In this document: one piece after another, positions 1-64,000 of the stretch
How positions within the stretch are numbered: the first letter of the stretch is position 1
Layout of the letters: the number at the start of each line of letters is the position of its first letter
NCBI RefSeq assembly: GCF_000423705.1
Contig: NZ_AUIM01000004.1
Coordinates: forward strand, 372,001 to 436,000
DNA length: 64,000 nucleotides
DNA from: Stappia stellulata DSM 5886
GTDB taxonomy: Bacteria; Pseudomonadota; Alphaproteobacteria; Rhizobiales; Stappiaceae
Direction: 5' to 3'
The notes under the pieces: generated by a model
Databases searched by the model: none
What the model saw: only the letters and a program-made list of their open reading frames with translations
Told to the model about the DNA's origin: nothing
Translations under genes and position numbers: made by a program

Positions 1-849
1 ATAATGGATCTCGTCGAGATAGACCTTGCCGCCCCAGTACTCGAAGGGCTGGCCGTCGGCCTCGGTCACGCGCTTGAGGATGCATCGGTCACCGACCACA
101 TTCTCCGCAATCCGGTAGGCGCCCGTGCCGTTCGGGGAATCGTCGAGCGGTGCCCTGAAGCCGCGATGAACAATGGCGGTCGGATAGTTGTACATATCCT
201 CGGGGAAGGACAGGACCGGCTTGGCGAGATGGAAACGGATCGTGTGATCGTCCACCACCTCGATGGCGCCGTCGATCAGCCTCTTCTTGCCGTCGACTTC
301 CTCGACCATCGCCGAGATCGATGACAGGCCGACATTGGAAGAGCCGAGGTCCGGATCCGTCCAGCGTTCGAAATTGAACTTCACGTCCTCGGTCGTGAAG
401 TCGTCGCCATTGTGCCACTTCACGCCCTTGCGCAGGTAGAAGGTCCAGGTCTTGAGATCGTCGGATGCCTCCCAGCGCTCCGCGAGCATCGGACGGGTGA
501 CGTTGTCCGGTCCCGTCATCGCCAGATGCTCGAGCATGTGCCGCGCCTGGTTGGACGCCTGGGTCCAGGAGAAGGTCGCCGGATCGTCGATCTTTTGCAC
601 CTGCATCGCCACTTTCAAAATCCCGCCCGCCTTGGCATCGGGATCGTCCGCGGGAAACGGCAGGTTCGCCGCATCCTGGGCAACCGCCGGGTTCGGCAGT
701 CCCGCCATGGCGTAGGCAGCCCCGGCACCGACGCCCAGAAGCGCGGCAAACCGGACGAACTCACGGCGATTGAGCTTTCCAGATTCCATCTGGCAACGGG
801 CGTCCGCCACTTTCGGATGGAGTGTGTTCGACGTGTCTTTGTTCGACAT
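1..849 (-). CDS. peptide/oligopeptide ABC transporter substrate-binding protein (N-terminal part, cut by window edge)
   Basis: Extracytoplasmic solute-binding protein of family 5 (dipeptide/oligopeptide/nickel type), which captures substrate in the periplasm for an ABC permease. Only the first 283 codons are in the window; the frame is open to base 1. Near residues 27-35 there is a twin-arginine motif (NRREFVRF) followed by a hydrophobic stretch and an AVAQD cleavage-like site, so Tat export is likely. The family-5 lobe follows, with a RHMLEHL...P.LAERWE segment and the typical WTFYLRKGVKWHNGDDFT block. The ATG at 847-849 is the natural start because it places the Tat signal at the N-terminus. 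The permease genes would lie beyond the window. The substrate cannot be read from sequence. Confidence 0.85.
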   Translation of the reverse strand, partial: MSNKDTSNTLHPKVADARCQMESGKLNRREFVRFAALLGVGAGAAYAMAGLPNPAVAQDAANLPFPADDPDAKAGGILKVAMQVQKIDDPATFSWTQASNQARHMLEHLAMTGPDNVTRPMLAERWEASDDLKTWTFYLRKGVKWHNGDDFTTEDVKFNFERWTDPDLGSSNVGLSSISAMVEEVDGKKRLIDGAIEVVDDHTIRFHLAKPVLSFPEDMYNYPTAIVHRGFRAPLDDSPNGTGAYRIAENVVGDRCILKRVTEADGQPFEYWGGKVYLDEIHY

Positions 850-1887
850 TGGCCCTGTCTTTCCTCATGTTTCGACGTCACACGGATTTCACCCGAACGG
901 GAGATCCGTTTTCTAACAGGGTCGCGCGGAAACCGGGGGTTCTGCGCGGACCGGGCGCGAGGCGGTCGGTCGAACCACGCACCTCGCAATATCCCTGTAA
1001 GTAAACAATGAAAACGGATGCATATGCAAAGCCCAATCCGGAACTTTGCCATCTCCCCCGCATCGCGCCAGAAAAGAGCCGGCCACCCTTGACAGTCCCG
1101 CGCGAAAAACAGCCTCAAAAATACGCTAAAAGGCACATCTGAATCCGATTATTCTTTCATGATTTAATATAAGATCGAAAAGAAAGCATTCTCTCGAACA
1201 AGATATTCCATCCATTCATGGGGAATACGTCGTACATCGCCAAAAACATCTCAAGAGCCACCAGTGCCCGATGCCTTGACGGTCGCCACGCCAAATGCCC
1301 CCCGGCCCGGCAATGAGCCTGAATCTTCGTCAAACCGAAGCAAAGGGCCCGGATTTGCGCAAGAAACCGCCGCGTCGCGAGAATGGCGCCGGCGCGTTGA
1401 GACGGGTCGCCGCGCTCCGCATGGACGGCATTCAACAGTATTTGCCCATCCCGCCACTCGCGCTCGCGGGAAGTAGGCCGCACTGGAAAAAGTCGGGGCC
1501 GATTGTGTTTGTTTGCAACAATCTTCCGATCGAGGCGCCTGACCGCGCCCTGGCGCGTCGAATCGCCGTTCGCGGCCCGTCACCACAAGGACCGGCGTCA
1601 TTGCTGTGCGGTGCAGCAAACCCCCTGATGCGGCGACCGGCGAAACGACCCGCCGATAGCGCCGACAGCTCCCGTATCTCCTGAGAGATCAGATTAAAAA
1701 TACCGCTTAGTCAATTGATATAAAAAGACTTAATCTACCAGAAAATTTTCGACCATTCTGCCACCGTACTTGCAGCGCCGGCGAACGCACACGAAAACCA
1801 GTCGGTCCGGCTTGGAACAAATACCGGGGATGGCCGCTGCGAAAATTGATGAAAAAAACTTTTTAATACATTGATATAGTGGCATTT
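850..1887. other. 1-kb intergenic region with no convincing gene
   Basis: This stretch separates the leftward binding-protein gene from the end of the leftward LysR gene. It has AT-rich islands (about 1140-1210, 1690-1755 and 1845-1880) that stand out from the GC-rich surroundings. The GC-rich middle is open in several frames, but no frame has a ribosome-binding site, recognisable domain or typical composition. An imperfect dyad (TATTCC at 1204-1209 with GGAATA at 1222-1227) lies in the first AT-rich island and may belong to the promoter of the transporter gene. Otherwise I see nothing assignable. Confidence 0.5.
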
Positions 1888-2805
1888 TTAGCTATTCGAA
1901 ATTTCCCGGAAACATTCCACGACATGGCGTGCGAAGGCGTCCGTCGCCTTTCCCGCCTTGGCGCCTTCCTTGAGGATCAGGTTATAGTCGCCGATCTCGG
2001 GCAGTCCGTGGCGCTCGTCGAGACGTTGCAGCGGCGGCGCGATGACACTGGCCGGAAAGGGCGCAACGGCGAGATCGGCCAGCAATGCGGCTTCCTGTCC
2101 GGCATTGTGGAAGCTTTGGTAGGCAATGCGATAAGGGTGCTCGGTCTTGTCGAGCGCGATGCGCGCCGCCTTGCGCCATGGACAGCCGGAGACCGAGAGC
2201 GCAAGCGGCAGCGGATCGCGACTGTAGGCGACGCCGCCCTCCAGGCCCGCCCAGGCGAGCGGCTCCGTATGGACGATCTCTCCTCCGCGCACGAGGTCGC
2301 TGTCGGTGCGCACGGTGTAAAGGATCAGGTCGAGCTGGCGCTCCTTGAGCTTGTGAAGCAACTGCGGGCTGCCGTCGAGGTGGACATCGACGTTCACGCC
2401 GGGGTGCGTTCGTGCAAAGCGCGTGAGGATATTGGGCAGGAACCGCGTTCCGAAATCGGAGGGAGCGCCGAAGCGCACCTCCCCCTCGATCGCTGGCGCG
2501 CGAAAAAGCGCCACCGCCTCGGCATTCAACATCAGGATCCGTCTTGCGTATCCGAGCAGGGCCTCGCCTTCCGCGGTCAGGCGAACGCTGCGCCCCTCGC
2601 GCGCGAACAGGGAAACGCCAAGTATGGTTTCCAGTTTCTTGATCTGCATCGACACCGCTGACGGCGTGCGTCCGACAACTTCAGAAGCTCTTGAAAAACT
2701 TCCCGTTTCGGAAATCACCAGAAACGTCCGGTAAAGGTCGGTTTCGATCAGCGCGGTGCCTTTTCCCGGCCCGATATCCACAATTGGCCTCCAGATCTTA
2801 CACAT
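1888..2805 (-). CDS. LysR-family transcriptional regulator
   Basis: A 305-residue LysR regulator: N-terminal winged helix-turn-helix (around residues 17-75, with SFSRASEVVGRTPSAVSMQI as recognition region) and a C-terminal periplasmic-binding-protein-like effector domain. Length is normal for the family. The chosen ATG (2803-2805) gives a short leader before the HTH; a GTG at 2781 is an alternative, and the open frame continues further upstream without support. It is divergent from the small DUF1127-like gene at 2935, so the shared intergenic region probably carries its operator. LysR proteins usually control the divergent neighbour and themselves, but the effector is unknown here. Confidence 0.85.
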   Translation of the reverse strand: MCKIWRPIVDIGPGKGTALIETDLYRTFLVISETGSFSRASEVVGRTPSAVSMQIKKLETILGVSLFAREGRSVRLTAEGEALLGYARRILMLNAEAVALFRAPAIEGEVRFGAPSDFGTRFLPNILTRFARTHPGVNVDVHLDGSPQLLHKLKERQLDLILYTVRTDSDLVRGGEIVHTEPLAWAGLEGGVAYSRDPLPLALSVSGCPWRKAARIALDKTEHPYRIAYQSFHNAGQEAALLADLAVAPFPASVIAPPLQRLDERHGLPEIGDYNLILKEGAKAGKATDAFARHVVECFREISNS

Positions 2806-2934
2806 CAACCAGATTGACCTATCATATAAGATCTTTTGGTTTGATTGACAGGTCGAATACGCACATATCCAGCGTATCGCAACCGGCCGAGGGCTGGTGC
2901 GTGGCCCGAAAAACCAGGCACTCAGGAGAGCGCA
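2806..2934. promoter_or_regulatory. divergent promoter region with dyads between lysR and the DUF1127-like gene
   Basis: AT-rich intergenic stretch. It contains a near-perfect dyad (ATCAACCA at 2804-2811 against TGGTTTGAT at 2837-2845) and an interleaved GACCT/AGGTC pair (2816-2820 and 2850-2854). Divergent LysR gene pairs usually carry a dyad operator here, so a LysR operator is the likely reading. No promoter hexamer pair with correct spacing was convincing. AGGAG at 2924-2928 is the ribosome-binding site of the rightward gene. Confidence 0.4.
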
Positions 2935-3138
2935 ATGTCCTATCTGACCAAAGTCCTCGGCAATGCTTTTGGCGTTGCCTCCCGCGTCCACCCCCTTCAT
3001 GTCGCGGACGCAGATCCGCGCACGCTGTCCGACCTCGGTTTCGCCGGCGACGATTCCAGGCGCGCCCGTTTCGGCGCTTTCCGCGTCGGTGAGCCCGGCG
3101 CCTCGCAGGCTGCCCGCCACGGCGTCAACGGCCGCTAG
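2935..3138 (+). CDS. small DUF1127-like protein
   Basis: A 67-residue protein starting at an ATG with an AGGAG Shine-Dalgarno 6 bases upstream. The centre reads DPRTLSDLGF followed by a short Arg-containing stretch (SRRARFGAFR). This resembles the R-T-L-x-D-I/L-G core of DUF1127 (YjiS-like) proteins, which are small, basic and common in alphaproteobacteria. The match is to the core only; the N-terminal half is not typical, so the family call is tentative. Some short DUF1127 proteins have been linked to RNA turnover and nutrient stress, but nothing here shows its role. It is divergent from a LysR gene and is followed by a strong terminator, so it is probably monocistronic. Confidence 0.6.
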   Translation: MSYLTKVLGNAFGVASRVHPLHVADADPRTLSDLGFAGDDSRRARFGAFRVGEPGASQAARHGVNGR

Positions 3139-3171
3139 CCTTCTTCAAAGGGCCCGAACTGCGATTAAAGG

Positions 3172-3205
3172 ACCGCCGGGCCGCGCTTGCCCGGCGGTTT
3201 TTTTT
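3172..3205 (+). terminator. Rho-independent terminator of the DUF1127-like gene
   Basis: Perfect 10-bp stem (ACCGCCGGGC at 3172-3181, GCCCGGCGGT at 3189-3198) with a 7-nt loop and a run of T to 3205. It lies 33 nt after the stop of the small gene and just beyond the end of the convergent xylB gene. Confidence 0.9.
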
Positions 3206-3227
3206 GTCGACACCAGGCGGACTGCGC

Positions 3228-4691
3228 TCAGTCAGGCAAGGCCGCCAGCATCGGATAAAGCGCCCGGTAACGCGCGCGAACAGGCGCATAGGCCTGCCCC
3301 CTCTCCGCGTTTGGCTTGACCGCCTTGGCGATCTCGGGCGCGGGAAAGAACTGCGCCGCGTATCCGCCGCTGGCTGCCGCCCCGCCAAGCCGCGCCGCGC
3401 CGACGGCGGCGCCGAAGTCCTCGTGCACCGGGCGCGCGATCTCGCATTCCAGAACATCCGCGAGGATGGATAGCCAGAGAGCGGATCGCGCGCCCCCACC
3501 GACGGCTGTCAGCCGGCGTATCTGCGTGCCCGCACGGTTCAGCGCATCCCGGCAATCGCGCAGCGCAAAGGCAACCCCCTCCATCACCGCCAACGCGAGA
3601 TCCGCCCGGCCGACACCGCGTTCAAGCCCGACAAAGGCGCCGCGCGCCGACGGATCGTTGTGCGGGGTGCGCTCGCCCGACAGATGCGGCAGAAACAGAA
3701 CCGGTGAAGGACCGGACCTTTCCACCCGCAAGACCTCGGCTTCCGCGACCAGAACAGCGACGTCGGCGCCGGTAATCGTGGCCAGCCATTCCAGACTGTC
3801 GCTGGCCGAGAGCGTGACGCCCATCTGGTGCCAGGTCTGCGGACAGGCATGGCAAAAGGCATGAACGGCGTCTTCGACAAAGGGACGGAATCCGTCGGTC
3901 GCGGCAAAAAGAACGCCCGACGTGCCAAGCGACAGGAAGGCCTCACCTTCCCGCATGACACCGAGCGCGCAGGCGCTGGCGGCATTGTCGCCGGCCCCGC
4001 CGGCCACCACCGGAGGAGCGGCGAAGCCCCAGCGCGCGCAGAGCTCTTCAAGCACCGCCCCCGATGGATCGCTGCCCTCGACCAATTCCGGCATTTGCGC
4101 CGGCGACAGGCCACAGGCGTCCAGCAACGCCTCCGACCAGGCGCGCTTGCCGACATCGAGCCACAGCGTGCCCGATGCGTCCGACATGTCGGAGACGGCA
4201 CCGCCGGTCAGCAGGAGGCGGACATAGTCCTTGGGGAGCAGAACCCTGGCGATTTGCGAAAAAATCTCCGGCTCGTGCCGGCGCACCCATTCCAGTTTGG
4301 GCGCGGTGAAACCCGGCATGACGAGATTGCCGGCAATGCCGCGAAAATCCGCGCGCGCATCGATCGCCGCGCATTCGCGATCCGAGCGTCCATCGTTCCA
4401 CAGGATCGCGGGCCGCAGGACCCTGTCCCGCACGTCGAGCAAGGTTGCGCCATGCATTTGCCCGGACAGGCCGATCCCGGTGACCCGGGCCATTGCCGCG
4501 GATGCGTTGGTCGACAGACGGTCGAGCGTGCGGCAGACAGCCTCCCACCACGCGCGGGGATCCTGTTCCGACCATCCCGGCTGCGGGCGCGACAGGCTCA
4601 GGGCTTCGCTCTCATGGGCGATGAGAGCGCCATCTTCGTCGGTGAGCACCGTCTTGACGCCGGACGTGCCGATGTCGATCCCGATGTACAT
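3228..4691 (-). CDS. xylB: xylulokinase
   Basis: FGGY-family carbohydrate kinase, 487 residues, the usual XylB length. It phosphorylates D-xylulose to D-xylulose 5-phosphate for the pentose phosphate pathway. The N-terminus has the phosphate-binding loop (YIGIDIGTSGVKTVL). A GQMHGATLL segment, a WNDGR segment, GAGDNAASACALG and a C-terminal GGGARSALW ATP-binding motif follow in family order. The ATG is preceded by GGGGAGG. No xylose isomerase or sugar transporter is next to it in this window, so the substrate is assigned from sequence resemblance alone; ribulokinase-like relatives are less likely given the GQMHG motif. Confidence 0.88.
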   Translation of the reverse strand: MYIGIDIGTSGVKTVLTDEDGALIAHESEALSLSRPQPGWSEQDPRAWWEAVCRTLDRLSTNASAAMARVTGIGLSGQMHGATLLDVRDRVLRPAILWNDGRSDRECAAIDARADFRGIAGNLVMPGFTAPKLEWVRRHEPEIFSQIARVLLPKDYVRLLLTGGAVSDMSDASGTLWLDVGKRAWSEALLDACGLSPAQMPELVEGSDPSGAVLEELCARWGFAAPPVVAGGAGDNAASACALGVMREGEAFLSLGTSGVLFAATDGFRPFVEDAVHAFCHACPQTWHQMGVTLSASDSLEWLATITGADVAVLVAEAEVLRVERSGPSPVLFLPHLSGERTPHNDPSARGAFVGLERGVGRADLALAVMEGVAFALRDCRDALNRAGTQIRRLTAVGGGARSALWLSILADVLECEIARPVHEDFGAAVGAARLGGAAASGGYAAQFFPAPEIAKAVKPNAERGQAYAPVRARYRALYPMLAALPD

Positions 4692-4731
4692 GCCCGCACC
4701 TCCCCGTGATGGTCGCTCGTCGACCGTCGCC

Positions 4732-5169
4732 TCAATCGATGGGACCGGATCTGAGTTTCTTCATGGCGCCGCGTTGCTTCTTTGCCTTCAGCCGTCGCTC
4801 TTTCGAGCCCTTGGTCGGCCGGGTCGCCTTGCGCGGCTTGGGCCGCTCGAACGCCTTGCGCACAAGTTCGGCAAGTCGCTCCATCGCATCCTCACGGTTG
4901 CGGTCCTGGCTGCGGAACCGGTCCGACTGGATGAGAATGTCGCCGGAGAGCGTCAGCCGACTGCCGGCCAGCCGCGCAAGCCGGCGCTTCACGTCCTCCG
5001 GCAGGTTGGTGTTGTCGCCAAGGTGAAAACGCAACTGCACCGCGCTCGCGACCTTGTTGACGTTCTGTCCGCCCGGTCCCGAGGCCCGGATGAAACTCTC
5101 CGAGAGCTCCCTGGCCGGAATGATGTATCCGCGCCCGACGTCGAGCCCGTCCTGTGGTCCTTCGCTCAT
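4732..5169 (-). CDS. arfB: peptidyl-tRNA hydrolase ArfB (YaeJ), ribosome rescue factor
   Basis: A 145-residue class-I release-factor-like protein that releases stalled peptides on ribosomes lacking a stop codon. The catalytic GGQ motif is in ASGPGGQNVNK at about residue 30. The C-terminal tail is very basic (KPRKATRPTKGSKERRLKAK), as needed to sit in the empty mRNA channel. There is no codon-recognition domain, which separates ArfB from RF1/RF2. The ATG at 5167-5169 gives the usual short N-terminus before the GGQ domain. It lies 40 nt upstream of xylB on the same strand. Confidence 0.9.
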   Translation of the reverse strand: MSEGPQDGLDVGRGYIIPARELSESFIRASGPGGQNVNKVASAVQLRFHLGDNTNLPEDVKRRLARLAGSRLTLSGDILIQSDRFRSQDRNREDAMERLAELVRKAFERPKPRKATRPTKGSKERRLKAKKQRGAMKKLRSGPID

Positions 5170-5305
5170 TTTTCCTGTTTCGCATGAGCGCGCCCGGCGC
5201 GCCAGATCGCCTCGTGAAGAAACTTGTTCGTCCGCCAACCTGCTTTGCACGCGGCTGTGCGAATGCTACGTCGGGAACACGCTCGCAACGATCTGAAGGT
5301 ATTTT

Positions 5306-6142
5306 GTGACCCCTGCCCGCGACATCAAACGTCTGATCGAGATCATGGCCGCCCTGCGCACACCGGAGACCGGCTGCCCCTGGGATCTGGAACAGACCTT
5401 CGCGACCATCGCGCCTTACACCATCGAGGAAGCCTACGAGGTGGCGGACGCGATCAACCGGGGCGATCCGGTGGACCTGCGAGAGGAACTGGGCGATCTT
5501 CTGCTTCAGGTCGTCTATCACACGCAGATGGCAAGCGAGCACGGCCAGTTCGACTTCGGCGACGTCGTGGAAGAGATCACCGCCAAGATGATCCGCCGCC
5601 ATCCGCATGTCTTTGGCGACGAGACCGCACGCTCCGCCGGAATGGCCAAGGGTGCCTGGGAGCGGATCAAGGATCGGGAAAAAGCGGACCGCGCCAAACA
5701 GCGCGCCGACCTTGGACTCAACGCCGAGGCGCCCGGCTATCTCGACACGGTTCCGCCCGTTTTTCCCGCGCTGACGGAGGCGGAAAAGCTGCAAAAACGG
5801 GCCGCGCGCGTCGGCTTCGACTGGGGCGCGGCCGGTCCGGTACTCGACAAGATCCGCGAGGAAATCGACGAACTGGCCGAGGAAGTCGCGTCAGCCGAGA
5901 GCGAAAGCAGAACCGACCGGATGGAGGATGAGCTCGGCGACCTGATCTTCGCCGTCGCCAATCTCGCGCGCCATCTCGACATCGACCCGGAAGAAGCGTT
6001 GAAGCGAACCAATCGCAAATTCCGCAGCCGCTTTGCCGCAATCGAGCGCGAAGCCGACCGGCAACAACGGGCGCTGGACGATCTCACCCTGGAAGAGATG
6101 GAAGCCGCCTGGCAGGAAGCGAAACGTCACCGGGCTGAATGA
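5306..6142 (+). CDS. mazG: nucleoside triphosphate pyrophosphohydrolase MazG
   Basis: A 278-residue all-alpha NTP pyrophosphohydrolase that hydrolyses (d)NTPs to NMPs and pyrophosphate. Two MazG domains are visible, each with an acidic E-E-x-x-D/E-E-L-G-D-L helix (REELGDLLLQVVYHTQMA in the first, EDELGDLIFAVANLARHL in the second), which bind metal. The start is GTG at 5306 with GAAGGT just upstream. It is convergent with hflX across only 39 nt. Its position beside hflX/hfq is conserved in many rhizobia. Confidence 0.92.
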   Translation: MTPARDIKRLIEIMAALRTPETGCPWDLEQTFATIAPYTIEEAYEVADAINRGDPVDLREELGDLLLQVVYHTQMASEHGQFDFGDVVEEITAKMIRRHPHVFGDETARSAGMAKGAWERIKDREKADRAKQRADLGLNAEAPGYLDTVPPVFPALTEAEKLQKRAARVGFDWGAAGPVLDKIREEIDELAEEVASAESESRTDRMEDELGDLIFAVANLARHLDIDPEEALKRTNRKFRSRFAAIEREADRQQRALDDLTLEEMEAAWQEAKRHRAE

Positions 6143-6181
6143 TACCGGTCTCGGCCAAAGACCCCGCAGGCACGCCGTCAA

Positions 6182-7582
6182 TCAGCCCTCGGCCGGCCCG
6201 CCCACCGGGTCCAGCCTGCCCCGAAACCGCTGCATGACCTCGCCCTTGCGCCGCTCCGCGACGCGAATCCGGAAGTGGCACAGCATCTCCGCGTCCTCGC
6301 GCGACAGGACGTCGGTGTTGCGATGCAGCCAGGCGATCCCTTCGCCGTCATCGGCGGAAAGCGACACATCGAAGACCACGCTGCCGGCCGAAAGCTCCAG
6401 CTCGATGCGGGCCAGCAGGTCGTCCATGCCCGCGCCCGTGACCGCTGAGACGGAAACCGCCTCCGTCGCGGCGCCATTGGCGGCAAGCAGACCGTCCCGC
6501 CGCTCCTGCGGCAGAAGGTCGATCTTGTTCCAGATCTCGACGACGGTGACATCGCGGTCTTCGCCCAGCCCGAGCAGGTCGAGCGTGGTGGTCACATCGG
6601 CGGCCTGCGCCTGCGTGTCCTCATGCGAAATGTCCCGCACATGCAGCACCAGGTCGGCCTCGGTGACCTCCTCCAGCGTCGCACGGAAGGCCGCGATCAG
6701 ATGCGTCGGCAGGTCGGAAATGAACCCCACCGTATCGGAGAGGATGATTTCCCGCCCATGCGGCAGCGCGACCCGGCGCAGCGTCGGATCGAGCGTTGCA
6801 AACAACAGATCCTTGGCGAAAACCTCGGACCGGGTGAGGCGGTTGAACAGCGTGGACTTGCCGGCGTTGGTATAGCCGACGAGCGCGACAACCGGCTGCG
6901 GCACCTTCTTGCGCTTTTGCCTGTGCAGCTCCCGCGTCCGGCTGACCTGCGCGAGCTCGCGCTCCAACCGTGTGATCCGTTCCTGGATCAGCCGCCGGTC
7001 GGCCTCGATCTGGGTTTCGCCCGGCCCGCCGATGAAGCCGAGCCCGCCGCGCTGGCGCTCAAGGTGCGTCCAGGAGCGCACCAGCCGGCTTTTCTGCCAT
7101 TTCAGGTGCGCGAGTTCGACCTGCAGCGTGCCTTCCGCGGTGCTGGCGCGCGCACCGAAAATCTCCAGAATCAGGCCGGTCCGGTCGAGCACCTTGCACT
7201 TGAGTGCCTTTTCCAGGTTTCTTTGCTGGATCGGCGTCAGGGGATGATCGACGATCAGAAGCTCGATCTCTTCCGCCTGGACGATCGCCGCCAGTTCCTC
7301 GACCTTGCCGCTGCCGAACAGCATGCCCGGTTTCGGCGTGGCGATGTTCACGATCCCGGAGGATACGACTTCGAGCTCGATGGCGGCCGCAAGCCCGATG
7401 GCTTCCTCAAGCCGGGCCTCCGGCGAGCGTCGCTTCGCGTCCGCGCTCGCGTCTCCGCGATGGGTGAGCACCGGCACCACCACCGCCGCACGGGCGCCCG
7501 TTGTCTCGCGCGGACCGTCGAAGGCGTGATCAGACGACGCCGCCGCCTGGCCGTCGGTTTTTGGCCGTTCCTGGGTTTTCAA
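6182..7582 (-). CDS. hflX: ribosome-associated GTPase HflX
   Basis: A 466-residue GTPase that splits or recycles stalled 70S ribosomes. An N-terminal glycine-rich HflX domain (MLFGSGKVEELAA region; the HPLTPIQQRNLEK segment is typical) is followed by a coiled-coil linker and a G domain. The G domain has VGYTNAGKSTLFNRLT (Walker A/G1), DTVGFISDLP (G3) and an NKID motif (G4). The reading frame opens with TTG immediately after the hfq TGA, with no gap, so translation is probably coupled to hfq. The N-terminal 35 residues are low in conservation, so a later start cannot be excluded. Confidence 0.92.
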   Translation of the reverse strand: MKTQERPKTDGQAAASSDHAFDGPRETTGARAAVVVPVLTHRGDASADAKRRSPEARLEEAIGLAAAIELEVVSSGIVNIATPKPGMLFGSGKVEELAAIVQAEEIELLIVDHPLTPIQQRNLEKALKCKVLDRTGLILEIFGARASTAEGTLQVELAHLKWQKSRLVRSWTHLERQRGGLGFIGGPGETQIEADRRLIQERITRLERELAQVSRTRELHRQKRKKVPQPVVALVGYTNAGKSTLFNRLTRSEVFAKDLLFATLDPTLRRVALPHGREIILSDTVGFISDLPTHLIAAFRATLEEVTEADLVLHVRDISHEDTQAQAADVTTTLDLLGLGEDRDVTVVEIWNKIDLLPQERRDGLLAANGAATEAVSVSAVTGAGMDDLLARIELELSAGSVVFDVSLSADDGEGIAWLHRNTDVLSREDAEMLCHFRIRVAERRKGEVMQRFRGRLDPVGGPAEG

Positions 7583-7840
7583 TCAGCTCGCCGCCTTTTC
7601 ATCCGTCTCGTCGCCCGGATCGAACAGCTGAACCGGTGCGTTCGGCATCACTGTCGAAATCGCGTGCTTGTAGACAAGCTGGGAATGCCCGTCCCGCCGC
7701 AGCAGCACGCAAAAGTTGTCAAACCAAGTCACAACACCCTGCAACTTGACGCCATTGATCAAAAAGATCGTAAGCGGCGTTTTCTGTTTCCGGACATGAT
7801 TAAGAAAAGTGTCTTGAAGATTCTGTGCGCGGTCAGCCAT
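7583..7840 (-). CDS. hfq: RNA chaperone Hfq
   Basis: An 85-residue Sm-like protein that forms hexamers and pairs small RNAs with mRNAs. Sm1 ([26 protein letters not shown]) and Sm2 ([12 protein letters not shown], containing the YKHA signature) are intact, and a short acidic tail follows. Length is typical for rhizobial Hfq. It is the promoter-proximal gene of an hfq-hflX unit and lies downstream of the aminotransferase, with a 296-nt gap that must hold its promoter. Confidence 0.97.
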
Positions 7841-8136
7841 GTTTTATTATTTCCTGCATTCGCCTGGTCGTTTTACTGCGCTTCGCTTGAGATCCGGTGA
7901 GACGGTCGCCTGCCCCGACGCCATGTTCTGTCTCTCCGTCGATCACACCCGGGAACCGCCAATAGGATTCCGGAGCTTGACCGGGACTCTATCCTATCCG
8001 GAACCGATTTTCTGCCCGTTTTTGCAGGCGCCACAGCTCAAAAAAAGAGCCTTCCGGGTCCGGGCGATCTTGCTCGGAGCGAAGCACAGGACGTTCCGTG
8101 TCGGCACCGGCGGTCATGGCCGGCACCTTGTTCCTA

Positions 8137-9000
8137 TCAGACCGGCTCGAGCTCGCTCACTTCGTGGAACTGCCGACGAAGCTCGCGGGACAATTCGCCC
8201 GGATGACCGTTGCCGACGGCAGCGTCGTCAACTCGGACCACCGGCATCACGAGCGTCGAGGCGGCAGTGATGAAGGCTTCCTTTGCCTCCTTTGCCTCTG
8301 CTACGGTAAAGGGCCTTTCATCAAAGGACAAACCGTTTCGTTCAATCATATCAAGAACAACCTGTCGCGTAATCCCCTTCAGGATGCCGTGGTCCGCCGG
8401 TCGGGTCACGAGCGTATTGTCCTTGGTGACGATCCAGGCGTTCGTCGATCCGCCTTCGGTGACATAGCCGTCGGAATCGACGAACCAGGCCTCCTTGGCG
8501 CCGGCTTCCTTGGCCTTTTGCTTGGCCAGCACGTTCGGCAGAAGCCCGACGGTCTTGATATCGACGCGGTCCCAGCGGTTTTCCGGAACGGTGATCACGC
8601 CAACGCCCTTTTCCGCAGCCTTGTCGCCCGTTTCCGGCGCCACATTGCGGGCCGTGACGACAAGGGCCGGCGGCGTGTCCGGAGACGGGAAGTAATGGTC
8701 GCGACGGGCCACGCCCCGCGTCACCTGGAGATAGACGAACCCGCTGCGCACGCGGTTGCGGCGGAGCACCTCGCGCATGACCTGCGAAAGAGCGGCCCGC
8801 GTCATCGGCATGTCGATCGCCAGCTCCCGCAAGGAGCGCTCGAGCCGGTCGCAATGACGCCGTTCGTCGACGATCTTGCCGTGCCAGACCTCGCAGACCT
8901 CATAGACACCGTCCGCAAACTGATAACCGCGGTCCTCGATATGGACCGCTGCTTCGGCATGGCGGACATAGCGTCCGTTGACATAGGCGATTCTTGACAT
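8137..9000 (-). CDS. class IV PLP aminotransferase, D-amino acid aminotransferase-like
   Basis: A 287-residue fold-type IV aminotransferase. The PLP-lysine region is DIKTVGLLPNVLAKQKA, followed by EAWFVDSDGYVTEGGSTNAW, as in D-alanine and branched-chain aminotransferases. The N-terminal YVNGRYVRHAEAAVHIEDRGYQFADG and single-domain length favour a D-amino acid aminotransferase, interconverting D-Ala and D-Glu for cell-wall precursors. A branched-chain or 4-amino-4-deoxychorismate-type activity cannot be ruled out. It sits between trkA and hfq, a common rhizobial order. Confidence 0.82.
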   Translation of the reverse strand: MSRIAYVNGRYVRHAEAAVHIEDRGYQFADGVYEVCEVWHGKIVDERRHCDRLERSLRELAIDMPMTRAALSQVMREVLRRNRVRSGFVYLQVTRGVARRDHYFPSPDTPPALVVTARNVAPETGDKAAEKGVGVITVPENRWDRVDIKTVGLLPNVLAKQKAKEAGAKEAWFVDSDGYVTEGGSTNAWIVTKDNTLVTRPADHGILKGITRQVVLDMIERNGLSFDERPFTVAEAKEAKEAFITAASTLVMPVVRVDDAAVGNGHPGELSRELRRQFHEVSELEPV

Positions 9001-9085
9001 CGTTCATCCGGTCCTTTGTATCCGGGTCCTGACGGCCGGGACCGCGCGCGACAGCCCCCAAGCCATTCTTCTATATTGATGCGTA

Positions 9086-10462
9086 TCAGAAAAATTCCAG
9101 ACTGACCCGGAACATCTGCTCCACCTGGCGCACCCTCTCGGCGATCGCGAAGAGCACTACCCGGTCGTGCGCGCGGATGATCGTGCTGCCGTCGGGGGTG
9201 ATCACCGTGCCTTCACGGAAGATGGCGCCGACGCGGATCCCGTCCGGAAGCTCGGTATCGCGCAGGGGCTTGCCGACGAGCGGCGAGGTTTCCAGCGCCT
9301 CGGCCTCGATCACCTCGGCTGCGCCGTTTTGCAGCGCATGCACGCCGCGAATGCGCCCGCGCCGCACGTGCTGCAGGATCTTGGAAATCGTCACCTGGCG
9401 CGGATTGACGAAGGCGTCGATCCCCAGTGCATGGGCGAATGTGGGATAGCTCGGATTGTTGAGAAGCGACAGGTTGCGCTTGCAGCCCAGCTTCTTCGCC
9501 ATGACGCAGGACAGAATGTTGACCTCGTCCTCGTTGGTCAGCGCGATCAACGTGTCGGCGTCCTGGATGTCGGCTTCCAGCAACAGGTTCTGATCGAGCG
9601 CGCTGCCATGCAGGATCACCGTGCGTTTCAGCGTGTCGGCGATGCTCAGCGCACGCTCGCGGGAATGTTCGACGATCTTGACCTTGGCCGTCGACTGGCG
9701 CTGCTCGAGCATGTGCGCGACGTAGTGACCGATGTTTCCACCGCCGGCGATCACCACACGGGTCGCTTCCGGCTCCTCGTGGCCGAAGATCGCGAGCGTT
9801 CGCCGCACCCGGTCGCGGCGGGCAATCACATAGACAAGGTCGTCGACCAGAAGCGTGTCGGAGCTCTTGGGAACAAAGAGGTGATTTCCGCGGAAAACGC
9901 CCGCGACCACCGCGCCGAGGTCGGGAAACAGCTCGGTGAGCTGGCGCAGCGGCGTGTTCACCACCGGACAGTCTTCCCGGCACACGACGCCGACGACAAC
10001 GACCTGATCGTCGGCAAACCGCACGGTCTCCACAGCGCCGGGCAGAGCGAGACGCCGAAGCACCATCTCGCCGACCTCGATTTCCGGCGAGATGATCACG
10101 TCGATCGGCATGTTGTCGCGGGAGAACAGATCGCTCCACTGCGGCTTGAGGTAGCTTTGCGCACGCACGCGCGCCACCTTGGTCGGCACCTTGAACAGCG
10201 AATGCGCCACCTGGCACGCCACCATGTTGACCTCGTCATACAATGTGACGGCGATCAGCATGTCGGCCTGATCCGCGCCGGCCTGGGCCAGCACATCCGG
10301 ATGGGCGCCATGGCCGACGAAGCCGCGCACGTCGAGCGTGTCGCGGATCGCATTGATCAGACGCGGCGACGAATCGATGACGGAAACGTCGTTTTGCTCC
10401 GCGGCGAGCTTCTCGGCGATGCCGTAACCCACCTGGCCGGCCCCGCAAATCACCACTCTCAT
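9086..10462 (-). CDS. trkA: Trk system potassium transporter, peripheral NAD-binding subunit TrkA
   Basis: A 458-residue cytoplasmic regulator of the Trk potassium channel. It has two RCK repeats, each with a Rossmann N-lobe and a C-lobe. The dinucleotide motifs are VICGAGQVGYGIAEKLA at the N-terminus and VVIAGGGNIGHYVAHML near residue 233. The membrane partner TrkH is not in this window. It follows ntrX on the same strand with a 57-nt gap, a placement typical of the ntrYX-trkA locus. Confidence 0.95.
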   Translation of the reverse strand: MRVVICGAGQVGYGIAEKLAAEQNDVSVIDSSPRLINAIRDTLDVRGFVGHGAHPDVLAQAGADQADMLIAVTLYDEVNMVACQVAHSLFKVPTKVARVRAQSYLKPQWSDLFSRDNMPIDVIISPEIEVGEMVLRRLALPGAVETVRFADDQVVVVGVVCREDCPVVNTPLRQLTELFPDLGAVVAGVFRGNHLFVPKSSDTLLVDDLVYVIARRDRVRRTLAIFGHEEPEATRVVIAGGGNIGHYVAHMLEQRQSTAKVKIVEHSRERALSIADTLKRTVILHGSALDQNLLLEADIQDADTLIALTNEDEVNILSCVMAKKLGCKRNLSLLNNPSYPTFAHALGIDAFVNPRQVTISKILQHVRRGRIRGVHALQNGAAEVIEAEALETSPLVGKPLRDTELPDGIRVGAIFREGTVITPDGSTIIRAHDRVVLFAIAERVRQVEQMFRVSLEFF

Positions 10463-10519
10463 CGTTCGGTTTCCTTCATCGCATGCCGGTGCGCACGGGA
10501 GCCCCGGCCCCCGACGTGC

Positions 10520-11887
10520 CTACGACAGTCCTAGCGACTTGAGCTTGCGATGCAAGGCGGAGCGTTCCATCCCGACGAATTCCGCCGTGCGCGAGACATT
10601 GCCGCCGAAACGCTTGATCTGCGCCTGAAGATAATCGCGCTCGAACAACTCCCGCGCGTCGCGCAAGGGAAGCGCCATCAGGTGTTCACCGCCCCCGTTT
10701 GTCGGCAGGTTCGGCGCGTCCGCGCCGATTTCGCCCGGCAGCAGGTCGGCCGTGATCACCGCATCCGGATCCGCGCGGGTGAGAATCATCAACCGTTCGA
10801 CGTTGTTGCGCAACTGGCGCACGTTCCCCGGCCAGTCATGGGCCTGCAGGACCGCCATCGCGTCCTCGCCGATGCGGCGGATCGGAAGGCCAGAACTGAG
10901 TGAAATCTGTTCCATGAAGAACTGCACGAGTTCGGGAATGTCCTCGCGACGGTCGGCAAGGGCTGGAACATGCAGCGGCACGACACCGAGCCGGTGGAAC
11001 AGGTCCTCGCGCAGGCGCCCCTCGGCGATCTCCTGCTCCAGATTGCGGGCGCTCGACGACAGGATGCGAATGTCGACGCTGACCTTGCCCGCCCCGCCGA
11101 CGCGGGTGAAGGTCTGGTCGACAAGCACGCGCAGGATCTTGCCCTGCGTGCCATGCGGCATGTCCGCCACCTCGTCGATGTAGAGTGTCCCGCCATGCGC
11201 CTCTTCCATGGCGCCGATCTTGCGGATCCGCCCATCGTCGCCCTCGATGCCGAAGAGTTCCTCTTCCATCCGCTCAGGGGTGATCGTGGCGGCATTGATG
11301 ACGACAAAGGGGCTTTTCTCGCGCTGCGAGGCGGTGTGGATGGTACGCGCCGTCAATTCCTTGCCCGATCCCGACGGTCCGGTGATCAAGACGCGGCTGT
11401 TGGTGGGCGCGACGCGTTCGATGGTTCCGCGCAACTGGCCCATGGCGCTGCTGTTGCCAAGCAGGTCCAGCGCGTCGGAGCTTCGCTGCTTGAGCTGGCG
11501 GATTTCCCGGCGCAGCGACGAGGCCTCGAGCGCCCGTTCGGCGATCAGCACGAGCCGGTCGGCCTTGAAGGGCTTTTCGACGTAGTCGTAGGCGCCGCGC
11601 TTGATTGCGGACACGGCCGTTTCGATGTTGCCGTGGCCGGAGATGATGACGACGGGAAGGTCCGGGTCCTGTTCCTTGATCACATCGAGCAGATCGAGAC
11701 CGTCCAGACGGCTGCCCTGCAGCCAGATGTCGAGCACCACAAGCGACGGACGACGCTCCTGTATCGCGGCGAGCGCGGTGTCGCTGTCGGAGGCGGTGCG
11801 GGTGTTGTAGCCCTCGTCATCGAGAATGCCGGCGATGAGATCGCGAATATCGGCTTCATCGTCGACTACCAGAATATCATACGCCAT
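10520..11887 (-). CDS. ntrX: nitrogen regulation response regulator NtrX
   Basis: A 455-residue response regulator partnered with NtrY: receiver domain (ILVVDDEADIRDLI with the phosphorylated Asp in VVLDIWLQG), AAA+ domain (Walker A GPSGSGKELT, Walker B GGTLYIDEV) and a Fis-type HTH at the C-terminus. The sigma-54-contacting GAFTGA loop is absent; the place reads ELFGIEGDDGRIRKIGAM. This is characteristic of alphaproteobacterial NtrX and indicates it does not act as a classical sigma-54 activator. The ATG at 11885-11887 puts the receiver at residue 1; the frame extends upstream inside ntrY. It overlaps the ntrY 3' end by 11 nt. Confidence 0.96.
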   Translation of the reverse strand: MAYDILVVDDEADIRDLIAGILDDEGYNTRTASDSDTALAAIQERRPSLVVLDIWLQGSRLDGLDLLDVIKEQDPDLPVVIISGHGNIETAVSAIKRGAYDYVEKPFKADRLVLIAERALEASSLRREIRQLKQRSSDALDLLGNSSAMGQLRGTIERVAPTNSRVLITGPSGSGKELTARTIHTASQREKSPFVVINAATITPERMEEELFGIEGDDGRIRKIGAMEEAHGGTLYIDEVADMPHGTQGKILRVLVDQTFTRVGGAGKVSVDIRILSSSARNLEQEIAEGRLREDLFHRLGVVPLHVPALADRREDIPELVQFFMEQISLSSGLPIRRIGEDAMAVLQAHDWPGNVRQLRNNVERLMILTRADPDAVITADLLPGEIGADAPNLPTNGGGEHLMALPLRDARELFERDYLQAQIKRFGGNVSRTAEFVGMERSALHRKLKSLGLS

Positions 11888-14159
11888 CTGTCGCAACCGT
11901 TTCCGAGGTGGGAGGGACCTGATCCGCGTCGACCGCAAGGGTCGGAACGGGCTCAACTGCGAGCGTGAGCCGAACCGTGGCGCCGCGCCCGCCGGCTGAA
12001 TCTGCCGTGTCGCCGGGGGCATCGAGGAGTTCGATGCCGCCGCCGTGTTCTTCCATGATCTTTTTCACAATCGCGAGACCAAGGCCGGTGCCCTTTTCGC
12101 GGGTCGTCATATAGGGTTCGAGCAGCCGCTGACGGTTTTCGACCGGCAAGCCGATGCCATTGTCGGTGACATCGATCACCACCTTGCCGTCCTCTTGTGC
12201 CAGATGAATGTCGACGCGCCCGTCCGCCACCTGATCCTGCGGCAGCGCCATGACGGATTCGGCCGCGTTCTTGATCACATTCGTGAGCGCCTGGCCGACA
12301 AGGCGCTGGTCGAAACGCACCTTCACCGCCTTGTCGGGCAGATCGGTCTTGATCGACATGTCGGGATTGGCCACGCCTTGCAGGAAGGCCGCCTCGCGCA
12401 CGGTCGTGCGCAGGTCGGAAACCTCCATTTCCGGCTTCGGCATGCGCGCGAAGGAGGAGAACTCGTCGACCATGCGCCCGATGTCTCCGACCTGGCGAAT
12501 GATTGTGTCGACGCATTGGTCGAAAACCCCGCGATCCTCCACGATAACCTTGCCGTATCGGCGGCGGATCCGTTCGGCCGACAACTGGATCGGCGTGAGC
12601 GGGTTCTTGATCTCATGGGCGATCCGGCGCGCGACATCGGCCCAGGCGGAGGTGCGCTGCGCAGTGACAAGGTCGGTGATGTCATCCAGCGTGACGACAA
12701 AACCGTGCTCGCTGCGTGTCGACTGTTCGCTGGTCACCCGCACGTTGACGGTGCGCTCGCGGCCGTGCCGGTGCAGCGACACCTGCGTCTCGCTCATGCG
12801 GTCGTCGGCCCGCGCCAGCACATCCGCGACGATGTCGGCGAGCTCCGGCACCGCCTGCGCCAGCGGCTCGTCCAGCAGCGCGCTCTCGCTGACCCCGACG
12901 AGCGACAGGGCCGAGCGGTTCACCAGCGTGATGCGCCCGCTGTCGTCGACACCGATGACCCCGGCCGTGACACCCGACAGCACGGCCTCGGTGAACCGGC
13001 GGCGGCGGTCGATCTGGTCGTTCGCGGCCAGGAGTGCGTCGCGCTGCCCGCGCAACTGAGCCGTCATGTTGTTGAAGGTCGCGCCCAGATTGGCGAGATC
13101 GCCGGCAGACTTGTCGGTCTCGACCTGGACATAGAGATTGCCCTTGGACACCTGGTCCGCCGCGCCGATCAGGCGCCGGATCGGCGCGACCAGCATGTTG
13201 GCGAAGCCGAAACCGATCCAGATCGACGACAGCAGGAGCACCAGCGTCACGCCGGTATAGACAAGGGCAAAGGCGACCTGGACGCCGAAACGGCTTTGTT
13301 CCATGCGCGTGTACTGGTTGGCCCCCTCCTCCGCCAGCCGCATGTAGTCGACCACGCGCTTGTCCATCGCCCGGGTGACATAGAGATACATGTCGTCATA
13401 GGCGGAGAGCTTCATGACGCCGCCAACGAGGTTCGACACCCCGGGCGCGATGATCACCGGTTCACCGCGGCTTGCCTGTTCGAAAGCCTGGTTCGGCGGC
13501 AGAAGGACGTCCATGTCCGGGTTGACGATGATCCGCGTTATCACTGTGCCGTCCGACTTCATGAGGAAGGCCCCGAGAAGCGCGCGAAGGGATGTCTGGG
13601 TCTGGAAGAAGGAATCGAAACGCGTCGGCTCGAACTCATAAACGGCCTTGGCGCGGTCGATGTCGTTCGCCATGGCGATCAGGTCACCGCGCAGAACCCG
13701 CGCATGTTCCTGAAGATAGGCCTGCGCCACCGTCAGCGCATTGTCGATGATCAGCCGCGTGCGGTCCTCGAACCAGCGATCGAGGCCGCGGTCGAGCGTG
13801 ATCGTCGCCAAAATGGCGACAAGGATCGCCGGAACGGCGGCCACGAAGCTGAACAGCGTGACGATCCGCCCGTGCAAGCGCGCGGCCGCCCGGCCGCGGC
13901 GACGCGCCTGCCACAGTGACAAGAGTTCCAGCCCGATCAGCAACATCAAGGCCGCGACCAGGATTCCGTTGATCACCATCGCCACCTGGGCGACAGGCCC
14001 GTCTGGGGGAATCGGCGTCGCGCCCATCAGCAGGAAGAAGGTGAAGGTGATCGAGATCAGGGACACGATCACAAGCGCAAAACCGAGCCGGCGGACACGC
14101 AGCCCCGTACGGCCATGGTCTGCCTGATAGGCGGCGGCGCTCGTTCGTTCGGCGGTCAA
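11877..14159 (-). CDS. ntrY: nitrogen regulation sensor histidine kinase NtrY
   Basis: A 760-residue membrane sensor kinase. Three hydrophobic segments lie in the first 120 residues and another near 290-315, framing a periplasmic region of about 170 residues. A HAMP domain, a PAS domain, the HisKA phospho-acceptor box ([15 protein letters not shown]) and an ATPase domain (DNGIGLP, GTGLGLAIVKKI) follow. Start is TTG at 14159, as no better ATG or GTG precedes the first membrane segment. It phosphorylates NtrX and affects nitrogen, respiratory or envelope control in related bacteria. A 130-nt gap separates it from ntrC. Confidence 0.95.
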   Translation of the reverse strand: MTAERTSAAAYQADHGRTGLRVRRLGFALVIVSLISITFTFFLLMGATPIPPDGPVAQVAMVINGILVAALMLLIGLELLSLWQARRRGRAAARLHGRIVTLFSFVAAVPAILVAILATITLDRGLDRWFEDRTRLIIDNALTVAQAYLQEHARVLRGDLIAMANDIDRAKAVYEFEPTRFDSFFQTQTSLRALLGAFLMKSDGTVITRIIVNPDMDVLLPPNQAFEQASRGEPVIIAPGVSNLVGGVMKLSAYDDMYLYVTRAMDKRVVDYMRLAEEGANQYTRMEQSRFGVQVAFALVYTGVTLVLLLSSIWIGFGFANMLVAPIRRLIGAADQVSKGNLYVQVETDKSAGDLANLGATFNNMTAQLRGQRDALLAANDQIDRRRRFTEAVLSGVTAGVIGVDDSGRITLVNRSALSLVGVSESALLDEPLAQAVPELADIVADVLARADDRMSETQVSLHRHGRERTVNVRVTSEQSTRSEHGFVVTLDDITDLVTAQRTSAWADVARRIAHEIKNPLTPIQLSAERIRRRYGKVIVEDRGVFDQCVDTIIRQVGDIGRMVDEFSSFARMPKPEMEVSDLRTTVREAAFLQGVANPDMSIKTDLPDKAVKVRFDQRLVGQALTNVIKNAAESVMALPQDQVADGRVDIHLAQEDGKVVIDVTDNGIGLPVENRQRLLEPYMTTREKGTGLGLAIVKKIMEEHGGGIELLDAPGDTADSAGGRGATVRLTLAVEPVPTLAVDADQVPPTSETVATDGV

Positions 14160-14289
14160 GGTCGGGCAACCATTGTCTGGAATCGGTCCATGCGGGACCG
14201 GCGCAAAGATGCGGCACCCTTACCACACATTGTTGCCAAATTACGACAGACCGATCGCATTGTGAATGCTGCGCGACAGGCGCAACCAC

Positions 14290-15726
14290 TTATCTGTTCG
14301 CACGTATGACCTGGACGTCGAGGTCCCGGATCTTCTTGCGCAGTGTGTTGCGGTTGACGCCAAGAAGTTCCGCCGCCTTGATCTGGTTGCCCCGCGTGGC
14401 AGCCAGCGCCGCGCCGATCAGCGGATATTCCACCTCCCTGAGGATCCGGTGGTAGAGACCCGGAGGCGGCAACGCGTCGCCGAATGTCTGAAAATAGGTA
14501 CTGAGATAGCGCTCGACGGACCCTGAAAGGTCGATTGTCCCGTTTTCTTCCTCATCGGGGAGCGCGGCCGGCTGACTGAGTTCCTGGTCGATCAGCGAAG
14601 CGGAAATCACGTCCTGCGGATAGAGCGCGGACAATCGTCGAACCAGGTTTTCCAGTTCCCGCACATTGCCCGGCCAGCGGTAATGCCGCATCCGGTCGAT
14701 CGCGGCATTCTCGATCTGCTTGGCCGGGAGCCCCTCGCGTTCCGCCAAAGCGAAGAAGTGACGCACGAGATCGGGAATGTCCTCGATGCGCTCGCGCAGC
14801 GGCGGGAGCCGGATCGGCACAACATTGAGGCGGTAATAAAGATCCTCGCGAAACAGCCCCTGATTGATCAGCTGGCGCAGGTCCTTGTTGGTCGCAGCGA
14901 CGATGCGCACGTCCGTGCGGATCGGCACCCGTCCGCCGACCGTGGTGTATTCGCCCTGTTGCAGCACGCGCAGCAGCCGGGTCTGCGCCTCCATCGGCAT
15001 GTCGCCGATCTCGTCGAGAAACAATGTGCCGCCGTCCGCCTGCTCGAACCGTCCGGCCGAGCGCTGCTGAGCGCCGGTAAAGGCGCCCTTTTCGTGGCCG
15101 AAAAGCTCCGCCTCGATCAGATCGCGCGGGATGGCTGCCATGTTGATCGCGACGAAGGGGCCGTTGCGGCGCTTGCCGTAGTCGTGCAGCGCGCGCGCAA
15201 CCAGTTCCTTGCCGGTGCCGGATTCACCGTTGATCATCACCGACAGGTCGGTCTGCATGAGGCGGGCCAAGACCCGGTAGATTTCCTGCATCGCCGGCGA
15301 ACGACCGATCAGCGGAATGCTTTCGCCGCCGTCCTCGGGCGCATCGACCTGGGCGCGTTTCGGCTCCGACAACGCCCGGCTGACGATGCTGGTCAGTTCC
15401 TTGAGGTCGAACGGCTTGGGCAGATATTCATACGCCCCCTTCTCCGACGCCCGGATTGCGGTCATGAAGGTGTTCTGCGCGCTCATCACGATAACCGGCA
15501 GATCGGGCCGCATCTTCTTGATGCGCGGCAAAACGTCGAAGGCGTTTTCGTCCGGCATCATCACGTCCGTGACCACGAGATCTCCGTCGCCCGAGCTGAT
15601 CCAGCGCCACAAGGTGGTGGCATTGGAGGTCAGACGTACGGTGTAACCCGCCCGCGACAGCGCCTGATTGAGCACCGTGCGGATCGCGGCGTCGTCATCT
15701 GCGACAAGAATGGTACCGGTCGGCAT
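14290..15726 (-). CDS. ntrC: nitrogen regulation response regulator NtrC (NR-I)
   Basis: A 478-residue sigma-54 activator: receiver domain ([14 protein letters not shown], Asp in [10 protein letters not shown]), AAA+ domain with [10 protein letters not shown] Walker A, an intact GAFTGA loop and [11 protein letters not shown] Walker B, and a C-terminal Fis HTH ([16 protein letters not shown]). When phosphorylated by NtrB it activates sigma-54 promoters of nitrogen assimilation genes. It starts 34 nt after ntrB on the same strand. Confidence 0.97.
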
Positions 15727-15760
15727 GTTTTCGGGTTCCCCGGTGTCGGATCTCTTGGTG

Positions 15761-16876
15761 TCAGGTTTCGTCTTGGGTGGCGTAGGCCGGCATCAGGATG
15801 CGGAACACGGTCCGCCCGGGCTGGCTGTCGCATTCGATCACGCCGCCATGATCGCCGATGATCTTGGCGACGAGCGCCAGACCAAGCCCCGAGCCATTCG
15901 CCTTGGTGGTCACGAAAGGATCGAACAGATGCGGCAGCAGGTCCTCCGGCACGCCCGGGCCGCTGTCGCGTACACAGAACTCCAGCGGCAGGCTGACGCG
16001 TTCGCGCGATCCCGGCACCGACAGGCGAATGCCCGGCCGATAGGCCGTCGTCAGCGTGATCTCGCCTCCGTGGCCGCCGGAGACCGCCTCCGAGGCATTC
16101 TTCAAAAGGTTCAGGAAGACCTGCACCAGTTGGTCGCGGTTGGCGAACACCAGCGGCAACGACGGGTCGTAGTCGACATTGATCGTTACGTTGCGGGCGA
16201 ACCCGGACGACGCCAGTCGCTGGACATGATCGAGCACCACATGGATGTTGACCGGCTCGCGCTCGATCGGACGGTCGTCGGAAAACACCTCCATCCGGTC
16301 GACCAGCTTCACGATACGGTCGGCCTCGTCCATGATCAGCCGGGTCAGCGCCCGGTCCTCGTCGGAGGCCGATCCCTCCAGAAGCTGGGCCGCGCCACGG
16401 ATTCCCGACAGCGGGTTCTTGATCTCATGGGCCAGCATGGTCGCAAGGCCGGAAACGGTCCGCGCCGCGCCGCGCGAGGTCAGTTGGCGGTCGATCTTTT
16501 CCGCCATTCCCCGTTCCTGCAGCATCAGAACGACGGAGCCTGGAGAATCGGCGACGGGCGCCGCGATGATGTCGACGATCTTTTCCGACCCGATCCGCGG
16601 CGAGCCGATATCGACCTTGTATTCGTTGACCGGCGCGCCACGATCACGCACCTGCGAGATCAGCAGGAGCAGCGGACTGCCGAACGGCACGAAATGCGAC
16701 ATGGGATGGCGTCGCAGCACCGGCGCGCTGGCGCGGAAGAAGCTCTCCGCAGCCATGTTCGCCTCGGCCACGCGCCCTTGCGGATCGATCAGCAGAAGCG
16801 GATGCGGCAGCGCGTCGAGAATCGGCGTCGAGGCGCCTTCGCTGCGGGATCCGGGGTTGGTCGGCATATCGCTCAT
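15761..16876 (-). CDS. ntrB: nitrogen regulation sensor kinase/phosphatase NtrB (NR-II)
   Basis: A 371-residue soluble histidine kinase: an N-terminal PAS domain ([21 protein letters not shown]), the HisKA box with [16 protein letters not shown], and an ATPase domain with [11 protein letters not shown] (G1) and [12 protein letters not shown] (G2). It phosphorylates or dephosphorylates NtrC according to PII signalling. Its ATG overlaps the dusB stop in an ATGA arrangement, so the two genes are translationally coupled. No transmembrane segment is seen. Confidence 0.96.
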
Positions 16877-17892
16877 GCAGCAGCCTCCCGGCTGCCGTGA
16901 AGGATCCAGTCGCGCAGGGTCGACAGCACGAAAAGCGGGTCGTGCGATGTCAGCACCGCCTTGCGAAGCGCAACCGGCATCGCCGGTGTCATGTCGTCGA
17001 GAGACCAGGCGACATGCTTGCGTGCGAGCTTGAGACCCTTGTCCCGTCCGTAGTGGTGAAGCATTGCCTCGACATGCTCACACACGAGATCGGCACGCGC
17101 GGCCCCCTGCGGGGTCTCGACGCCAACCCTGCCGGCCAGGTCCGCACCGATCTGCCCCGCAAGCCACGGGCGGCCGTAGGAGGCCCGGCCGATCATCACG
17201 GCATCCGCGCCGGAGCGGCGCATCATCTCGCGGGCATCGTCTGCCGTGCGGCAGTCGCCATTGGCAACCAGCGGCACCGAAATGCGCTCGCGCACGGCGC
17301 GAATGGCATCCCAGTCGGCGGTTCCCTTGTAGAACTGGCAGCGGGTGCGTCCATGGACCGTGATCATGCTGACGCCCGCGTCTTCGGCGCGCCTGGCGAG
17401 GTCCGGCGCATTCAGCGTGTCATGATCCCAGCCAAGTCGCATTTTCAACGTGACCGGAACGCGCACCGCCGCAACCGTCGCCTCGATGAGGCGCAACGCG
17501 TGATCGAGATCGCGCATCAGCGCCGAGCCCGAAAAGCCCGAGGTCACCTTCTTGGCCGGGCACCCCATGTTGATGTCGACGATATCGGCCCCGGCCTCCT
17601 CCGCCAGACGCGCGCCATGCGCCATCCAGTGCGCCTCGCGGCCGGCGAGCTGAACCACGTGCAATGCGCCCGCGACCCCTTCGCTGCGCATCTGCGTTTC
17701 GGGATCGCCGGCGGCGAGTTGTTCGCAGGCGACCATCTCGGAGACCACAAGCCCCGCGCCGAAGCGATGCGCGAGCTGGCGAAACGGCATGTCCGTCACC
17801 CCGGACATCGGCGCGAGAAAGGCGCGGTTCGGCACCGCGATCCCACCGATCGCCAGCGTGCCTTTCGCCGATTGCGCGTTTGCGTTGCTCAT
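16873..17892 (-). CDS. dusB: tRNA dihydrouridine synthase DusB
   Basis: A 339-residue FMN-dependent TIM-barrel enzyme that reduces uridines in tRNA D-loops. Family motifs are [15 protein letters not shown] near the N-terminus, [11 protein letters not shown] carrying the catalytic Cys, [12 protein letters not shown], and [12 protein letters not shown] in the phosphate-binding region. The ATG at 17890-17892 is chosen; an ATG 18 nt upstream (17910) is possible. The open frame runs far further upstream but there it is antisense to ispDF. As in enterobacteria (dusB-fis) and other rhizobia, dus leads an operon with regulatory genes, here ntrBC. Confidence 0.94.
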
Positions 17893-18039
17893 ATGATGTG
17901 CACTTTCCATTCTGCCTATAGAATAGACATCCGCCTTGCGCCCGCAAGTGACAATTTCAGCTCCCGCACATAAGCCTTGAGATCGCCGGTGGAAAGTTTC
18001 AAAACGCAGACAGGATCTCCAACCCGGGAAAGTGCCTGA

Positions 18040-19305
18040 ATGCCTGCAGATGAAGCGCCTTCGGCTTCGCGTCGTCCGTCCATCGAAACGGCGGCCCTCG
18101 TTGTCGCCGCGGGGCGCGGATCGCGGGCCGGATCCGGCGATGCGCCCAAACAGTACCGTGAAATCGGCGGAGTGCCGGTTCTCGCGCGCACGCTTGTCGC
18201 GCTCTCCTCGGCACCCGCGATCGACGCGATCCAGGTTGTGATCCACCGCGACGACATGCCGCTCTATGACGCCAGCGTGTCCGGCCTCTCCCTCGCCTGC
18301 GCCCTCTTGCCGCCGGTGATCGGCGGAGAAACACGGCAGCAATCCGTTCTGCAAGGCCTGCGCGCCCTTGAGCCGCACGACCCGCAAACCGTCCTGATCC
18401 ACGACGCCGCCCGCCCGTTCGTGACCCCGGCCGTCATCGATGCCACGGTTCGCGCGCTTGCCGCTGGCGAAACCGGCGTGATCGCGGCCCTGCCGGTCGT
18501 CGATACGGTGAAACGCGCGCAGGATGACGGCGCCGGCCTTGCGTCTGTTGCCGAAACCGTCGACCGGACGCCGCTGCGCGCCGCCCAGACCCCGCAGGGC
18601 TTCCGCTTCGCGGCCATTCTCGGCGCGCATGAACGCGCCGCGCGCAACGGGGCAAGCAACCTCACCGACGATGCGGCCGTCGCCCAATGGGCCGGCGAGA
18701 CGGTCCGTTTCGTTGCCGGCGATCCGGCGAATGTGAAGATCACGACGGCGGAGGACCTGATGCAGGCCGACCGGAAACTGACCCTCGAAGACTGGGCCGC
18801 GCGCGGCGACACCCGCGTCGCCAGCGCCTATGACGTACATGCCTTCGAGACCGGCGACCACGTTATGCTCGGCGGCATCCGGATCGATCACGACCGCGCA
18901 TTGAAAGGCCATTCCGACGCGGATGTGGTCTTGCACGCGCTGACCGACGCGCTTCTCGCAACGCTGTGCGACGGCGACATCGGCCACCATTTTCCGCCCT
19001 CCGATCCGGCCTGGCACAAGGTCTCCTCCGACCGCTTTCTGGCCTTTGCCTCGGAACGCGTGCGGGCGCGCGACGGCGCCATCGCCCATCTCGACACGAC
19101 AATCGTTTGCGAGGAACCCAAGATCGGACCGCACCGCGAGGCCATGCGCGCGCGCATTGCCGAGATCTGCGGCATTCCGCTTTCGCGCGTGTCGGTCAAG
19201 GCGACGACCTCCGAGCGGCTCGGTTTCACCGGACGCGGGGAAGGCATTGCCGCCCTTGCCTCCGCCACGGTCCGCCTGCCCCTCTTCCCTGACGACGAGA
19301 GCTGA
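18040..19305 (+). CDS. ispDF: bifunctional IspD/IspF of the MEP isoprenoid pathway
   Basis: A 421-residue fusion. The N-terminal IspD half (to about residue 255) has the CTP-binding loop [21 protein letters not shown] and the TPQGF segment, and makes CDP-methylerythritol. The C-terminal IspF half begins at [14 protein letters not shown] and contains [19 protein letters not shown], with the zinc-binding Asp/His and GHSDADV, and [16 protein letters not shown]; it makes the cyclodiphosphate. Fusion is typical of alphaproteobacteria. ATG at 18040 is the first plausible start. It is divergent from dusB across 147 nt and is followed by cinA after 8 nt. Confidence 0.97.
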
Positions 19306-19313
19306 GTTTCGAC

Positions 19314-19808
19314 ATGACGGACCTGACCCCGCTTCGCCCCGGCGCGGAAGACCTGATCGCGGCATTCACCCGCACGGGTCGCACGATCGCCACCGCGGAA
19401 AGCTGCACCGGAGGGCTGATCGCGGCTTTGCTGACCGAAATACCGGGCTCTTCGGCCGTCCTCGAACGCGGCTTCGTGACTTACTCCAACGCCGCCAAGA
19501 CGGATCTGCTCGGGATCGCGGAAACGCTGATTGGCGAACATGGCGCGGTCAGTCGGGAGGTTGCCCTGGCGATGGCGTCCGGTGCGCTGAAAGCCTCGAA
19601 CGCCGATGTCGCCGTCTCCGTCACCGGGGTTGCCGGCCCGGGCGGCGGGTCCGGGCAAAAGCCGGTCGGCCTCGTTCATTTCGGCTTCGCCGCAAGGGGG
19701 CGGGCCACGGTCCATGCGGAACGTCGTTTTGGCGATCTCTCGCGGTCGGCAATCCGCCTGGCCAGCGTGGCGGTCGCTCTCGAAGGTCTTTCAAAGTTGA
19801 ACGTTTAG
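19314..19808 (+). CDS. pncC: CinA C-terminal family protein (nicotinamide-nucleotide amidohydrolase PncC)
   Basis: A 164-residue stand-alone CinA C-terminal domain. TAESCTGGLIAALLTEIPGS and VTGVAGPGGGSGQKPVGLVH are diagnostic. Members deamidate NMN to nicotinate mononucleotide in pyridine nucleotide recycling. The N-terminal MoCF-like domain of full-length CinA is absent, as is usual for this form. It starts 8 nt after ispDF, so the two genes are an operon. A perfect inverted repeat begins directly at its stop. Confidence 0.9.
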   Translation: MTDLTPLRPGAEDLIAAFTRTGRTIATAESCTGGLIAALLTEIPGSSAVLERGFVTYSNAAKTDLLGIAETLIGEHGAVSREVALAMASGALKASNADVAVSVTGVAGPGGGSGQKPVGLVHFGFAARGRATVHAERRFGDLSRSAIRLASVAVALEGLSKLNV

Positions 19809-19850
19809 TCGAAAACAGCATTCACCAGACCGACAATCTCCTGTTTTCGA
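19809..19850. repeat. perfect 10-bp inverted repeat with 22-nt loop after pncC
   Basis: TCGAAAACAG (19809-19818) and CTGTTTTCGA (19841-19850) are perfect complements, beginning directly after the pncC TAG and 59 nt before the ATG of the secreted unknown gene. The loop is too long and the downstream U-tract too weak (TAATTGATT) for a typical terminator. It may be a structured processing site or an operator. Confidence 0.6.
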
Positions 19851-19909
19851 TAATTGATTCGCAACCACGCTCTGCGCATCTAGGTTGCATGCCAAGGGAT
19901 CAATCCGTC

Positions 19910-20362
19910 ATGCACATCTTTCGCCTCACTGTCGTTCTTGCCGCCCTTTCGCCCGCCATGGCGGCGGCAGGCGAATACCACATGATTTCGCGCCAGTCGG
20001 ACGGAACCTTCTCTTCCAGCCACCGGGTGTTTGACCGCAACGGCTCGACGCTGCACGAGATCGCCCTGTGCGGACGCCCGTATTTCGCAAGGGCGGCAAC
20101 GGTCGCATGGATGAATTACGAGGCCGAGGAAGGGCGCGATGTCGGCCTGGAATACAACGGCGGCAGCGGCTGGTTCCGTGTGTGCGAAGATCCCGACCAG
20201 CAGGTCAAACTCGCCGATATCGGCGTCAAAGACGACAATCTCACGGTGATGCGTGCCAGTGACGCGGCAACGAACAAGCGTCAGCGTTTCATCAACATCA
20301 AGAAAGCGTTTTCCAGCTTCAGCAACTCCGGCCGAACCACGCCCTCCTTCCACGGCCGCTGA
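19910..20362 (+). CDS. secreted protein of unknown function
   Basis: A 150-residue protein I do not recognise. Residues 1-20 form a clear signal peptide (MHIFRLTVVLAALSPAMAAA), so the mature protein of about 130 residues is periplasmic or secreted. The mature part has two cysteines (C54 and C92), which could form a disulfide, aromatic-rich segments and a basic Ser/Arg tail. The ATG at 19910 is preceded by AAGGGAT at suitable spacing; an earlier ATG at 19889 would spoil the signal peptide. It follows pncC and faces the Coq10-like gene, ending 4 nt before its stop. No enzymatic motif is visible. Confidence 0.75.
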   Translation: MHIFRLTVVLAALSPAMAAAGEYHMISRQSDGTFSSSHRVFDRNGSTLHEIALCGRPYFARAATVAWMNYEAEEGRDVGLEYNGGSGWFRVCEDPDQQVKLADIGVKDDNLTVMRASDAATNKRQRFINIKKAFSSFSNSGRTTPSFHGR

Positions 20363-20366
20363 GCCG

Positions 20367-20828
20367 TCAGCCGCCGCCGTAAACGACGTCCGCGCGCGCC
20401 TCGAAGGCATCTGAAAATTTCCGGAAGGCCCGGTCGAACATGGCCGACATCAACGCACTGAGCGCACGGTTCTTGAATTCATACGAAATATAGAAGCCCA
20501 CCTCGCTGGCGTCTTCGCCAAGGGGCCGGAAGGTCCAGTGGTTTTCCAGGTGCCGGAAGGGCCCGTCGAGATATTCGACAAGAATGCGATCCGCCTCCGG
20601 CTCAAGCGTGACCCGACTGGTGAAAGTCTCGCGGAACAGCTTGTAGGACACCGTCATGTCGGCGACCAGGAGTTCGCGGCCGTCATCGAGCGCCTTGCGC
20701 CCGCGCACATGCAGGCTCTCGCAAAGCGGAACGAACTCTGGATATTTTTCCACATCCGCCACGAGCGAAAACATGTCGCCGGCGGAATGGTCAACCTTGT
20801 GGACAGTCTTGAAGGACGGCATCGGCAC
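20367..20828 (-). CDS. Coq10/RatA-type START-domain protein (polyketide cyclase superfamily)
   Basis: A 153-residue SRPBCC-fold protein. The N-terminal HKVDHSAGDMFSLVADVEKYPEFVPLCESL and terminal FRKFSDAFEARADVVYG match the Coq10/RatA (YfjG) family. In alphaproteobacteria this gene neighbours lipA, as here, and is thought to bind ubiquinone and assist respiration; RatA was first reported in E. coli as inhibiting 70S assembly. The first possible codon is GTG at 20828; an ATG six bases later (20822) is equally possible. No strong Shine-Dalgarno resolves this. Confidence 0.88.
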   Translation of the reverse strand: MPMPSFKTVHKVDHSAGDMFSLVADVEKYPEFVPLCESLHVRGRKALDDGRELLVADMTVSYKLFRETFTSRVTLEPEADRILVEYLDGPFRHLENHWTFRPLGEDASEVGFYISYEFKNRALSALMSAMFDRAFRKFSDAFEARADVVYGGG

Positions 20829-20947
20829 TCACGACGTAGCGATGGGTCGAACGGAATGCGGAATCCGCAATTGGAAACCGTGCGGCGCTGCACGTGGTTT
20901 CCCGAAGGCAACCGGCGCGGTGACCGCCCGGCGCCCGGTACCGGCGT

Positions 20948-21931
20948 TCAAGCGCCCCCCTGAACGCCCAATTTCGCGTCGCGGGCACGGCGAAGGTCTG
21001 CGAAATCCTCGCCCGCGTGGTGCGACGAGCGCGTCAGCGGACTGGCGGAGACCTTCAGGAAGCCCTTGGCATAGGCAATCTTCTCATAGGCCTTGAACTC
21101 GTCGGGCGTAACGAAACGCGCAACGCCATGGTGCTTGGAACTCGGCTGCAAATATTGCCCGATGGTCAGGAAGTCGACATCGGCGGAACGCAGGTCGTCC
21201 ATCAGCTGGAGCACCTCGTTGCGCTCCTCGCCAAGCCCGACCATGATGCCGGACTTCGTGAACATCGCCGGATCCAGCTCCTTGACCTGCTGCAACAGCC
21301 GGATCGAGTGGAAATAGCGCGCGCCCGGCCGCACCGTCAGATACTTCGAGGGCACCGTTTCCAGATTGTGATTGAACACGTCGGGCCGAGCCTCGACGAC
21401 GGTTTCCAGAGCGCCTGGCTTGCGCAGGAAATCCGGTGTCAGGACCTCGACCGTCGTGCCCGGCGCACGGTCGCGGATCGCCCCGATCACGTCGGCAAAG
21501 TGCTGCGCGCCACCATCGTCCAGATCGTCGCGATCGACCGAGGTAATGACCACATGTTGCAGCTCCATGGTCGCGACGGCTTCCGCGACGCCGGCCGGCT
21601 CGTTGGGGTCCACCGGCCCCGGCATGCCGGTGCGCACGTTGCAAAAGGCGCAGGCGCGGGTGCAGGTGTCGCCCAGGATCATGAAACTGGCGTGTTTCTT
21701 CGACCAGCATTCGCCGATATTCGGGCAGCCGGCCTCCTCGCAGACCGTCACGAGGTTGTTGTTGCGCACGACCTTCTGTGTCTCGCGATACACAGGCGAC
21801 GTCGGCGCTTTCACGCGGATCCATGCCGGCTTGCGCTGAATCGGATTGTCGGGCCGATGCGCCTTTTCCGGGTGCCGGGGCCGCTGTGCGTCGCCCGTGT
21901 CGGGCGAGACTGTATCGAGGATCGTTACCAT
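20948..21931 (-). CDS. lipA: lipoyl synthase
   Basis: A 327-residue radical SAM enzyme that inserts two sulfurs into octanoyl chains on lipoyl domains. Both clusters are visible: the auxiliary cluster cysteines in [12 protein letters not shown] and the radical SAM motif CTRACAFC. The RSSHHAGED element near the C-terminus supplies the conserved R-S-S-Y/H-like segment. The ATG at 21929-21931 gives the normal length; the open frame continues upstream into the thioesterase region without function. It serves the pyruvate dehydrogenase genes nearby. Confidence 0.96.
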
Positions 21932-21981
21932 GGCCTCTAACTGTCGTTGTTGAAGAGAAAGGTCAAGAGTTTCGCTGCATG

Positions 21982-22422
21982 TCAGCCTTGCATCTCGGGC
22001 GGCAGTGCGTGGCGAGAAAGCATCTCGCGCGCCGTATCCGAAAACGGCTGCGACCTGCGTGCGGTCTGGTTCAGCTGGACAATCACCGTCCGGGCCTTCG
22101 CGACAGGCGTGCCGTCCTCCTTGCACACCAGTTGCGCAAGCGTCATCGAGCTCCGTCCGATCTCCACGATCCCCGTGCCGACATCGACCTGCCCGGGCCA
22201 GAAAAGCTCCGCCATAAGGTCCAGCTCCAGGCGCGCCAGCACGAAAGCGCACCCCTCGTCTGCGAGCGGCGTTTCGCTGTCGTAAAACAGCGCCACCCGC
22301 CCCGCTTCCAGCATTTCGGAAAAGACCGCGTTGTTGACGTGGCCCTGGCTGTCGGTATCGCAATAGCGCAGCTTCTCGCGCACCCGCGCCGGATAGCTGT
22401 CGAGGGAAAGCAAGTCGGACAC
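21982..22422 (-). CDS. acyl-CoA thioesterase, 4-hydroxybenzoyl-CoA thioesterase-like hotdog fold
   Basis: A 146-residue single hotdog-domain thioesterase. The N-terminal [28 protein letters not shown] segment has the catalytic Asp and the N-N-x-x-Y/F helix of the 4HBT/YbgC group. Substrate is unknown, probably an acyl-CoA. GTG at 22420-22422 starts the domain directly after the upstream GlsB gene stop (4-nt gap), suggesting coupling. Start alternatives further upstream would run into the membrane-protein gene. Confidence 0.83.
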
Positions 22423-22426
22423 TGTC

Positions 22427-22666
22427 TTATCCCTTGATCTTGCGCCAGAGGAACAGAAGCAGGATCGCACCAACGGTCGACAGCACCAGTTGGTCGATGA
22501 ACCCGCCCGATATGTTGAGCCTGAGGATTTCCGCGAGTTTGCCGCCGACAAGCGCGCCGATCAGACCGACGACGAGGCTGCCGACAAAGCCGCCGCGCCC
22601 GCCAAGAACGCGGTAGGCGACCGCACCGGCGATCAAGCCGATGATGATCCACATGATCAGGCCCAT
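22427..22666 (-). CDS. GlsB/YeaQ/YmgE family membrane protein (first copy)
   Basis: A 79-residue protein, nearly all membrane-spanning, with three hydrophobic helices and Gly-rich interfaces (LIAGAVAYRVLGGRGGF, GLIGALVGGKLAEIL). This is the transglycosylase-associated protein/GlsB family, which is linked to stress response without a known biochemical activity. An AAAGGAG precedes the ATG. Its paralogue follows upstream at 22792-23040. Confidence 0.87.
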   Translation of the reverse strand: MGLIMWIIIGLIAGAVAYRVLGGRGGFVGSLVVGLIGALVGGKLAEILRLNISGGFIDQLVLSTVGAILLLFLWRKIKG

Positions 22667-22791
22667 CGCGCACTCCTTTCAGGATTTCTATTCAGCTTGC
22701 CAGAGGCGGCATGGACGCGGACGAGCGCCTCGAAGCTGACCCGTCGCCGCGACGGATCAGCAGAGCGAACCCGCCGCGACCTTGCCCGATA

Positions 22792-23040
22792 TCAACCGAT
22801 CCGCCTGGCGATGAAAACGACGACAATCGCACCGACGGTCGCGACCACGATCTGGTTGACGATGGCATTGCCGAGATTGATGTCGATGCCAAGCAGATTG
22901 AACAGGAAGCCGCCGACGAACGCACCGATCAGACCGGAGATCAGATAGCGGATCAACCCGCCACCACCGAGCACCAGACTCGCCAGCCAACCGGCAACGA
23001 GGCCGATGACGCACCAGATCAGAATATTTTCGATTACCAT
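22792..23040 (-). CDS. GlsB/YeaQ/YmgE family membrane protein (second copy)
   Basis: An 82-residue three-helix membrane protein of the same family as the downstream gene (LVAGWLASLVLGGGG, ISGLIGAFVGGFLFNLLGI, VVATVGAIVVVFIARRI). The two copies share the Gly-rich family pattern but differ widely in sequence, so the duplication is old or they were acquired separately. They are 125 nt apart on the same strand, and the gap shows no gene. Function beyond stress association is unknown. Confidence 0.87.
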   Translation of the reverse strand: MVIENILIWCVIGLVAGWLASLVLGGGGLIRYLISGLIGAFVGGFLFNLLGIDINLGNAIVNQIVVATVGAIVVVFIARRIG

Positions 23041-23142
23041 ATCGAAGTCCCCGCTTTGCGTGTGTGCGCCCGACAGCGCGTGCCGAGCGTAAAGGTTCCG
23101 GCGCTCAACTCAAGAGACGCACTGCCCGGCGTTTTTGCGCTG

Positions 23143-24591
23143 CTAGGCGTTCAGAACGCGTCCGTAGGCGTCGAGCACGCTTTCCTTCATCATCTCCGAA
23201 AGCGTGGGATGCGGGAAAATCGTGTGCATCAGCTCTTCCTCGGTGGTCTCCAGGTTCATGGCGACCACGAAGCCCTGGATCAGTTCGGTCACTTCCGCGC
23301 CGACCATATGCGCGCCGAGCAGCTCGCCCGTCTTCTTGTCGAAGACGGTCTTGATCATGCCGTTGTCCTCGCCAAGGGCGATGGCCTTGCCGTTGGCGTT
23401 GAACGAATAGCGCCCGACGCGGACCTCGCGGCCCTGCTCCTTGGCCTTGGCTTCCGTGATGCCGACGGAGGCAACCTGCGGATTGCAATAGGTGCAGCCC
23501 GGAATCAGGTTCTTGTCCATCGCATGCACATTCGGCAGGCCGGCGATCTTCTCGATGCAGACAACGCCCTCATGCTCGGCCTTGTGCGCGAGCATCGGCG
23601 GGCCGGCGACATCGCCGATGGCGTAGACGCCCGGCACATTGGTCTTGCCGTAGCCGTCGATGACGATGCAGCCCCGGTCCGTCTTTACACCGAGGCCTTC
23701 CAGACCAAGCCCCTCGATGTTGCCCTGCACGCCGACGGCGGAGATCAGCCGGTCGGCGGTGATCGTCTGCGTCTTGCCGTCCTTGGTCTCGACATGGGCG
23801 GTGATCGAATTCGCCGCCTTGTCGACCTTGGCGACCTTCGCCTCGGTTAGGATCTTCATGCCGCGCTTTTCAAGCGCCTTGCGCGCAATCGCGGAAATCT
23901 CCGGATCTTCCACCGGCATGACCTGCGACATCACCTCGACGACGGTCACCTCCGTGCCCATGGAGCGGTAGAAGGAGGCGAACTCGATGCCGATGGCCCC
24001 CGACCCCATTACGACGATGGACTTGGGCAACGTGTCCGGCTTCATCGCCTCGAAATAGGTCCAGATCAGCTTTCCGTCCGGCTCGATGCCGGGAAGCGCG
24101 CGCGGGCGGGCGCCTGTCGCGACGATGATGTGTTTGGCCGTATAGGTGCCCTCGCCCTTCACGCCCTTGGGAACCGGGTGCTGCGGCTCGACGACCGGTT
24201 TCGAGGATTTTCCGACCGTAATCTCGCCGGGCTTGGTCAGCTTCGCCTCGCCCCAGATCACGTCGATCTTGTTCTTCTTCATCAGGAAGCCGATGCCGCC
24301 GTTGAGACGGGCGGAGACGCCGCGCGAGCGCTTGACCACGTCCTTGACGTCGGCGGTCATCTTGCCCTCGAGCGTCAGGCCGAAGCTCTTGGCGTGATTT
24401 GCATGGTCGAGAATTTCGGCGGAGCGCAACAGCGCCTTGGTCGGAATGCAGCCCCAGTTGAGGCAAATGCCGCCCAGGTGCTCGCGCTCCACGATGGCGG
24501 TTTTCAGTCCGAGCTGGGCCGCCCGGATGGCAGTCACATAGCCGCCCGGTCCCGAGCCGATGATGATCACGTCATATGACGTCGCGCTCAT
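23143..24591 (-). CDS. lpdA: dihydrolipoyl dehydrogenase (E3)
   Basis: A 482-residue FAD/NAD disulfide oxidoreductase that reoxidises dihydrolipoyl groups of the 2-oxoacid dehydrogenase complexes. The FAD motif is IIGSGPGGYVTAIRAAQLG, the redox disulfide lies in GGICLNWGCIPTKAL, the NAD motif is VVMGSGAIGIEFASF, and the C-terminal catalytic His lies in IFPHPTLSEMM. The ATG is preceded by GGAGGGG. It is the last gene of the pdhA-pdhB-pdhC-lpdA unit, 112 nt after pdhC. Confidence 0.96.
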   Translation of the reverse strand: MSATSYDVIIIGSGPGGYVTAIRAAQLGLKTAIVEREHLGGICLNWGCIPTKALLRSAEILDHANHAKSFGLTLEGKMTADVKDVVKRSRGVSARLNGGIGFLMKKNKIDVIWGEAKLTKPGEITVGKSSKPVVEPQHPVPKGVKGEGTYTAKHIIVATGARPRALPGIEPDGKLIWTYFEAMKPDTLPKSIVVMGSGAIGIEFASFYRSMGTEVTVVEVMSQVMPVEDPEISAIARKALEKRGMKILTEAKVAKVDKAANSITAHVETKDGKTQTITADRLISAVGVQGNIEGLGLEGLGVKTDRGCIVIDGYGKTNVPGVYAIGDVAGPPMLAHKAEHEGVVCIEKIAGLPNVHAMDKNLIPGCTYCNPQVASVGITEAKAKEQGREVRVGRYSFNANGKAIALGEDNGMIKTVFDKKTGELLGAHMVGAEVTELIQGFVVAMNLETTEEELMHTIFPHPTLSEMMKESVLDAYGRVLNA

Positions 24592-24703
24592 GAAGTCCCC
24601 TCCAGATGGATCATGGGAGCCGCTGCGGCGGGGCGCGCGCTCCGGTAGAACGGCAATCCTTGAAAAGATGCGGCGCGCGTCACGTGCGCGCGCCGCCTGG
24701 CAT

Positions 24704-26083
24704 TCACACCAGCATCGACATCGGGTTTTCGATGTACTGCTTGAAGGCCGCGAGAAGCTCCGCCCCGAGCGCGCCGTCGACGGCCCGGTGATCGGTGGAG
24801 AGCGTGACCGTCATCACCGTGGCGATGGCGAGCGCGTCGTCCTTGACGACGGGCCGCTTTTCGCCGGCGCCGACGGCCAGGATCGTCGCATGCGGCGGAT
24901 TGACCACCGCCGCGAAGTCGCGCACGCCCATCATGCCCATGTTGGAAACCGCCGTCGTGCCGCCCTGGTATTCCTCGGGCTTCAGTTTCTTGGCCTTGGC
25001 CCGCGCGCCCATGTCCTTCATCTCGTTGGAGATGACCGACAGCGGCTTCATCTCGGCCTGACGCACGATCGGGGTGATCAGCCCGCCAGGAATGGACACG
25101 GCAACGCCGACATCGGCGTGCTTGTGCTTGACCATGGCCTCGGCGGTCCAGGACACATTGGCGGCCGGAACGTCGCGCAGCGCCAGCGCCAGCGCCTTGA
25201 TGGTCATGTCGTTGACCGAGATCTTGTAGGCGGGCTTGCCGTCCTTGTCGGTCGGCGCGGCCGCGTTGAGCTGGGCGCGAAGTGCCAGCAGATCGTCCAG
25301 ACGGCAATCAACCGTGACGTAGAAGTGCGGGATGGTCTGCTTGGATTCCTGCAGGCGACGGGCAATCGTCTTGCGCATGCCGTCGTGCGGAACGAGCTCG
25401 TAGGAGCCATCCTCGAAGTTCTTGAGGATCTGCTCGCTCGACTGGCCCTTCGCCATGGCAGGTGCCTGAGCGGCGGCTTTCGGCGCTTCGGCGGCGGCGG
25501 GAGCCGCGGCTGCCTTGCCGGTGCCTTCAGACACCGCCTTGTCGACATCGCGCTTGACGATGCGACCGTGCGGACCGCTGCCCGACAGCGCCTTGAGGTC
25601 GAGGTCGTTTTGCGCGGCAAGCCGACGCGCCAGCGGCGAGGCGAAAATCCGCCCGCCATCGGCGGCAGCCGGCGGCGGCGGGGCCTTGGCAAGCTCGGGC
25701 GCTGCGGCGGCAGGCGCCGGTTTCGCATCGCCCTGCGGCGCGGAGTCGGCTTTCGCCTTTTCCGGTTCCGCATCGGCCTTCGGACCACCGCCATCGCCGC
25801 CGATACCGCTGTCGGCACCTTCGAGCGCGGAGGCATCCTCGCCCTCTTCCAGGAGCAGCGCGATCACCTCGTTGACCTTCACCCCTTCGGAGCCCTCGGA
25901 AACAAGGATCTTGCCGACGGTTCCCTCGTCGACGGCCTCGACTTCCATCGTCGCCTTGTCGGTCTCGATTTCGGCGATCACGTCACCCGAGGTGACGCTG
26001 TCGCCTTCCTTGACCAGCCATTTGGCCAGATTGCCCTCTTCCATGGTCGGAGACAGGGCAGGCATCAAAATCTTGATCGGCAT
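24704..26083 (-). CDS. pdhC: pyruvate dehydrogenase complex dihydrolipoamide acetyltransferase (E2)
   Basis: A 459-residue E2: an N-terminal lipoyl domain (residues 1-80, lipoylated Lys in [15 protein letters not shown]), an Ala/Pro-rich linker (about 85-150), a peripheral subunit-binding domain ([20 protein letters not shown]) and a catalytic acyltransferase domain ending in a DHRAVDG motif with the catalytic His. It transfers acetyl groups to CoA and forms the core of the complex. It follows pdhB by 15 nt. Confidence 0.96.
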
Positions 26084-26098
26084 CGTCTGTCCCTCGCC

Positions 26099-27505
<1,407 letters not shown>

Positions 27506-27520
27506 CGTGCGTCCCCACCC

Positions 27521-28573
27521 TCAAAGAAGAATATCGGTATAAAGCTCGGACGCATCCGGCTCCGGATCGTTTTGCGCGAATTCCGCGGACTCGGCGACGA
27601 TCTCGCGCACCTTCTTGTCGATGGCCTTGAGGTCGTCCTCGCTCGCCCACTCGTTATCCAGAAGCCGCTTGCGCACCTGCTCGATCGGATCGTGCTCGGT
27701 GCGCATCTTCTGCACCTCGTCCTTGGAGCGGTATTTCGCCGGGTCGGACATGGAGTGCCCGCGGTAGCGGTAGGTGATCATCTCCAGGATGTACGGCCCC
27801 TTGCCGGTGCGGCAATGCTCGAGCGCCTTTTCGCTCGCCGCCATCACGGCGCGCACGTCCATGCCGTCGACCTGCTCGCCGGGGATCCCGAAGGACGCGC
27901 CACGCTGCGACAGGTCCGTCGTCGCCGAGGCGCGCTCGACGCTGGTGCCCATGCCGTATTTGTTGTTCTCGATCACATAAATGACCGGCAGCTTCCACAG
28001 CTGCGCCATGTTGAAGCTCTCGTAGACCTGGCCCTGGTTGGAGGCGCCGTCGCCGAAGAAGGTCATCGCGACCGCGCCGTTCTCGCGGTAGCGGTTGGCG
28101 AAGCCGAGGCCCGTGCCAAGCGACACCTGCGCGCCGACGATGCCGTGCCCGCCGTAAAACTGCTTTTCCTTGGAGAACATGTGCATGGAGCCGCCCTTCC
28201 CCTTGGAATAGCCGCCCCGGCGCCCGGTCAGTTCCGCCATCACGCCCTTGGGGTCCATGTCCATGGCCAGCATGTGGCCATGATCGCGATAGCCGGTGAT
28301 CATCTGGTCGCCGTCCTTCGACGCCATGCGCATGCCGACGACAACCGCTTCCTGTCCGATGTAGAGATGACAAAAACCGCCGATCAGGCCCATGCCGTAA
28401 AGCTGGCCGGCCTTTTCCTCGAAGCGGCGGATCAAAAGCATGTGCCGATAGGCGGCCAGCTCCTGCTCCTTGTCGAATTCGATGATCGCGGGCGACGCCT
28501 TGGCCGCCCCACCTCTTGACCGGCTCGTGCTTTTCGCCCGTGTGCCGGTGGTCTTCCTTGACGTTGCAGCCAT
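27521..28573 (-). CDS. pdhA: pyruvate dehydrogenase E1 component subunit alpha
   Basis: A 350-residue E1alpha. The thiamine diphosphate motif is GDGASNQGQVYESF ending in ENNKYGMGT. Phosphorylation-loop-like segment RYRGHSMSDPAKYR and the N-terminal HMLLIRRFEEKAGQLYG are typical. ATG at 28571-28573 has GAGGG at ideal spacing; an in-frame ATG three codons earlier is possible. Residues 1-35 are basic and disordered. It leads the pdh unit, and the 200-nt region upstream has a strong dyad. Confidence 0.96.
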   Translation of the reverse strand: MAATSRKTTGTRAKSTSRSRGGAAKASPAIIEFDKEQELAAYRHMLLIRRFEEKAGQLYGMGLIGGFCHLYIGQEAVVVGMRMASKDGDQMITGYRDHGHMLAMDMDPKGVMAELTGRRGGYSKGKGGSMHMFSKEKQFYGGHGIVGAQVSLGTGLGFANRYRENGAVAMTFFGDGASNQGQVYESFNMAQLWKLPVIYVIENNKYGMGTSVERASATTDLSQRGASFGIPGEQVDGMDVRAVMAASEKALEHCRTGKGPYILEMITYRYRGHSMSDPAKYRSKDEVQKMRTEHDPIEQVRKRLLDNEWASEDDLKAIDKKVREIVAESAEFAQNDPEPDASELYTDILL

Positions 28574-28724
28574 GACCCTCATCTCGCTTGAAAAGCCCCA
28601 CATGGAGGCCGCGTTTCCCCTTCAGCAACTCAGCGGAAGGTACTCCATTGCAAAAGTCAATGAAAGGTGACGCGGAGGGCAGAATGCAACATTCAACCAT
28701 TTGAAATATCATAGATAATATCCG

Positions 28725-28745
28725 TTGAACCAAAAAATGGTTCAA
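28725..28745. promoter_or_regulatory. perfect dyad upstream of pdhA, possible operator
   Basis: TTGAACCA (28725-28732) and TGGTTCAA (28738-28745) are exact inverted repeats around an AAAAA centre. It lies about 150 nt upstream of the pdhA start and 30 nt after the ftsB stop. A 21-bp two-fold-symmetric site is the size of a dimeric repressor operator. As a hairpin it could also end ftsB transcription, but no U-run follows on that strand. Confidence 0.5.
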
Positions 28746-28774
28746 AACGGAATTTCAATCGGATTTCGGTTAAA

Positions 28775-29107
28775 CTAGAGACGGGGCGACGGGCGCAGAA
28801 TGGCAAGCTCGTTGGGGTGAACGAGGTTCAGGCTGGCGCGCGCGCGTTCGTCGATCATGTCCGGATCGAGGCTCTCGGGCCGCAGCAAAACGACCTTGCG
28901 CAACAGCTCGTCGCGCTCGGCCTTGAGCGTCGCGAATTCCTGCTGAAGCTTGGCATAGCGGTGGTCGAGGCGCGCCTTGCCGACAAGCCCGAGCTCGCCG
29001 TTGAGCGCGTGAAACGCAAAATAGCCGACCAGAAGGGCAGCGACCGTCGGTGCGACGAGGCGTTGCCAGAGGGTCTTGCGACGATGACGGGTTGTTTTGA
29101 CAAACAC
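28775..29107 (-). CDS. ftsB: cell division protein FtsB (septum formation initiator family)
   Basis: A 110-residue bitopic protein of the FtsB/DivIC family: a basic cytoplasmic N-terminus, one membrane helix (APTVAALLVGYFAFHAL, about residues 18-35), then a coiled coil (about 45-72, KLQQEFATLKAERDELLRKV) and a short C-terminal segment. FtsB links FtsL and FtsQ in the divisome. The start is GTG at 29107, with a poor ribosome-binding site. The position directly upstream of pdhA is conserved in alphaproteobacteria. Confidence 0.87.
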   Translation of the reverse strand: MFVKTTRHRRKTLWQRLVAPTVAALLVGYFAFHALNGELGLVGKARLDHRYAKLQQEFATLKAERDELLRKVVLLRPESLDPDMIDERARASLNLVHPNELAILRPSPRL

Positions 29108-29261
29108 GGGGCGACGAGACCTGACTGAATACGAACCGCTCGATACGGATCATCATCGCCCAACAGCCTTAATGAGGCGTTTCCAACGCGTCATCCATCG
29201 CGGCCGGATACAGCTTTTTTGCCCCGTGTGTCCGGCCGCCGTTTTCAGGCCCGCGCGGCGC

Positions 29262-32200
29262 TCACGCCGCCTTGCTGTCCGCCTCCGCCAGTCGCACGAG
29301 CTTCAAAAGCACCGCCGCCGAGCCCTTGAGGCGCTGTTCCGCCGTCTCCCAGTCGCGCGACAGCACCACCTTCTGGTCCGGGCGGATCTTGGCCAGAACG
29401 CCCTGCTCGCCAATGTAGGAGACAAGACCGGCCGGGTTCGGGAACGCGTTGCCGCGGAAGGCGATGACGATGCCCTTCGGCCCGGCGTCGATCTTTTCCA
29501 CATTCGCCCTGCGGCACAGGCCCTTGATGTAAACAATCTTCAAAAGGTGCTCGACCTCGTCCGGCAGCGGGCCGAAGCGGTCGATCAGCTCCGCCCCGAA
29601 GGCATCGATCTCTTCGGGGGCCGCAAGATCGGCAAGACGGCGGTAGAGCGACAGGCGCAGCGGAAGATCGGCGACATAGCTCTCCGGGATGAGCACCGGC
29701 GTGCCGACCTGGATCTGCGGTGACCAGGCCTCCTCGAGCCCCGCATCGCCCCCGTCCTTGAGCGAGGCGACCGCCTCTTCCAGCATCTGCTGGTAGAGCT
29801 CGAAGCCCACCTCCTTGATGTGACCGGACTGTTCCTCGCCGAGCAGGTTGCCGGCGCCGCGAATGTCGAGATCGTGGCTGGCGAGCTGGAAGCCCGCCCC
29901 CAGACTATCGAGCGACTGCAACACCTTCAGCCTGCGGTCGGCCGTTGCGGTCAGCGACTTGTTGGCCGGCACCGTGAACAGCGCATAGGCCCGCGTCTTG
30001 GACCGCCCCACACGCCCGCGCAGCTGGTAGAGCTGCGACAGGCCGAACATGTCCGCACGGTGCACGATCAGCGTGTTTGCGGTCGGAATATCGAGGCCGG
30101 ACTCCACGATGGTGGTGGACAGCAGCACATCGTATTTGCCCTCGTAGAAGGCGTTCATGACGTCTTCCAGCTCGCCCGGCGGCATCTGGCCATGGGCGAC
30201 CGCCACCTTCACCTCCGGCACGGCGTCGTCGAGAAACGCCTTGGTGTCGGCGAGGTCCGAGACGCGCGGACAGACATAGAAGCTCTGCCCGCCGCGATAG
30301 CGCTCGCGCAGCAACGCCTCGCGCACGACAACCGGATCGAACGGCGAAATGAAGGTGCGCACCGCCAGGCGGTCGACCGGCGGCGTCGCGATCAGCGACA
30401 GTTCGCGCACGCCCGTGAGCGCCAGTTGCAGCGTGCGCGGGATTGGCGTGGCCGAGAGCGTCAACACATGGACCTCGGACTTGAGTTCCTTGAGGCGCTC
30501 CTTGTGCTTGACCCCGAAATGCTGCTCCTCGTCGATGATGAGCAGACCGAGGTCGCGGAAGGCAACGCCCTTGCCGAGCAGCGCATGGGTGCCGACGACA
30601 ATGTCGATGGAGCCGTCCGCCAGCCCCTTCTTGGTTGCCGACAGTTCCTTGGCCGGCACCAGCCGCGAGGCATGCGCGACCTGGATCGGCAGGCCCTGGA
30701 ACCGTTCGGCGAAGGTCTTGTAGTGCTGGCGCGCAAGCAGTGTCGTCGGCACGACGAGGGCCACCTGCCGGCCCGTCATCGCCGCGATAAAGGCGGCGCG
30801 CAACGCGACCTCGGTCTTACCGAAGCCGACATCGCCGCAGACAAGCCGGTCCATCGGCCGGCCGGACACGAGATCCTCGAACACCGCATCGATGGCGTTC
30901 AGCTGGTCGTCGGTCTCGTCATAGGGGAAGCGGGCGGCAAACTCGTCATAGGCGCCTTCCGGCGGCGAGATCGCCGGCGCGGTCTTGAGCGCCCGGGCCG
31001 CCGCCGTCTTGATCAACCCGTCGGCGATCTCGAGGATGCGCTTCTTCATGCGCGCCTTGCGCGCCTGCCAGGCCCCGCCGCCCAGCTTGTCGAGCTGCGC
31101 TTCGGTGTCCTCCGACCCGTAACGGGTCAGGAGCTCGATGTTTTCCACCGGCAGGAACAGCTTGTCGCCGCCGGCATACTGCAGTTCAAGGCAGTCGTGC
31201 GGCGCGCCCACCGCCTCGATCGTCTTCAGCCCGAGGAACCGTCCGATGCCGTGCTCGGCGTGGACGACGAGATCGTTCTGGGACAGGCTCGAGGCCTCGG
31301 TCAGCACATTGGCGCCGGAGGACTTGCGCCGGCGCTGGCGCACCAGCCGGTCGCCGAGAATGTCCTGTTCGCAGATCAGCGTCAGATCGCCGACCTCGAA
31401 GCCCTGCTCCACACCCAAAAGCGCAAGCGCCGTCATGCCTTTCGGCAGGGCTTGCGCATCGGCATCGCTTGCCACCGGAACCGTGCGGTCCAGACCGTGA
31501 TCGGCCAGCACATGCGACAGGCGTTCGCGCGAGCCCTCGCTCCAGCAGGCAATCACGATGCGGTTTCCCGCCTTGCGCCGGGCCGACACATGGGCGGTCA
31601 GTGCATCGAACACATTGACGTCGCCGGCGGCGCGCTCGGCGGCGAAACTGCGGCCCTGACGACCGTCGAGCGGCACGGCGGTCACGCCGGTGCCCGGTGG
31701 CACGTCGAAAGCCGATAGCCGGAGCGAGGTGCCGTCCGCCAGGCCGGCCGCCCACTCCGCGTCGGTGAGATAGAGCGCTTCCGGCGGCAACGGCTTGTAG
31801 GGCACGGAGCCGGTGCGCCCGCTGCTTTCGCGAACCTCGCGACGGGCCGCATAATGCTCGGAAACCTGCTCCTGACGCTCGCGCACGACGTCCTCGAGAG
31901 CGGCCGACAGCACGAAAGGCGTCTCGCCCGCATAGTCGAAGATCGTTTCCAGCGTTTCATGGAACAGCGGCAGCCAGTGCTCCATGCCGGCGTAGCGACG
32001 GCCTTCGCTGATCGACTGATAGAGGATGTCGTCGCGCTCGGATGCGCCGAACCGCGCGACATAGCCCTTGCGGAAGCGCGAGATCGCCTCCTGCGACAGG
32101 ACCGCCTCGCTCATCGCGACGAGATCGAGCCGCTTGAGCTGCTTTGTAGTGCGCTGGGTCTGGGTGTCGAAGGAGCGCAGCGATTCCAGCGTGTCGCCGA

Positions 32201-32759
32201 AGAAATCGAGCCGGACGGGCTGCTCCATGCCGGGCGCATAGATGTCGACGATGCCGCCGCGCACGGCGTATTCGCCAGTGTCCTGGACCGTGGAGGCCCG
32301 GGCAAACCCGTTCGTCTCCAGCCAGGCCACGAGATCGGCGAGCTTGATGACGTTCCCGGGTTTCGCCCGCCACGACTGGCTGGCGGCGAAATCGCGCGAT
32401 GGCAGGCGCTGCAGCACCGCATTGGCCGTGGTCATCAGCACCGTCGGAGCCGCGAGCGGCTCGGCGCTTGCAAGACGGGCGAGCGTTGTCAGACGCCGGG
32501 CCACGATGGCCGGATTGGGCGACACGCGGTCATAGGGAAGGCAGTCCCAGGCCGGAAGGTCGAGCACCTCGGCGGCTGGCGCGAAATAGCCCAGCGCCTC
32601 CTGGACGGACCGGGCGTGAGCGGCATCGCGCGCCACGAAGACAAGCCGCAATCCGGCCGCGCCATCGGCCAGAAGCCGGCCGAGCACAAGCGCCTCCGCC
32701 CCGTCTGGAACCCCGGTGACGACGGCATTGCCGCGTTGCGAAAGCACCTTCTCAAGCAA
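29262..32759 (-). CDS. mfd: transcription-repair coupling factor
   Basis: A 1165-residue DNA translocase that removes stalled RNA polymerase and recruits UvrA. The N-terminal UvrB-homology region includes GVPDGAEALVLGRLL and CLPYDRVSPNP. The RNAP-interacting domain (HAEHGIGRFLGL region), the helicase with Walker A GDVGFGKTEVALRAAF and box II DEEQHFGV, and the TRCF C-terminal domain follow. Length is typical. The start is TTG at 32759; no in-frame ATG precedes it. An adjacent ATG at 32768 is out of frame. Confidence 0.96.
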   Translation of the reverse strand: MLEKVLSQRGNAVVTGVPDGAEALVLGRLLADGAAGLRLVFVARDAAHARSVQEALGYFAPAAEVLDLPAWDCLPYDRVSPNPAIVARRLTTLARLASAEPLAAPTVLMTTANAVLQRLPSRDFAASQSWRAKPGNVIKLADLVAWLETNGFARASTVQDTGEYAVRGGIVDIYAPGMEQPVRLDFFGDTLESLRSFDTQTQRTTKQLKRLDLVAMSEAVLSQEAISRFRKGYVARFGASERDDILYQSISEGRRYAGMEHWLPLFHETLETIFDYAGETPFVLSAALEDVVRERQEQVSEHYAARREVRESSGRTGSVPYKPLPPEALYLTDAEWAAGLADGTSLRLSAFDVPPGTGVTAVPLDGRQGRSFAAERAAGDVNVFDALTAHVSARRKAGNRIVIACWSEGSRERLSHVLADHGLDRTVPVASDADAQALPKGMTALALLGVEQGFEVGDLTLICEQDILGDRLVRQRRRKSSGANVLTEASSLSQNDLVVHAEHGIGRFLGLKTIEAVGAPHDCLELQYAGGDKLFLPVENIELLTRYGSEDTEAQLDKLGGGAWQARKARMKKRILEIADGLIKTAAARALKTAPAISPPEGAYDEFAARFPYDETDDQLNAIDAVFEDLVSGRPMDRLVCGDVGFGKTEVALRAAFIAAMTGRQVALVVPTTLLARQHYKTFAERFQGLPIQVAHASRLVPAKELSATKKGLADGSIDIVVGTHALLGKGVAFRDLGLLIIDEEQHFGVKHKERLKELKSEVHVLTLSATPIPRTLQLALTGVRELSLIATPPVDRLAVRTFISPFDPVVVREALLRERYRGGQSFYVCPRVSDLADTKAFLDDAVPEVKVAVAHGQMPPGELEDVMNAFYEGKYDVLLSTTIVESGLDIPTANTLIVHRADMFGLSQLYQLRGRVGRSKTRAYALFTVPANKSLTATADRRLKVLQSLDSLGAGFQLASHDLDIRGAGNLLGEEQSGHIKEVGFELYQQMLEEAVASLKDGGDAGLEEAWSPQIQVGTPVLIPESYVADLPLRLSLYRRLADLAAPEEIDAFGAELIDRFGPLPDEVEHLLKIVYIKGLCRRANVEKIDAGPKGIVIAFRGNAFPNPAGLVSYIGEQGVLAKIRPDQKVVLSRDWETAEQRLKGSAAVLLKLVRLAEADSKAA

Positions 32760-32853
32760 CTCGCATATCCTTGCGCAAATTCAGGCGGATCACCGCCTTG
32801 TCTGTCTTCGCCTCCGGACGACATGCCGCACGCGCGCCAGGGAGGCGCGGCCG

Positions 32854-33150
32854 TCAGCCGGTTCGCTGAAACGCCACGATTGCCCGGTACACCGGCGTAT
32901 CGTAGGTCGCAGGGACCGCAACGCTTCCGATCATCCAGGAGAACAGGTCCTGGTCGGGCACATCCATCAGCCGTTCCAGCGTGTCGAGATCGTCCGCGCC
33001 AAGGCTGTCCAGATGGGCCTTGGCATAGTTTCCAAGCAGGATGTCCATTTCCTTCATCCCCCGGTGCTGGCACCGGTAGAGCATGCGCTTGCGCCGGGCA
33101 TCCTGCGGGTCCGGCAAGCCGTGCGTTGTCGGGTCCGGTGAATCGGGCAT
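32854..33150 (-). CDS. sdhE: succinate dehydrogenase assembly factor SdhE
   Basis: A 98-residue SdhE/Sdh5 (DUF339) protein that promotes covalent flavinylation of SdhA. The family signature RKRMLYRCQHRGMKEMDILLGNYA includes the conserved R-G-M/x-E motif. The C-terminal DLFSWMIG matches the usual ending. The ATG at 33148-33150 is preceded by a GAAGA segment. It lies upstream of mfd on the same strand (94-nt gap) and is divergent from recG, an order common in alphaproteobacteria. Confidence 0.94.
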   Translation of the reverse strand: MPDSPDPTTHGLPDPQDARRKRMLYRCQHRGMKEMDILLGNYAKAHLDSLGADDLDTLERLMDVPDQDLFSWMIGSVAVPATYDTPVYRAIVAFQRTG

Positions 33151-33327
33151 GATGGTCTTCCTCGCGCTCGTGTTTGATTTTGGCGCTTGCACTTGACAGA
33201 ACTTCACGGGTTCGCGGGTTATAGCGGCCCCGGCGCGAAACTCAATGCGCCGCGGCAATGCCAGACCGACCTGCAACCCGCGGCTCTCCCGAAACCGCCC
33301 GAAACAGCGCGAGACCCCGAAGATCCC

Positions 33328-35433
33328 ATGCGCCCCACGCTGCTCGATCCTCTCTTTGCTCCCATCTCGGCCCTGCCGGGCATCGGTCCGCGCACCGCGC
33401 GCCATCTTGCAACGTTGCTGGGAGTCGGTGGCGACCGCGAACCCTATGTGATCGACCTGCTCCTGCATCTGCCCACCGGCGTGATCGACCGCCGCCTGCG
33501 GCCCGGTGTCGCGCGGGCCGAGGAAGGCGCGATCGTGACCCTCGACGTCCACATCGACCGGCACCAGGCCCCGCCGCGCGGCAGCCGCGCGCCCTATCGC
33601 ATTCTGGCACATGACGACAGCGGCGACATTTCCCTCGTGTTCTTCCACGCCCGCCAGAGCTGGCTGGAAAAGACGCTTCCCGTCGGCGCCGACATGGTCG
33701 TCTCGGGACGCGTCGAATGGTTCAACGGCCAGCCGCAGATGATCCACCCCGATCACATGGTGATGGCGGAGGATGCGGCAAGCCTTCCGCTGGTCGAACC
33801 GGTCTATCCGCTGACGCAGGGCCTGTCCTCCAAGATGCTGCAAAAGGCGATGGCGGCAGCGCTTGAGCTTGTGCCCGACCTGCCCGACTGGCTTGACGGC
33901 GCGCATGCACGCAAGACCGAATGGCCGAGCGTGCATGCCGCGCTTCGCGTCCTGCACCGACCTCCCGCCGAAGCGCTGGGCGAGGAGGAGGCCAGGGCCG
34001 CGCACATGCGGCTCAGCTATGACGAGTTTCTGGCAAACCAGTTGGCCCTGGCACTTGTGCGTCGGTCCATGCGCCAGACCAAGGGGATCGCCCGGCGGTT
34101 CGACGGACGGCTGAAGGAAAAGATCCTTGCCGCCCTGCCCTATTCGCTGACCTCGGGCCAGGAGGCTGCCGTTGGCGACATAGAGAGCGACCTCAAGGAG
34201 CCGGTGCGCATGCTGCGGCTGTTGCAGGGCGATGTCGGCGCCGGCAAGACCATCGTCGCGCTGATGGCGGCGGCGGCGGCGATCGAGGCCGGGGCGCAGA
34301 CCGTGTTCATGGCACCGACGGAGATCCTGGCGCGGCAGCACTTCCTCTCGCTTGCGCCCCTGTGCGAGGCCGCCGGCATTCGCATCGCCTGCCTGACGGG
34401 ACGCGACACCGCGAAACACAAGCGCGAGACCCGCGCCGCGCTTGAGGCCGGCGAGGTCGATCTCATCGTCGGCACGCACGCGCTGTTCCAGAACGATGTC
34501 GACTTCGCCAATCTCGGCCTTGCCATCGTCGACGAGCAACACCGCTTCGGCGTGCACCAGCGCCTGACGCTTTCCGCCAAGGGCAAGGGCGTCGACATGC
34601 TGGTGATGACGGCGACCCCGATCCCGCGCACGCTGGTGCTGACCTTCTTCGGCGACATGGACGTGTCCCGTCTCACCGAAAAGCCGGCCGGACGTCAGCC
34701 GATCAAGACGGTCACCGTCCCGCTTGAGCGCATGGAGGATGTGGTGGCGCGCCTGCGGGCCGCGCTCGACGACGGCAAGAAGGCCTATTGGGTCTGCCCG
34801 CTCGTGGAGGAGTCCGAGAAATCGGACCTCGCGGCTGCGGAGGAGCGCTTCGAGGTGCTGCAACAGCTCCTCGGCCCCCGCGTGGCGCTCGTTCACGGGC
34901 GCATGACAAGCGACGAGAAGGCTGCGGCCATGTCCGCCTTCAAGGACGGTCCGGTCCAACTTCTGGTCGCGACCACCGTGATCGAGGTCGGTGTCGACGT
35001 GCCCGACGCCACCATCATGGTGATCGAGCACGCGGAGCGCTTCGGCCTGTCGCAATTGCACCAGCTGCGCGGCCGCGTCGGACGCGGATCGGAGGCCTCG
35101 ACCTGCCTGCTCCTGTTCAAGACGCCGATTGGCGAGACGGCACGCGCGCGCCTGTCGATCATGCGCGAGACCAACGACGGCTTCCTGATTGCCGAAGAAG
35201 ACCTCAGACTGCGCGGCGAAGGCGAGATCCTGGGCACGCGCCAGTCGGGATCACCGGGCTTCCGCATCGCCGATGCCGCCGAACAGGCAGACCTGCTTGA
35301 AGTTGCACGCGACGACGCAAGGCTCATTCTGGAGACGGACGCGGAGCTGACAAACCCCCGCGGACAGGCCTTGCGGGTGCTGCTCTATCTCTTCTCGCGC
35401 GACGAGGCGATCCGCCTGCTGCGCGCCGGCTGA
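33328..35433 (+). CDS. recG: ATP-dependent DNA helicase RecG
   Basis: A 701-residue superfamily 2 helicase that reverses replication forks and processes Holliday junctions. The N-terminal wedge/OB region (LPGIGPRTARHLATLLG, HLPTGVIDRR) is followed by the helicase core: Walker A GDVGAGKTIVALMAA, box II DEQHRFGVHQR, TATPIPRTL, and the C-terminal QLRGRVGRG. The ATG at 33328 begins directly with the wedge domain; the earlier in-frame codon at 33187 is in the sdhE-recG promoter region. Confidence 0.96.
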   Translation: MRPTLLDPLFAPISALPGIGPRTARHLATLLGVGGDREPYVIDLLLHLPTGVIDRRLRPGVARAEEGAIVTLDVHIDRHQAPPRGSRAPYRILAHDDSGDISLVFFHARQSWLEKTLPVGADMVVSGRVEWFNGQPQMIHPDHMVMAEDAASLPLVEPVYPLTQGLSSKMLQKAMAAALELVPDLPDWLDGAHARKTEWPSVHAALRVLHRPPAEALGEEEARAAHMRLSYDEFLANQLALALVRRSMRQTKGIARRFDGRLKEKILAALPYSLTSGQEAAVGDIESDLKEPVRMLRLLQGDVGAGKTIVALMAAAAAIEAGAQTVFMAPTEILARQHFLSLAPLCEAAGIRIACLTGRDTAKHKRETRAALEAGEVDLIVGTHALFQNDVDFANLGLAIVDEQHRFGVHQRLTLSAKGKGVDMLVMTATPIPRTLVLTFFGDMDVSRLTEKPAGRQPIKTVTVPLERMEDVVARLRAALDDGKKAYWVCPLVEESEKSDLAAAEERFEVLQQLLGPRVALVHGRMTSDEKAAAMSAFKDGPVQLLVATTVIEVGVDVPDATIMVIEHAERFGLSQLHQLRGRVGRGSEASTCLLLFKTPIGETARARLSIMRETNDGFLIAEEDLRLRGEGEILGTRQSGSPGFRIADAAEQADLLEVARDDARLILETDAELTNPRGQALRVLLYLFSRDEAIRLLRAG

Positions 35434-35449
35434 GCGGAGACGACAGCCG

Positions 35450-36196
35450 TCAGTCCGCCGTTTCCAGCGCGCGGTCCGTGCCAGGCGCGGTCTTGGCATC
35501 CTTGAGAGGCAGCACCGTGTCCCAGTCGGGGCTGACGAGACCGGCGGAAATCACCAGCTTGGCCGCGGCCTCGACGGTCATGTCCAGTTCGATGATCTCC
35601 TCGCGCGGCACGAACAACAAGAACCCGGAGGTCGGGTTCGGGGTCGTTGGCAAAAACACGGCGGTGACATCTTCGTTGTAGTCGTGGAGCTTGTGCGCGA
35701 CCTCGCCGCGCGCGTTTGTTGCAATAAAGACAATCGCCCAAAGGCCCGGGCGCGGATACTGGATGATCGCCGCCTTCTTGAAGCTGTTGGAGCGCTCGGC
35801 GAGGATCGTCTCGAAGATCTGTTTAAGCCCGCTGTGGAGGTTGCGGACGACCGGCATGCGACCCAAAAGGGATTCGCCATAGGAAATCAGCGTCCGTCCC
35901 GCGATGTTGGCGGTCAGGAAGCCGATCACCACCAGCCCGAGGAAGGCCACGATCAGACCGATCCCGGGGATCGGGAACGGAAGATAGGTGTCCGGATTGT
36001 ACACGCCCGGGATCAACGGCTTGATCCATCCGTCGACCCATTGAACGATGGACCAGGTAAGATAAGCTGTGATGCCGAGCGGACCGGCAATCACCAGCCC
36101 GGTCAGAAAATAGTTTCTCAGCCGCGTGACGGGGCGCGGCCGGGGCACCTTGCCGCCGCTGTCTTCAGTGTGTCCGGGAGTCGTTTCGCCGCTCAT
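35450..36196 (-). CDS. DUF502 family membrane protein
   Basis: A 248-residue integral membrane protein. Two hydrophobic segments (YFLTGLVIAGPLGITAYLTW and an IGLIVAFLGLVVIGFLTANI stretch) precede a conserved cytoplasmic region with PVVRNLHSGLKQIFETIL and a domain containing FVPREEIIELDMTVEAAAKLV. Members are widespread and of unknown function. ATG at 36194-36196 has AGGA at good spacing; an ATG nine codons earlier (36223) is possible. It is convergent with recG, 16 nt away. Confidence 0.88.
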   Translation of the reverse strand: MSGETTPGHTEDSGGKVPRPRPVTRLRNYFLTGLVIAGPLGITAYLTWSIVQWVDGWIKPLIPGVYNPDTYLPFPIPGIGLIVAFLGLVVIGFLTANIAGRTLISYGESLLGRMPVVRNLHSGLKQIFETILAERSNSFKKAAIIQYPRPGLWAIVFIATNARGEVAHKLHDYNEDVTAVFLPTTPNPTSGFLLFVPREEIIELDMTVEAAAKLVISAGLVSPDWDTVLPLKDAKTAPGTDRALETAD

Positions 36197-36346
36197 TGTC
36201 CTGTCGTACCCTGCGTGAGTCATGAACGATCACAGTGCAAGTTGCGCGCCAGATCTTGCGCAATGGACATTCCGCGTTTGCCTGCATCTGGTGTATCGCG
36301 CAATACATAATGCAGTTCGAGCGATTGGGGAATCGATAGGCGAAAA

Positions 36347-36775
36347 ATGACGAGAAATTCGCCACCCCCGCCCGCCCGACGCCGGCGTCCCCGCCACGAT
36401 CGCGCCACCCGGATCGTCTTTGCCTGCCTCGGCGGCGGCTTGATCGCGATCGGCATGATCGGTGCGTTCTTGCCCATCCTGCCCTCGACCGTGTTCTTTA
36501 TCGCGGCGGCTGCCTGTTTTGCCCGCTCCTCGCCCCGGCTCGAGCGCTGGCTCCTGAACCATCCGCGCATCGGCCCGGCGATCCGCGCGTGGCGCGCCAA
36601 CAGGGCGATTTCCGTTCCGGCCAAAATCGCCGCCGTCGCCGGCATGGCCAGCGGCTACCTGGTCTTTTTCCTGACCGTGCGGCCGGATGTGCCGCTTGCC
36701 GCTTTCCTCGCGCTCGTGCTGATGGCCTGTGCCGCCTACGTCCTGTCGCGCCCGTCGGCTTCGCCGAAGGGCTGA
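36347..36775 (+). CDS. DUF454 (YbaN) family inner membrane protein
   Basis: A 142-residue protein with two to three membrane helices. The family core LGGGLIAIGMIGAFLPILPS is followed by ACFARSSPRLERWLLNHPRIGP, the diagnostic DUF454 stretch, and an IGPAIRAWRANRAIS element. The N-terminal 20 residues are Pro/Arg-rich. Function is unknown. It is divergent from the DUF502 gene, 150 nt upstream, and is followed by a Cys-rich secreted protein on the same strand. Confidence 0.88.
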   Translation: MTRNSPPPPARRRRPRHDRATRIVFACLGGGLIAIGMIGAFLPILPSTVFFIAAAACFARSSPRLERWLLNHPRIGPAIRAWRANRAISVPAKIAAVAGMASGYLVFFLTVRPDVPLAAFLALVLMACAAYVLSRPSASPKG

Positions 36776-36947
36776 TGCTCCGGTCCAGGTGGGTCTTGTG
36801 CGTTTACCAACGATCACGGGCGTGTGACACTCTGTGATGCCGATCACGGCCGGATGGCGCGTGCGGGCGCAGACTTCACGAACCCCGCCCCCGGCCGATT
36901 TTCGCCAAGCCGTGTCTGCGGGCAAGAAACAGACGAGAGGAAACGTC

Positions 36948-38309
36948 ATGTTCACCCGCACGCCATCCGACGCAACGACGTGGGAACGCAAAGCCCCTCG
37001 ACGCGGACGATCCCGGTGGCCCGGTCGTGTCACGAGCCTTCTTGCCGTGTTCGCCATCTGCCTGTCGAGCCTCACCCTTCCAGGCGGCCTGCGCCCGGCA
37101 AACGCGCAGATCATCGACATCCGGCCCAACGGACCAGTCATCGACCCCAATAGGCGCCCGCTGATTTGCGCCCCGCCGCGCGTGCGGCGCAACGGGCGCT
37201 GCGTGCTGCCGCGCCCCAACGCCTGCTCGCCGCCACGCGTCATGCGCAACGGCCGCTGCGTGCTGCCACGCCCCAACCTCTGTCCGCCGCCGCGCGTCAT
37301 GCGCAACGGCCGCTGTGTGATGCCGCGCCCCAACGTCTGCGCACCGCCGCGCGTCATGCGCAACGGGCGCTGCGTGAGGCCGCCGCGCCCGACTGTCTGC
37401 CGCCCGCCGCGCGTTCTGCGCAACGGCCGCTGCGTCACGCCGCCGCGCCGGCCGAACTGTCGTCTGCCGTATGTCTATTCACCCGCGCAGCGACGCTGCA
37501 TCTTGCCGGTCCCGATTCCGCCGGTGGTGCGCCCGCAGGCCTGCGAGGCCCCGTGGCAATACTCACGCAGTGCCGGCGGTTGCATCTGCCCCTCGGGCTA
37601 TATCGTTTCCCGGGGCGAATGCGTGCGCCGCGACAGCCAGTCCTGCACCTTCCCCTTCGTCTATTCCGACAGCCGCAACCGCTGCGTCTGCGCCAAGGGC
37701 TATCGTTCCTTCGGCACCGGCTGCAAGAAGGAGGACCCCACCCCGAGCGGCAGTGAAAACATCCGCTGGATCCAGGCTTGCCTGAAAGAAGCCGGCTACG
37801 ACGCGGGACCCGTCGACGGTGTTTCGGGCCGCAAGACCCGCGGCGCCTGGAAAGCGTTCCGCTCGGAGAACGACCTGGGAGACGCGTCGGCCCCCTACAG
37901 CGATCCGGAAACCCTGGCAAAGCTGTTCCAGGCCTGCCAGCCCGACGAGGCGACGCCGGCCGAACCGGAGCCGGAGGACGAAACGCCGGCGCGGGACGAT
38001 GATGCGGCGGATACCGGCCGGCGCTCCGGCGACGGCGATTTTGCCCCTGACGACGCGCTGTGCGCCTCGGGCCGCCTCTACAGCCTGCTGAGTGCGGAAA
38101 ATCCGTCGCTGGAGCCCTGCGGCAGAAGCTGCATTCCCGCACCGGAGGGCATGAGCGAGGAAGAGTTGCTGCGTCAGGAGGAAACGCAGGGCATCACCTG
38201 GTGTCGATCCTGCGTCTCCGTCGGATCTCTTGGAATGCTCTGCCCCAGGCCCGCAGAGGATGAGGACGAAGATGGAGAAGACGCCCCGCAGGATGAAGGC
38301 GCGAACTGA
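36948..38309 (+). CDS. Cys-rich tandem-repeat secreted protein with peptidoglycan-binding-like domain
   Basis: A 453-residue protein I cannot name. A long basic N-terminus leads to a hydrophobic export segment (about 28-45) with an ANAQ cleavage-like site at 51-54. Residues 74-170 hold five tandem modules of 19-20 residues of the form C-x-P-P-R-V-x-R-N-G-R-C-V. Residues 171-265 continue with at least three degenerate C-x10-13-C modules and EGF-like Cys pairs (CVCAKGYRSFGTGC). Residues about 270-310 resemble a peptidoglycan-binding-1 domain (WIQACLKEAGYDAGPVDG). The tail has more cysteines and an acidic end. The ATG has GAGAGG 7 nt upstream. A terminator follows at 38336. An extracytoplasmic disulfide-rich envelope role is inferred. 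Confidence 0.75.
   Translation: MFTRTPSDATTWERKAPRRGRSRWPGRVTSLLAVFAICLSSLTLPGGLRPANAQIIDIRPNGPVIDPNRRPLICAPPRVRRNGRCVLPRPNACSPPRVMRNGRCVLPRPNLCPPPRVMRNGRCVMPRPNVCAPPRVMRNGRCVRPPRPTVCRPPRVLRNGRCVTPPRRPNCRLPYVYSPAQRRCILPVPIPPVVRPQACEAPWQYSRSAGGCICPSGYIVSRGECVRRDSQSCTFPFVYSDSRNRCVCAKGYRSFGTGCKKEDPTPSGSENIRWIQACLKEAGYDAGPVDGVSGRKTRGAWKAFRSENDLGDASAPYSDPETLAKLFQACQPDEATPAEPEPEDETPARDDDAADTGRRSGDGDFAPDDALCASGRLYSLLSAENPSLEPCGRSCIPAPEGMSEEELLRQEETQGITWCRSCVSVGSLGMLCPRPAEDEDEDGEDAPQDEGAN
37167..37457 (+). repeat. five in-frame tandem repeats of 57-60 bp
   Basis: Units at 37167-37223, 37224-37280, 37281-37337 (57 bp each), 37338-37397 and 37398-37457 (60 bp each). Each codes C-x-PPR-V-x-RNGRC-V followed by a Pro/Arg linker. 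The repeats are close at the DNA level, especially units 2 to 4, so unit number could vary between strains by recombination or slippage. Confidence 0.9.
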
Positions 38310-38335
38310 GGCAACGCCTCGCCAAAAACACAAAG

Positions 38336-38358
38336 CGCCCGGCCAAGGCCGGGCGTTT
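38336..38358 (+). terminator. hairpin terminator after the Cys-rich gene
   Basis: CGCCCGGCC (38336-38344) pairs with GGCCGGGCG (38347-38355), followed by TTT. It lies 27 nt after the stop. The U-run is short, so efficiency is uncertain. Confidence 0.65.
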
Positions 38359-38545
38359 CAGATTGTCGACAAAAGTGGATCTGCTCCGAGCGTCGTACCG
38401 GGCAAGCGGGAGCGCGACCCGGTATAGGAGAGCCCGAAGCGCATGTTTCTCAATCTGGAAGACACCGACAGTCTGTGCCTCCCCGATCCCGGCTTTCTTT
38501 GCATTCGGCCGGGACGACGCCCCCTCAGGGTCTTTCGTCACTCTC
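38359..38545 (+). other. intercalated segment between two hairpin terminators; possible small RNA
   Basis: This 190-nt segment lies between the terminator of the Cys-rich gene and a second hairpin terminator before the end of glmS. It has a perfect 7-bp hairpin (TACCGGG at 38396-38402 with CCCGGTA at 38418-38424). An AGGAG lies before an ATG at 38443, whose frame runs through the terminator into antisense glmS. No clear promoter was identified. Segment and terminator together could be a small RNA gene, but the coding frame is not convincing. Confidence 0.3.
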
Positions 38546-38572
38546 AAACGCCCGGCTCTCGCCGGCGTTTTT
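38546..38572 (+). terminator. hairpin terminator between the small segment and the glmS 3' end
   Basis: ACGCCCGGC (38548-38556, one bulged C) pairs with GCCGGCGT (38561-38568) around TCTC, followed by T to 38572. On the other strand the hairpin ends in UUU, so it may also serve the leftward glmS gene, which stops at 38595. Confidence 0.65.
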
Positions 38573-38594
38573 GGTCTCCGGCCAACCCGCCCGT

Positions 38595-40421
38595 CTATTC
38601 GACAGTGACGGATTTCGCCAGATTGCGCGGCTGGTCCACATCCGTGCCCATGAACACCGCGGTGTGATAGGCCAGAAGCTGCACCGGCACGGAATGCACG
38701 ATCGGCGCGATGAACTCCGGAACATTCGGCAGGACGATGGTTTTCCATGTCGGCGTGCTGCAGGCGGCAAAGCCGGCCTGATCGGTGATCAGCACGATCT
38801 TTCCGCCCCGCGCAGCCACCTCCTGCATGTTCGACATCGTCTTTTCGAACAGGCCGTCGTGCGGCGCGATGACGATCACCGGCACATCCTCGTCGATCAG
38901 GGCGATCGGACCGTGCTTGAGTTCGCCGGCCGCATAGCCCTCGGCGTGAATGTAGGAAATCTCCTTGAGCTTCAGCGCGCCTTCCATGGCAAGCGCGAAA
39001 CTCGTGCCACGCCCGAGATAGAGAACGTCACGCGCCCGCGACAAGGGCTGTGCGAGCTTCTCGATTTCCGGCTCAATCGCCAGCGCGCGGCTGAGCTGCG
39101 CCGGCAACTCCGACAGCGCCTGCACCAGCTCGGCCGCCCGGGCATCGTCGAGATGTCCGCGCTGGCGACCGGCATGAATGGCAAGCACCGCCAGAACCGA
39201 GAGCTGGCAGATGAAGGCCTTGGTCGAGGCAACCCCGATTTCGCGTCCGGCAATCGTCGGAAACACCAGATCCGCCTCGCGGGCAATGGTCGATTCCGGC
39301 ACATTGACGATTGCGCCCGTGCGCGCGCCTTGCGCCTTGCAGTAGCGCAGGCAGGCAAGCGTGTCCGCCGTCTCGCCGGACTGCGAGATGAACACCGCCA
39401 TGTCGCTGTCGCTCAAGGGCGCCTCGCGATAGCGGAACTCCGAGGCGACATCGATCTCCACCGGAAGCCGCGCGATGCGCTCGAACCAGTATTTCGCCAC
39501 CAGCCCGGCATAATAGGCGGTTCCGCAGGCGGAAATGATCAACCGGTTCAAACCGGTGAAATCCACCTCGCTGCCGGCATCCAGCACGGTCGTCATCGTC
39601 GACAGATCGAGATAGCGCGACACTGTGTGGCCGATCACCTCCGGCTGCTCATGGATCTCCTTTTCCATGAAATGCCGATAGTTTCCCTTCTCGATGGTCT
39701 GGGACACGGCCTCGCTGGTGATCGTCTTCCGGGTGACCGGCTCATTGGCCTGGTCAAAAATCTCGCATCCGGCGCGCGACAACACGACCCAGTCACCTTC
39801 TTCCAGATAGATGATCCGGTCGGTGAAGGGCGACAACGCAATCGCATCAGATCCCAGGTACATCTCGTTGTCGCCGTGCCCGACCGCCAGCGGCGATCCC
39901 CGACGCGCACCGATCAGGAGATCCGGCTCGTTCTCGAATGCGAAGGCGAGCGCAAACGCCCCCGAAAGACGCGGCAACACCGTGGCGACGGCGTCCCTTG
40001 GCGACCGCCCCCGTTGAATCTCCCTGGACACGAGAAACGCCACGACTTCCGTATCGGTTTCGCTGGAAAGGCGCGCGTCGTCCGCTTCGACCTCCCGGCG
40101 CAATTCGAGGTGATTCTCGATGATGCCGTTATGCACGACCGCGACGCCGGGCGCGACATGCGGATGAGCGTTGTTTTCGGTCGCTGCGCCATGGGTTGCC
40201 CATCGCGTGTGGCCGATCCCCGTGGCTCCCGACAAGGGCGAGCGCTCCAGCTTTTCCTGAAGGTTCCTCAGCTTGCCGGGCGCGCGGCTCCGGCTGAGGG
40301 TGCCCTCGTCGACCGTGACGACACCCGCCGAATCATAGCCCCGGTATTCCAGTCGCTTCAGCGCGTCCACGAGCTGCCCCGCCACATCGCCGCTTCCCAG
40401 GATCCCAACGATTCCGCACAT
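38595..40421 (-). CDS. glmS: glutamine-fructose-6-phosphate aminotransferase (isomerizing)
   Basis: A 608-residue enzyme that makes glucosamine 6-phosphate for peptidoglycan and LPS. The N-terminal glutaminase domain starts MCGIVGILG, so Cys2 is the nucleophile after Met removal; HTRWATHG follows. Two SIS isomerase domains follow, with SACGTAYYAG and SQSGETADT in the first and GRGTSFALAMEGALKLKE in the second, and a C-terminal AKSVTVE end as in other GlmS. The gene stands alone here without glmU. No glmS ribozyme-like leader was seen in the 243 nt upstream. Confidence 0.97.
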   Translation of the reverse strand: MCGIVGILGSGDVAGQLVDALKRLEYRGYDSAGVVTVDEGTLSRSRAPGKLRNLQEKLERSPLSGATGIGHTRWATHGAATENNAHPHVAPGVAVVHNGIIENHLELRREVEADDARLSSETDTEVVAFLVSREIQRGRSPRDAVATVLPRLSGAFALAFAFENEPDLLIGARRGSPLAVGHGDNEMYLGSDAIALSPFTDRIIYLEEGDWVVLSRAGCEIFDQANEPVTRKTITSEAVSQTIEKGNYRHFMEKEIHEQPEVIGHTVSRYLDLSTMTTVLDAGSEVDFTGLNRLIISACGTAYYAGLVAKYWFERIARLPVEIDVASEFRYREAPLSDSDMAVFISQSGETADTLACLRYCKAQGARTGAIVNVPESTIAREADLVFPTIAGREIGVASTKAFICQLSVLAVLAIHAGRQRGHLDDARAAELVQALSELPAQLSRALAIEPEIEKLAQPLSRARDVLYLGRGTSFALAMEGALKLKEISYIHAEGYAAGELKHGPIALIDEDVPVIVIAPHDGLFEKTMSNMQEVAARGGKIVLITDQAGFAACSTPTWKTIVLPNVPEFIAPIVHSVPVQLLAYHTAVFMGTDVDQPRNLAKSVTVE

Positions 40422-40664
40422 GAATGTCTGTCTCCGAATTGCTCAAGCCGCGCCCCTGCGCGCCAGATTTGCAGCCCCTTCTAGTGCCCGAAGATCCTTC
40501 GCGCACAATCAAAACCTGTTTCAGTTCGTGACAGACAGCGAATGCGGCACCATCCGCGCGGTACAAACCGCGATATTGATCGCGCAATCGCCGACTTTTA
40601 TCGCTTGTTAACCCTGTTCGGGGTTTTCTAGAACCTGCATGAGAACCTCTCAGGGACCCAACGC

Positions 40665-41726
40665 GTGAAACCGCTCGAACACAGCAAGAAAGCGCCCATC
40701 CGGGGACGCAAGCTCGGCGACACCGGGCGCATTTCGCTGTGGGGCGGCGCGGCGTTGCTGTTCGGTATCGTCGGCCTTTCCTCCGTGTTCCTGACCCGGC
40801 CGGGCGTGCCCTCCGCGCCGCGGTTCTCGGCCACGCAGCTCCCGCCGGCGGGAGACGTGCGCACCACGGCTTCGATCGGATCGAAATCCGGAGCGGGTTT
40901 CGAGATCTACCCATCCGCCGGCGGCGTCGATGCCGCCCAGGCCAGGCACCGGATCCAGGGCGAAGTCGAAACCCTGCGCCGCGAGGTTGCCGCCCTCAAG
41001 CGAACGGTCGCCGTGCTTCAGGAACGCAGGAGCATTCTCGCCGAAGAACAACGCGACGACGTGCAGGACGACGCGCCCGCCACACCCTCGCCCGCCCCCA
41101 CGGGCTTCGAGGAAAAGATGGATGCCGCCGTCGAGGCGATTGCCGGAAAACCCGTTCCGGTCGAGACCCTGCCCGCGCCGGTCGATCCGGCAACAAGGCA
41201 TGCCCCCGACAAGCCGGAAAAAGCCCGTTTCGCCGAGGAAGGTCTTCCCGCAAGCCTGAGCGAACCGGTGCGCATCGTCGCCCTGCCAGGCGTGCCCGCC
41301 CCGAAAAGCGTGGCCTCGGTTCCGACCGCCGAGACCGTCGATCCGGCCGCGTCCGCCACGCCGGGTCCGCGTCCGGAGGAAAAGCCGTCGTCCACCGCGC
41401 TGCCCGTGTCCGGCGCCGCCGGTCGCATATCGGGCGAGAGCGGCAACCGGATCGCACGCAGCGACTTCGCGCTCGATCTCGGTGGATTCGCAAACCGTGA
41501 GGAAGCCGAAGCGCGCTGGGCGGACATCCGCGAGACCCAACCGGCTCTTCCCGCCGGGATTTTCGCGCGATACGTCGAGGATGCGCAAAGCCCGGACGAC
41601 ATCCGGCTGATGGCGGGGCCCTTTCCCAACGCCGCCGATGCGGCTGCCGCTTGCGTTTACCTTGCCTCCGGCGATATCACTTGCCAACCGACCCTCTTCC
41701 CGAGGGACACGGCGGCACGTCGCTGA
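40665..41726 (+). CDS. SPOR-like single-pass membrane protein
   Basis: A 353-residue protein with a basic cytoplasmic start, one membrane helix at about residues 23-43 (ISLWGGAALLFGIVGLSSVF), a short coiled-coil region (about 93-125, EVETLRREVAALKRTVAVLQ), a long Pro/Ala/Glu-rich spacer, and a C-terminal domain of about 80 residues (FALDLGGFANREEAEARWAD ... IRLMAGPFPNAADAAAACVYL). The last part looks like a SPOR fold (beta-alpha-beta repeated), which binds denuded septal glycan strands. Such architecture suggests an envelope or divisome role. It lies divergent from glmS (243-nt gap). The specific function is not known. Confidence 0.7.
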   Translation: MKPLEHSKKAPIRGRKLGDTGRISLWGGAALLFGIVGLSSVFLTRPGVPSAPRFSATQLPPAGDVRTTASIGSKSGAGFEIYPSAGGVDAAQARHRIQGEVETLRREVAALKRTVAVLQERRSILAEEQRDDVQDDAPATPSPAPTGFEEKMDAAVEAIAGKPVPVETLPAPVDPATRHAPDKPEKARFAEEGLPASLSEPVRIVALPGVPAPKSVASVPTAETVDPAASATPGPRPEEKPSSTALPVSGAAGRISGESGNRIARSDFALDLGGFANREEAEARWADIRETQPALPAGIFARYVEDAQSPDDIRLMAGPFPNAADAAAACVYLASGDITCQPTLFPRDTAARR

Positions 41727-41792
41727 CGCGGCGCGGCTGACCGCCTTGCGGCGGCCGAACCCGGCCCGTGATCTCATGCGCAGGTTCAATCG

Positions 41793-42764
41793 ATGTTCGA
41801 TTCCGCCGACCAACGGCACCGGGCGTTTGCCCTCTTGCTCGTCATGCCGCTGTTTTTCTCATCGAACCTGGTGATCGGGCGCGCGGCGATTTCGAGCGTC
41901 GAACCCTGGACTCTGGCGTTCCTGCGCTGGGTTCTCGCCTTCGCGATCCTGCTGCCCTTCGCCCACAAGGGATTGGTGAGCCACCGCGATATCCTGCTGC
42001 GGCAGTGGACTCTGCTCGGCATGATGGGACTGCTCGGCATGTGGTTCTGCGGCGCCGGCGTCTATTTCGCGCTCAATTACACCACGGCGACGAACGGCAC
42101 ATTGATCTACACCTCCGCGCCGATCCTGATCGTCCTGCTGGAATGGCTGTTTCGCGGACGCCAGGTCGGGCTTCGCGAGGGCATTGGCATCGTGCTGGCC
42201 ATCCTTGGCGTCGTGGCGATCGTGGTGAAAGGGTCGCTCTCCATGCTTCTCGCGCTGGAATTCAACGTCGGCGACATCATCTTCGCGCTCGCCGCCCTGA
42301 GCTGGGCGGTCTATTCGGTGCTGCTGAAGCGCCAGTCGCTGGCGGAGATCCCGACGCTCTCGCTCTTTGCCGCGCTCGCGCTAGCCGGCGCGATCACACT
42401 GTTCCCCTTCACCCTTGTCGAAATCGCCGAAACCGGCCGGTTTCCAACCTCCGGCGACGCCTGGCTCTCGATCTTCGGCATCGCGCTGGTGTCCTCCGTC
42501 CTCGCCTTTTCCTGTTTCCAGTACGGCATCAAGGTCGTGGGTCCCTCGACCACCGGGCTGTTCATGTATCTCATGCCGCCCTACGGCGTGATGATGGCCG
42601 TGATCTTCCTCGGCGAGGAGCTGCATGCCTATCACTTCGCGGGCTTCGTGCTGATCATGAGCGGCCTGGTGCTGGCAACCGCGCCGCCATGGCTCATCGC
42701 ACGCATTCCCTTCACCGATCGCCTGAGCGGACAGCGCAGCCGGTCCGCGGCCGGGCGCGCCTGA
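41793..42764 (+). CDS. EamA/DMT superfamily transporter
   Basis: A 323-residue integral membrane protein with ten predicted helices in two EamA repeats (AISSVEPWTLAFLRWVLAF in the first, ALAALSWAVYSVLLKR at the start of the second). The glutamate-containing YLMPPYGVMMAVIFLGEEL stretch near residue 255 is the family hallmark. Typical substrates are metabolites or amino acids exported from the cell, but the substrate cannot be told here. It starts 66 nt after the SPOR-like gene and may share its transcript. Confidence 0.88.
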   Translation: MFDSADQRHRAFALLLVMPLFFSSNLVIGRAAISSVEPWTLAFLRWVLAFAILLPFAHKGLVSHRDILLRQWTLLGMMGLLGMWFCGAGVYFALNYTTATNGTLIYTSAPILIVLLEWLFRGRQVGLREGIGIVLAILGVVAIVVKGSLSMLLALEFNVGDIIFALAALSWAVYSVLLKRQSLAEIPTLSLFAALALAGAITLFPFTLVEIAETGRFPTSGDAWLSIFGIALVSSVLAFSCFQYGIKVVGPSTTGLFMYLMPPYGVMMAVIFLGEELHAYHFAGFVLIMSGLVLATAPPWLIARIPFTDRLSGQRSRSAAGRA

Positions 42765-42837
42765 ACGGCCTTGCGACCCGACGAGAAAGGGACGGTCCGA
42801 CGGACCACCCCCATTGTCGTGCCGGAAAATGCCGCCG

Positions 42838-44118
42838 TCAGCCGAACATGTCGGTCGTGATGCCTGCGTACCAGCCAAGCGATTCCTCATAGGTCGCCTT
42901 GCGCTGCTCGTCATCCTCGCCGGTCTGGCTGATGAAACCGTCGGTCTTGGCGATCTTGTCTTCGCCCGCCTCATAGCGCGCCCCGACCTTCACGCCGTTG
43001 TCGGTCGAAATCAGGCTCCAGCAGGTATTGGAGAAACGCGGCGGGAAGGCTTTCGCATCCAGCAGGTCGGCGCGAATGGCCATGGCCGCGGCCTTGGCCT
43101 GACTGTTTGCCGAAAAGCCAGACTTCGGCATGTCGCCGGCGATGCAACTGTCGCCCAGCACATGGATCGCGGCATCCATGGTGCTGCGCAGCGTCGCCGG
43201 TTCGATCGGGCAGTAACCGCTGTCATTGGCGAGCCCGGCGTCGCGGGCGATGGTGCCGGCGGTCTGTGCGGGGATAACATTGGCGACATCGGCCTTGAAC
43301 GTGTCGAAGTCCGTCTCGATTGTCCCCGCGCGCGCATCCACGTTGATGATGTCGCCGATGATCGATTTCGGCAGCCATTCGATCATTCCGGGATAGTGCT
43401 TCTCCCAGCCTTCCATGAACAAGGCCTGCTTTGAAAACGCTTCTTTTGGATCAAGAATCACAATTTTTGCGCCAGAATTTGTCGATTTTAGATGGTGCGC
43501 GACCATCGAAATGCGTTCGTAGGGCCCCGGCGGGCACCGATAGGGGTTCGGCGGAGCGACCATCACATAGGTTCCGCCCTCGCGCATCGCCTCGATCTTG
43601 CTCTTCAGGAGCGCCGTCTGCGTGCCCGCCTTCCAGGCATGCGGCATCATCCCGGCCGCCTCGATCGAATAGCCCGGCACGCTGTCGTAATCGAAGTCGA
43701 TGCCCGGCGCGACCACCAGCCGGTCGTAGGAAACCCGCCCGCCCGAGGCCAGCGCCACCTCCTTGGCATCGCGGTCGATCCCGGTTGCCCAGTCGTGGAC
43801 GACATTGACGCCATAGTCGGAGGCCAGCGTCGCGTAGGAATGACCGATGGAGTCGAACGAGCGGAATCCGCCGATGTAGAGGTTGGAAAAGAAGCAGGTA
43901 TAATAGGTCTTGGTCGGTTCGATCAGCGTGATGTCGAGCGCGCCCTCGCTGTCCTTGGCGAGATAGCGCGCCGCGGTCGCGCCGCCGGCGCCGCCGCCGA
44001 TGATCACCACCTTCGGCCGTCCTTGAGCGAAGGCCGCGCGACCGCGACCGGCCAGAACGCCGGCGCCCGCGACAGCGCCCAGTCCTTGCGTGAAATGGCG
44101 TCTCGAAATTCCCGTCAT
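42838..44118 (-). CDS. soxF: SoxF / flavocytochrome c sulfide dehydrogenase flavoprotein subunit
   Basis: A 426-residue FAD enzyme that oxidises sulfide and passes electrons to a cytochrome. A Tat signal (ISRRHFTQG, then an Ala-rich core, cleavage near FAQG) shows periplasmic location. The FAD motif is VVIIGGGAGGATAARYLA. Both cysteines of the flavocytochrome c redox disulfide are present, in NPYRCPPGPYER and FSNTCWS. The ATG at 44118 leads directly into the signal; the open frame further upstream overlaps soxE and is ignored. It is the last gene of the sox cluster, with soxE upstream. Confidence 0.93.
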   Translation of the reverse strand: MTGISRRHFTQGLGAVAGAGVLAGRGRAAFAQGRPKVVIIGGGAGGATAARYLAKDSEGALDITLIEPTKTYYTCFFSNLYIGGFRSFDSIGHSYATLASDYGVNVVHDWATGIDRDAKEVALASGGRVSYDRLVVAPGIDFDYDSVPGYSIEAAGMMPHAWKAGTQTALLKSKIEAMREGGTYVMVAPPNPYRCPPGPYERISMVAHHLKSTNSGAKIVILDPKEAFSKQALFMEGWEKHYPGMIEWLPKSIIGDIINVDARAGTIETDFDTFKADVANVIPAQTAGTIARDAGLANDSGYCPIEPATLRSTMDAAIHVLGDSCIAGDMPKSGFSANSQAKAAAMAIRADLLDAKAFPPRFSNTCWSLISTDNGVKVGARYEAGEDKIAKTDGFISQTGEDDEQRKATYEESLGWYAGITTDMFG

Positions 44119-44176
44119 GTCGCATCCTCCCGAAAAACGCGCAGCGATCCCCATCCTCACGATGGTCAGCTTCCCG

Positions 44177-44896
44177 TTATTGACCCGTGCGGGAGAAGTA
44201 GGCCGCAAGCGCGGCGATCTCTTCATCCGACAGGCTGGCGGCAATGGACTGCATGACCGGATTGTCCCGGCTCTTGCTCTTGTAGGCATGCATCACCGTC
44301 ACGAAGCGCTCGTTCGGCCATCCGGTAATGGAGGGAATGCCCTTGTCCTCGCCATCCGCCTGGTGGCAGGTCACACATTCCGATGACAGATATTCACCGT
44401 AGTCCGGATCGCCTTCAAGCGCCAGAATGTGCGACGGAACCTCAGGGTCGGCATTTTTCAGCGGCGCGGTCGGCGGGGTCTCGGGGATGTTCGCCGCCCC
44501 CGGCGAGAACTGGCGCAGGAAGGCCACAACCGCGCGGCGGTCGTCCGGATCGCGCAAGCCGCCGAAGTTCATCTTGGTTCCGCGCACAGCGCTCTTGGGA
44601 TCCTCCAGATAGGCGGAGAGCGCATCCTCGCTCCACACCAGTCCGTCCTGTCCGGCCAGTTCCATCGCCCTGGAGTACCGGTAACCCTCAAGCGTTCCGG
44701 CTCGCCTGCCGTAGATATCGTTCAAAAAGGGACCGACGGTGTGCTTGGCGTTCACGCCGACCTGATGACACGACTGGCACTTGCGGAAGATCTTGCGGCC
44801 CTGCTCCAGAAGCGGATCGCTGGCCGGGGCGTCCCCGCTGGAGACAACGAAAAACGCGGCCGCGAGAACCAATGCCCATCCGCCTGATCCCCGCAT
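44177..44896 (-). CDS. soxE: diheme c-type cytochrome SoxE
   Basis: A 239-residue periplasmic diheme cytochrome with signal peptide (about 1-25). Heme-binding motifs are CQSCH at 40-44 and CVTCH at 174-178. It is likely the cytochrome partner of SoxF in sulfide oxidation, like FccA/SoxE. The ATG has an AGGGAG upstream. It lies 40 nt after soxD and 58 nt before soxF. Confidence 0.92.
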   Translation of the reverse strand: MRGSGGWALVLAAAFFVVSSGDAPASDPLLEQGRKIFRKCQSCHQVGVNAKHTVGPFLNDIYGRRAGTLEGYRYSRAMELAGQDGLVWSEDALSAYLEDPKSAVRGTKMNFGGLRDPDDRRAVVAFLRQFSPGAANIPETPPTAPLKNADPEVPSHILALEGDPDYGEYLSSECVTCHQADGEDKGIPSITGWPNERFVTVMHAYKSKSRDNPVMQSIAASLSDEEIAALAAYFSRTGQ

Positions 44897-44936
44897 GCCG
44901 CGTTCTCCCTGTTCGCCGATCCGACCGGCGTTTATC

Positions 44937-45599
44937 CTAGTCGACGCTGATCCCCGCCGTGTCGCCGTCCTCGTCCGGTGTCACGTCGAGAATGCGCGCC
45001 CGCTTGGTGATCTTCACCTCGTCCTTGCAATCGGTCATGCAAGGCTCGACTTCGGAGACCAGCGGCGTGTCGGGCCGGTCGTCCTCGATGAAGCCATCCT
45101 CGTTCGGCATGCGGATCGAGGTGAAATTCTCATTCGAAAGCTCGAACTCGTCGTCCGTCACCACATCGTTCATGTACAGGAGATAGGCGACGATCGCATA
45201 GGTCTGGTCGGGCGTCAGGCTCTGTGCGTTGCCAAACGGCATGGACCGGTAAATGTAATCATAGACCGTCGACAGATAGGGCCAATAGGACCCGATCGTC
45301 TTGACCGGATGCTGGCTTTTGAGCGTGTCCCAGCCGCCGGCGAGCACCGGCCAGCGCCCGGCGCCCTCGGCGAAATCGCCATGGCAGACCGCGCATTGCT
45401 CGGCAAAGACCACCTCGCCCTCGGCGACCGTTCCGCGTCCCTCGGGCAGACCCTGGCCGTCCGGGCGGACATCGATGTTCCATCCCGCAATCTCTTCGGG
45501 CGTCGCCTCGGTGCCCAGCCCGAGCTTGCCGGCGCCGGCCGCGCCTGCAACGAGGGAAACGCCGGCGGCAACCGTGAGGACCTTAAGAAATCTCGACAT
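44937..45599 (-). CDS. soxD: SoxD, monoheme cytochrome c subunit of sulfane dehydrogenase SoxCD
   Basis: A 220-residue cytochrome with signal peptide (about 1-25) and a single heme motif CAVCH at 69-73; a methionine-containing YIYRSMPFGNAQSLTPDQTYAIVAY stretch supplies the second heme ligand and is highly typical of SoxD. The C-terminus has a non-heme C-x3-C pair (C187, C191) before a KITKRARI segment. Diheme SoxD of Paracoccus is longer, about 380 residues; this is the short one-heme type. It overlaps the soxC 3' end by 17 nt and probably shares translation. Confidence 0.92.
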   Translation of the reverse strand: MSRFLKVLTVAAGVSLVAGAAGAGKLGLGTEATPEEIAGWNIDVRPDGQGLPEGRGTVAEGEVVFAEQCAVCHGDFAEGAGRWPVLAGGWDTLKSQHPVKTIGSYWPYLSTVYDYIYRSMPFGNAQSLTPDQTYAIVAYLLYMNDVVTDDEFELSNENFTSIRMPNEDGFIEDDRPDTPLVSEVEPCMTDCKDEVKITKRARILDVTPDEDGDTAGISVD

Positions 45600-46872
45600 T
45601 TTCGACCCCTCCATTGGCCATCACGTGCCACGTTTGAATGCCGTTGTTGTGATAGATGGAATTCTCGCCGCGCACGGCCCTGAGCTCGTCCTTGGTCGGC
45701 TGCACATAGCCCGTGTCATCATAGGCGCGCGACTGCAGCAGCAGGTCGGATCCGTCCCAGTCGAACTCGAAATAGAAGCGGTGCAGCGCCTTGGGCAGGC
45801 TCGGCCCGTCGATGCGCGCCTGATGCCAGTTCTTGCCGCCATCGAGCGTGACATCGACCCGCGTGACGCGGCCGTTGCCGGACCATGCCAGACCGGTCAG
45901 CACCGTCTGGCCCTTGCCGTGGGTGATCGGCGCCTGCGGGCTCGGGTTGGTGATCACGGACTTTGCGTCCATTACCCAGGTAAAGCGACGCGCCTTGCCA
46001 CTGGCGAGAAGGTCGGTGTACTTCGACGTCTCTTCGCGCGCATGCCACGGCTGATCGCCAACCTCGATGCGGCGCAGCCATTTGACCCACATGTTGCCTT
46101 CCCAGCCGGGAACGACAAGACGGGCCGGATAGCCCTGCTCCGGGCGCAGCGCCTCGCCGTTCATCTTGAAGGCGACCATGCAATCGTCGAGCGCCTTTTC
46201 GATCGGCACGGAGCGGTTCATTCCGGCCGCGTCGCCGCCTTCCGGCATGATCCACTTGGCGTTGGTCTTGAGGCCCGCTTCTTCCAGAATGTATTTCAGC
46301 GGCACGCCGGTATACATCACGCAGTGGACCATGCCATGCGTGAACTGGCAGCCGTTCAACTGGGCGCCGCGCCATTCCATGCCGGAATTGGCCGCACACT
46401 CCAGGAAATAGAGCCGGTTCTCACGCGGGAAGCGCTTCAAGTCCTCCAGCGTGAAGATCAGCGGCTTGTCGACCAGGCCGTTGATCATCAACCGGTAATC
46501 GGTCGGATTCATCTCGGCGACGCCGCCGTGATGACGCTCGAAGCACAGCCCGTTCGGCGTGATGATGCCGTCGAGATCATGCAGCGGGGTGAAATTGATC
46601 GAGCTTTCGCGCGAGGCCGTCAGCCATTCGACGCTGCGCCGCACCACCTCCGATTCATGCTCGGACGGCATGCCGTAAGGCGCGTTGTCGACGCCAACGC
46701 CGAGATAGCGGCTCCAGTCGGCGACATTGGGCGGCAGGTTGTAGGGATCCGGCTCGGCTGCCCGCGCGAATCCGGCCGTCGCGGCCAGACCGCCCGCCGC
46801 AAGCCCCGCCTTGAGGAGGTTGCGCCTGGAGGGACTGGCGATGCCTTTCTCCGGCGTATCAGATTTCGACAT
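45583..46872 (-). CDS. soxC: SoxC, molybdenum-cofactor subunit of sulfane dehydrogenase
   Basis: A 429-residue molybdoenzyme of the sulfite oxidase family, catalysing six-electron oxidation of the SoxY-bound sulfane. It has a Tat signal (PSRRNLLKAGLAAG), the Moco-binding Cys in LYFLECAANSG, and a C-terminal dimerisation domain ending in IYHNNGIQTWHVMANGGVENVEI. ATG at 46872 is used because it starts with the signal and has GGAGAG upstream. It lies 84 nt after soxB, with a dyad in the gap. Confidence 0.95.
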   Translation of the reverse strand: MSKSDTPEKGIASPSRRNLLKAGLAAGGLAATAGFARAAEPDPYNLPPNVADWSRYLGVGVDNAPYGMPSEHESEVVRRSVEWLTASRESSINFTPLHDLDGIITPNGLCFERHHGGVAEMNPTDYRLMINGLVDKPLIFTLEDLKRFPRENRLYFLECAANSGMEWRGAQLNGCQFTHGMVHCVMYTGVPLKYILEEAGLKTNAKWIMPEGGDAAGMNRSVPIEKALDDCMVAFKMNGEALRPEQGYPARLVVPGWEGNMWVKWLRRIEVGDQPWHAREETSKYTDLLASGKARRFTWVMDAKSVITNPSPQAPITHGKGQTVLTGLAWSGNGRVTRVDVTLDGGKNWHQARIDGPSLPKALHRFYFEFDWDGSDLLLQSRAYDDTGYVQPTKDELRAVRGENSIYHNNGIQTWHVMANGGVENVEIS

Positions 46873-46907
46873 TTTCTCTCTCCGGTTCGATCGGATCAAA
46901 TCCATTT

Positions 46908-46923
46908 ATTCAGATACATGAAC
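46908..46923 (-). promoter_or_regulatory. possible SoxR operator upstream of soxC (one mismatch)
   Basis: On the + strand the site reads ATTC-N8-GAAC (spacer 46912-46919), one mismatch from the ATTC-N8-GAAT sequence. It lies 36-51 nt upstream of the soxC ATG, in the soxB-soxC gap. Confidence 0.35.
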
Positions 46924-46956
46924 ATTGAAGGCGCAGACGGGTCCGCGAGAGACCCG

Positions 46957-48651
46957 TCACATGCCCACGACCTTGACCGCACGATTGCCTTCCAGCTTGA
47001 CCGTCCCGCGTTCCTTGAGGTGCCCCTCCACGACATCCCAGATCGCAGGACCTTCCGTGCCTTCGTTGACGCTGGCCCAACCGGCGACCACGTAGTTGCG
47101 ATCGGGGTCGATCGGCGAGCCGTCCTTGAGGAAGGTCATGTCGGAAATCCGGCTGCCGATGCCGGCCGTCGGATTGATGGAGTAGGCCATCCCGCCGACG
47201 CGAACCATGTCGCCGCCCTGCTGGTAATAGGGATCGGCGTTGAACAGGTTGTCGGCCACGTCCTCGAGGATCTCCTTGATCAGCGCACCGCTCATTTCAG
47301 AGCGATAGGCCTGCGGATAGGTCATCGAGGTGGCGTTGTGGAGATCCTCCACGGTGATCGCCTGACCGGAGGGCACGGTTGTGCCCCAGCGGAAGCCGGG
47401 CGACATCGCGATTTCCGCATCCCGCTGATCGATCAGCGCGTCACAGATCAGATCGTCGAAGGTGCCGTTGAAGTTGCCACGGCGATAGAGCAGCGATTCC
47501 GTCGTCGCGAGTTCGCGGCCGAGCTCGTCGGCATAGGGCGCGCGCACCTTCTCGACCAGCGCGGTTGTCTCCGCGTCGGGAGCGATCACGTCGGAGAAGA
47601 TCGGGATCAGCTTGAAGCGGAAGTCCTTCACCTCGCCTTCGCGCACGTCGAGATCGAGGCGGGACAGGAATTTGCCGTTGGACCCGGAGGCGATCAGCAA
47701 GGTCTTGCCGACCTTCACCGGTTCGGGGAGCGCGTCGTGGGTGTGACCCATCAGGATGACGTCGATGCCCGACACGCGGCTTGCCAGCTTGCGGTCGACG
47801 TCGAAGCCGTTGTGCGACAGCATCACGATCACCTCGGCGCCATCGGCACGGGCCGCGTCGACATTCGCCTGGACGTCTTCCTCGCGGATGCCGAACGACC
47901 AGTTCGGGAACATCCAGCGCGGGTTGGCGACCGGGGTATAGGGAAACGCCTGACCGACGACGCCGATCTTCACGCCGCCACGCTCGAACATCTTGTAGGC
48001 CTTGAAGACAGGCTCGTCCCATTCGGTGTCGCGAATGTTGCCGCCCAGGAAGGCGAAGGGCAGATCCGCGACGATTTCCTCGACGCGGTCGCTGCCGTAG
48101 GTGAATTCCCAATGGCCGGTCATCGCGTCGGGGCGCAGGGCGTTCATCACCTCGATCATGTCGGCGCCGCCGGTCTTGAGCGAGGTATAACTGCCCTGCC
48201 AGGTGTCGCCGCCATCGAGAAACAGCGTGTTGGCATCGCGATCCGCCCGGATCGACTTCAGCACGGTGGCGATGCGGTCGATCCCGCCCATGCGACCATA
48301 GGTCTGCGACAGCGCGTCGAAATCCTGCGACGTCAGAGCATAGGCCGCGGGAGAGCCGGGCTGAATATCATAGAGCTTCAGGAAATCGGCGCCGCTCACA
48401 TGCGGCGGCAGTCCCTTGACCTCGCCAACGCCGAGGTTGATCGACGGCTCGCGGAAATAGACCGGCATGAGCTGGGCGTGAATGTCGGTGAGATGCACCA
48501 GCGTGACATTGCCAAGCGGCTGGAACCCGAGGATATCGTCTTCACGCAGCGCCTGCTGGGCCGCGAGCCGGCTCCATTTGCCAAAGCCCGAGCCACCGAC
48601 CATCGCCGATGTCGCCACGGCTGCCATCAGGAATTCACGTCTGGAAATCAT
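46957..48651 (-). CDS. soxB: SoxB, thiosulfohydrolase
   Basis: A 564-residue manganese enzyme of the 5'-nucleotidase family that removes terminal sulfate from the SoxY-bound sulfonate. The N-terminal Tat signal is ISRREFLMAAVATSAMVGG. Metal and catalytic motifs are HLTDIHAQL, FLDGGDTWQGS, GHWEFTYG (a SoxB hallmark replacing GNHEF), LSHNGFDVD and GHTHDA. The C-terminal domain carries the SoxY-docking region. ATG at 48651 starts the signal; the earlier in-frame GTG at 48663 is less likely. It is 241 nt after soxA. Confidence 0.97.
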   Translation of the reverse strand: MISRREFLMAAVATSAMVGGSGFGKWSRLAAQQALREDDILGFQPLGNVTLVHLTDIHAQLMPVYFREPSINLGVGEVKGLPPHVSGADFLKLYDIQPGSPAAYALTSQDFDALSQTYGRMGGIDRIATVLKSIRADRDANTLFLDGGDTWQGSYTSLKTGGADMIEVMNALRPDAMTGHWEFTYGSDRVEEIVADLPFAFLGGNIRDTEWDEPVFKAYKMFERGGVKIGVVGQAFPYTPVANPRWMFPNWSFGIREEDVQANVDAARADGAEVIVMLSHNGFDVDRKLASRVSGIDVILMGHTHDALPEPVKVGKTLLIASGSNGKFLSRLDLDVREGEVKDFRFKLIPIFSDVIAPDAETTALVEKVRAPYADELGRELATTESLLYRRGNFNGTFDDLICDALIDQRDAEIAMSPGFRWGTTVPSGQAITVEDLHNATSMTYPQAYRSEMSGALIKEILEDVADNLFNADPYYQQGGDMVRVGGMAYSINPTAGIGSRISDMTFLKDGSPIDPDRNYVVAGWASVNEGTEGPAIWDVVEGHLKERGTVKLEGNRAVKVVGM

Positions 48652-48892
48652 CCTGCAATCCACCTTCTGGAGGCATCATTCAAAGGACATGGCTCCGCCG
48701 TTCCGGCGAGATCACCGCCAGCGAACCAGTTCCGATACGGTGTTTTTTCGATCCCGGGGGATCGCTGTCGGACCGGGCCCCACCGGCGCACGGGAGCGCG
48801 AAACCGGTGTCCGGTCGGTCAACGGCGGCGGCGCAGTGCGGGATCGCGGACCCGGCCCCGCCGCCACTGTCAAATTTGCGGATTTTCCGGCG

Positions 48893-49747
48893 TCAGTTGC
48901 GCACTGCCGGCGTCTCCACGGAAAGCCCCTCGCCGCGCCAGGCAAGATAGGTTTCGAGCGCGACGAACTCATCCGATCCGCGCTTGAAGGCCTCGGCGCG
49001 GATGTTGTCCATGCAGCCCTTGAAGCGGCGATGCAGCGAGCCCATTTTCTGCCACTTCAACCGATAGGTCGGAAACCCGTTCGACTGCCCCTGGCTGAGA
49101 CGGTCGGCACGGATGTAGTTGCCGTAATTGGCTTCGTGACAATTGGCGCAAGCCAGATCGAGCTGACCGAAGCGCGTGTAGTAGAAGTCCTTGCCCTTCT
49201 CCCACCAGCTCATCATGTCACCGGCCTCGATGTCGACATCGACCGGCATGCCGCGCGACTGAAGACCGACGTAGGCCGTCATCGCCAGCATGTCGTCCGA
49301 TTCCCATTTCCAGGCATCGGCACCCATCTGTTCGGTCCGGCACTCGTTGATCTGGTTTTCCAGGGTGAAGGGACGTCCGGCGGCCTCGTTCCACTTCGGC
49401 ATCGCGGCGCGCACGCCCTTCATGCTTTCCGCTGCGTCGCCGTGACAGCTCTCGCAAGACTTTCCGGCGGAGCCTTCGGCGGTCGACCATGTCTCCTCGC
49501 CACTTTCCACCAGCAGGAAACCGGGATTGGTGAAATCGTCCAGCTCCAGCGCTTGCGTTTCCTTGGTACGGAATTCGAAACCCGAAATGATTTCGGGAAG
49601 CGGATGGTCTTTCGGCGCCTCGGCGCGTGTCTTCAACTCGACACCATCGATGCTTGGCAGGTTGGATTGGTCGGCCAACACACCGCTCGTCGCCAGTATG
49701 GCGGTTGCGGCAGCGCCGGCGACGAAAATACCCGGGAGATTCCTCAT
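48893..49747 (-). CDS. soxA: SoxA, diheme cytochrome c of the SoxAX L-cysteine S-thiosulfotransferase
   Basis: A 284-residue cytochrome with signal peptide (about 1-25). Heme motifs are CESCH (98-102) and CANCH (200-204); the cysteine C245 in RRFKGCMDNIRAE is the modified, persulfide-bearing heme ligand and active-site residue. With SoxX it couples thiosulfate to the SoxY cysteine. The ATG at 49745-49747 has GGAGGG 8 nt upstream. It is 101 nt from soxZ and 241 nt from soxB. Confidence 0.96.
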   Translation of the reverse strand: MRNLPGIFVAGAAATAILATSGVLADQSNLPSIDGVELKTRAEAPKDHPLPEIISGFEFRTKETQALELDDFTNPGFLLVESGEETWSTAEGSAGKSCESCHGDAAESMKGVRAAMPKWNEAAGRPFTLENQINECRTEQMGADAWKWESDDMLAMTAYVGLQSRGMPVDVDIEAGDMMSWWEKGKDFYYTRFGQLDLACANCHEANYGNYIRADRLSQGQSNGFPTYRLKWQKMGSLHRRFKGCMDNIRAEAFKRGSDEFVALETYLAWRGEGLSVETPAVRN

Positions 49748-49848
49748 TGTGGCTTTCCCTCCAGCGCGAACCCTTCGGTTCGTCTTGTTATCTTTGTTTT
49801 CTTCCAGAACCAGGACTGGCGGCACCGCGGCCGCCAGCCAAACCGCGC

Positions 49849-50175
49849 TTACTCGACCGCGATCTTGGATTCCGTCGAGTATTCCGACCCATCATCATCC
49901 AACCAGGTGAACTTGAACGTGCCGGATTCCGGAACCTTGGCACTGAACTCAAGGTAGGGATTGGCGGAGATCGCCGGCTCGAGGTCGCATGAGAACACGG
50001 TCTTGCCGTTGAAGTCGCACGTGAACTTGTTGATGATCTGGCGCGGGATGACGTTGCCGTCCTTGTCCTTGCGCTGCCCGGATTCCATCTTGTGCGAAAT
50101 CAGCGTCTTGATGGTGATGACTTCGTCTTTCGATGCCGTCTTGGGCACCTTTACGCGGGGTTTCGATTTGGCCAT
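49849..50175 (-). CDS. soxZ: SoxZ, subunit of the SoxYZ sulfur carrier
   Basis: A 108-residue beta-sandwich protein that holds SoxY. The N-terminus KPRVKVPKTASKDEVITIKTLISHKMESGQRKD is typical, as is the C-terminal PESGTFKFTWLDDDGSE. It has no signal peptide and is co-exported with SoxY by its Tat signal. Tandem with soxY with 48 nt between. Confidence 0.96.
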   Translation of the reverse strand: MAKSKPRVKVPKTASKDEVITIKTLISHKMESGQRKDKDGNVIPRQIINKFTCDFNGKTVFSCDLEPAISANPYLEFSAKVPESGTFKFTWLDDDGSEYSTESKIAVE

Positions 50176-50223
50176 GTGGCCCTCCTGCCTGTGTATGTCT
50201 CGAATAAGGGCGTTTTGACCGGA

Positions 50224-50676
50224 TCAGCCGCCGCAGCCGCCGATCGTCACCTTGACGGTCTTGCGATCCATGTAGACCTTGCCCGTGGAGGTTTTCGCGA
50301 GCGCGATGACATCCTGCGTCTTGGCGAGCCGCATGCGTGTTGTGGCTTCCGCCGCGCCGGACATCGGCGTGAAATGGAAGGTCGCGACATCCGGGGACGG
50401 ATTGCCGGCGGCAAGCAAGGTCACTTCCGTGATGTGGTCATCGTCGCTCATCGGACTGTCCACGGCGAAGCTGATCGGCACGGTGTTGCCGTTCTCGGCA
50501 ATTTCCGGCGCTGTCAGGGAGACATTCGCCGTCTCCGGCGTCGCGCCACCCGAAAAGGCATCGATCGCGGCCTGGACCTTGTCTTCCTCGGCAAACGTTA
50601 CGCGCGGCAGGCCGGTCAAGGCGACCGCGGCGACACCGGCTCCCAGGGCAAACACCTGGCGTCGAGTAATAGTCAT
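50224..50676 (-). CDS. soxY: SoxY, sulfur-carrier protein
   Basis: A 150-residue protein with a Tat-type signal (ITRRQVFALGAG, core to about residue 29). The C-terminal GGCGG (C148) is the carrier cysteine that holds the substrate sulfur. ATG at 50674-50676 has GAGGA eight nt upstream; two in-frame ATGs lie just before (50685, 50691). The gene is 67 nt after soxX. Confidence 0.96.
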   Translation of the reverse strand: MTITRRQVFALGAGVAAVALTGLPRVTFAEEDKVQAAIDAFSGGATPETANVSLTAPEIAENGNTVPISFAVDSPMSDDDHITEVTLLAAGNPSPDVATFHFTPMSGAAEATTRMRLAKTQDVIALAKTSTGKVYMDRKTVKVTIGGCGG

Positions 50677-50743
50677 TCTGTGCATCCTCATTCTGAGCGG
50701 ATCCGCCCGCACACGAGGGGCGGATGCATTCATTGCGCGTCTC

Positions 50744-51199
50744 TTATTCCGAAAGGGTCTTCAGATAGGCGACGACGTCCTCGACCTGCTGCGCCGTGAG
50801 AATCGGCTTGCCGGCGAACTTGTCCATCACGAGATTCAAGCCCTCCACACGATGAAAGGCCGGCATGATCGTTCCGTCGTAGACCATCTTGGGATTGACG
50901 ACGATCATGCGCAACGTCGCCTCGTCCCAGCGATCGGCAACGCCATCAAGGGGCGGCCCCACCTCGCCGTGGAACGGCTCGTTCGCAAGATCCGCCGCGG
51001 TATGGCAGGCGAGACAATTGCCGAGCTTGCGGTCGACCACGGCCTGCTTGCCGGCAACGGGGTCGCCGGCCACATCCGTGAGGGGCTGGGGGATCGTTCC
51101 GTCCACGACCTCAAAGGAGGCGATATCACTGGCGGAGGCCGTGGCAACTCCGAGCAGGAGCACGCAAGCGGCTATCGTGCCTTGGCGAATGACACTCAT
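50744..51199 (-). CDS. soxX: SoxX, monoheme cytochrome c of SoxAX
   Basis: A 151-residue cytochrome with signal peptide (about 1-24, ending ASAS) and heme motif CLACH at 62-66, followed by a Met ligand in GTIMPAFHRVEGL. It accepts electrons from SoxA. ATG at 51197-51199 has GGAAGGA upstream. An exact ATTC-N8-GAAT dyad lies 115 nt before the start, suggesting it is the first gene of a regulated transcript (soxXYZABCDEF). Confidence 0.96.
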   Translation of the reverse strand: MSVIRQGTIAACVLLLGVATASASDIASFEVVDGTIPQPLTDVAGDPVAGKQAVVDRKLGNCLACHTAADLANEPFHGEVGPPLDGVADRWDEATLRMIVVNPKMVYDGTIMPAFHRVEGLNLVMDKFAGKPILTAQQVEDVVAYLKTLSE

Positions 51200-51314
51200 G
51201 GGCGTTTTTCCTTCCCTCTGCCGGCGAACCCGGCCTTTGATTTTTTTGATCGGCCGTTGATCCACGACGCATGCGGGAAACGTAGCAGCAACTTATGCCC
51301 GGATCAATTCACAT

Positions 51315-51330
51315 ATTCGATTATCAGAAT
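51315..51330 (-). promoter_or_regulatory. likely SoxR/SqrR-type operator upstream of soxX (exact ATTC-N8-GAAT)
   Basis: ATTC (51315-51318), eight bases (51319-51326) and GAAT (51327-51330); the dyad extends to TATTC/GAATA at 51314-51331. This is the consensus recalled for the ArsR-type persulfide sensor SqrR and its relatives. It lies between the soxV stop and soxX, and the nearby soxR gene codes such a regulator. Confidence 0.7.
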
Positions 51331-51456
51331 ACATCGGACGGCGGATGCCTGCCCGTCCGGGTCGATCGCACTCATGTTGCGTGGCGCACACGCGTTCGCG
51401 CGGCGTCGCACAACCCGCGCGACGCCGGGAGACGGAGCCCTGAAAGCGACGTAACG

Positions 51457-52194
51457 TCAGCCGATTGTGCCAAGCGTCGGGAAGGTTTCGAGCAGCCAGA
51501 ACGACAGCGCGGCCATCTGGCCCGTCATGAAGGCGATGCCGGTCAGGATCAGCACCACGCCCATCACCCGTTCCACGGTGACCATATGCTTGCGAAACCG
51601 CGACATGAACCGCATGAAGGGTCCGGCGAACATCCCGGCGACCAGGAACGGCACGCCGATTCCCAAGGCATAGGCCCCGAGCAGCGTCGCTCCCTGCAGC
51701 ACCGATTCCTCGCTTCCGGCGACGAACAGGATCGCCGCGAGGATCGGACCGACGCACGGCGTCCAGCCGAAGGCAAAGGCCAGGCCGATGACATAGGCCC
51801 CGATCAGGCCGGCGGGCTTGCGTTCCACATGGACGCGCGCTTCGCGGTAAAGCAGGCCGATGCGGAACACGCCAAGGAAATGCAGCCCCATGATGATAAT
51901 GGCCACCCCGGCGATATAGCCGAAGATCTGGATGTACTGCGTGACGAACTGACCGATGAAGGACGCGCTTGCCCCCAGCGCGACGAACACGGTCGAGAAC
52001 CCGAGAACAAAGGCAAGCGAGGCAAAGAAGACCCGGCGCGGGTCCGCGCGCTCGACGCCCTCGCCGGTAAGCTCGTCAAGCGAGACGCCGGCCAGAAACC
52101 CGAGGTAGGGCGGCACAAGCGGCAAAACGCAGGGCGACACGAAAGACAGGAGACCGGCAAAAAACGAACCGATGAGTGTGACTTCTTGAAACAT
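51457..52194 (-). CDS. soxV: SoxV, CcdA-like thiol-electron transporter
   Basis: A 245-residue membrane protein of the DsbD/CcdA family with six membrane segments. The N-terminal LLSFVSPCVLPLVPPYLGFLAG and the GWTPCVGPILAAIL motif carry the two redox cysteines. SoxV carries electrons from the cytoplasm to periplasmic thioredoxins that keep SoxY reduced. The ATG at 52194 is followed by FQEVTL. No SoxW gene is present, so the divergent SoxS-like protein is the most likely periplasmic acceptor. Confidence 0.93.
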   Translation of the reverse strand: MFQEVTLIGSFFAGLLSFVSPCVLPLVPPYLGFLAGVSLDELTGEGVERADPRRVFFASLAFVLGFSTVFVALGASASFIGQFVTQYIQIFGYIAGVAIIIMGLHFLGVFRIGLLYREARVHVERKPAGLIGAYVIGLAFAFGWTPCVGPILAAILFVAGSEESVLQGATLLGAYALGIGVPFLVAGMFAGPFMRFMSRFRKHMVTVERVMGVVLILTGIAFMTGQMAALSFWLLETFPTLGTIG

Positions 52195-52362
52195 GCAGAA
52201 AATCCGTTCGCAGGCAGGACAACACCGCCCCGAGACATGGGGAGAACCGAATGGCCTTGCGGCAACCACCGGGGCGGACGGCGCAACATATCGCGTTTGA
52301 CATCCAATGCACCGTGCCGTCCCGCTCATCACACGACAATGTGACCTCACGTCCCGGATTCG

Positions 52363-52380
52363 TATTCCTATTTTTGCATA
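52363..52380. promoter_or_regulatory. possible SoxR operator between soxV and soxS (one mismatch)
   Basis: TATTC (52363-52367), spacer of eight, then GCATA (52376-52380) instead of GAATA. It lies 77 nt upstream of soxS and 168 nt upstream of the divergent soxV, in the natural position to control both. Confidence 0.45.
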
Positions 52381-52456
52381 TGATCCAGTTTCTTTTGCGC
52401 TACACTGCAAATGCCCTGCTCGCCTGCCACGCAACCAAGCGGACATCGCACGCTCC

Positions 52457-52891
52457 ATGATCAGACCCGTAACACGCTTTTTTCCCCGATACGCACTCGC
52501 AGCACTTGCATTGCTCCTTGCGTCCGTCATCCTCCCCTCGCTCCCGGCAAAGGCAGCGGAACTCGTCATGTTCGAGCAGCGGGGTTGCGAGTGGTGCGAG
52601 CGCTGGAACGCGGAAATCGGCCCGATCTATCCGAAGACCGAGGAAGGCAAGCTCGCGCCCCTGCGCCGGGTGGACATCCACGAGAAGATGCCGGAAGACC
52701 TCGCATGGCTGCGGCGGGAGGTTTTCACACCGAGTTTCGCGCTCGTGCACGAGGGACGCGAGTACGGCCGCATTCGCGGCTATCCGGGCGAGGATTTCTT
52801 CTGGGGCCTGCTCGGCCAGATGGTGGAAAAATTCAGACAGCGCACCGGGGATGGCGCACGTTTGCGCACGGACACGCCCTCCCCTGGATGA
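52457..52891 (+). CDS. soxS: SoxS-like periplasmic thioredoxin
   Basis: A 144-residue thioredoxin-like protein with signal peptide (about 1-33, ending AKAAE). The active site is CEWCERW, in the C-x-x-C position at about residues 43-46. In Paracoccus, SoxS keeps SoxY active by reducing its thiol, and it takes electrons from SoxV. The ATG is preceded by a weak site. It is divergent from soxV and lies upstream of soxR. It could be a SoxW homologue, but its small size and position favour SoxS. Confidence 0.8.
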   Translation: MIRPVTRFFPRYALAALALLLASVILPSLPAKAAELVMFEQRGCEWCERWNAEIGPIYPKTEEGKLAPLRRVDIHEKMPEDLAWLRREVFTPSFALVHEGREYGRIRGYPGEDFFWGLLGQMVEKFRQRTGDGARLRTDTPSPG

Positions 52892-53050
52892 AGAGGCACC
52901 GGCTTCCCAGCGCGGCCGGATGGCAGTATATGCAAACCGTCGCAAGCACGCAGGCCCGGATGCGTCTCGGTTCGGCCTGTGCCGGAACGCGAAGCTGCCA
53001 CTGCTATTGGATTGCCCGAACACCGGGCGACGTACAACAAGGATCACATC

Positions 53051-53383
53051 GTGTCTCTTCCCAGCACTCAGGATCTCGAGTGTTCTTCTGATCTCGAGAA
53101 AATCATCGACCGGGCGAAAACGGCGAGCGATTTCCTCAAGGCAATTGCCCATGAAAGCCGGCTTCTGATCCTGTGCATCCTGGCGGAAGGCGAGAAATCC
53201 GTCACCGAGCTGGAGGCGCTCCTGTCCTTGCGACAGCCCACGGTCTCGCAGCAGTTGGCGCGTTTGCGCATGGACAAGCTCGTGTCCACACGGCGAGAGG
53301 GCAAAACAGTATATTACAGCTTGGCAAACGAAGACGCCCGCAAGATCATTGAATCGGTCTACGATGTTTTCTGCCGGGACTGA
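53051..53383 (+). CDS. soxR: SoxR, ArsR-family persulfide/sulfide-sensing repressor
   Basis: A 110-residue winged-helix regulator. The recognition helix is LRQPTVSQQLARLR and the wing is STRREGKTVYYSLA. Three cysteines (C11, C42 in LLILCILAEGEKS, C108 in VFCRD) match the placement of C9, C41 and C107 of SqrR, in which C41 and C107 bridge on persulfide binding and release DNA. The GTG at 53051 has AAGGA with 7-nt spacing (53039-53043), so it is preferred over an earlier in-frame GTG at 52979. It is 159 nt after soxS on the same strand. Confidence 0.85.
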   Translation: MSLPSTQDLECSSDLEKIIDRAKTASDFLKAIAHESRLLILCILAEGEKSVTELEALLSLRQPTVSQQLARLRMDKLVSTRREGKTVYYSLANEDARKIIESVYDVFCRD

Positions 53384-53462
53384 CAGGACCGGCCAATCCG
53401 CACACCGCCCATAAAGAGGCGCGCGACACATCCGTTGACGACGCGATCGGGAGGCGCGGGCA

Positions 53463-54554
53463 ATGGACGTTGACACAGCACAAACGGTTGCCATTTACGG
53501 GTTCGCCGGCGGACTGGTGCTCGGTCTGGCCGCCCGCGTCGGGCGGTTTTGTACCATGGGTGCGCTGGAGGATGCCTTTCTCGGCGGTGACAAGCGCAGG
53601 CTGCGCAGCTGGGCGCTTGCGATCGCGGTGGCGACCGCGCTGTCACAGGCACTCGCGCATCTCGGGATCCTGGACTTCCATCACTCCATCTATCTGTCCA
53701 GCGGCTTTCCCTGGTTGGGAGCCGTGCTCGGCGGAATGATGTTCGGCGTCGGCATGGCGCTTGTCGGCACATGCGGCTACGGCACGCTTGCCCGCATCGG
53801 CGGCGGAGATCTCCGGGCCGTGGTGACCTTCCTGGTCATGGCCGTCTCCGCCTATATGGCCATGCGCGGCCTGACGGGCGTCGTTCGCCAGGCGGCGATC
53901 GATCCCTGGATCCTGTCGTTCGAGGCGACCGGCGGCATGGCGCTCGACGGCATCTTCGATGCGTTTACCGGCCTGGACACCGGTCCGGCAATCGGACTGC
54001 TGATCGCGGCCAGCCTCGCGTTCTGGGCGCTGAAGGACGCGAGTTTCCGGGCGGAGACCCGCCTTGTCGTCAGCGGCGTTGCGGTCGGTCTCGCGATTGT
54101 CGGCGGCTGGCTCGCCACCGGCCTCGTCGGCAGCGATCCCTTCGCGCCGCAACGACTGGAATCCTTTACCTTCGTGCGCCCGCTCGGCGACACACTGGTC
54201 TATATGATGACCTTCTCCGGGGCGACGGTGACCTTCGGGATCGGCTCTGTCGTCGGCGTGGTCGCCGGGGCAATTGCCGGCGCGCTCTTCAAGCGCGAGT
54301 TCCGCTGGGAAGCCTGTGACGACGTGCGCGAGTTGCGCCGCCACATCGTCGGCGCCTTCCTGATGGGGACCGGCGGCGTGATGGCCTACGGCTGCACCAT
54401 CGGACAGGGCATCACCGCCGCCTCGACACTGTCGGTATCCGCGCCCGTGGTGATGATCTCGATTGCCATCGGTGCGCGCGCCGGACTGGCATGGCTGATC
54501 GAGGGCAGCCTGCGCGGCATTCTCGCCGCACACGCCTTCTCGCGGGACGCATAG
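53463..54554 (+). CDS. YeeE/YedE (SoxT-like) sulfur transporter
   Basis: A 363-residue integral membrane protein of the YeeE/YedE (TsuA) family, predicted to import thiosulfate or another sulfur compound. Conserved cysteines and Gly motifs occur in RVGRFCTMGALEDA, GTCGYGTLARIGGGDLR and the C-terminal AYGCTIGQGITA, where the two halves of the fold each have G-x-C-x-x-G. Ten membrane segments are plausible. It starts 79 nt after soxR on the same strand. SoxT proteins in Sox and sHdr loci are of this family; the subtype and direction of transport are inferred. Confidence 0.82.
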   Translation: MDVDTAQTVAIYGFAGGLVLGLAARVGRFCTMGALEDAFLGGDKRRLRSWALAIAVATALSQALAHLGILDFHHSIYLSSGFPWLGAVLGGMMFGVGMALVGTCGYGTLARIGGGDLRAVVTFLVMAVSAYMAMRGLTGVVRQAAIDPWILSFEATGGMALDGIFDAFTGLDTGPAIGLLIAASLAFWALKDASFRAETRLVVSGVAVGLAIVGGWLATGLVGSDPFAPQRLESFTFVRPLGDTLVYMMTFSGATVTFGIGSVVGVVAGAIAGALFKREFRWEACDDVRELRRHIVGAFLMGTGGVMAYGCTIGQGITAASTLSVSAPVVMISIAIGARAGLAWLIEGSLRGILAAHAFSRDA

Positions 54555-54617
54555 CCCTCCCCGGCCGCGCAGTCATTGCTTCCGGCAAGCCGGCCGGGCA
54601 GCGTGACAGCGAGACGA

Positions 54618-55055
54618 TCAGGTCTTTCTCACCACCAGCACGGAAACCGGCGCATGGCGCACGACCCGCGCGGCGTTCGGCCCAAGCAAATAGTCCTTCA
54701 GTTCTGGACGATGCGACCCGATCACGATCAGGTCCGCCTGGACCTTTTCGGCGGCTTCGATGATTTCCTCATAGATGTTGCCGTGGCCGATCACCGCCTG
54801 GACGCGAATGCCATCTGGAACCTGTTCGTCAATAAAGCCGTGCAGTTCCTCGCGCGTCTTGTCGATGGCGGTCGTCTCGAAGTCGTCGGGAAAGAACGAC
54901 CCGACGATGGAGCGCCCGAAATCGGGAACGGCGGTGAAGATGTGAAGCACGCTTTCCGGCGACATGATTTCCCGCGCGGCGAGAACGACCTGCCTGGAGG
55001 AAGCCACATCGCCAAGGTCGACGCAGGCCAGGACATGCTTGAAGAGCGCACTCAT
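54618..55055 (-). CDS. universal stress protein (UspA) linked to a TRAP transporter
   Basis: A 145-residue UspA-fold protein. The C-terminal ATP site is IGSHRPELKDYLLGPNAARVV, where the second glycine of G-x2-G-x9-G(S/T) is Arg and the terminal G-S/T is G-P, so canonical ATP binding is doubtful. The start ATG overlaps the TRAP permease stop by 4 nt (ATGA), so it is translationally coupled. In Halomonas the UspA-type protein TeaD controls the TeaABC TRAP transporter; a similar role is inferred here. Confidence 0.88.
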   Translation of the reverse strand: MSALFKHVLACVDLGDVASSRQVVLAAREIMSPESVLHIFTAVPDFGRSIVGSFFPDDFETTAIDKTREELHGFIDEQVPDGIRVQAVIGHGNIYEEIIEAAEKVQADLIVIGSHRPELKDYLLGPNAARVVRHAPVSVLVVRKT

Positions 55056-57883
55056 GCCGGTTCTCCCTTCGCGGCTGCGCGCAGCTCGGCGGCGTTTCGC
55101 CGACGCCGGCGCTGCAACATGTAGATCACACCCAGAAGCGCGAGCGCCGGAAGATAGAAGAGCTCGCGCGGCGGTTGCGAACTGGCGACGGCCAGTGTCT
55201 TGATCGTCTGGTCGAAATCGAAGCCGGCCGCCTGGGCTGGCGAATCGTAGACGGCATTGTCGACGATGAGATTGCCGTCCTGAACCAGCGTTTCAAGACC
55301 AAAGGCCTCGAGCCGCTCCGCCCCCGTCGGTTCGTTGCCGACCGGGATCATCATCGTCAGTGTAATGGGATCGCCGACATCGTCGAAGGCATCCACCGTC
55401 GCCCGGAGTTCCGATCCCGGCGGCGCGTTGCCGACCGCCTCCTCGATGTTCACCGGATCGACCATGTTGAACGGCGGATAGACCATGTCCATCCAGAAAC
55501 CGGGCCGGAACAACGTGAAGGCCACGAGGATCAGCGCCGCCGATTCCCAAAGACGCGAACGAACCAGGAAAACGCCCTGTGCACCCGCGGTGAACACCAG
55601 AATCGCCGCCGTCGCCACGATGAACACGATCACCCCTTCCATGAAGGTGACGTCGATCAGAAGCAGGTCTGTGTTGAAGATGAACAGAAACGGCAGGAGT
55701 GCGGTGCGCAGCGAATAGAAGAACGCCACGAAGCCCGTGCGGATCGGGTCGCCGCCGGACACGGCCGCCGCCGCGAAGGACGCAAGCCCCACCGGTGGCG
55801 TCACATCCGCCATGATGCCGAAATAGAACACGAAGAGATGCACCGCGATCAACGGTACGATCAGCCCGTTCTGTTGGCCGAGCGCCACGATTACGGGCGC
55901 GAGCAGTGACGACACGACAATGTAGTTGGCGGTCGTCGGCAGCCCCATGCCGAGGATCAGGCTGAGAATCGCGGTGAAGAGCAGAATCAGCAGGATCTGT
56001 CCCTGGCTCAGGAACTCCACCAGAGCGGCAAGCACGGCACCGACGCCGGTCTGCGACACCGCGCCGACGATGATGCCGGCGGCGGCCGTGGCAATACCGA
56101 TGCCGATCATGTTGCGCGCACCCGCGATCATGCCGTCGATCAGCTCCGAGAAGCCCTGCCCCGCCGTTCCGCCAAGGTCCTGCCCGCGGAACATCGCGAA
56201 CAGCGGTCGCTGTGTGAGCAGGATGAAGATCATCAGCGCGGTTGCCCAGAAGGCTGACAGCGACGGCGACAGGCGTTCCACCATCAGGCACCAGATCAGG
56301 ACAAAGACCGGCAGCAGGAAATGAAGGCCGGATTTCACCGTCGGCCCCGCCTCCGGCAGGCGCAGCACCGGTTTGTTGGGATCGTCCATCTCAAGCTCGG
56401 GAAACGCCGAGCAATAGCGGATGAGCGCGACGTAGACCGCGATGATCAGGACAGAGACGACCCACAGGGTCGCCTCGCCCGCCAACGACTGCAGCACGTT
56501 CATGAAATAGAACAGCCCGAACGCGGCAACCGCCGATCCGCCGATCACCATCGCACCGGTCGACAGGATGCGACCACGACTGTCGGCGTCCACGCGGGCC
56601 CCAACCAGCTTGACGAAGGCGAACAGGATGGCCAGCACAATCGCGACCGCCAACAGCCGCATTTCAGAGGTTCCAAGCGCCTGAAACGCCAGGAACAGGT
56701 AGTAAACGCCGCTGGCGGCGGCCAGGAGCACGGCCATGGTGATGCCGAAGGACAGCAACGCCCATTTCAGCGGCTTGACCTCGCCGGCGCGCGGCAGGCC
56801 TTCCATGCCCTGCTTCAGCGCTTCCAGATGAACGATATAAACCAGCGCGATGTAGGAGATGATCGCCGGCAGGAAGGCGTGCTTGACCACCTCGAAATAG
56901 GAAATCCCGATATATTCGACCATCAGGAAGGCGGCGGCACCCATCACCGGCGGCATGATCTGGCCATTGACGGAGGACGCCACCTCGACGGCCCCGGCCT
57001 TTTCCCGTGAAAAGCCGACGCGGCGCATCATGGGAATCGTAAAGGTCCCGGTGGTCACCACATTCGCAATCGACGAACCGGAAATCAGACCGGTCATTCC
57101 CGAGGCAACGACCGCGGCCTTCGCCGGACCGCCGCTGAAGTGGCCCATCAGCGAAAAGGCGACCTTGATGAAGTAGTTGCCGGCGCCGGCCTTGTCGAGC
57201 AGCGCCCCGAACAACACGAAGAGAAACACCAGATCGGTGGACACGCCGAGCGCGATGCCGAACACGCCTTCCGTCGACAGCCACTGGTGATAGGCGACCG
57301 CGTTGAAGCTCGCGCCCTTCCAGGCAAGCAGTCCCGGCGCATAAGGCCCGAGGAAGGTGTAGCCGAGGAAGACCATCGCCACGATCATCAGCGGGGGGCC
57401 GAGCGAACGGCGGGTCGCCTCAAGCAGGAAGATGACGCCAAAAACCGCAACGACCACATCCGTGGTGTTGGGATTGTTGGGCCGGTCCGCGAGGCGGGAC
57501 CCGAAGATGTTTTGCACCAGTTCGGTATCGAACACGAAGAGATAGAGCGCGCAGGCCGACGCACCGATTGCCAGCAGCCAGTCGTTCAGCGGCACATAGC
57601 GACGCGGCGACGTGCGGAACGCCGGAAACACGAGAAAGGCGAGAAACAGCGCGAAGGCCAGATGGATGGGGCGCGCTTCGCGGCCGGAAAAGACGCCGAC
57701 CCCGATCACATAGGGCAAGGGCGAGGCAATCCAGATCTGGAACAGCGACCAGGCCAGCGCCAGTCCGGAAATCAGCAGCGCAACCTGATGGTTGACGGGA
57801 TTTCGACCGCCGGTGTCGACGGATGCGACCAGATCGTCCAGGTCCGATGAACTATACTGACCCTTTGCAGGTTCTTCGGTCAT
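55052..57883 (-). CDS. TRAP transporter permease, 4TM/12TM (DctQ-DctM) fusion
   Basis: A 943-residue permease with the small and large TRAP subunits fused, as is usual for TAXI-type systems. The N-terminal quarter has four hydrophobic segments; the large portion has about a dozen with SSIANVVTTGTFTIPMMRRV, GAAAFLMVEY and a GLPTTANYIVVSSLLAPVIV loop (the DctM signature). A C-terminal soluble stretch of about 130 residues follows. The Shine-Dalgarno is a run of eight G seven nt from the ATG. It is driven by a Na+ or H+ gradient; substrate is not known. Confidence 0.92.
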   Translation of the reverse strand: MTEEPAKGQYSSSDLDDLVASVDTGGRNPVNHQVALLISGLALAWSLFQIWIASPLPYVIGVGVFSGREARPIHLAFALFLAFLVFPAFRTSPRRYVPLNDWLLAIGASACALYLFVFDTELVQNIFGSRLADRPNNPNTTDVVVAVFGVIFLLEATRRSLGPPLMIVAMVFLGYTFLGPYAPGLLAWKGASFNAVAYHQWLSTEGVFGIALGVSTDLVFLFVLFGALLDKAGAGNYFIKVAFSLMGHFSGGPAKAAVVASGMTGLISGSSIANVVTTGTFTIPMMRRVGFSREKAGAVEVASSVNGQIMPPVMGAAAFLMVEYIGISYFEVVKHAFLPAIISYIALVYIVHLEALKQGMEGLPRAGEVKPLKWALLSFGITMAVLLAAASGVYYLFLAFQALGTSEMRLLAVAIVLAILFAFVKLVGARVDADSRGRILSTGAMVIGGSAVAAFGLFYFMNVLQSLAGEATLWVVSVLIIAVYVALIRYCSAFPELEMDDPNKPVLRLPEAGPTVKSGLHFLLPVFVLIWCLMVERLSPSLSAFWATALMIFILLTQRPLFAMFRGQDLGGTAGQGFSELIDGMIAGARNMIGIGIATAAAGIIVGAVSQTGVGAVLAALVEFLSQGQILLILLFTAILSLILGMGLPTTANYIVVSSLLAPVIVALGQQNGLIVPLIAVHLFVFYFGIMADVTPPVGLASFAAAAVSGGDPIRTGFVAFFYSLRTALLPFLFIFNTDLLLIDVTFMEGVIVFIVATAAILVFTAGAQGVFLVRSRLWESAALILVAFTLFRPGFWMDMVYPPFNMVDPVNIEEAVGNAPPGSELRATVDAFDDVGDPITLTMMIPVGNEPTGAERLEAFGLETLVQDGNLIVDNAVYDSPAQAAGFDFDQTIKTLAVASSQPPRELFYLPALALLGVIYMLQRRRRRNAAELRAAAKGEPA

Positions 57884-58028
57884 TGCGCTGCCCCCCCCAG
57901 TTGCGCGTCTTCAAACATCACCGCCGCTGCATCGCCGGGCGGTGTGGCGGGGCCGACGTTCCAACGTCCCCCCCCCAGAAAGACAACCGGCGCGGAAGGA
58001 TCGACCTCCCGCGCCGGCCGCGTGCCGA
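57884..58028. repeat. intergenic with two C homopolymer tracts (G8 and G9 on the coding strand)
   Basis: The gap between the TAXI binding-protein stop and the permease start holds C8 at 57891-57898 and C9 at 57968-57976. On the coding strand the first is a G8 run seven nt before the permease ATG, acting as an unusual ribosome-binding site. Tracts of this kind can change length by slippage. Confidence 0.7.
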
Positions 58029-58997
58029 TTACATCCAGCCGCGTTCCTTGTAGTATTTCACCGCACCCTCATGAAGCGGGGCCGACAGGTTGTTCTTGAT
58101 CATGTCGGCTTCGTTCAGATTGGCGAAGGCGGGATGCATCTTCTTGAAGCGGTCGAAGTTCTCGAACACCGCCTTGGTGACCTCGTAAATGACCTCGGGC
58201 GAGGTGTTGCTCGAGGAGACGAAGGTGGCACCGACGCCGAAGGTCGTGGTGTCTTCGTCCGTACCGGTGTACATGCCGCCCGGAATCGTCGCCATCGCAT
58301 AGAATGCGTTGTCGTCGACGAGCTTGCGGATCACGTCGTTGTCGACGGTGATCAGCTTGGATTCGCACGACGTCGTGGCTTCCTTGATGGTGCCGGCCGG
58401 GTGGCCGACGGTGAAGACGATCGCATCGATCTTGTTGTCGCAAAGCGCTGCCGCCTGTTCGGCGGACTTCAGCTCTGCGGCCAGCGCGAAATCGTCGGTG
58501 GACCAGCCCATCTTGTCCATCACGACTTCGAAGGTCGCGCGGGCGCCGGAGCCCGGATTGCCGAGGTTGACGCGCTTGCCCTTGAGATCGTCAAAGGTCT
58601 CGATGCCGGAATCGGCACGCGCCACGACGGTGAACGGCTCGGGGTGCACGGAAAAGACGGCGCGCAGCTCCTCGAACTTGCCGTCCGGGAACGTATCCGG
58701 GGCGGTTCCGTTATAGGCATGATACTGCCAGTCCGACTGGGCAACGCCCATGTCGAGATCGCCGGCACGAATGCCGTTGATGTTGGCGACCGATCCGCCG
58801 GTGGTGTGCGTGCACTTGATGTCGTGCTCGCTCGATCCGCGGTTCACCAGGCGGCAGATCGAGCCGCCGACCTGATAGTAGACGCCGGTCTGACCGCCGG
58901 TGCCGATGGTGATGAATGTTTCGGCCTGGGCCGCGCCGGAAAAGGCGAGACTGCCGGCCAGCGCAAGACCGAGCGTTGTCGTCTTAAGAATGTTCAC
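58029..58997 (-). CDS. TRAP transporter substrate-binding protein, TAXI family
   Basis: A 322-residue periplasmic binding protein with signal peptide (about 1-25, AQA). TAXI features are FITIGTGGQTGVYYQVGGSI near the mature N-terminus, GSVANINGIRAGDLDMGVAQSDW and a helix-loop-strand region in the second lobe (FDDLKGKRVNLGNPGSGARA). The motif order matches the family. Upstream of the permease on the same strand with a 145-nt gap, as the first gene of the operon. The ligand is unknown; TAXI members have been linked to C5-dicarboxylates such as glutamate or 2-oxoglutarate, and an organic sulfur compound is also conceivable given the Sox context. Confidence 0.92.
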   Translation of the reverse strand: MNILKTTTLGLALAGSLAFSGAAQAETFITIGTGGQTGVYYQVGGSICRLVNRGSSEHDIKCTHTTGGSVANINGIRAGDLDMGVAQSDWQYHAYNGTAPDTFPDGKFEELRAVFSVHPEPFTVVARADSGIETFDDLKGKRVNLGNPGSGARATFEVVMDKMGWSTDDFALAAELKSAEQAAALCDNKIDAIVFTVGHPAGTIKEATTSCESKLITVDNDVIRKLVDDNAFYAMATIPGGMYTGTDEDTTTFGVGATFVSSSNTSPEVIYEVTKAVFENFDRFKKMHPAFANLNEADMIKNNLSAPLHEGAVKYYKERGWM

Positions 58998-59378
58998 TGC
59001 AATGCCTCCCGTTTATTGGCTGCAGATTGACTGTTGCAACCGACCTCCCCTCCCGACCAACCAAGTGGCCACAGGCAGGCAGGTCGAATATCCGGAACGA
59101 TCGCGGTCGGCGGCGGACGTGTATATGGCCCGAAGATCGCGAGACCTTCTCAAGCGGGCCATGCGACCGGAATGCCTTGCGCACCGCGTTCGTCCCGAAT
59201 CCAGTTGCGGGCGGCAACAAACCGCCACCCGCGTGACCGCACGTGTGCAGTCGCCGTTAGGTTAGACAGAAAACTCTCGTTTTTCCAAGCTCTTTCCCGG
59301 ATGCGGGAACGCACGGGATGCGTGTGACGCGAGGATGGAAATCGCGGCCCCGGGACCGATACGGCCTGCAGGATAGGC
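58998..59378. other. intergenic region upstream of the TRAP operon; no gene seen
   Basis: This 381-nt stretch holds the promoter region of the TAXI/TRAP operon and the downstream flank of the small unknown gene. Several short frames are open but none has a ribosome-binding site or domain. No clear promoter, dyad or terminator was found. Confidence 0.5.
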
Positions 59379-59696
59379 TTACTCGCCTTTGCGGCCGCCG
59401 GACACGACCTCGAGGAAATGCCGGCGCAGCTGATGCTCGTCCTGTCCGTCCCTGAGTCCCTGTCGCCACTGATCGATCACCAGTCGAAGCGCAAGCGTCT
59501 CTCGGGTGTGCGGGAGGCGTGCCAGATAATCGGTAAAAAAGGAATCCAGTGCGTGGCGATCGAGGGCATTCTGCGCGATCAGTCCGTGGATGAGCGCCAT
59601 CGTCGCGGCAATGTGCCCCTTCAGGAACTCGAACCCCGCGGCATCGGCCATCGTGTCCGAGTCGCCATCCGGTTTGTCCTCAAAGGTATCCGACAT
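59379..59696 (-). CDS. small protein of unknown function
   Basis: A 105-residue soluble, mostly helical protein I do not recognise. It has an acidic N-terminus and helices with AATMALIHGLIAQNALD and LPHTRETLALRLVIDQWRQGL, ending in a short basic tail. The ATG at 59694-59696 begins the conserved-looking part; the frame is open upstream to 59819. There is no strong Shine-Dalgarno. It sits alone between the TRAP operon and the tRNA gene. Function unknown; a small helical adaptor or regulatory protein is a guess. Confidence 0.55.
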   Translation of the reverse strand: MSDTFEDKPDGDSDTMADAAGFEFLKGHIAATMALIHGLIAQNALDRHALDSFFTDYLARLPHTRETLALRLVIDQWRQGLRDGQDEHQLRRHFLEVVSGGRKGE

Positions 59697-60093
59697 CACT
59701 CTACCCGTTGTTGCAGCCGAAGGGCCGTCCGGCTGCATCGTGGTACAGGAAACGAATGATGCTTTTTCAGGAGCTTGTCCCACCATGTCGGCAGAGACGC
59801 GACCGTCATCCATTTCCAACTGAAACCCTATACCACCACAGAGTTGTCCACAAAGCGTAAATGCCGGGAATACCGAGAGGCCGAGAGGTCCCGCACGCAG
59901 GCAAGCGGCCGCAACTTCAGCTCACCGAAGGGTTGGGACGTGGGCCCGCCCCCCGGATCCCGGCGTATCCCCGCCACGCCGGCGCGCGGACATCATGGCC
60001 TGGTCGCCAGGGACAGCGCCTTGCGGCGCAACGGGCCGAAACAAGAAACCTTGCAAAACTCCAAGGCGGCCTCCTGCGAGGCCGATCCAAGGG
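59697..60093. other. non-coding stretch before the tRNA-Lys promoter
   Basis: About 400 nt of mixed composition with no recognised gene. It includes the upstream flank of the small unknown gene. Some short frames are open but show no support. Confidence 0.5.
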
Positions 60094-60122
60094 TTGCGAT
60101 TGCATCTTCCCGCGTTTATAGA
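60094..60122 (+). promoter_or_regulatory. promoter of tRNA-Lys (-35 TTGCGA, -10 TATAGA)
   Basis: TTGCGA (60094-60099), 17-nt spacer, TATAGA (60117-60122). The predicted start would be about 7 nt past the -10, just before the tRNA at 60136. Both hexamers have good sigma-70-type matches for this group. Confidence 0.75.
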
Positions 60123-60135
60123 ACCCCCGGTGAGT

Positions 60136-60211
60136 GAGCCGATAGCTCAGTTGGTAGAGCAACTGACTTTTAATCAGTAGGTCCAGGGTTCGAGCCCCTG
60201 TCGGCTCACCA
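60136..60211 (+). tRNA. tRNA-Lys (anticodon TTT)
   Basis: 76 nt with encoded CCA. The acceptor stem is GAGCCGA (60136-60142) with TCGGCTC (60201-60207), discriminator A at 60208 and CCA at 60209-60211. The anticodon stem ACTGA/TCAGT flanks loop CTTTTAA, giving anticodon TTT (Lys). The T loop GGTTCGAGCC region is intact. It is followed by a T-rich stretch (ATTTTTCCC). Confidence 0.97.
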
Positions 60212-60317
60212 TTTTTCCCAATGACTTAGAGATTATCATCGTCAGTCCGGGCGGCCGGCGCTGCGGACCGGGCCCTGCCATGGCAAGGCCCGATCGCGTG
60301 CCTGGACTGCCACCAGA

Positions 60318-61124
60318 TCAACTGTTGGGACGTATTCTGGCACCCGTCTTGTTGGCAAAGGCCTCAAGCCGTTCTCGTGCAGCCGGTTGGGTGTTGACCA
60401 TCCCTGCCACCACGGATTCCGCATAGGCAGCGTCCATGGCGGACATGTTTTGCAGATGGCTGATCGCCGAGCAGATAGCGAAATTGGTCAGAGGCAAATT
60501 CGCCGCCATCTTGTCCGCCAGGTCCAGCGCCATATCGAAGCTTGATCCCTCGGTGATGTATTGCGCAAGCCCCAGATCGACGGCCGCCTGTCCCTGATAG
60601 ACCCGCCCCGTCAGGATCATGTCGATCATCCGGGCCTTGCCGATCAGGTCGCTGACCCGGATGGTGGCTCCGCCGCCGGTGAAAATGCCGCGCTGCCCTT
60701 CGGGAAGGGCGAAATAAGTGGTCTGATCCATCACCCGCACATGCGCGGCGGCGGCCAGTTCCAGTCCTCCGCCAACCACTGCGCCCTTGAGCGCGGCGAC
60801 CACCGGCACGCCGCCATACTCCATCTTGTTGAACGCCTCATGCCAGCGCAGGCAGACATGCATGAACTCGTCCGGGGTGCGATCTGCCTTCCAGTGTTCG
60901 ATGAGATCGAGCCCGGCGCAGAAGTGGTCTCCCTCGCCCCGCAAGACCACGGCGCGCACCCCATCGCGATGGGCCGAGCCGAAGAAGCGCACCAGTTCGT
61001 CGATGGTTGCCAGGTCCAGCGCATTCCGCTTGGCAGCGCGGTTTAGGGACACGATGGCAACACCATTGTTGCGCAGTTCGATCAAAAGATTGATATAGCC
61101 GTCGAAACGGGTGTCCTGAGACAT
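60318..61124 (-). CDS. enoyl-CoA hydratase/isomerase (crotonase) family protein
   Basis: A 268-residue crotonase-fold enzyme. The oxyanion-hole region is [16 protein letters not shown] and [21 protein letters not shown]; both glutamates needed for hydration are present (in GLELA and LPEGQRG). The ATG at 61124 has AAGGAG 8 nt upstream. It is 48 nt after the acyl-CoA dehydrogenase on the same strand, which suggests a short acyl-CoA degradation pathway. The substrate cannot be told; phenylpropanoid-CoA, 3-methylmercaptopropionyl-CoA or fatty acyl-CoA are possible. Confidence 0.85.
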
Positions 61125-61172
61125 GTGAAGCTCCTTGAGGCGGGCACGCGGAGTGCCCATTCGGTTTACGGT

Positions 61173-62939
61173 CTAGAGGGCGGCGTCCAGCAGGCTGGCG
61201 GCGCCTTCGGTGATGCGGGCGCGGTCGGCCGCGCATTGCACGAGGATGTTGTGGGAATAGAAGGACGCGGTGGCGCACTTCCTTGTCATGAATTCGCAAG
61301 TCTCGTCGCGCGCCAGTGCCGCCTTGGCCGCCAGCATTGCACGGCCCAACTGCCACCCGGCGGCCAGGTTGCCGCTCAGCATCAGGAACGGGACGCTGCC
61401 CGCATAGGCCGCGTTGGCATCCCGCCCGAGCGTTGCGAGCAGGTGATCGAGGCTCGCTTCGAACTCCGCACGGGCCATGTCCAGCCGGGCGGCCACCGAC
61501 TGCGCCTGCGCATCGCCCGAGGCAAGGGCATGAACGGTTTCGACAACCATGCCGGCAAAGCGTCGCGCGGTGGCCCCGCCATCCCGCTGGACCTTGCGTC
61601 CCAGGAGATCGTTGGCCTGGATCGCCGTGGTGCCCTCGTAGATCGGCAGTATGCGCGCATCGCGGTAGAACCGGGCGACACCGGTTTCCTCGATGAAGCC
61701 CATGCCGCCATGCACCTGTAGCCCCAGCGAGGCGACCTCGACCGCGCTCTCGGTGCAGTATCCCTTGACCAGCGGCACCAGAAACTCCGCCATAGCCGTG
61801 GCGTCGTGCCGGGTGGCCTCGTCGCCGTTCTCGGCCAGGTCGAGCCAGCCGGCGGCCGCAATGGCGAGCGCGCGGCAGCCCTCGACCGTAGCGCGCATCC
61901 GCATCAGCGTACGGCGCGTCTCCGGATGCTGGATGATTGGCACGCTGTCGGCCGAGCTGCCATCGACCGGGCGGCTCTGCACACGCTCGCGGGCATAGGC
62001 GAACGCATGCTGCGTGGCGCGTTCGGCGATAGCAACGCCCTGTACGCCCACCGCGAAGCGGGCCGAGGTCATCATCACGAACATATATTCCAGTCCGCGA
62101 TTTTCCTCACCAACGAGGAAACCGGTTGCGCCCTCGTAATTCAGCACCGCCGTCGGGCTGGCGCGAACGCCGAGCTTGTGTTCGAGACTGCCACAGGTGA
62201 CCGCATTGCGCTCGCCGGGAGCGCCATCGGGCTCCGGCAGGAATTTCGGCACCACGAACAGGCTCAGCCCGCGCGCGCCAGCCGGTGCGCCAGGGGTGCG
62301 GGCCAGAACCAGGTGAACGATGTTCTCGCTGAGGTCATGCTCGCCGTAGGTGATGAAGATCTTGGTCCCGGACACCGCGTAGGTGCCATCCTCCCGGCGG
62401 GTGGCGCTGGTGCGGATGCGCGCCAGATCGCTCCCGGCCTGCGGCTCGGTCAGGTTCATGGTTCCGGTCCAGCGCCCGGATATCAGCTTTTCGAGGTAGA
62501 GCGCCTGCTGCTCCGGCGAGCCGTTGACCGACAGCGCATCGATGGCCCCGTCCGTCAGCAGCAGACAGAGGCCAAAGCTCATGTCGGCGGCGTTGACGAT
62601 TTCCGTCGCCGCCGCACCGGCCGCACGAGGCAGCCCCATTCCACCGAACTCGACCGGGTGTGAAAGGCTCTGCCAGCCGGTTTCAACGAACCTCTCGTAG
62701 GCCGCGCCGTACCCGTCGGGCATGACCACCCGTCCCTCGCTCAGACGTGCCCCCGCCACATCCCCCGCCTGTGCCAGCGGGGCGACCACACCGGTGCAGA
62801 ACCGGTCGAAGGCGTCGAGTGCGGCCCGGATGTCGCCGTGATCAATACCGGCATAGCGCGGCAGGGCGCCGACCTCGGGCCATTGCGACAAGTGCAGGAT
62901 ATTGAACATGATGTCATCTATCGGTGCCTGGCAGATCAT
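61173..62939 (-). CDS. acyl-CoA dehydrogenase with N-terminal AcylCoA_DH_N extension (DmdC-like)
   Basis: A 588-residue flavoenzyme of the long acyl-CoA dehydrogenase class. The N-terminal MICQAPIDDIMFNILHL is the acyl-CoA dehydrogenase N-extension, followed by the FAD-binding LTEPQAGSDLARIRTSA, KIFITYGEHDL, the middle and C-terminal domains with QVHGGMGFIEETGVARFYRDAR and a helical tail. This architecture is shared by DmdC (3-methylmercaptopropionyl-CoA dehydrogenase) and other broad-range members. The ATG at 62937-62939 is chosen at the start of the N-extension. Divergent from the AraC gene. Confidence 0.85.
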   Translation of the reverse strand: MICQAPIDDIMFNILHLSQWPEVGALPRYAGIDHGDIRAALDAFDRFCTGVVAPLAQAGDVAGARLSEGRVVMPDGYGAAYERFVETGWQSLSHPVEFGGMGLPRAAGAAATEIVNAADMSFGLCLLLTDGAIDALSVNGSPEQQALYLEKLISGRWTGTMNLTEPQAGSDLARIRTSATRREDGTYAVSGTKIFITYGEHDLSENIVHLVLARTPGAPAGARGLSLFVVPKFLPEPDGAPGERNAVTCGSLEHKLGVRASPTAVLNYEGATGFLVGEENRGLEYMFVMMTSARFAVGVQGVAIAERATQHAFAYARERVQSRPVDGSSADSVPIIQHPETRRTLMRMRATVEGCRALAIAAAGWLDLAENGDEATRHDATAMAEFLVPLVKGYCTESAVEVASLGLQVHGGMGFIEETGVARFYRDARILPIYEGTTAIQANDLLGRKVQRDGGATARRFAGMVVETVHALASGDAQAQSVAARLDMARAEFEASLDHLLATLGRDANAAYAGSVPFLMLSGNLAAGWQLGRAMLAAKAALARDETCEFMTRKCATASFYSHNILVQCAADRARITEGAASLLDAAL

Positions 62940-63055
62940 CCCACCCCCTCCCCGCTCTGTTGTTATGTGACACCTATTCCGCTTAAAATGCCGCCTCAAC
63001 GTCATCGAATGACATTTTCATTTCCAAAAGTGACAAAGGCCGCACCGCAATTGCC

Positions 63056-64000
63056 ATGACAGCCACCTTGGATCCCGTCAGCCCCACAACCGTCTCGCGC
63101 CGCCTGATCTCAGACTGGCTGGAGGCGTTGCGCAGGTGTTGTTCGAAGGTGCAGATGCGCGCGCTGCTGCAGCGCTCGGGGCTGGAAGAAATGCCCGCCC
63201 ACCCTGACGCCCGAGTGACCCTGGACCAGATTGTCCTTCTCTATCAGATCGCCGCCGTCGAGAGCGGGGATGAGATGATGGGACTGTGGAGCCGTCCCAT
63301 CCGTGCGCGCGCGCTGCAGCACCTTCTCACCACCGTGCTGGAGGCCGATACGCTGCCCTCCGCCCTTTATCGGTTCTCGACCTTCTGGAATCTCCTGCTC
63401 GATGATTTCCGCTTCGAACTGGAGCAGGACGGGGACCGGATCACCCTCTCGCTGGTGCCGATTGGCAATCAGCAGGTTCAGCGTTTCGGCCATCTCCTGA
63501 TCCTGAAGCTGGCGCATGGGCTGGTTTCCTGGCTCGCCGGGTATGAGGTCCCAGTGCGCTCCATTGGCTTTGTCTTTGCCCGGCCCGATTTTTCCGAGGA
63601 TTACGCCGTGATCTTTCCAGCGCGGGTTGATTTCGAAGCCCCGCGCTCTGAGATCTCGTTCGACGCCGCCGCCCTTGGTCCGCCGCTGACGCGCAGCAAG
63701 TCCGAATTGGTCGAGTTCGTGACGCGGGCGCCGAGAGACTGGATCTTCACGCGCTACCGCGAACATGCACAGTCGCTGCGCGTGCGTGAGTTTCTGTACC
63801 GAGCGGATTGGGAGGCATGCCGGCTGGCCGATGCTGCCGCATCGTTCGGGATGACACCGCGAACCCTGATGCGGCGCCTTGATCACGAAAAGACATCCTT
63901 CCAGGCGATCAAGGATAGCCTGCGTCGTGACATCGCCATGCGCGAACTTCTGAAAGCAGAAAAAAGCGTCGAGCAAATTTCAGAGGACCTCGGGTTCTCT
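63056..64000 (+). CDS. AraC-family transcriptional regulator (C-terminal end cut by window)
   Basis: An AraC regulator with 315 codons in the window; it runs off the edge inside the DNA-binding domain. The N-terminal region resembles the arabinose-binding-like regulatory domain of OruR/ArgR-type regulators (residues about 20-210). A C-terminal HTH starts near LADAAASFGMTPRTLMRRL, the first of two helix-turn-helix motifs; the second (SVEQISEDLGFS) is just beginning. Start ATG at 63056. It is divergent from the acyl-CoA dehydrogenase across 116 nt, and probably regulates that pair. Confidence 0.85.
   Translation, partial: MTATLDPVSPTTVSRRLISDWLEALRRCCSKVQMRALLQRSGLEEMPAHPDARVTLDQIVLLYQIAAVESGDEMMGLWSRPIRARALQHLLTTVLEADTLPSALYRFSTFWNLLLDDFRFELEQDGDRITLSLVPIGNQQVQRFGHLLILKLAHGLVSWLAGYEVPVRSIGFVFARPDFSEDYAVIFPARVDFEAPRSEISFDAAALGPPLTRSKSELVEFVTRAPRDWIFTRYREHAQSLRVREFLYRADWEACRLADAAASFGMTPRTLMRRLDHEKTSFQAIKDSLRRDIAMRELLKAEKSVEQISEDLGFS

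Follow-up and report, generated by a model that had tools for sequence, protein, structure and literature searches.

The targets of the ArsR-type regulator SqrR of R. capsulatus are genes for sulfide oxidation, and the ArsR-type repressor SoxR is reported to have a control region between soxW and soxX in Pseudaminobacter salicylatoxidans and Paracoccus (a finding said to go back to Rother in 2005 and Mandal in 2007). The SqrR operator is printed as ATTC-N8-GAAT in PMC9774250, the only one of six listed papers with this string, which bears out the sequence that the initial annotation of the locus described here had given for it. That SoxR acts between soxS and soxV has been described (PMC5748708), and this region is the SoxR control region given for P. 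salicylatoxidans and Paracoccus (PMC10451225, PMC11582611, PMC5748708). In B. diazoefficiens, deletion of soxR abolishes the thiosulfate induction of soxS, soxV, soxW, and soxY1 (PMC5748708); in the wild type, induction is 4500-fold for soxY1, 90-fold for soxW, 50-fold for soxS and soxV, and 16-fold for soxR (PMC5748708, Table 2). The DNA binding of H. denitrificans SoxR is lost with polysulfide, and thiosulfate has a mild effect (PMC10451225, section 3.6). SoxT1B mutants remain repressed unless SoxR is also absent (PMC11582611).

Here, we describe a dyad in the sox cluster of Stappia stellulata DSM 5886 that lies in the window, i.e., the whole stretch of 64,000 nucleotides that was analyzed. 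As described for P. salicylatoxidans and Paracoccus, soxS and soxV are divergent with predicted SoxR control between them, and the gene for an ArsR-type repressor lies beside soxT; unlike in those systems, there is no soxW between soxV and soxX, and the three Paracoccus records that we inspected carry only a two-mismatch site at soxX. The dyad and its spacing are identical to those of the SqrR operator, and SoxR belongs to the same ArsR subfamily as SqrR, with aligned cysteines; however, the target in Stappia is the thiosulfate-oxidizing sox operon, and the regulator is encoded within the sox cluster. SoxR also has the cysteine pair and the soxT partner described for SoxR/sHdrR of H. denitrificans (PMC10451225, PMC12423496) and, by analogy, may share the polysulfide-sensitive DNA binding, whereas the pathway layout in H. 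denitrificans, with its sHdr genes, is different. The regulator of the BigR operon (bigR, pmpAB, blh) is from the same superfamily; unlike BigR, SoxR of the window scores below the BigR cut-off and is located in a sox cluster. The main text of PMC10451225 and PMC12423496 contains ATTC or GAAT 0 times. In a search of the open literature that was limited in extent, we found neither ATTC-N8-GAAT named for SoxR, nor a SoxR-controlled detached soxG-like gene, nor a rule of perfect and imperfect operators, and we claim no priority for any of these.

A conserved dyad upstream of soxX

As the initial annotation had it, an exact ATTC-N8-GAAT with a TATTC/GAATA extension is present between soxV and soxX. 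The dyad, ATTCGATTATCAGAAT, reads in the window as an inverted repeat with an 8-bp spacer in the context ACATATTC-GATTATCA-GAATACAT, and TATTC-N8-GAATA spans 51314-51331. It is located in the soxV/soxX gap ~116 nt upstream of the soxX ATG; because soxW is absent from this gap, the site directly follows soxV. The position relative to the sox genes is promoter-like, with predicted promoter boxes (Table 1). In an alignment of 13 genomes of the genus, a 15-column block, GAATATGTGAATTGA, which includes the extra GAAT half-site, is unchanged in 13 of 13, and a TACGTT-like sequence follows 17 bases from TTGATC. We read this arrangement as a putative operator that abuts the predicted −35 box, with the further GAAT half-site overlapping that box. 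Judged from the predicted −10 box, transcription would start near 51272.

Table 1. Predicted control sites and sox genes in the window
Feature	Position	Strand	Basis
Main operator, ATTC-N8-GAAT upstream of soxX (predicted)	51315..51330	-	Sequence and phylogenetic footprint
Additional GAAT half-site (GAATATGTGAAT, soxX strand) that overlaps the predicted −35	51307..51310	-	Alignment
Predicted −35 of the soxX promoter, TTGATC	51302..51307	-	Read off the alignment
Predicted −10 of the soxX promoter, TACGTT, 17 nt from the −35	51279..51284	-	Read off the alignment
Second, imperfect predicted operator, TATTC-N8-GCATA, in the divergent soxV/soxS gap	52363..52380	+	Sequence and genus conservation
soxX, first gene of the operon	50744..51199 (ATG at 51199)	-	NCBIfam TIGR04485 above cut-off
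soxY, soxZ, soxA, soxB, soxC, downstream of soxX	45583..50676	-	NCBIfam equivalogs above cut-off
soxD/E/F-like ORFs, after soxC, same direction		-	ORF listing
soxV, CcdA/DsbD-like membrane protein	51457..52194	-	DsbD-type NCBIfam match (below cut-off); location within conserved sox clusters
soxS, thioredoxin-like	52457..52891	+	Location and similarity kept in the sox clusters of relatives; no match in NCBIfam
soxR, ArsR-type repressor	53051..53383	+	Profile and cysteine pair; GTG at 53051 is a guessed start, frame opens at 52979
soxT, YeeE/TsuA-like sulfur transporter beside soxR	53463..54554	+	NCBIfam TsuA match below cut-off and position

For the comparison beyond the genus, 80 loci were fetched by SoxR with one genome per species (the best 80 of 500), among which the closest SoxR of a named locus is from Stappia stellulata (91% identity, tied with one MAG). 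Ten loci without recognizable soxY, soxV, or soxS were left out (L016, L017, L019, L020, L023, L025, L030, L037, L050, and L062). Of the 70 loci that were scored, 66 have one exact ATTC-N8-GAAT between soxY and soxS, and in each of them it lies on the side of soxV that faces soxX. With any other spacer length from 3 to 15, the two half-sites were found in 0 to 8 of the 70 loci, and 50 first-order Markov simulations gave a mean of 2.8 loci and a maximum of 7. The 66 sites represent 61 different 24-mers. The distance to the nearest guessed soxX ATG is 4 to 115 bases in 53 loci and ~690 to 780 bases in 11 Bradyrhizobium loci, and the soxX ORF was not found in two loci; three Bradyrhizobium loci were inspected, and in these soxW stands between the site and soxX. 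The four loci that miss the exact site (L003, L009, L061, and L078) each have a one-mismatch site. Of the 13 genomes of the genus with a close SoxR (own genome included), 11 carry the exact site and 2 a site with one mismatch; this set overlaps with the 70 loci by five (G001/L005, G003/L004, G005/L001, G007/L002, and G013/L003). Across these 13 genomes, column identity is 96% in the arms versus 79% in the spacer.

Plasmid matches to SoxR extend the comparison to Paracoccus. Of 405 such records, 40 of them listed, five were examined; three contain sox clusters of Paracoccus, and the other two have an ArsR gene outside a sox context. In all three Paracoccus clusters (L293, L294, and L296), the soxX site is only ATATTC-N8-CTATAT, which keeps the spacing but differs from the core at two positions (0 of 3 are exact), and the soxV/soxS site has one mismatch. 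Because SoxR control is established in Paracoccus (PMC10451225), these sites argue that the exact dyad is not required everywhere. As a separate observation, an exact ATTC-N8-GAAT (GCATATTC..GAATATAT) is present in a BigR-type gene cluster on plasmid pPAN2 of P. pantotrophus DSM 2944 (L297:8070-8085), ~200 bases ahead of a gene for an MBL-fold protein.

The imperfect site between soxV and soxS

The soxS-soxV gap contains a further candidate control region, which the initial annotation does not mention. The predicted site reads TATTC-CTATTTTT-GCATA, one mismatch from the extended motif, and all 13 genomes of the genus have ATTC-N8-GCAT there. One of the 70 loci had too short a soxV/soxS gap and was dropped from this comparison. 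Of the other 69, 0 have an exact site in the gap, while 33 have one within one mismatch at spacer 8; each of the other spacer lengths from 4 to 13 gives 1 to 14 such loci. Most of the 35 one-mismatch sites are of the GATT (17), AAAT (6), GCAT (5), and ATTA (5) forms. Thus, in the loci scored, perfect sites are the rule at soxX (66 of 70) and were never seen at soxV/soxS (0 of 69). We considered that repression might be graded by operator quality; the 4500-fold induction of soxY1 versus 50-fold for soxS and soxV would fit, but the 90-fold induction of soxW does not, given that soxW is immediately preceded by an exact site in the three Bradyrhizobium loci examined, none of which is the strain measured, and we do not retain this idea.

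A one-mismatch TATTC-N8-GAACA is also found within the cluster in the soxB/soxC gap (46907-46924), just ahead of soxC. The same form is present only in the own genome and 3 of 12 relatives; two others carry, at an equal distance, a version with a different single mismatch, one has another such form, and six have none. We take this site to be a coincidence.

The motif elsewhere in the genome

The bare core ATTC-N8-GAAT occurs 3 times in the window versus 1.08 expected, and 3 or more copies were obtained in 11 of 100 shuffles; the other two exact cores lie within soxB and within another ORF. In the whole genome (4,608,496 bases), there are 35 cores versus ~22.6 expected, an expectation derived from the ATTC frequency in 339 kb of own, partly overlapping DNA. 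By crude gene calls, 21 of these are inside genes and 14 outside; the latter include the soxX site, counted as intergenic although the gene caller placed a spurious antisense ORF over the dyad. The 8-base core alone is hardly above chance and carries little evidential weight, and we dropped it as evidence; what decides that the dyad stands above chance is conservation, not the frequency of the core. In contrast, TATTC-N8-GAATA has three exact occurrences genome-wide versus ~0.5 expected, namely before soxX, at C2:63541 before a YeeE/Sulf_transp pair, and at C2:90356 before a soxG-like gene. A bias toward sulfur-linked genes, for which the initial annotation had proposed to check, is therefore seen with the extended form and hardly with the bare core, which is distributed nearly as expected by chance.

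The site at the YeeE pair, ATATTC-N8-GAATAT (G000:C2:63541-63558; L121:9042-9059), lies ~50 bases ahead of a gene for a 171-amino acid, half-size Sulf_transp protein (C2:62994-63506), which is followed by a second half. Among nine genomes with a match of at least 67% identity (own included), this site is exact in six, has one mismatch in two, and is absent in one.

The site at the soxG-like gene, TCATATTC-N8-GAATATGA (G000:C2:90356-90373; L122:8357-8374), lies 44 bases ahead of a gene (C2:89363-90328) whose sequence reveals a 322-amino acid protein with a metallo-beta-lactamase fold and a twin-arginine-like leader. The exact core is kept in the own genome and in 12 of 12 orthologs of the genus (at least 72% identity), with a diverged spacer; all 16 arm bases (TCATATTC/GAATATGA) are kept in 12 of these 13 genomes, and column identity is 99.5% in the arms versus 58% in the spacer. 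The next two detached homologs outside the genus differ, with an exact site in G022 and none in G036. The protein shares 40% identity with the product of the gene that follows soxF in Paracoccus pantotrophus DSM 11072, where the counterpart itself precedes the gene for another metallohydrolase. We presume that this counterpart is soxG, as expected from the order soxF-soxG-soxH. A tree of 31 such proteins, built from their matched segments, places the 15 rows of the detached form in a clade that is sister to that of the 8 sox-cluster rows (fork 93/83). In eight genomes chosen for having the homolog and a SoxR match on one contig, the homolog is located in or beside the sox cluster, as judged partly by eye; three of these homologs have a one-mismatch ATTC-N8-GCAT ahead, and five have nothing within one mismatch upstream. 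The homolog in G030 lies ~4 kb from soxR and falls outside both clades. SoxG and SoxH are thiosulfate-induced periplasmic zinc metallohydrolases (PMC10221251), and we infer that the soxG-like gene may be counted among the sulfur genes. Against a sulfur role, its top NCBIfam model is a lactonase, far below the cut-off (154 of 360 bits), the best solved relatives of the protein are organophosphorus/parathion hydrolases and lactonases, and the neighboring genes are TtcA-like and ribosomal-S4-like.

Conservation was compared for 4 of the 13 other intergenic exact sites, i.e., the two just described, a control site before an aminotransferase gene, and a site in a DUF1127 region. The exact site before a gene for a class IV aminotransferase (C3:470309) is kept in the own genome and the three closest of 14 genomes and lost in the other 10, and its membership in the regulon is not supported. 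The exact site in a DUF1127/pyridoxamine-oxidase-like region (C1:180013) is kept in two of three relatives with at least 75% identity and absent in four more distant ones, in a comparison that took in 8 of 14 loci. As the aminotransferase site and the one-mismatch site at soxB/soxC show, sites that are not conserved decay within the genus, and the sites at soxX, soxV/soxS, and the soxG-like gene, and less strictly that at the YeeE pair, stand out. On a different note, the exact ATTC-N8-GAAT in the 180-kb region of C1 (L083:2990-3160) is downstream of the DUF1127 gene, and the stretch beside it has repeated CTCCTCC motifs in relative L282, perhaps an anti-Shine-Dalgarno small RNA.

SoxR and its paralogs

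SoxR, encoded 1.7 kb from the dyad, belongs to the ArsR/SmtB family (NF033788, 89.9 bits versus a cut-off of 55) and fails the cut-off of the BigR equivalog in NCBIfam (104.6 versus 155 bits). Its best solved relatives are 6o8k and 13ct, both of which we take to be R. capsulatus SqrR. The sensing cysteine pair of SoxR, spaced 66 residues, aligns with the cysteines of both structures, and 6o8k also matches the N-terminal cysteine; the description of SoxR as SqrR-like in the initial annotation agrees with this. This SoxR is distinct from the MerR-type redox regulator that bears the same name in enteric bacteria. The genome encodes two further ArsR proteins with a cysteine pair 66 residues apart, at C1:844894 (46%) and C5:363422 (36%). 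The former (L123:5781-6227) shares TVSQQLA in the recognition helix with SoxR. The latter (L124:5426-5719) is the product of a BigR-like ArsR gene that adjoins pmpAB-like genes and a blh-type gene, and also scores below the BigR equivalog cut-off (77.7).

We conclude that SoxR very probably has its main operator for the soxXYZABC... operon in this dyad. Because the paralogs have the same cysteine pair and one of them shares much of the recognition helix, a paralog could be the binder or a co-binder; the dyad would then be the operator of another persulfide-type ArsR (C1:844894 or the BigR-like C5:363422) or be shared among the paralogs, as SoxR and sHdrR share targets and probes in H. denitrificans (PMC12423496). 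We consider this unlikely. The operator accompanies soxR in sox clusters across many genera, and an exact ATTC-N8-GAAT is missing from the intergenic region of the BigR-like gene, which lies next to pmpAB-like genes and blh. G004, a genome of the same genus in which SoxR is more distant (48%), has matches like both paralogs, yet no exact site was found in the 18.5 kb of its sox region that was read. The lack of an exact site in G004, in the three Paracoccus clusters, and in four of the 70 loci also counts against the SoxR operator reading itself.

The remaining explanations dispense with an ArsR repressor. The conserved block extends into the −35 box, and RegR and CbbR influence growth on thiosulfate in B. 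diazoefficiens (PMC5748708), so that the block could mainly be a promoter or activator element, e.g., of the RegR or CbbR type, with the dyad being incidental. This is very improbable, given that different first genes follow the dyad (soxX, and soxW in the three inspected Bradyrhizobium loci), that it is found again at soxV/soxS, before the YeeE pair, and before the soxG-like gene, and that it corresponds to the SqrR site. The 16-base match could also be a palindrome that arose by chance in an AT-rich promoter; this would agree with the near-chance numbers of the bare core in window and genome, but the exact spacing in 66 of 70 loci and the better preservation of the arms than of the spacer make it the least probable explanation of all. 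The claim of the initial annotation that SoxR represses the operon is strongly supported as a prediction from the comparison of sequences.

According to the SoxR operator model, in the absence of oxidizable sulfur, a SoxR dimer would occupy ATTC-N8-GAAT and the adjoining GAAT half-site and cover the −35 box, thereby blocking RNA polymerase. When thiosulfate is oxidized, sulfane sulfur would enter, probably through SoxT, and bridge the two conserved cysteines of SoxR; SoxR would then leave the DNA and the operon would be induced. The imperfect soxV/soxS site would allow the sensing and accessory genes to respond too. For Stappia, we infer SoxR binding, the persulfide chemistry, and promoter occlusion by analogy with the described systems. 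If this model is correct, SoxR may govern a dispersed, two-tier regulon, with a perfect lock at soxX, a leaky, imperfect operator with lineage-typical mismatches at soxSRT/soxV, and detached targets at the soxG-like gene and the YeeE pair; taken together, we regard this reading as tentative and somewhat less probable than even. What is new is modest, namely the proposed regulon with targets outside the cluster and a second predicted operator that is imperfect throughout.

Altogether, comparison over many Alphaproteobacteria predicts a SoxR operator with one dyad and one spacing, and the SoxR regulon could therefore be read from genomes. Moreover, the consistently imperfect site at soxV/soxS, together with the predicted targets outside the cluster (the soxG-like gene and the YeeE pair), leads to specific, readily testable predictions as to how sulfur oxidizers may hold the pathway off and yet keep it ready.
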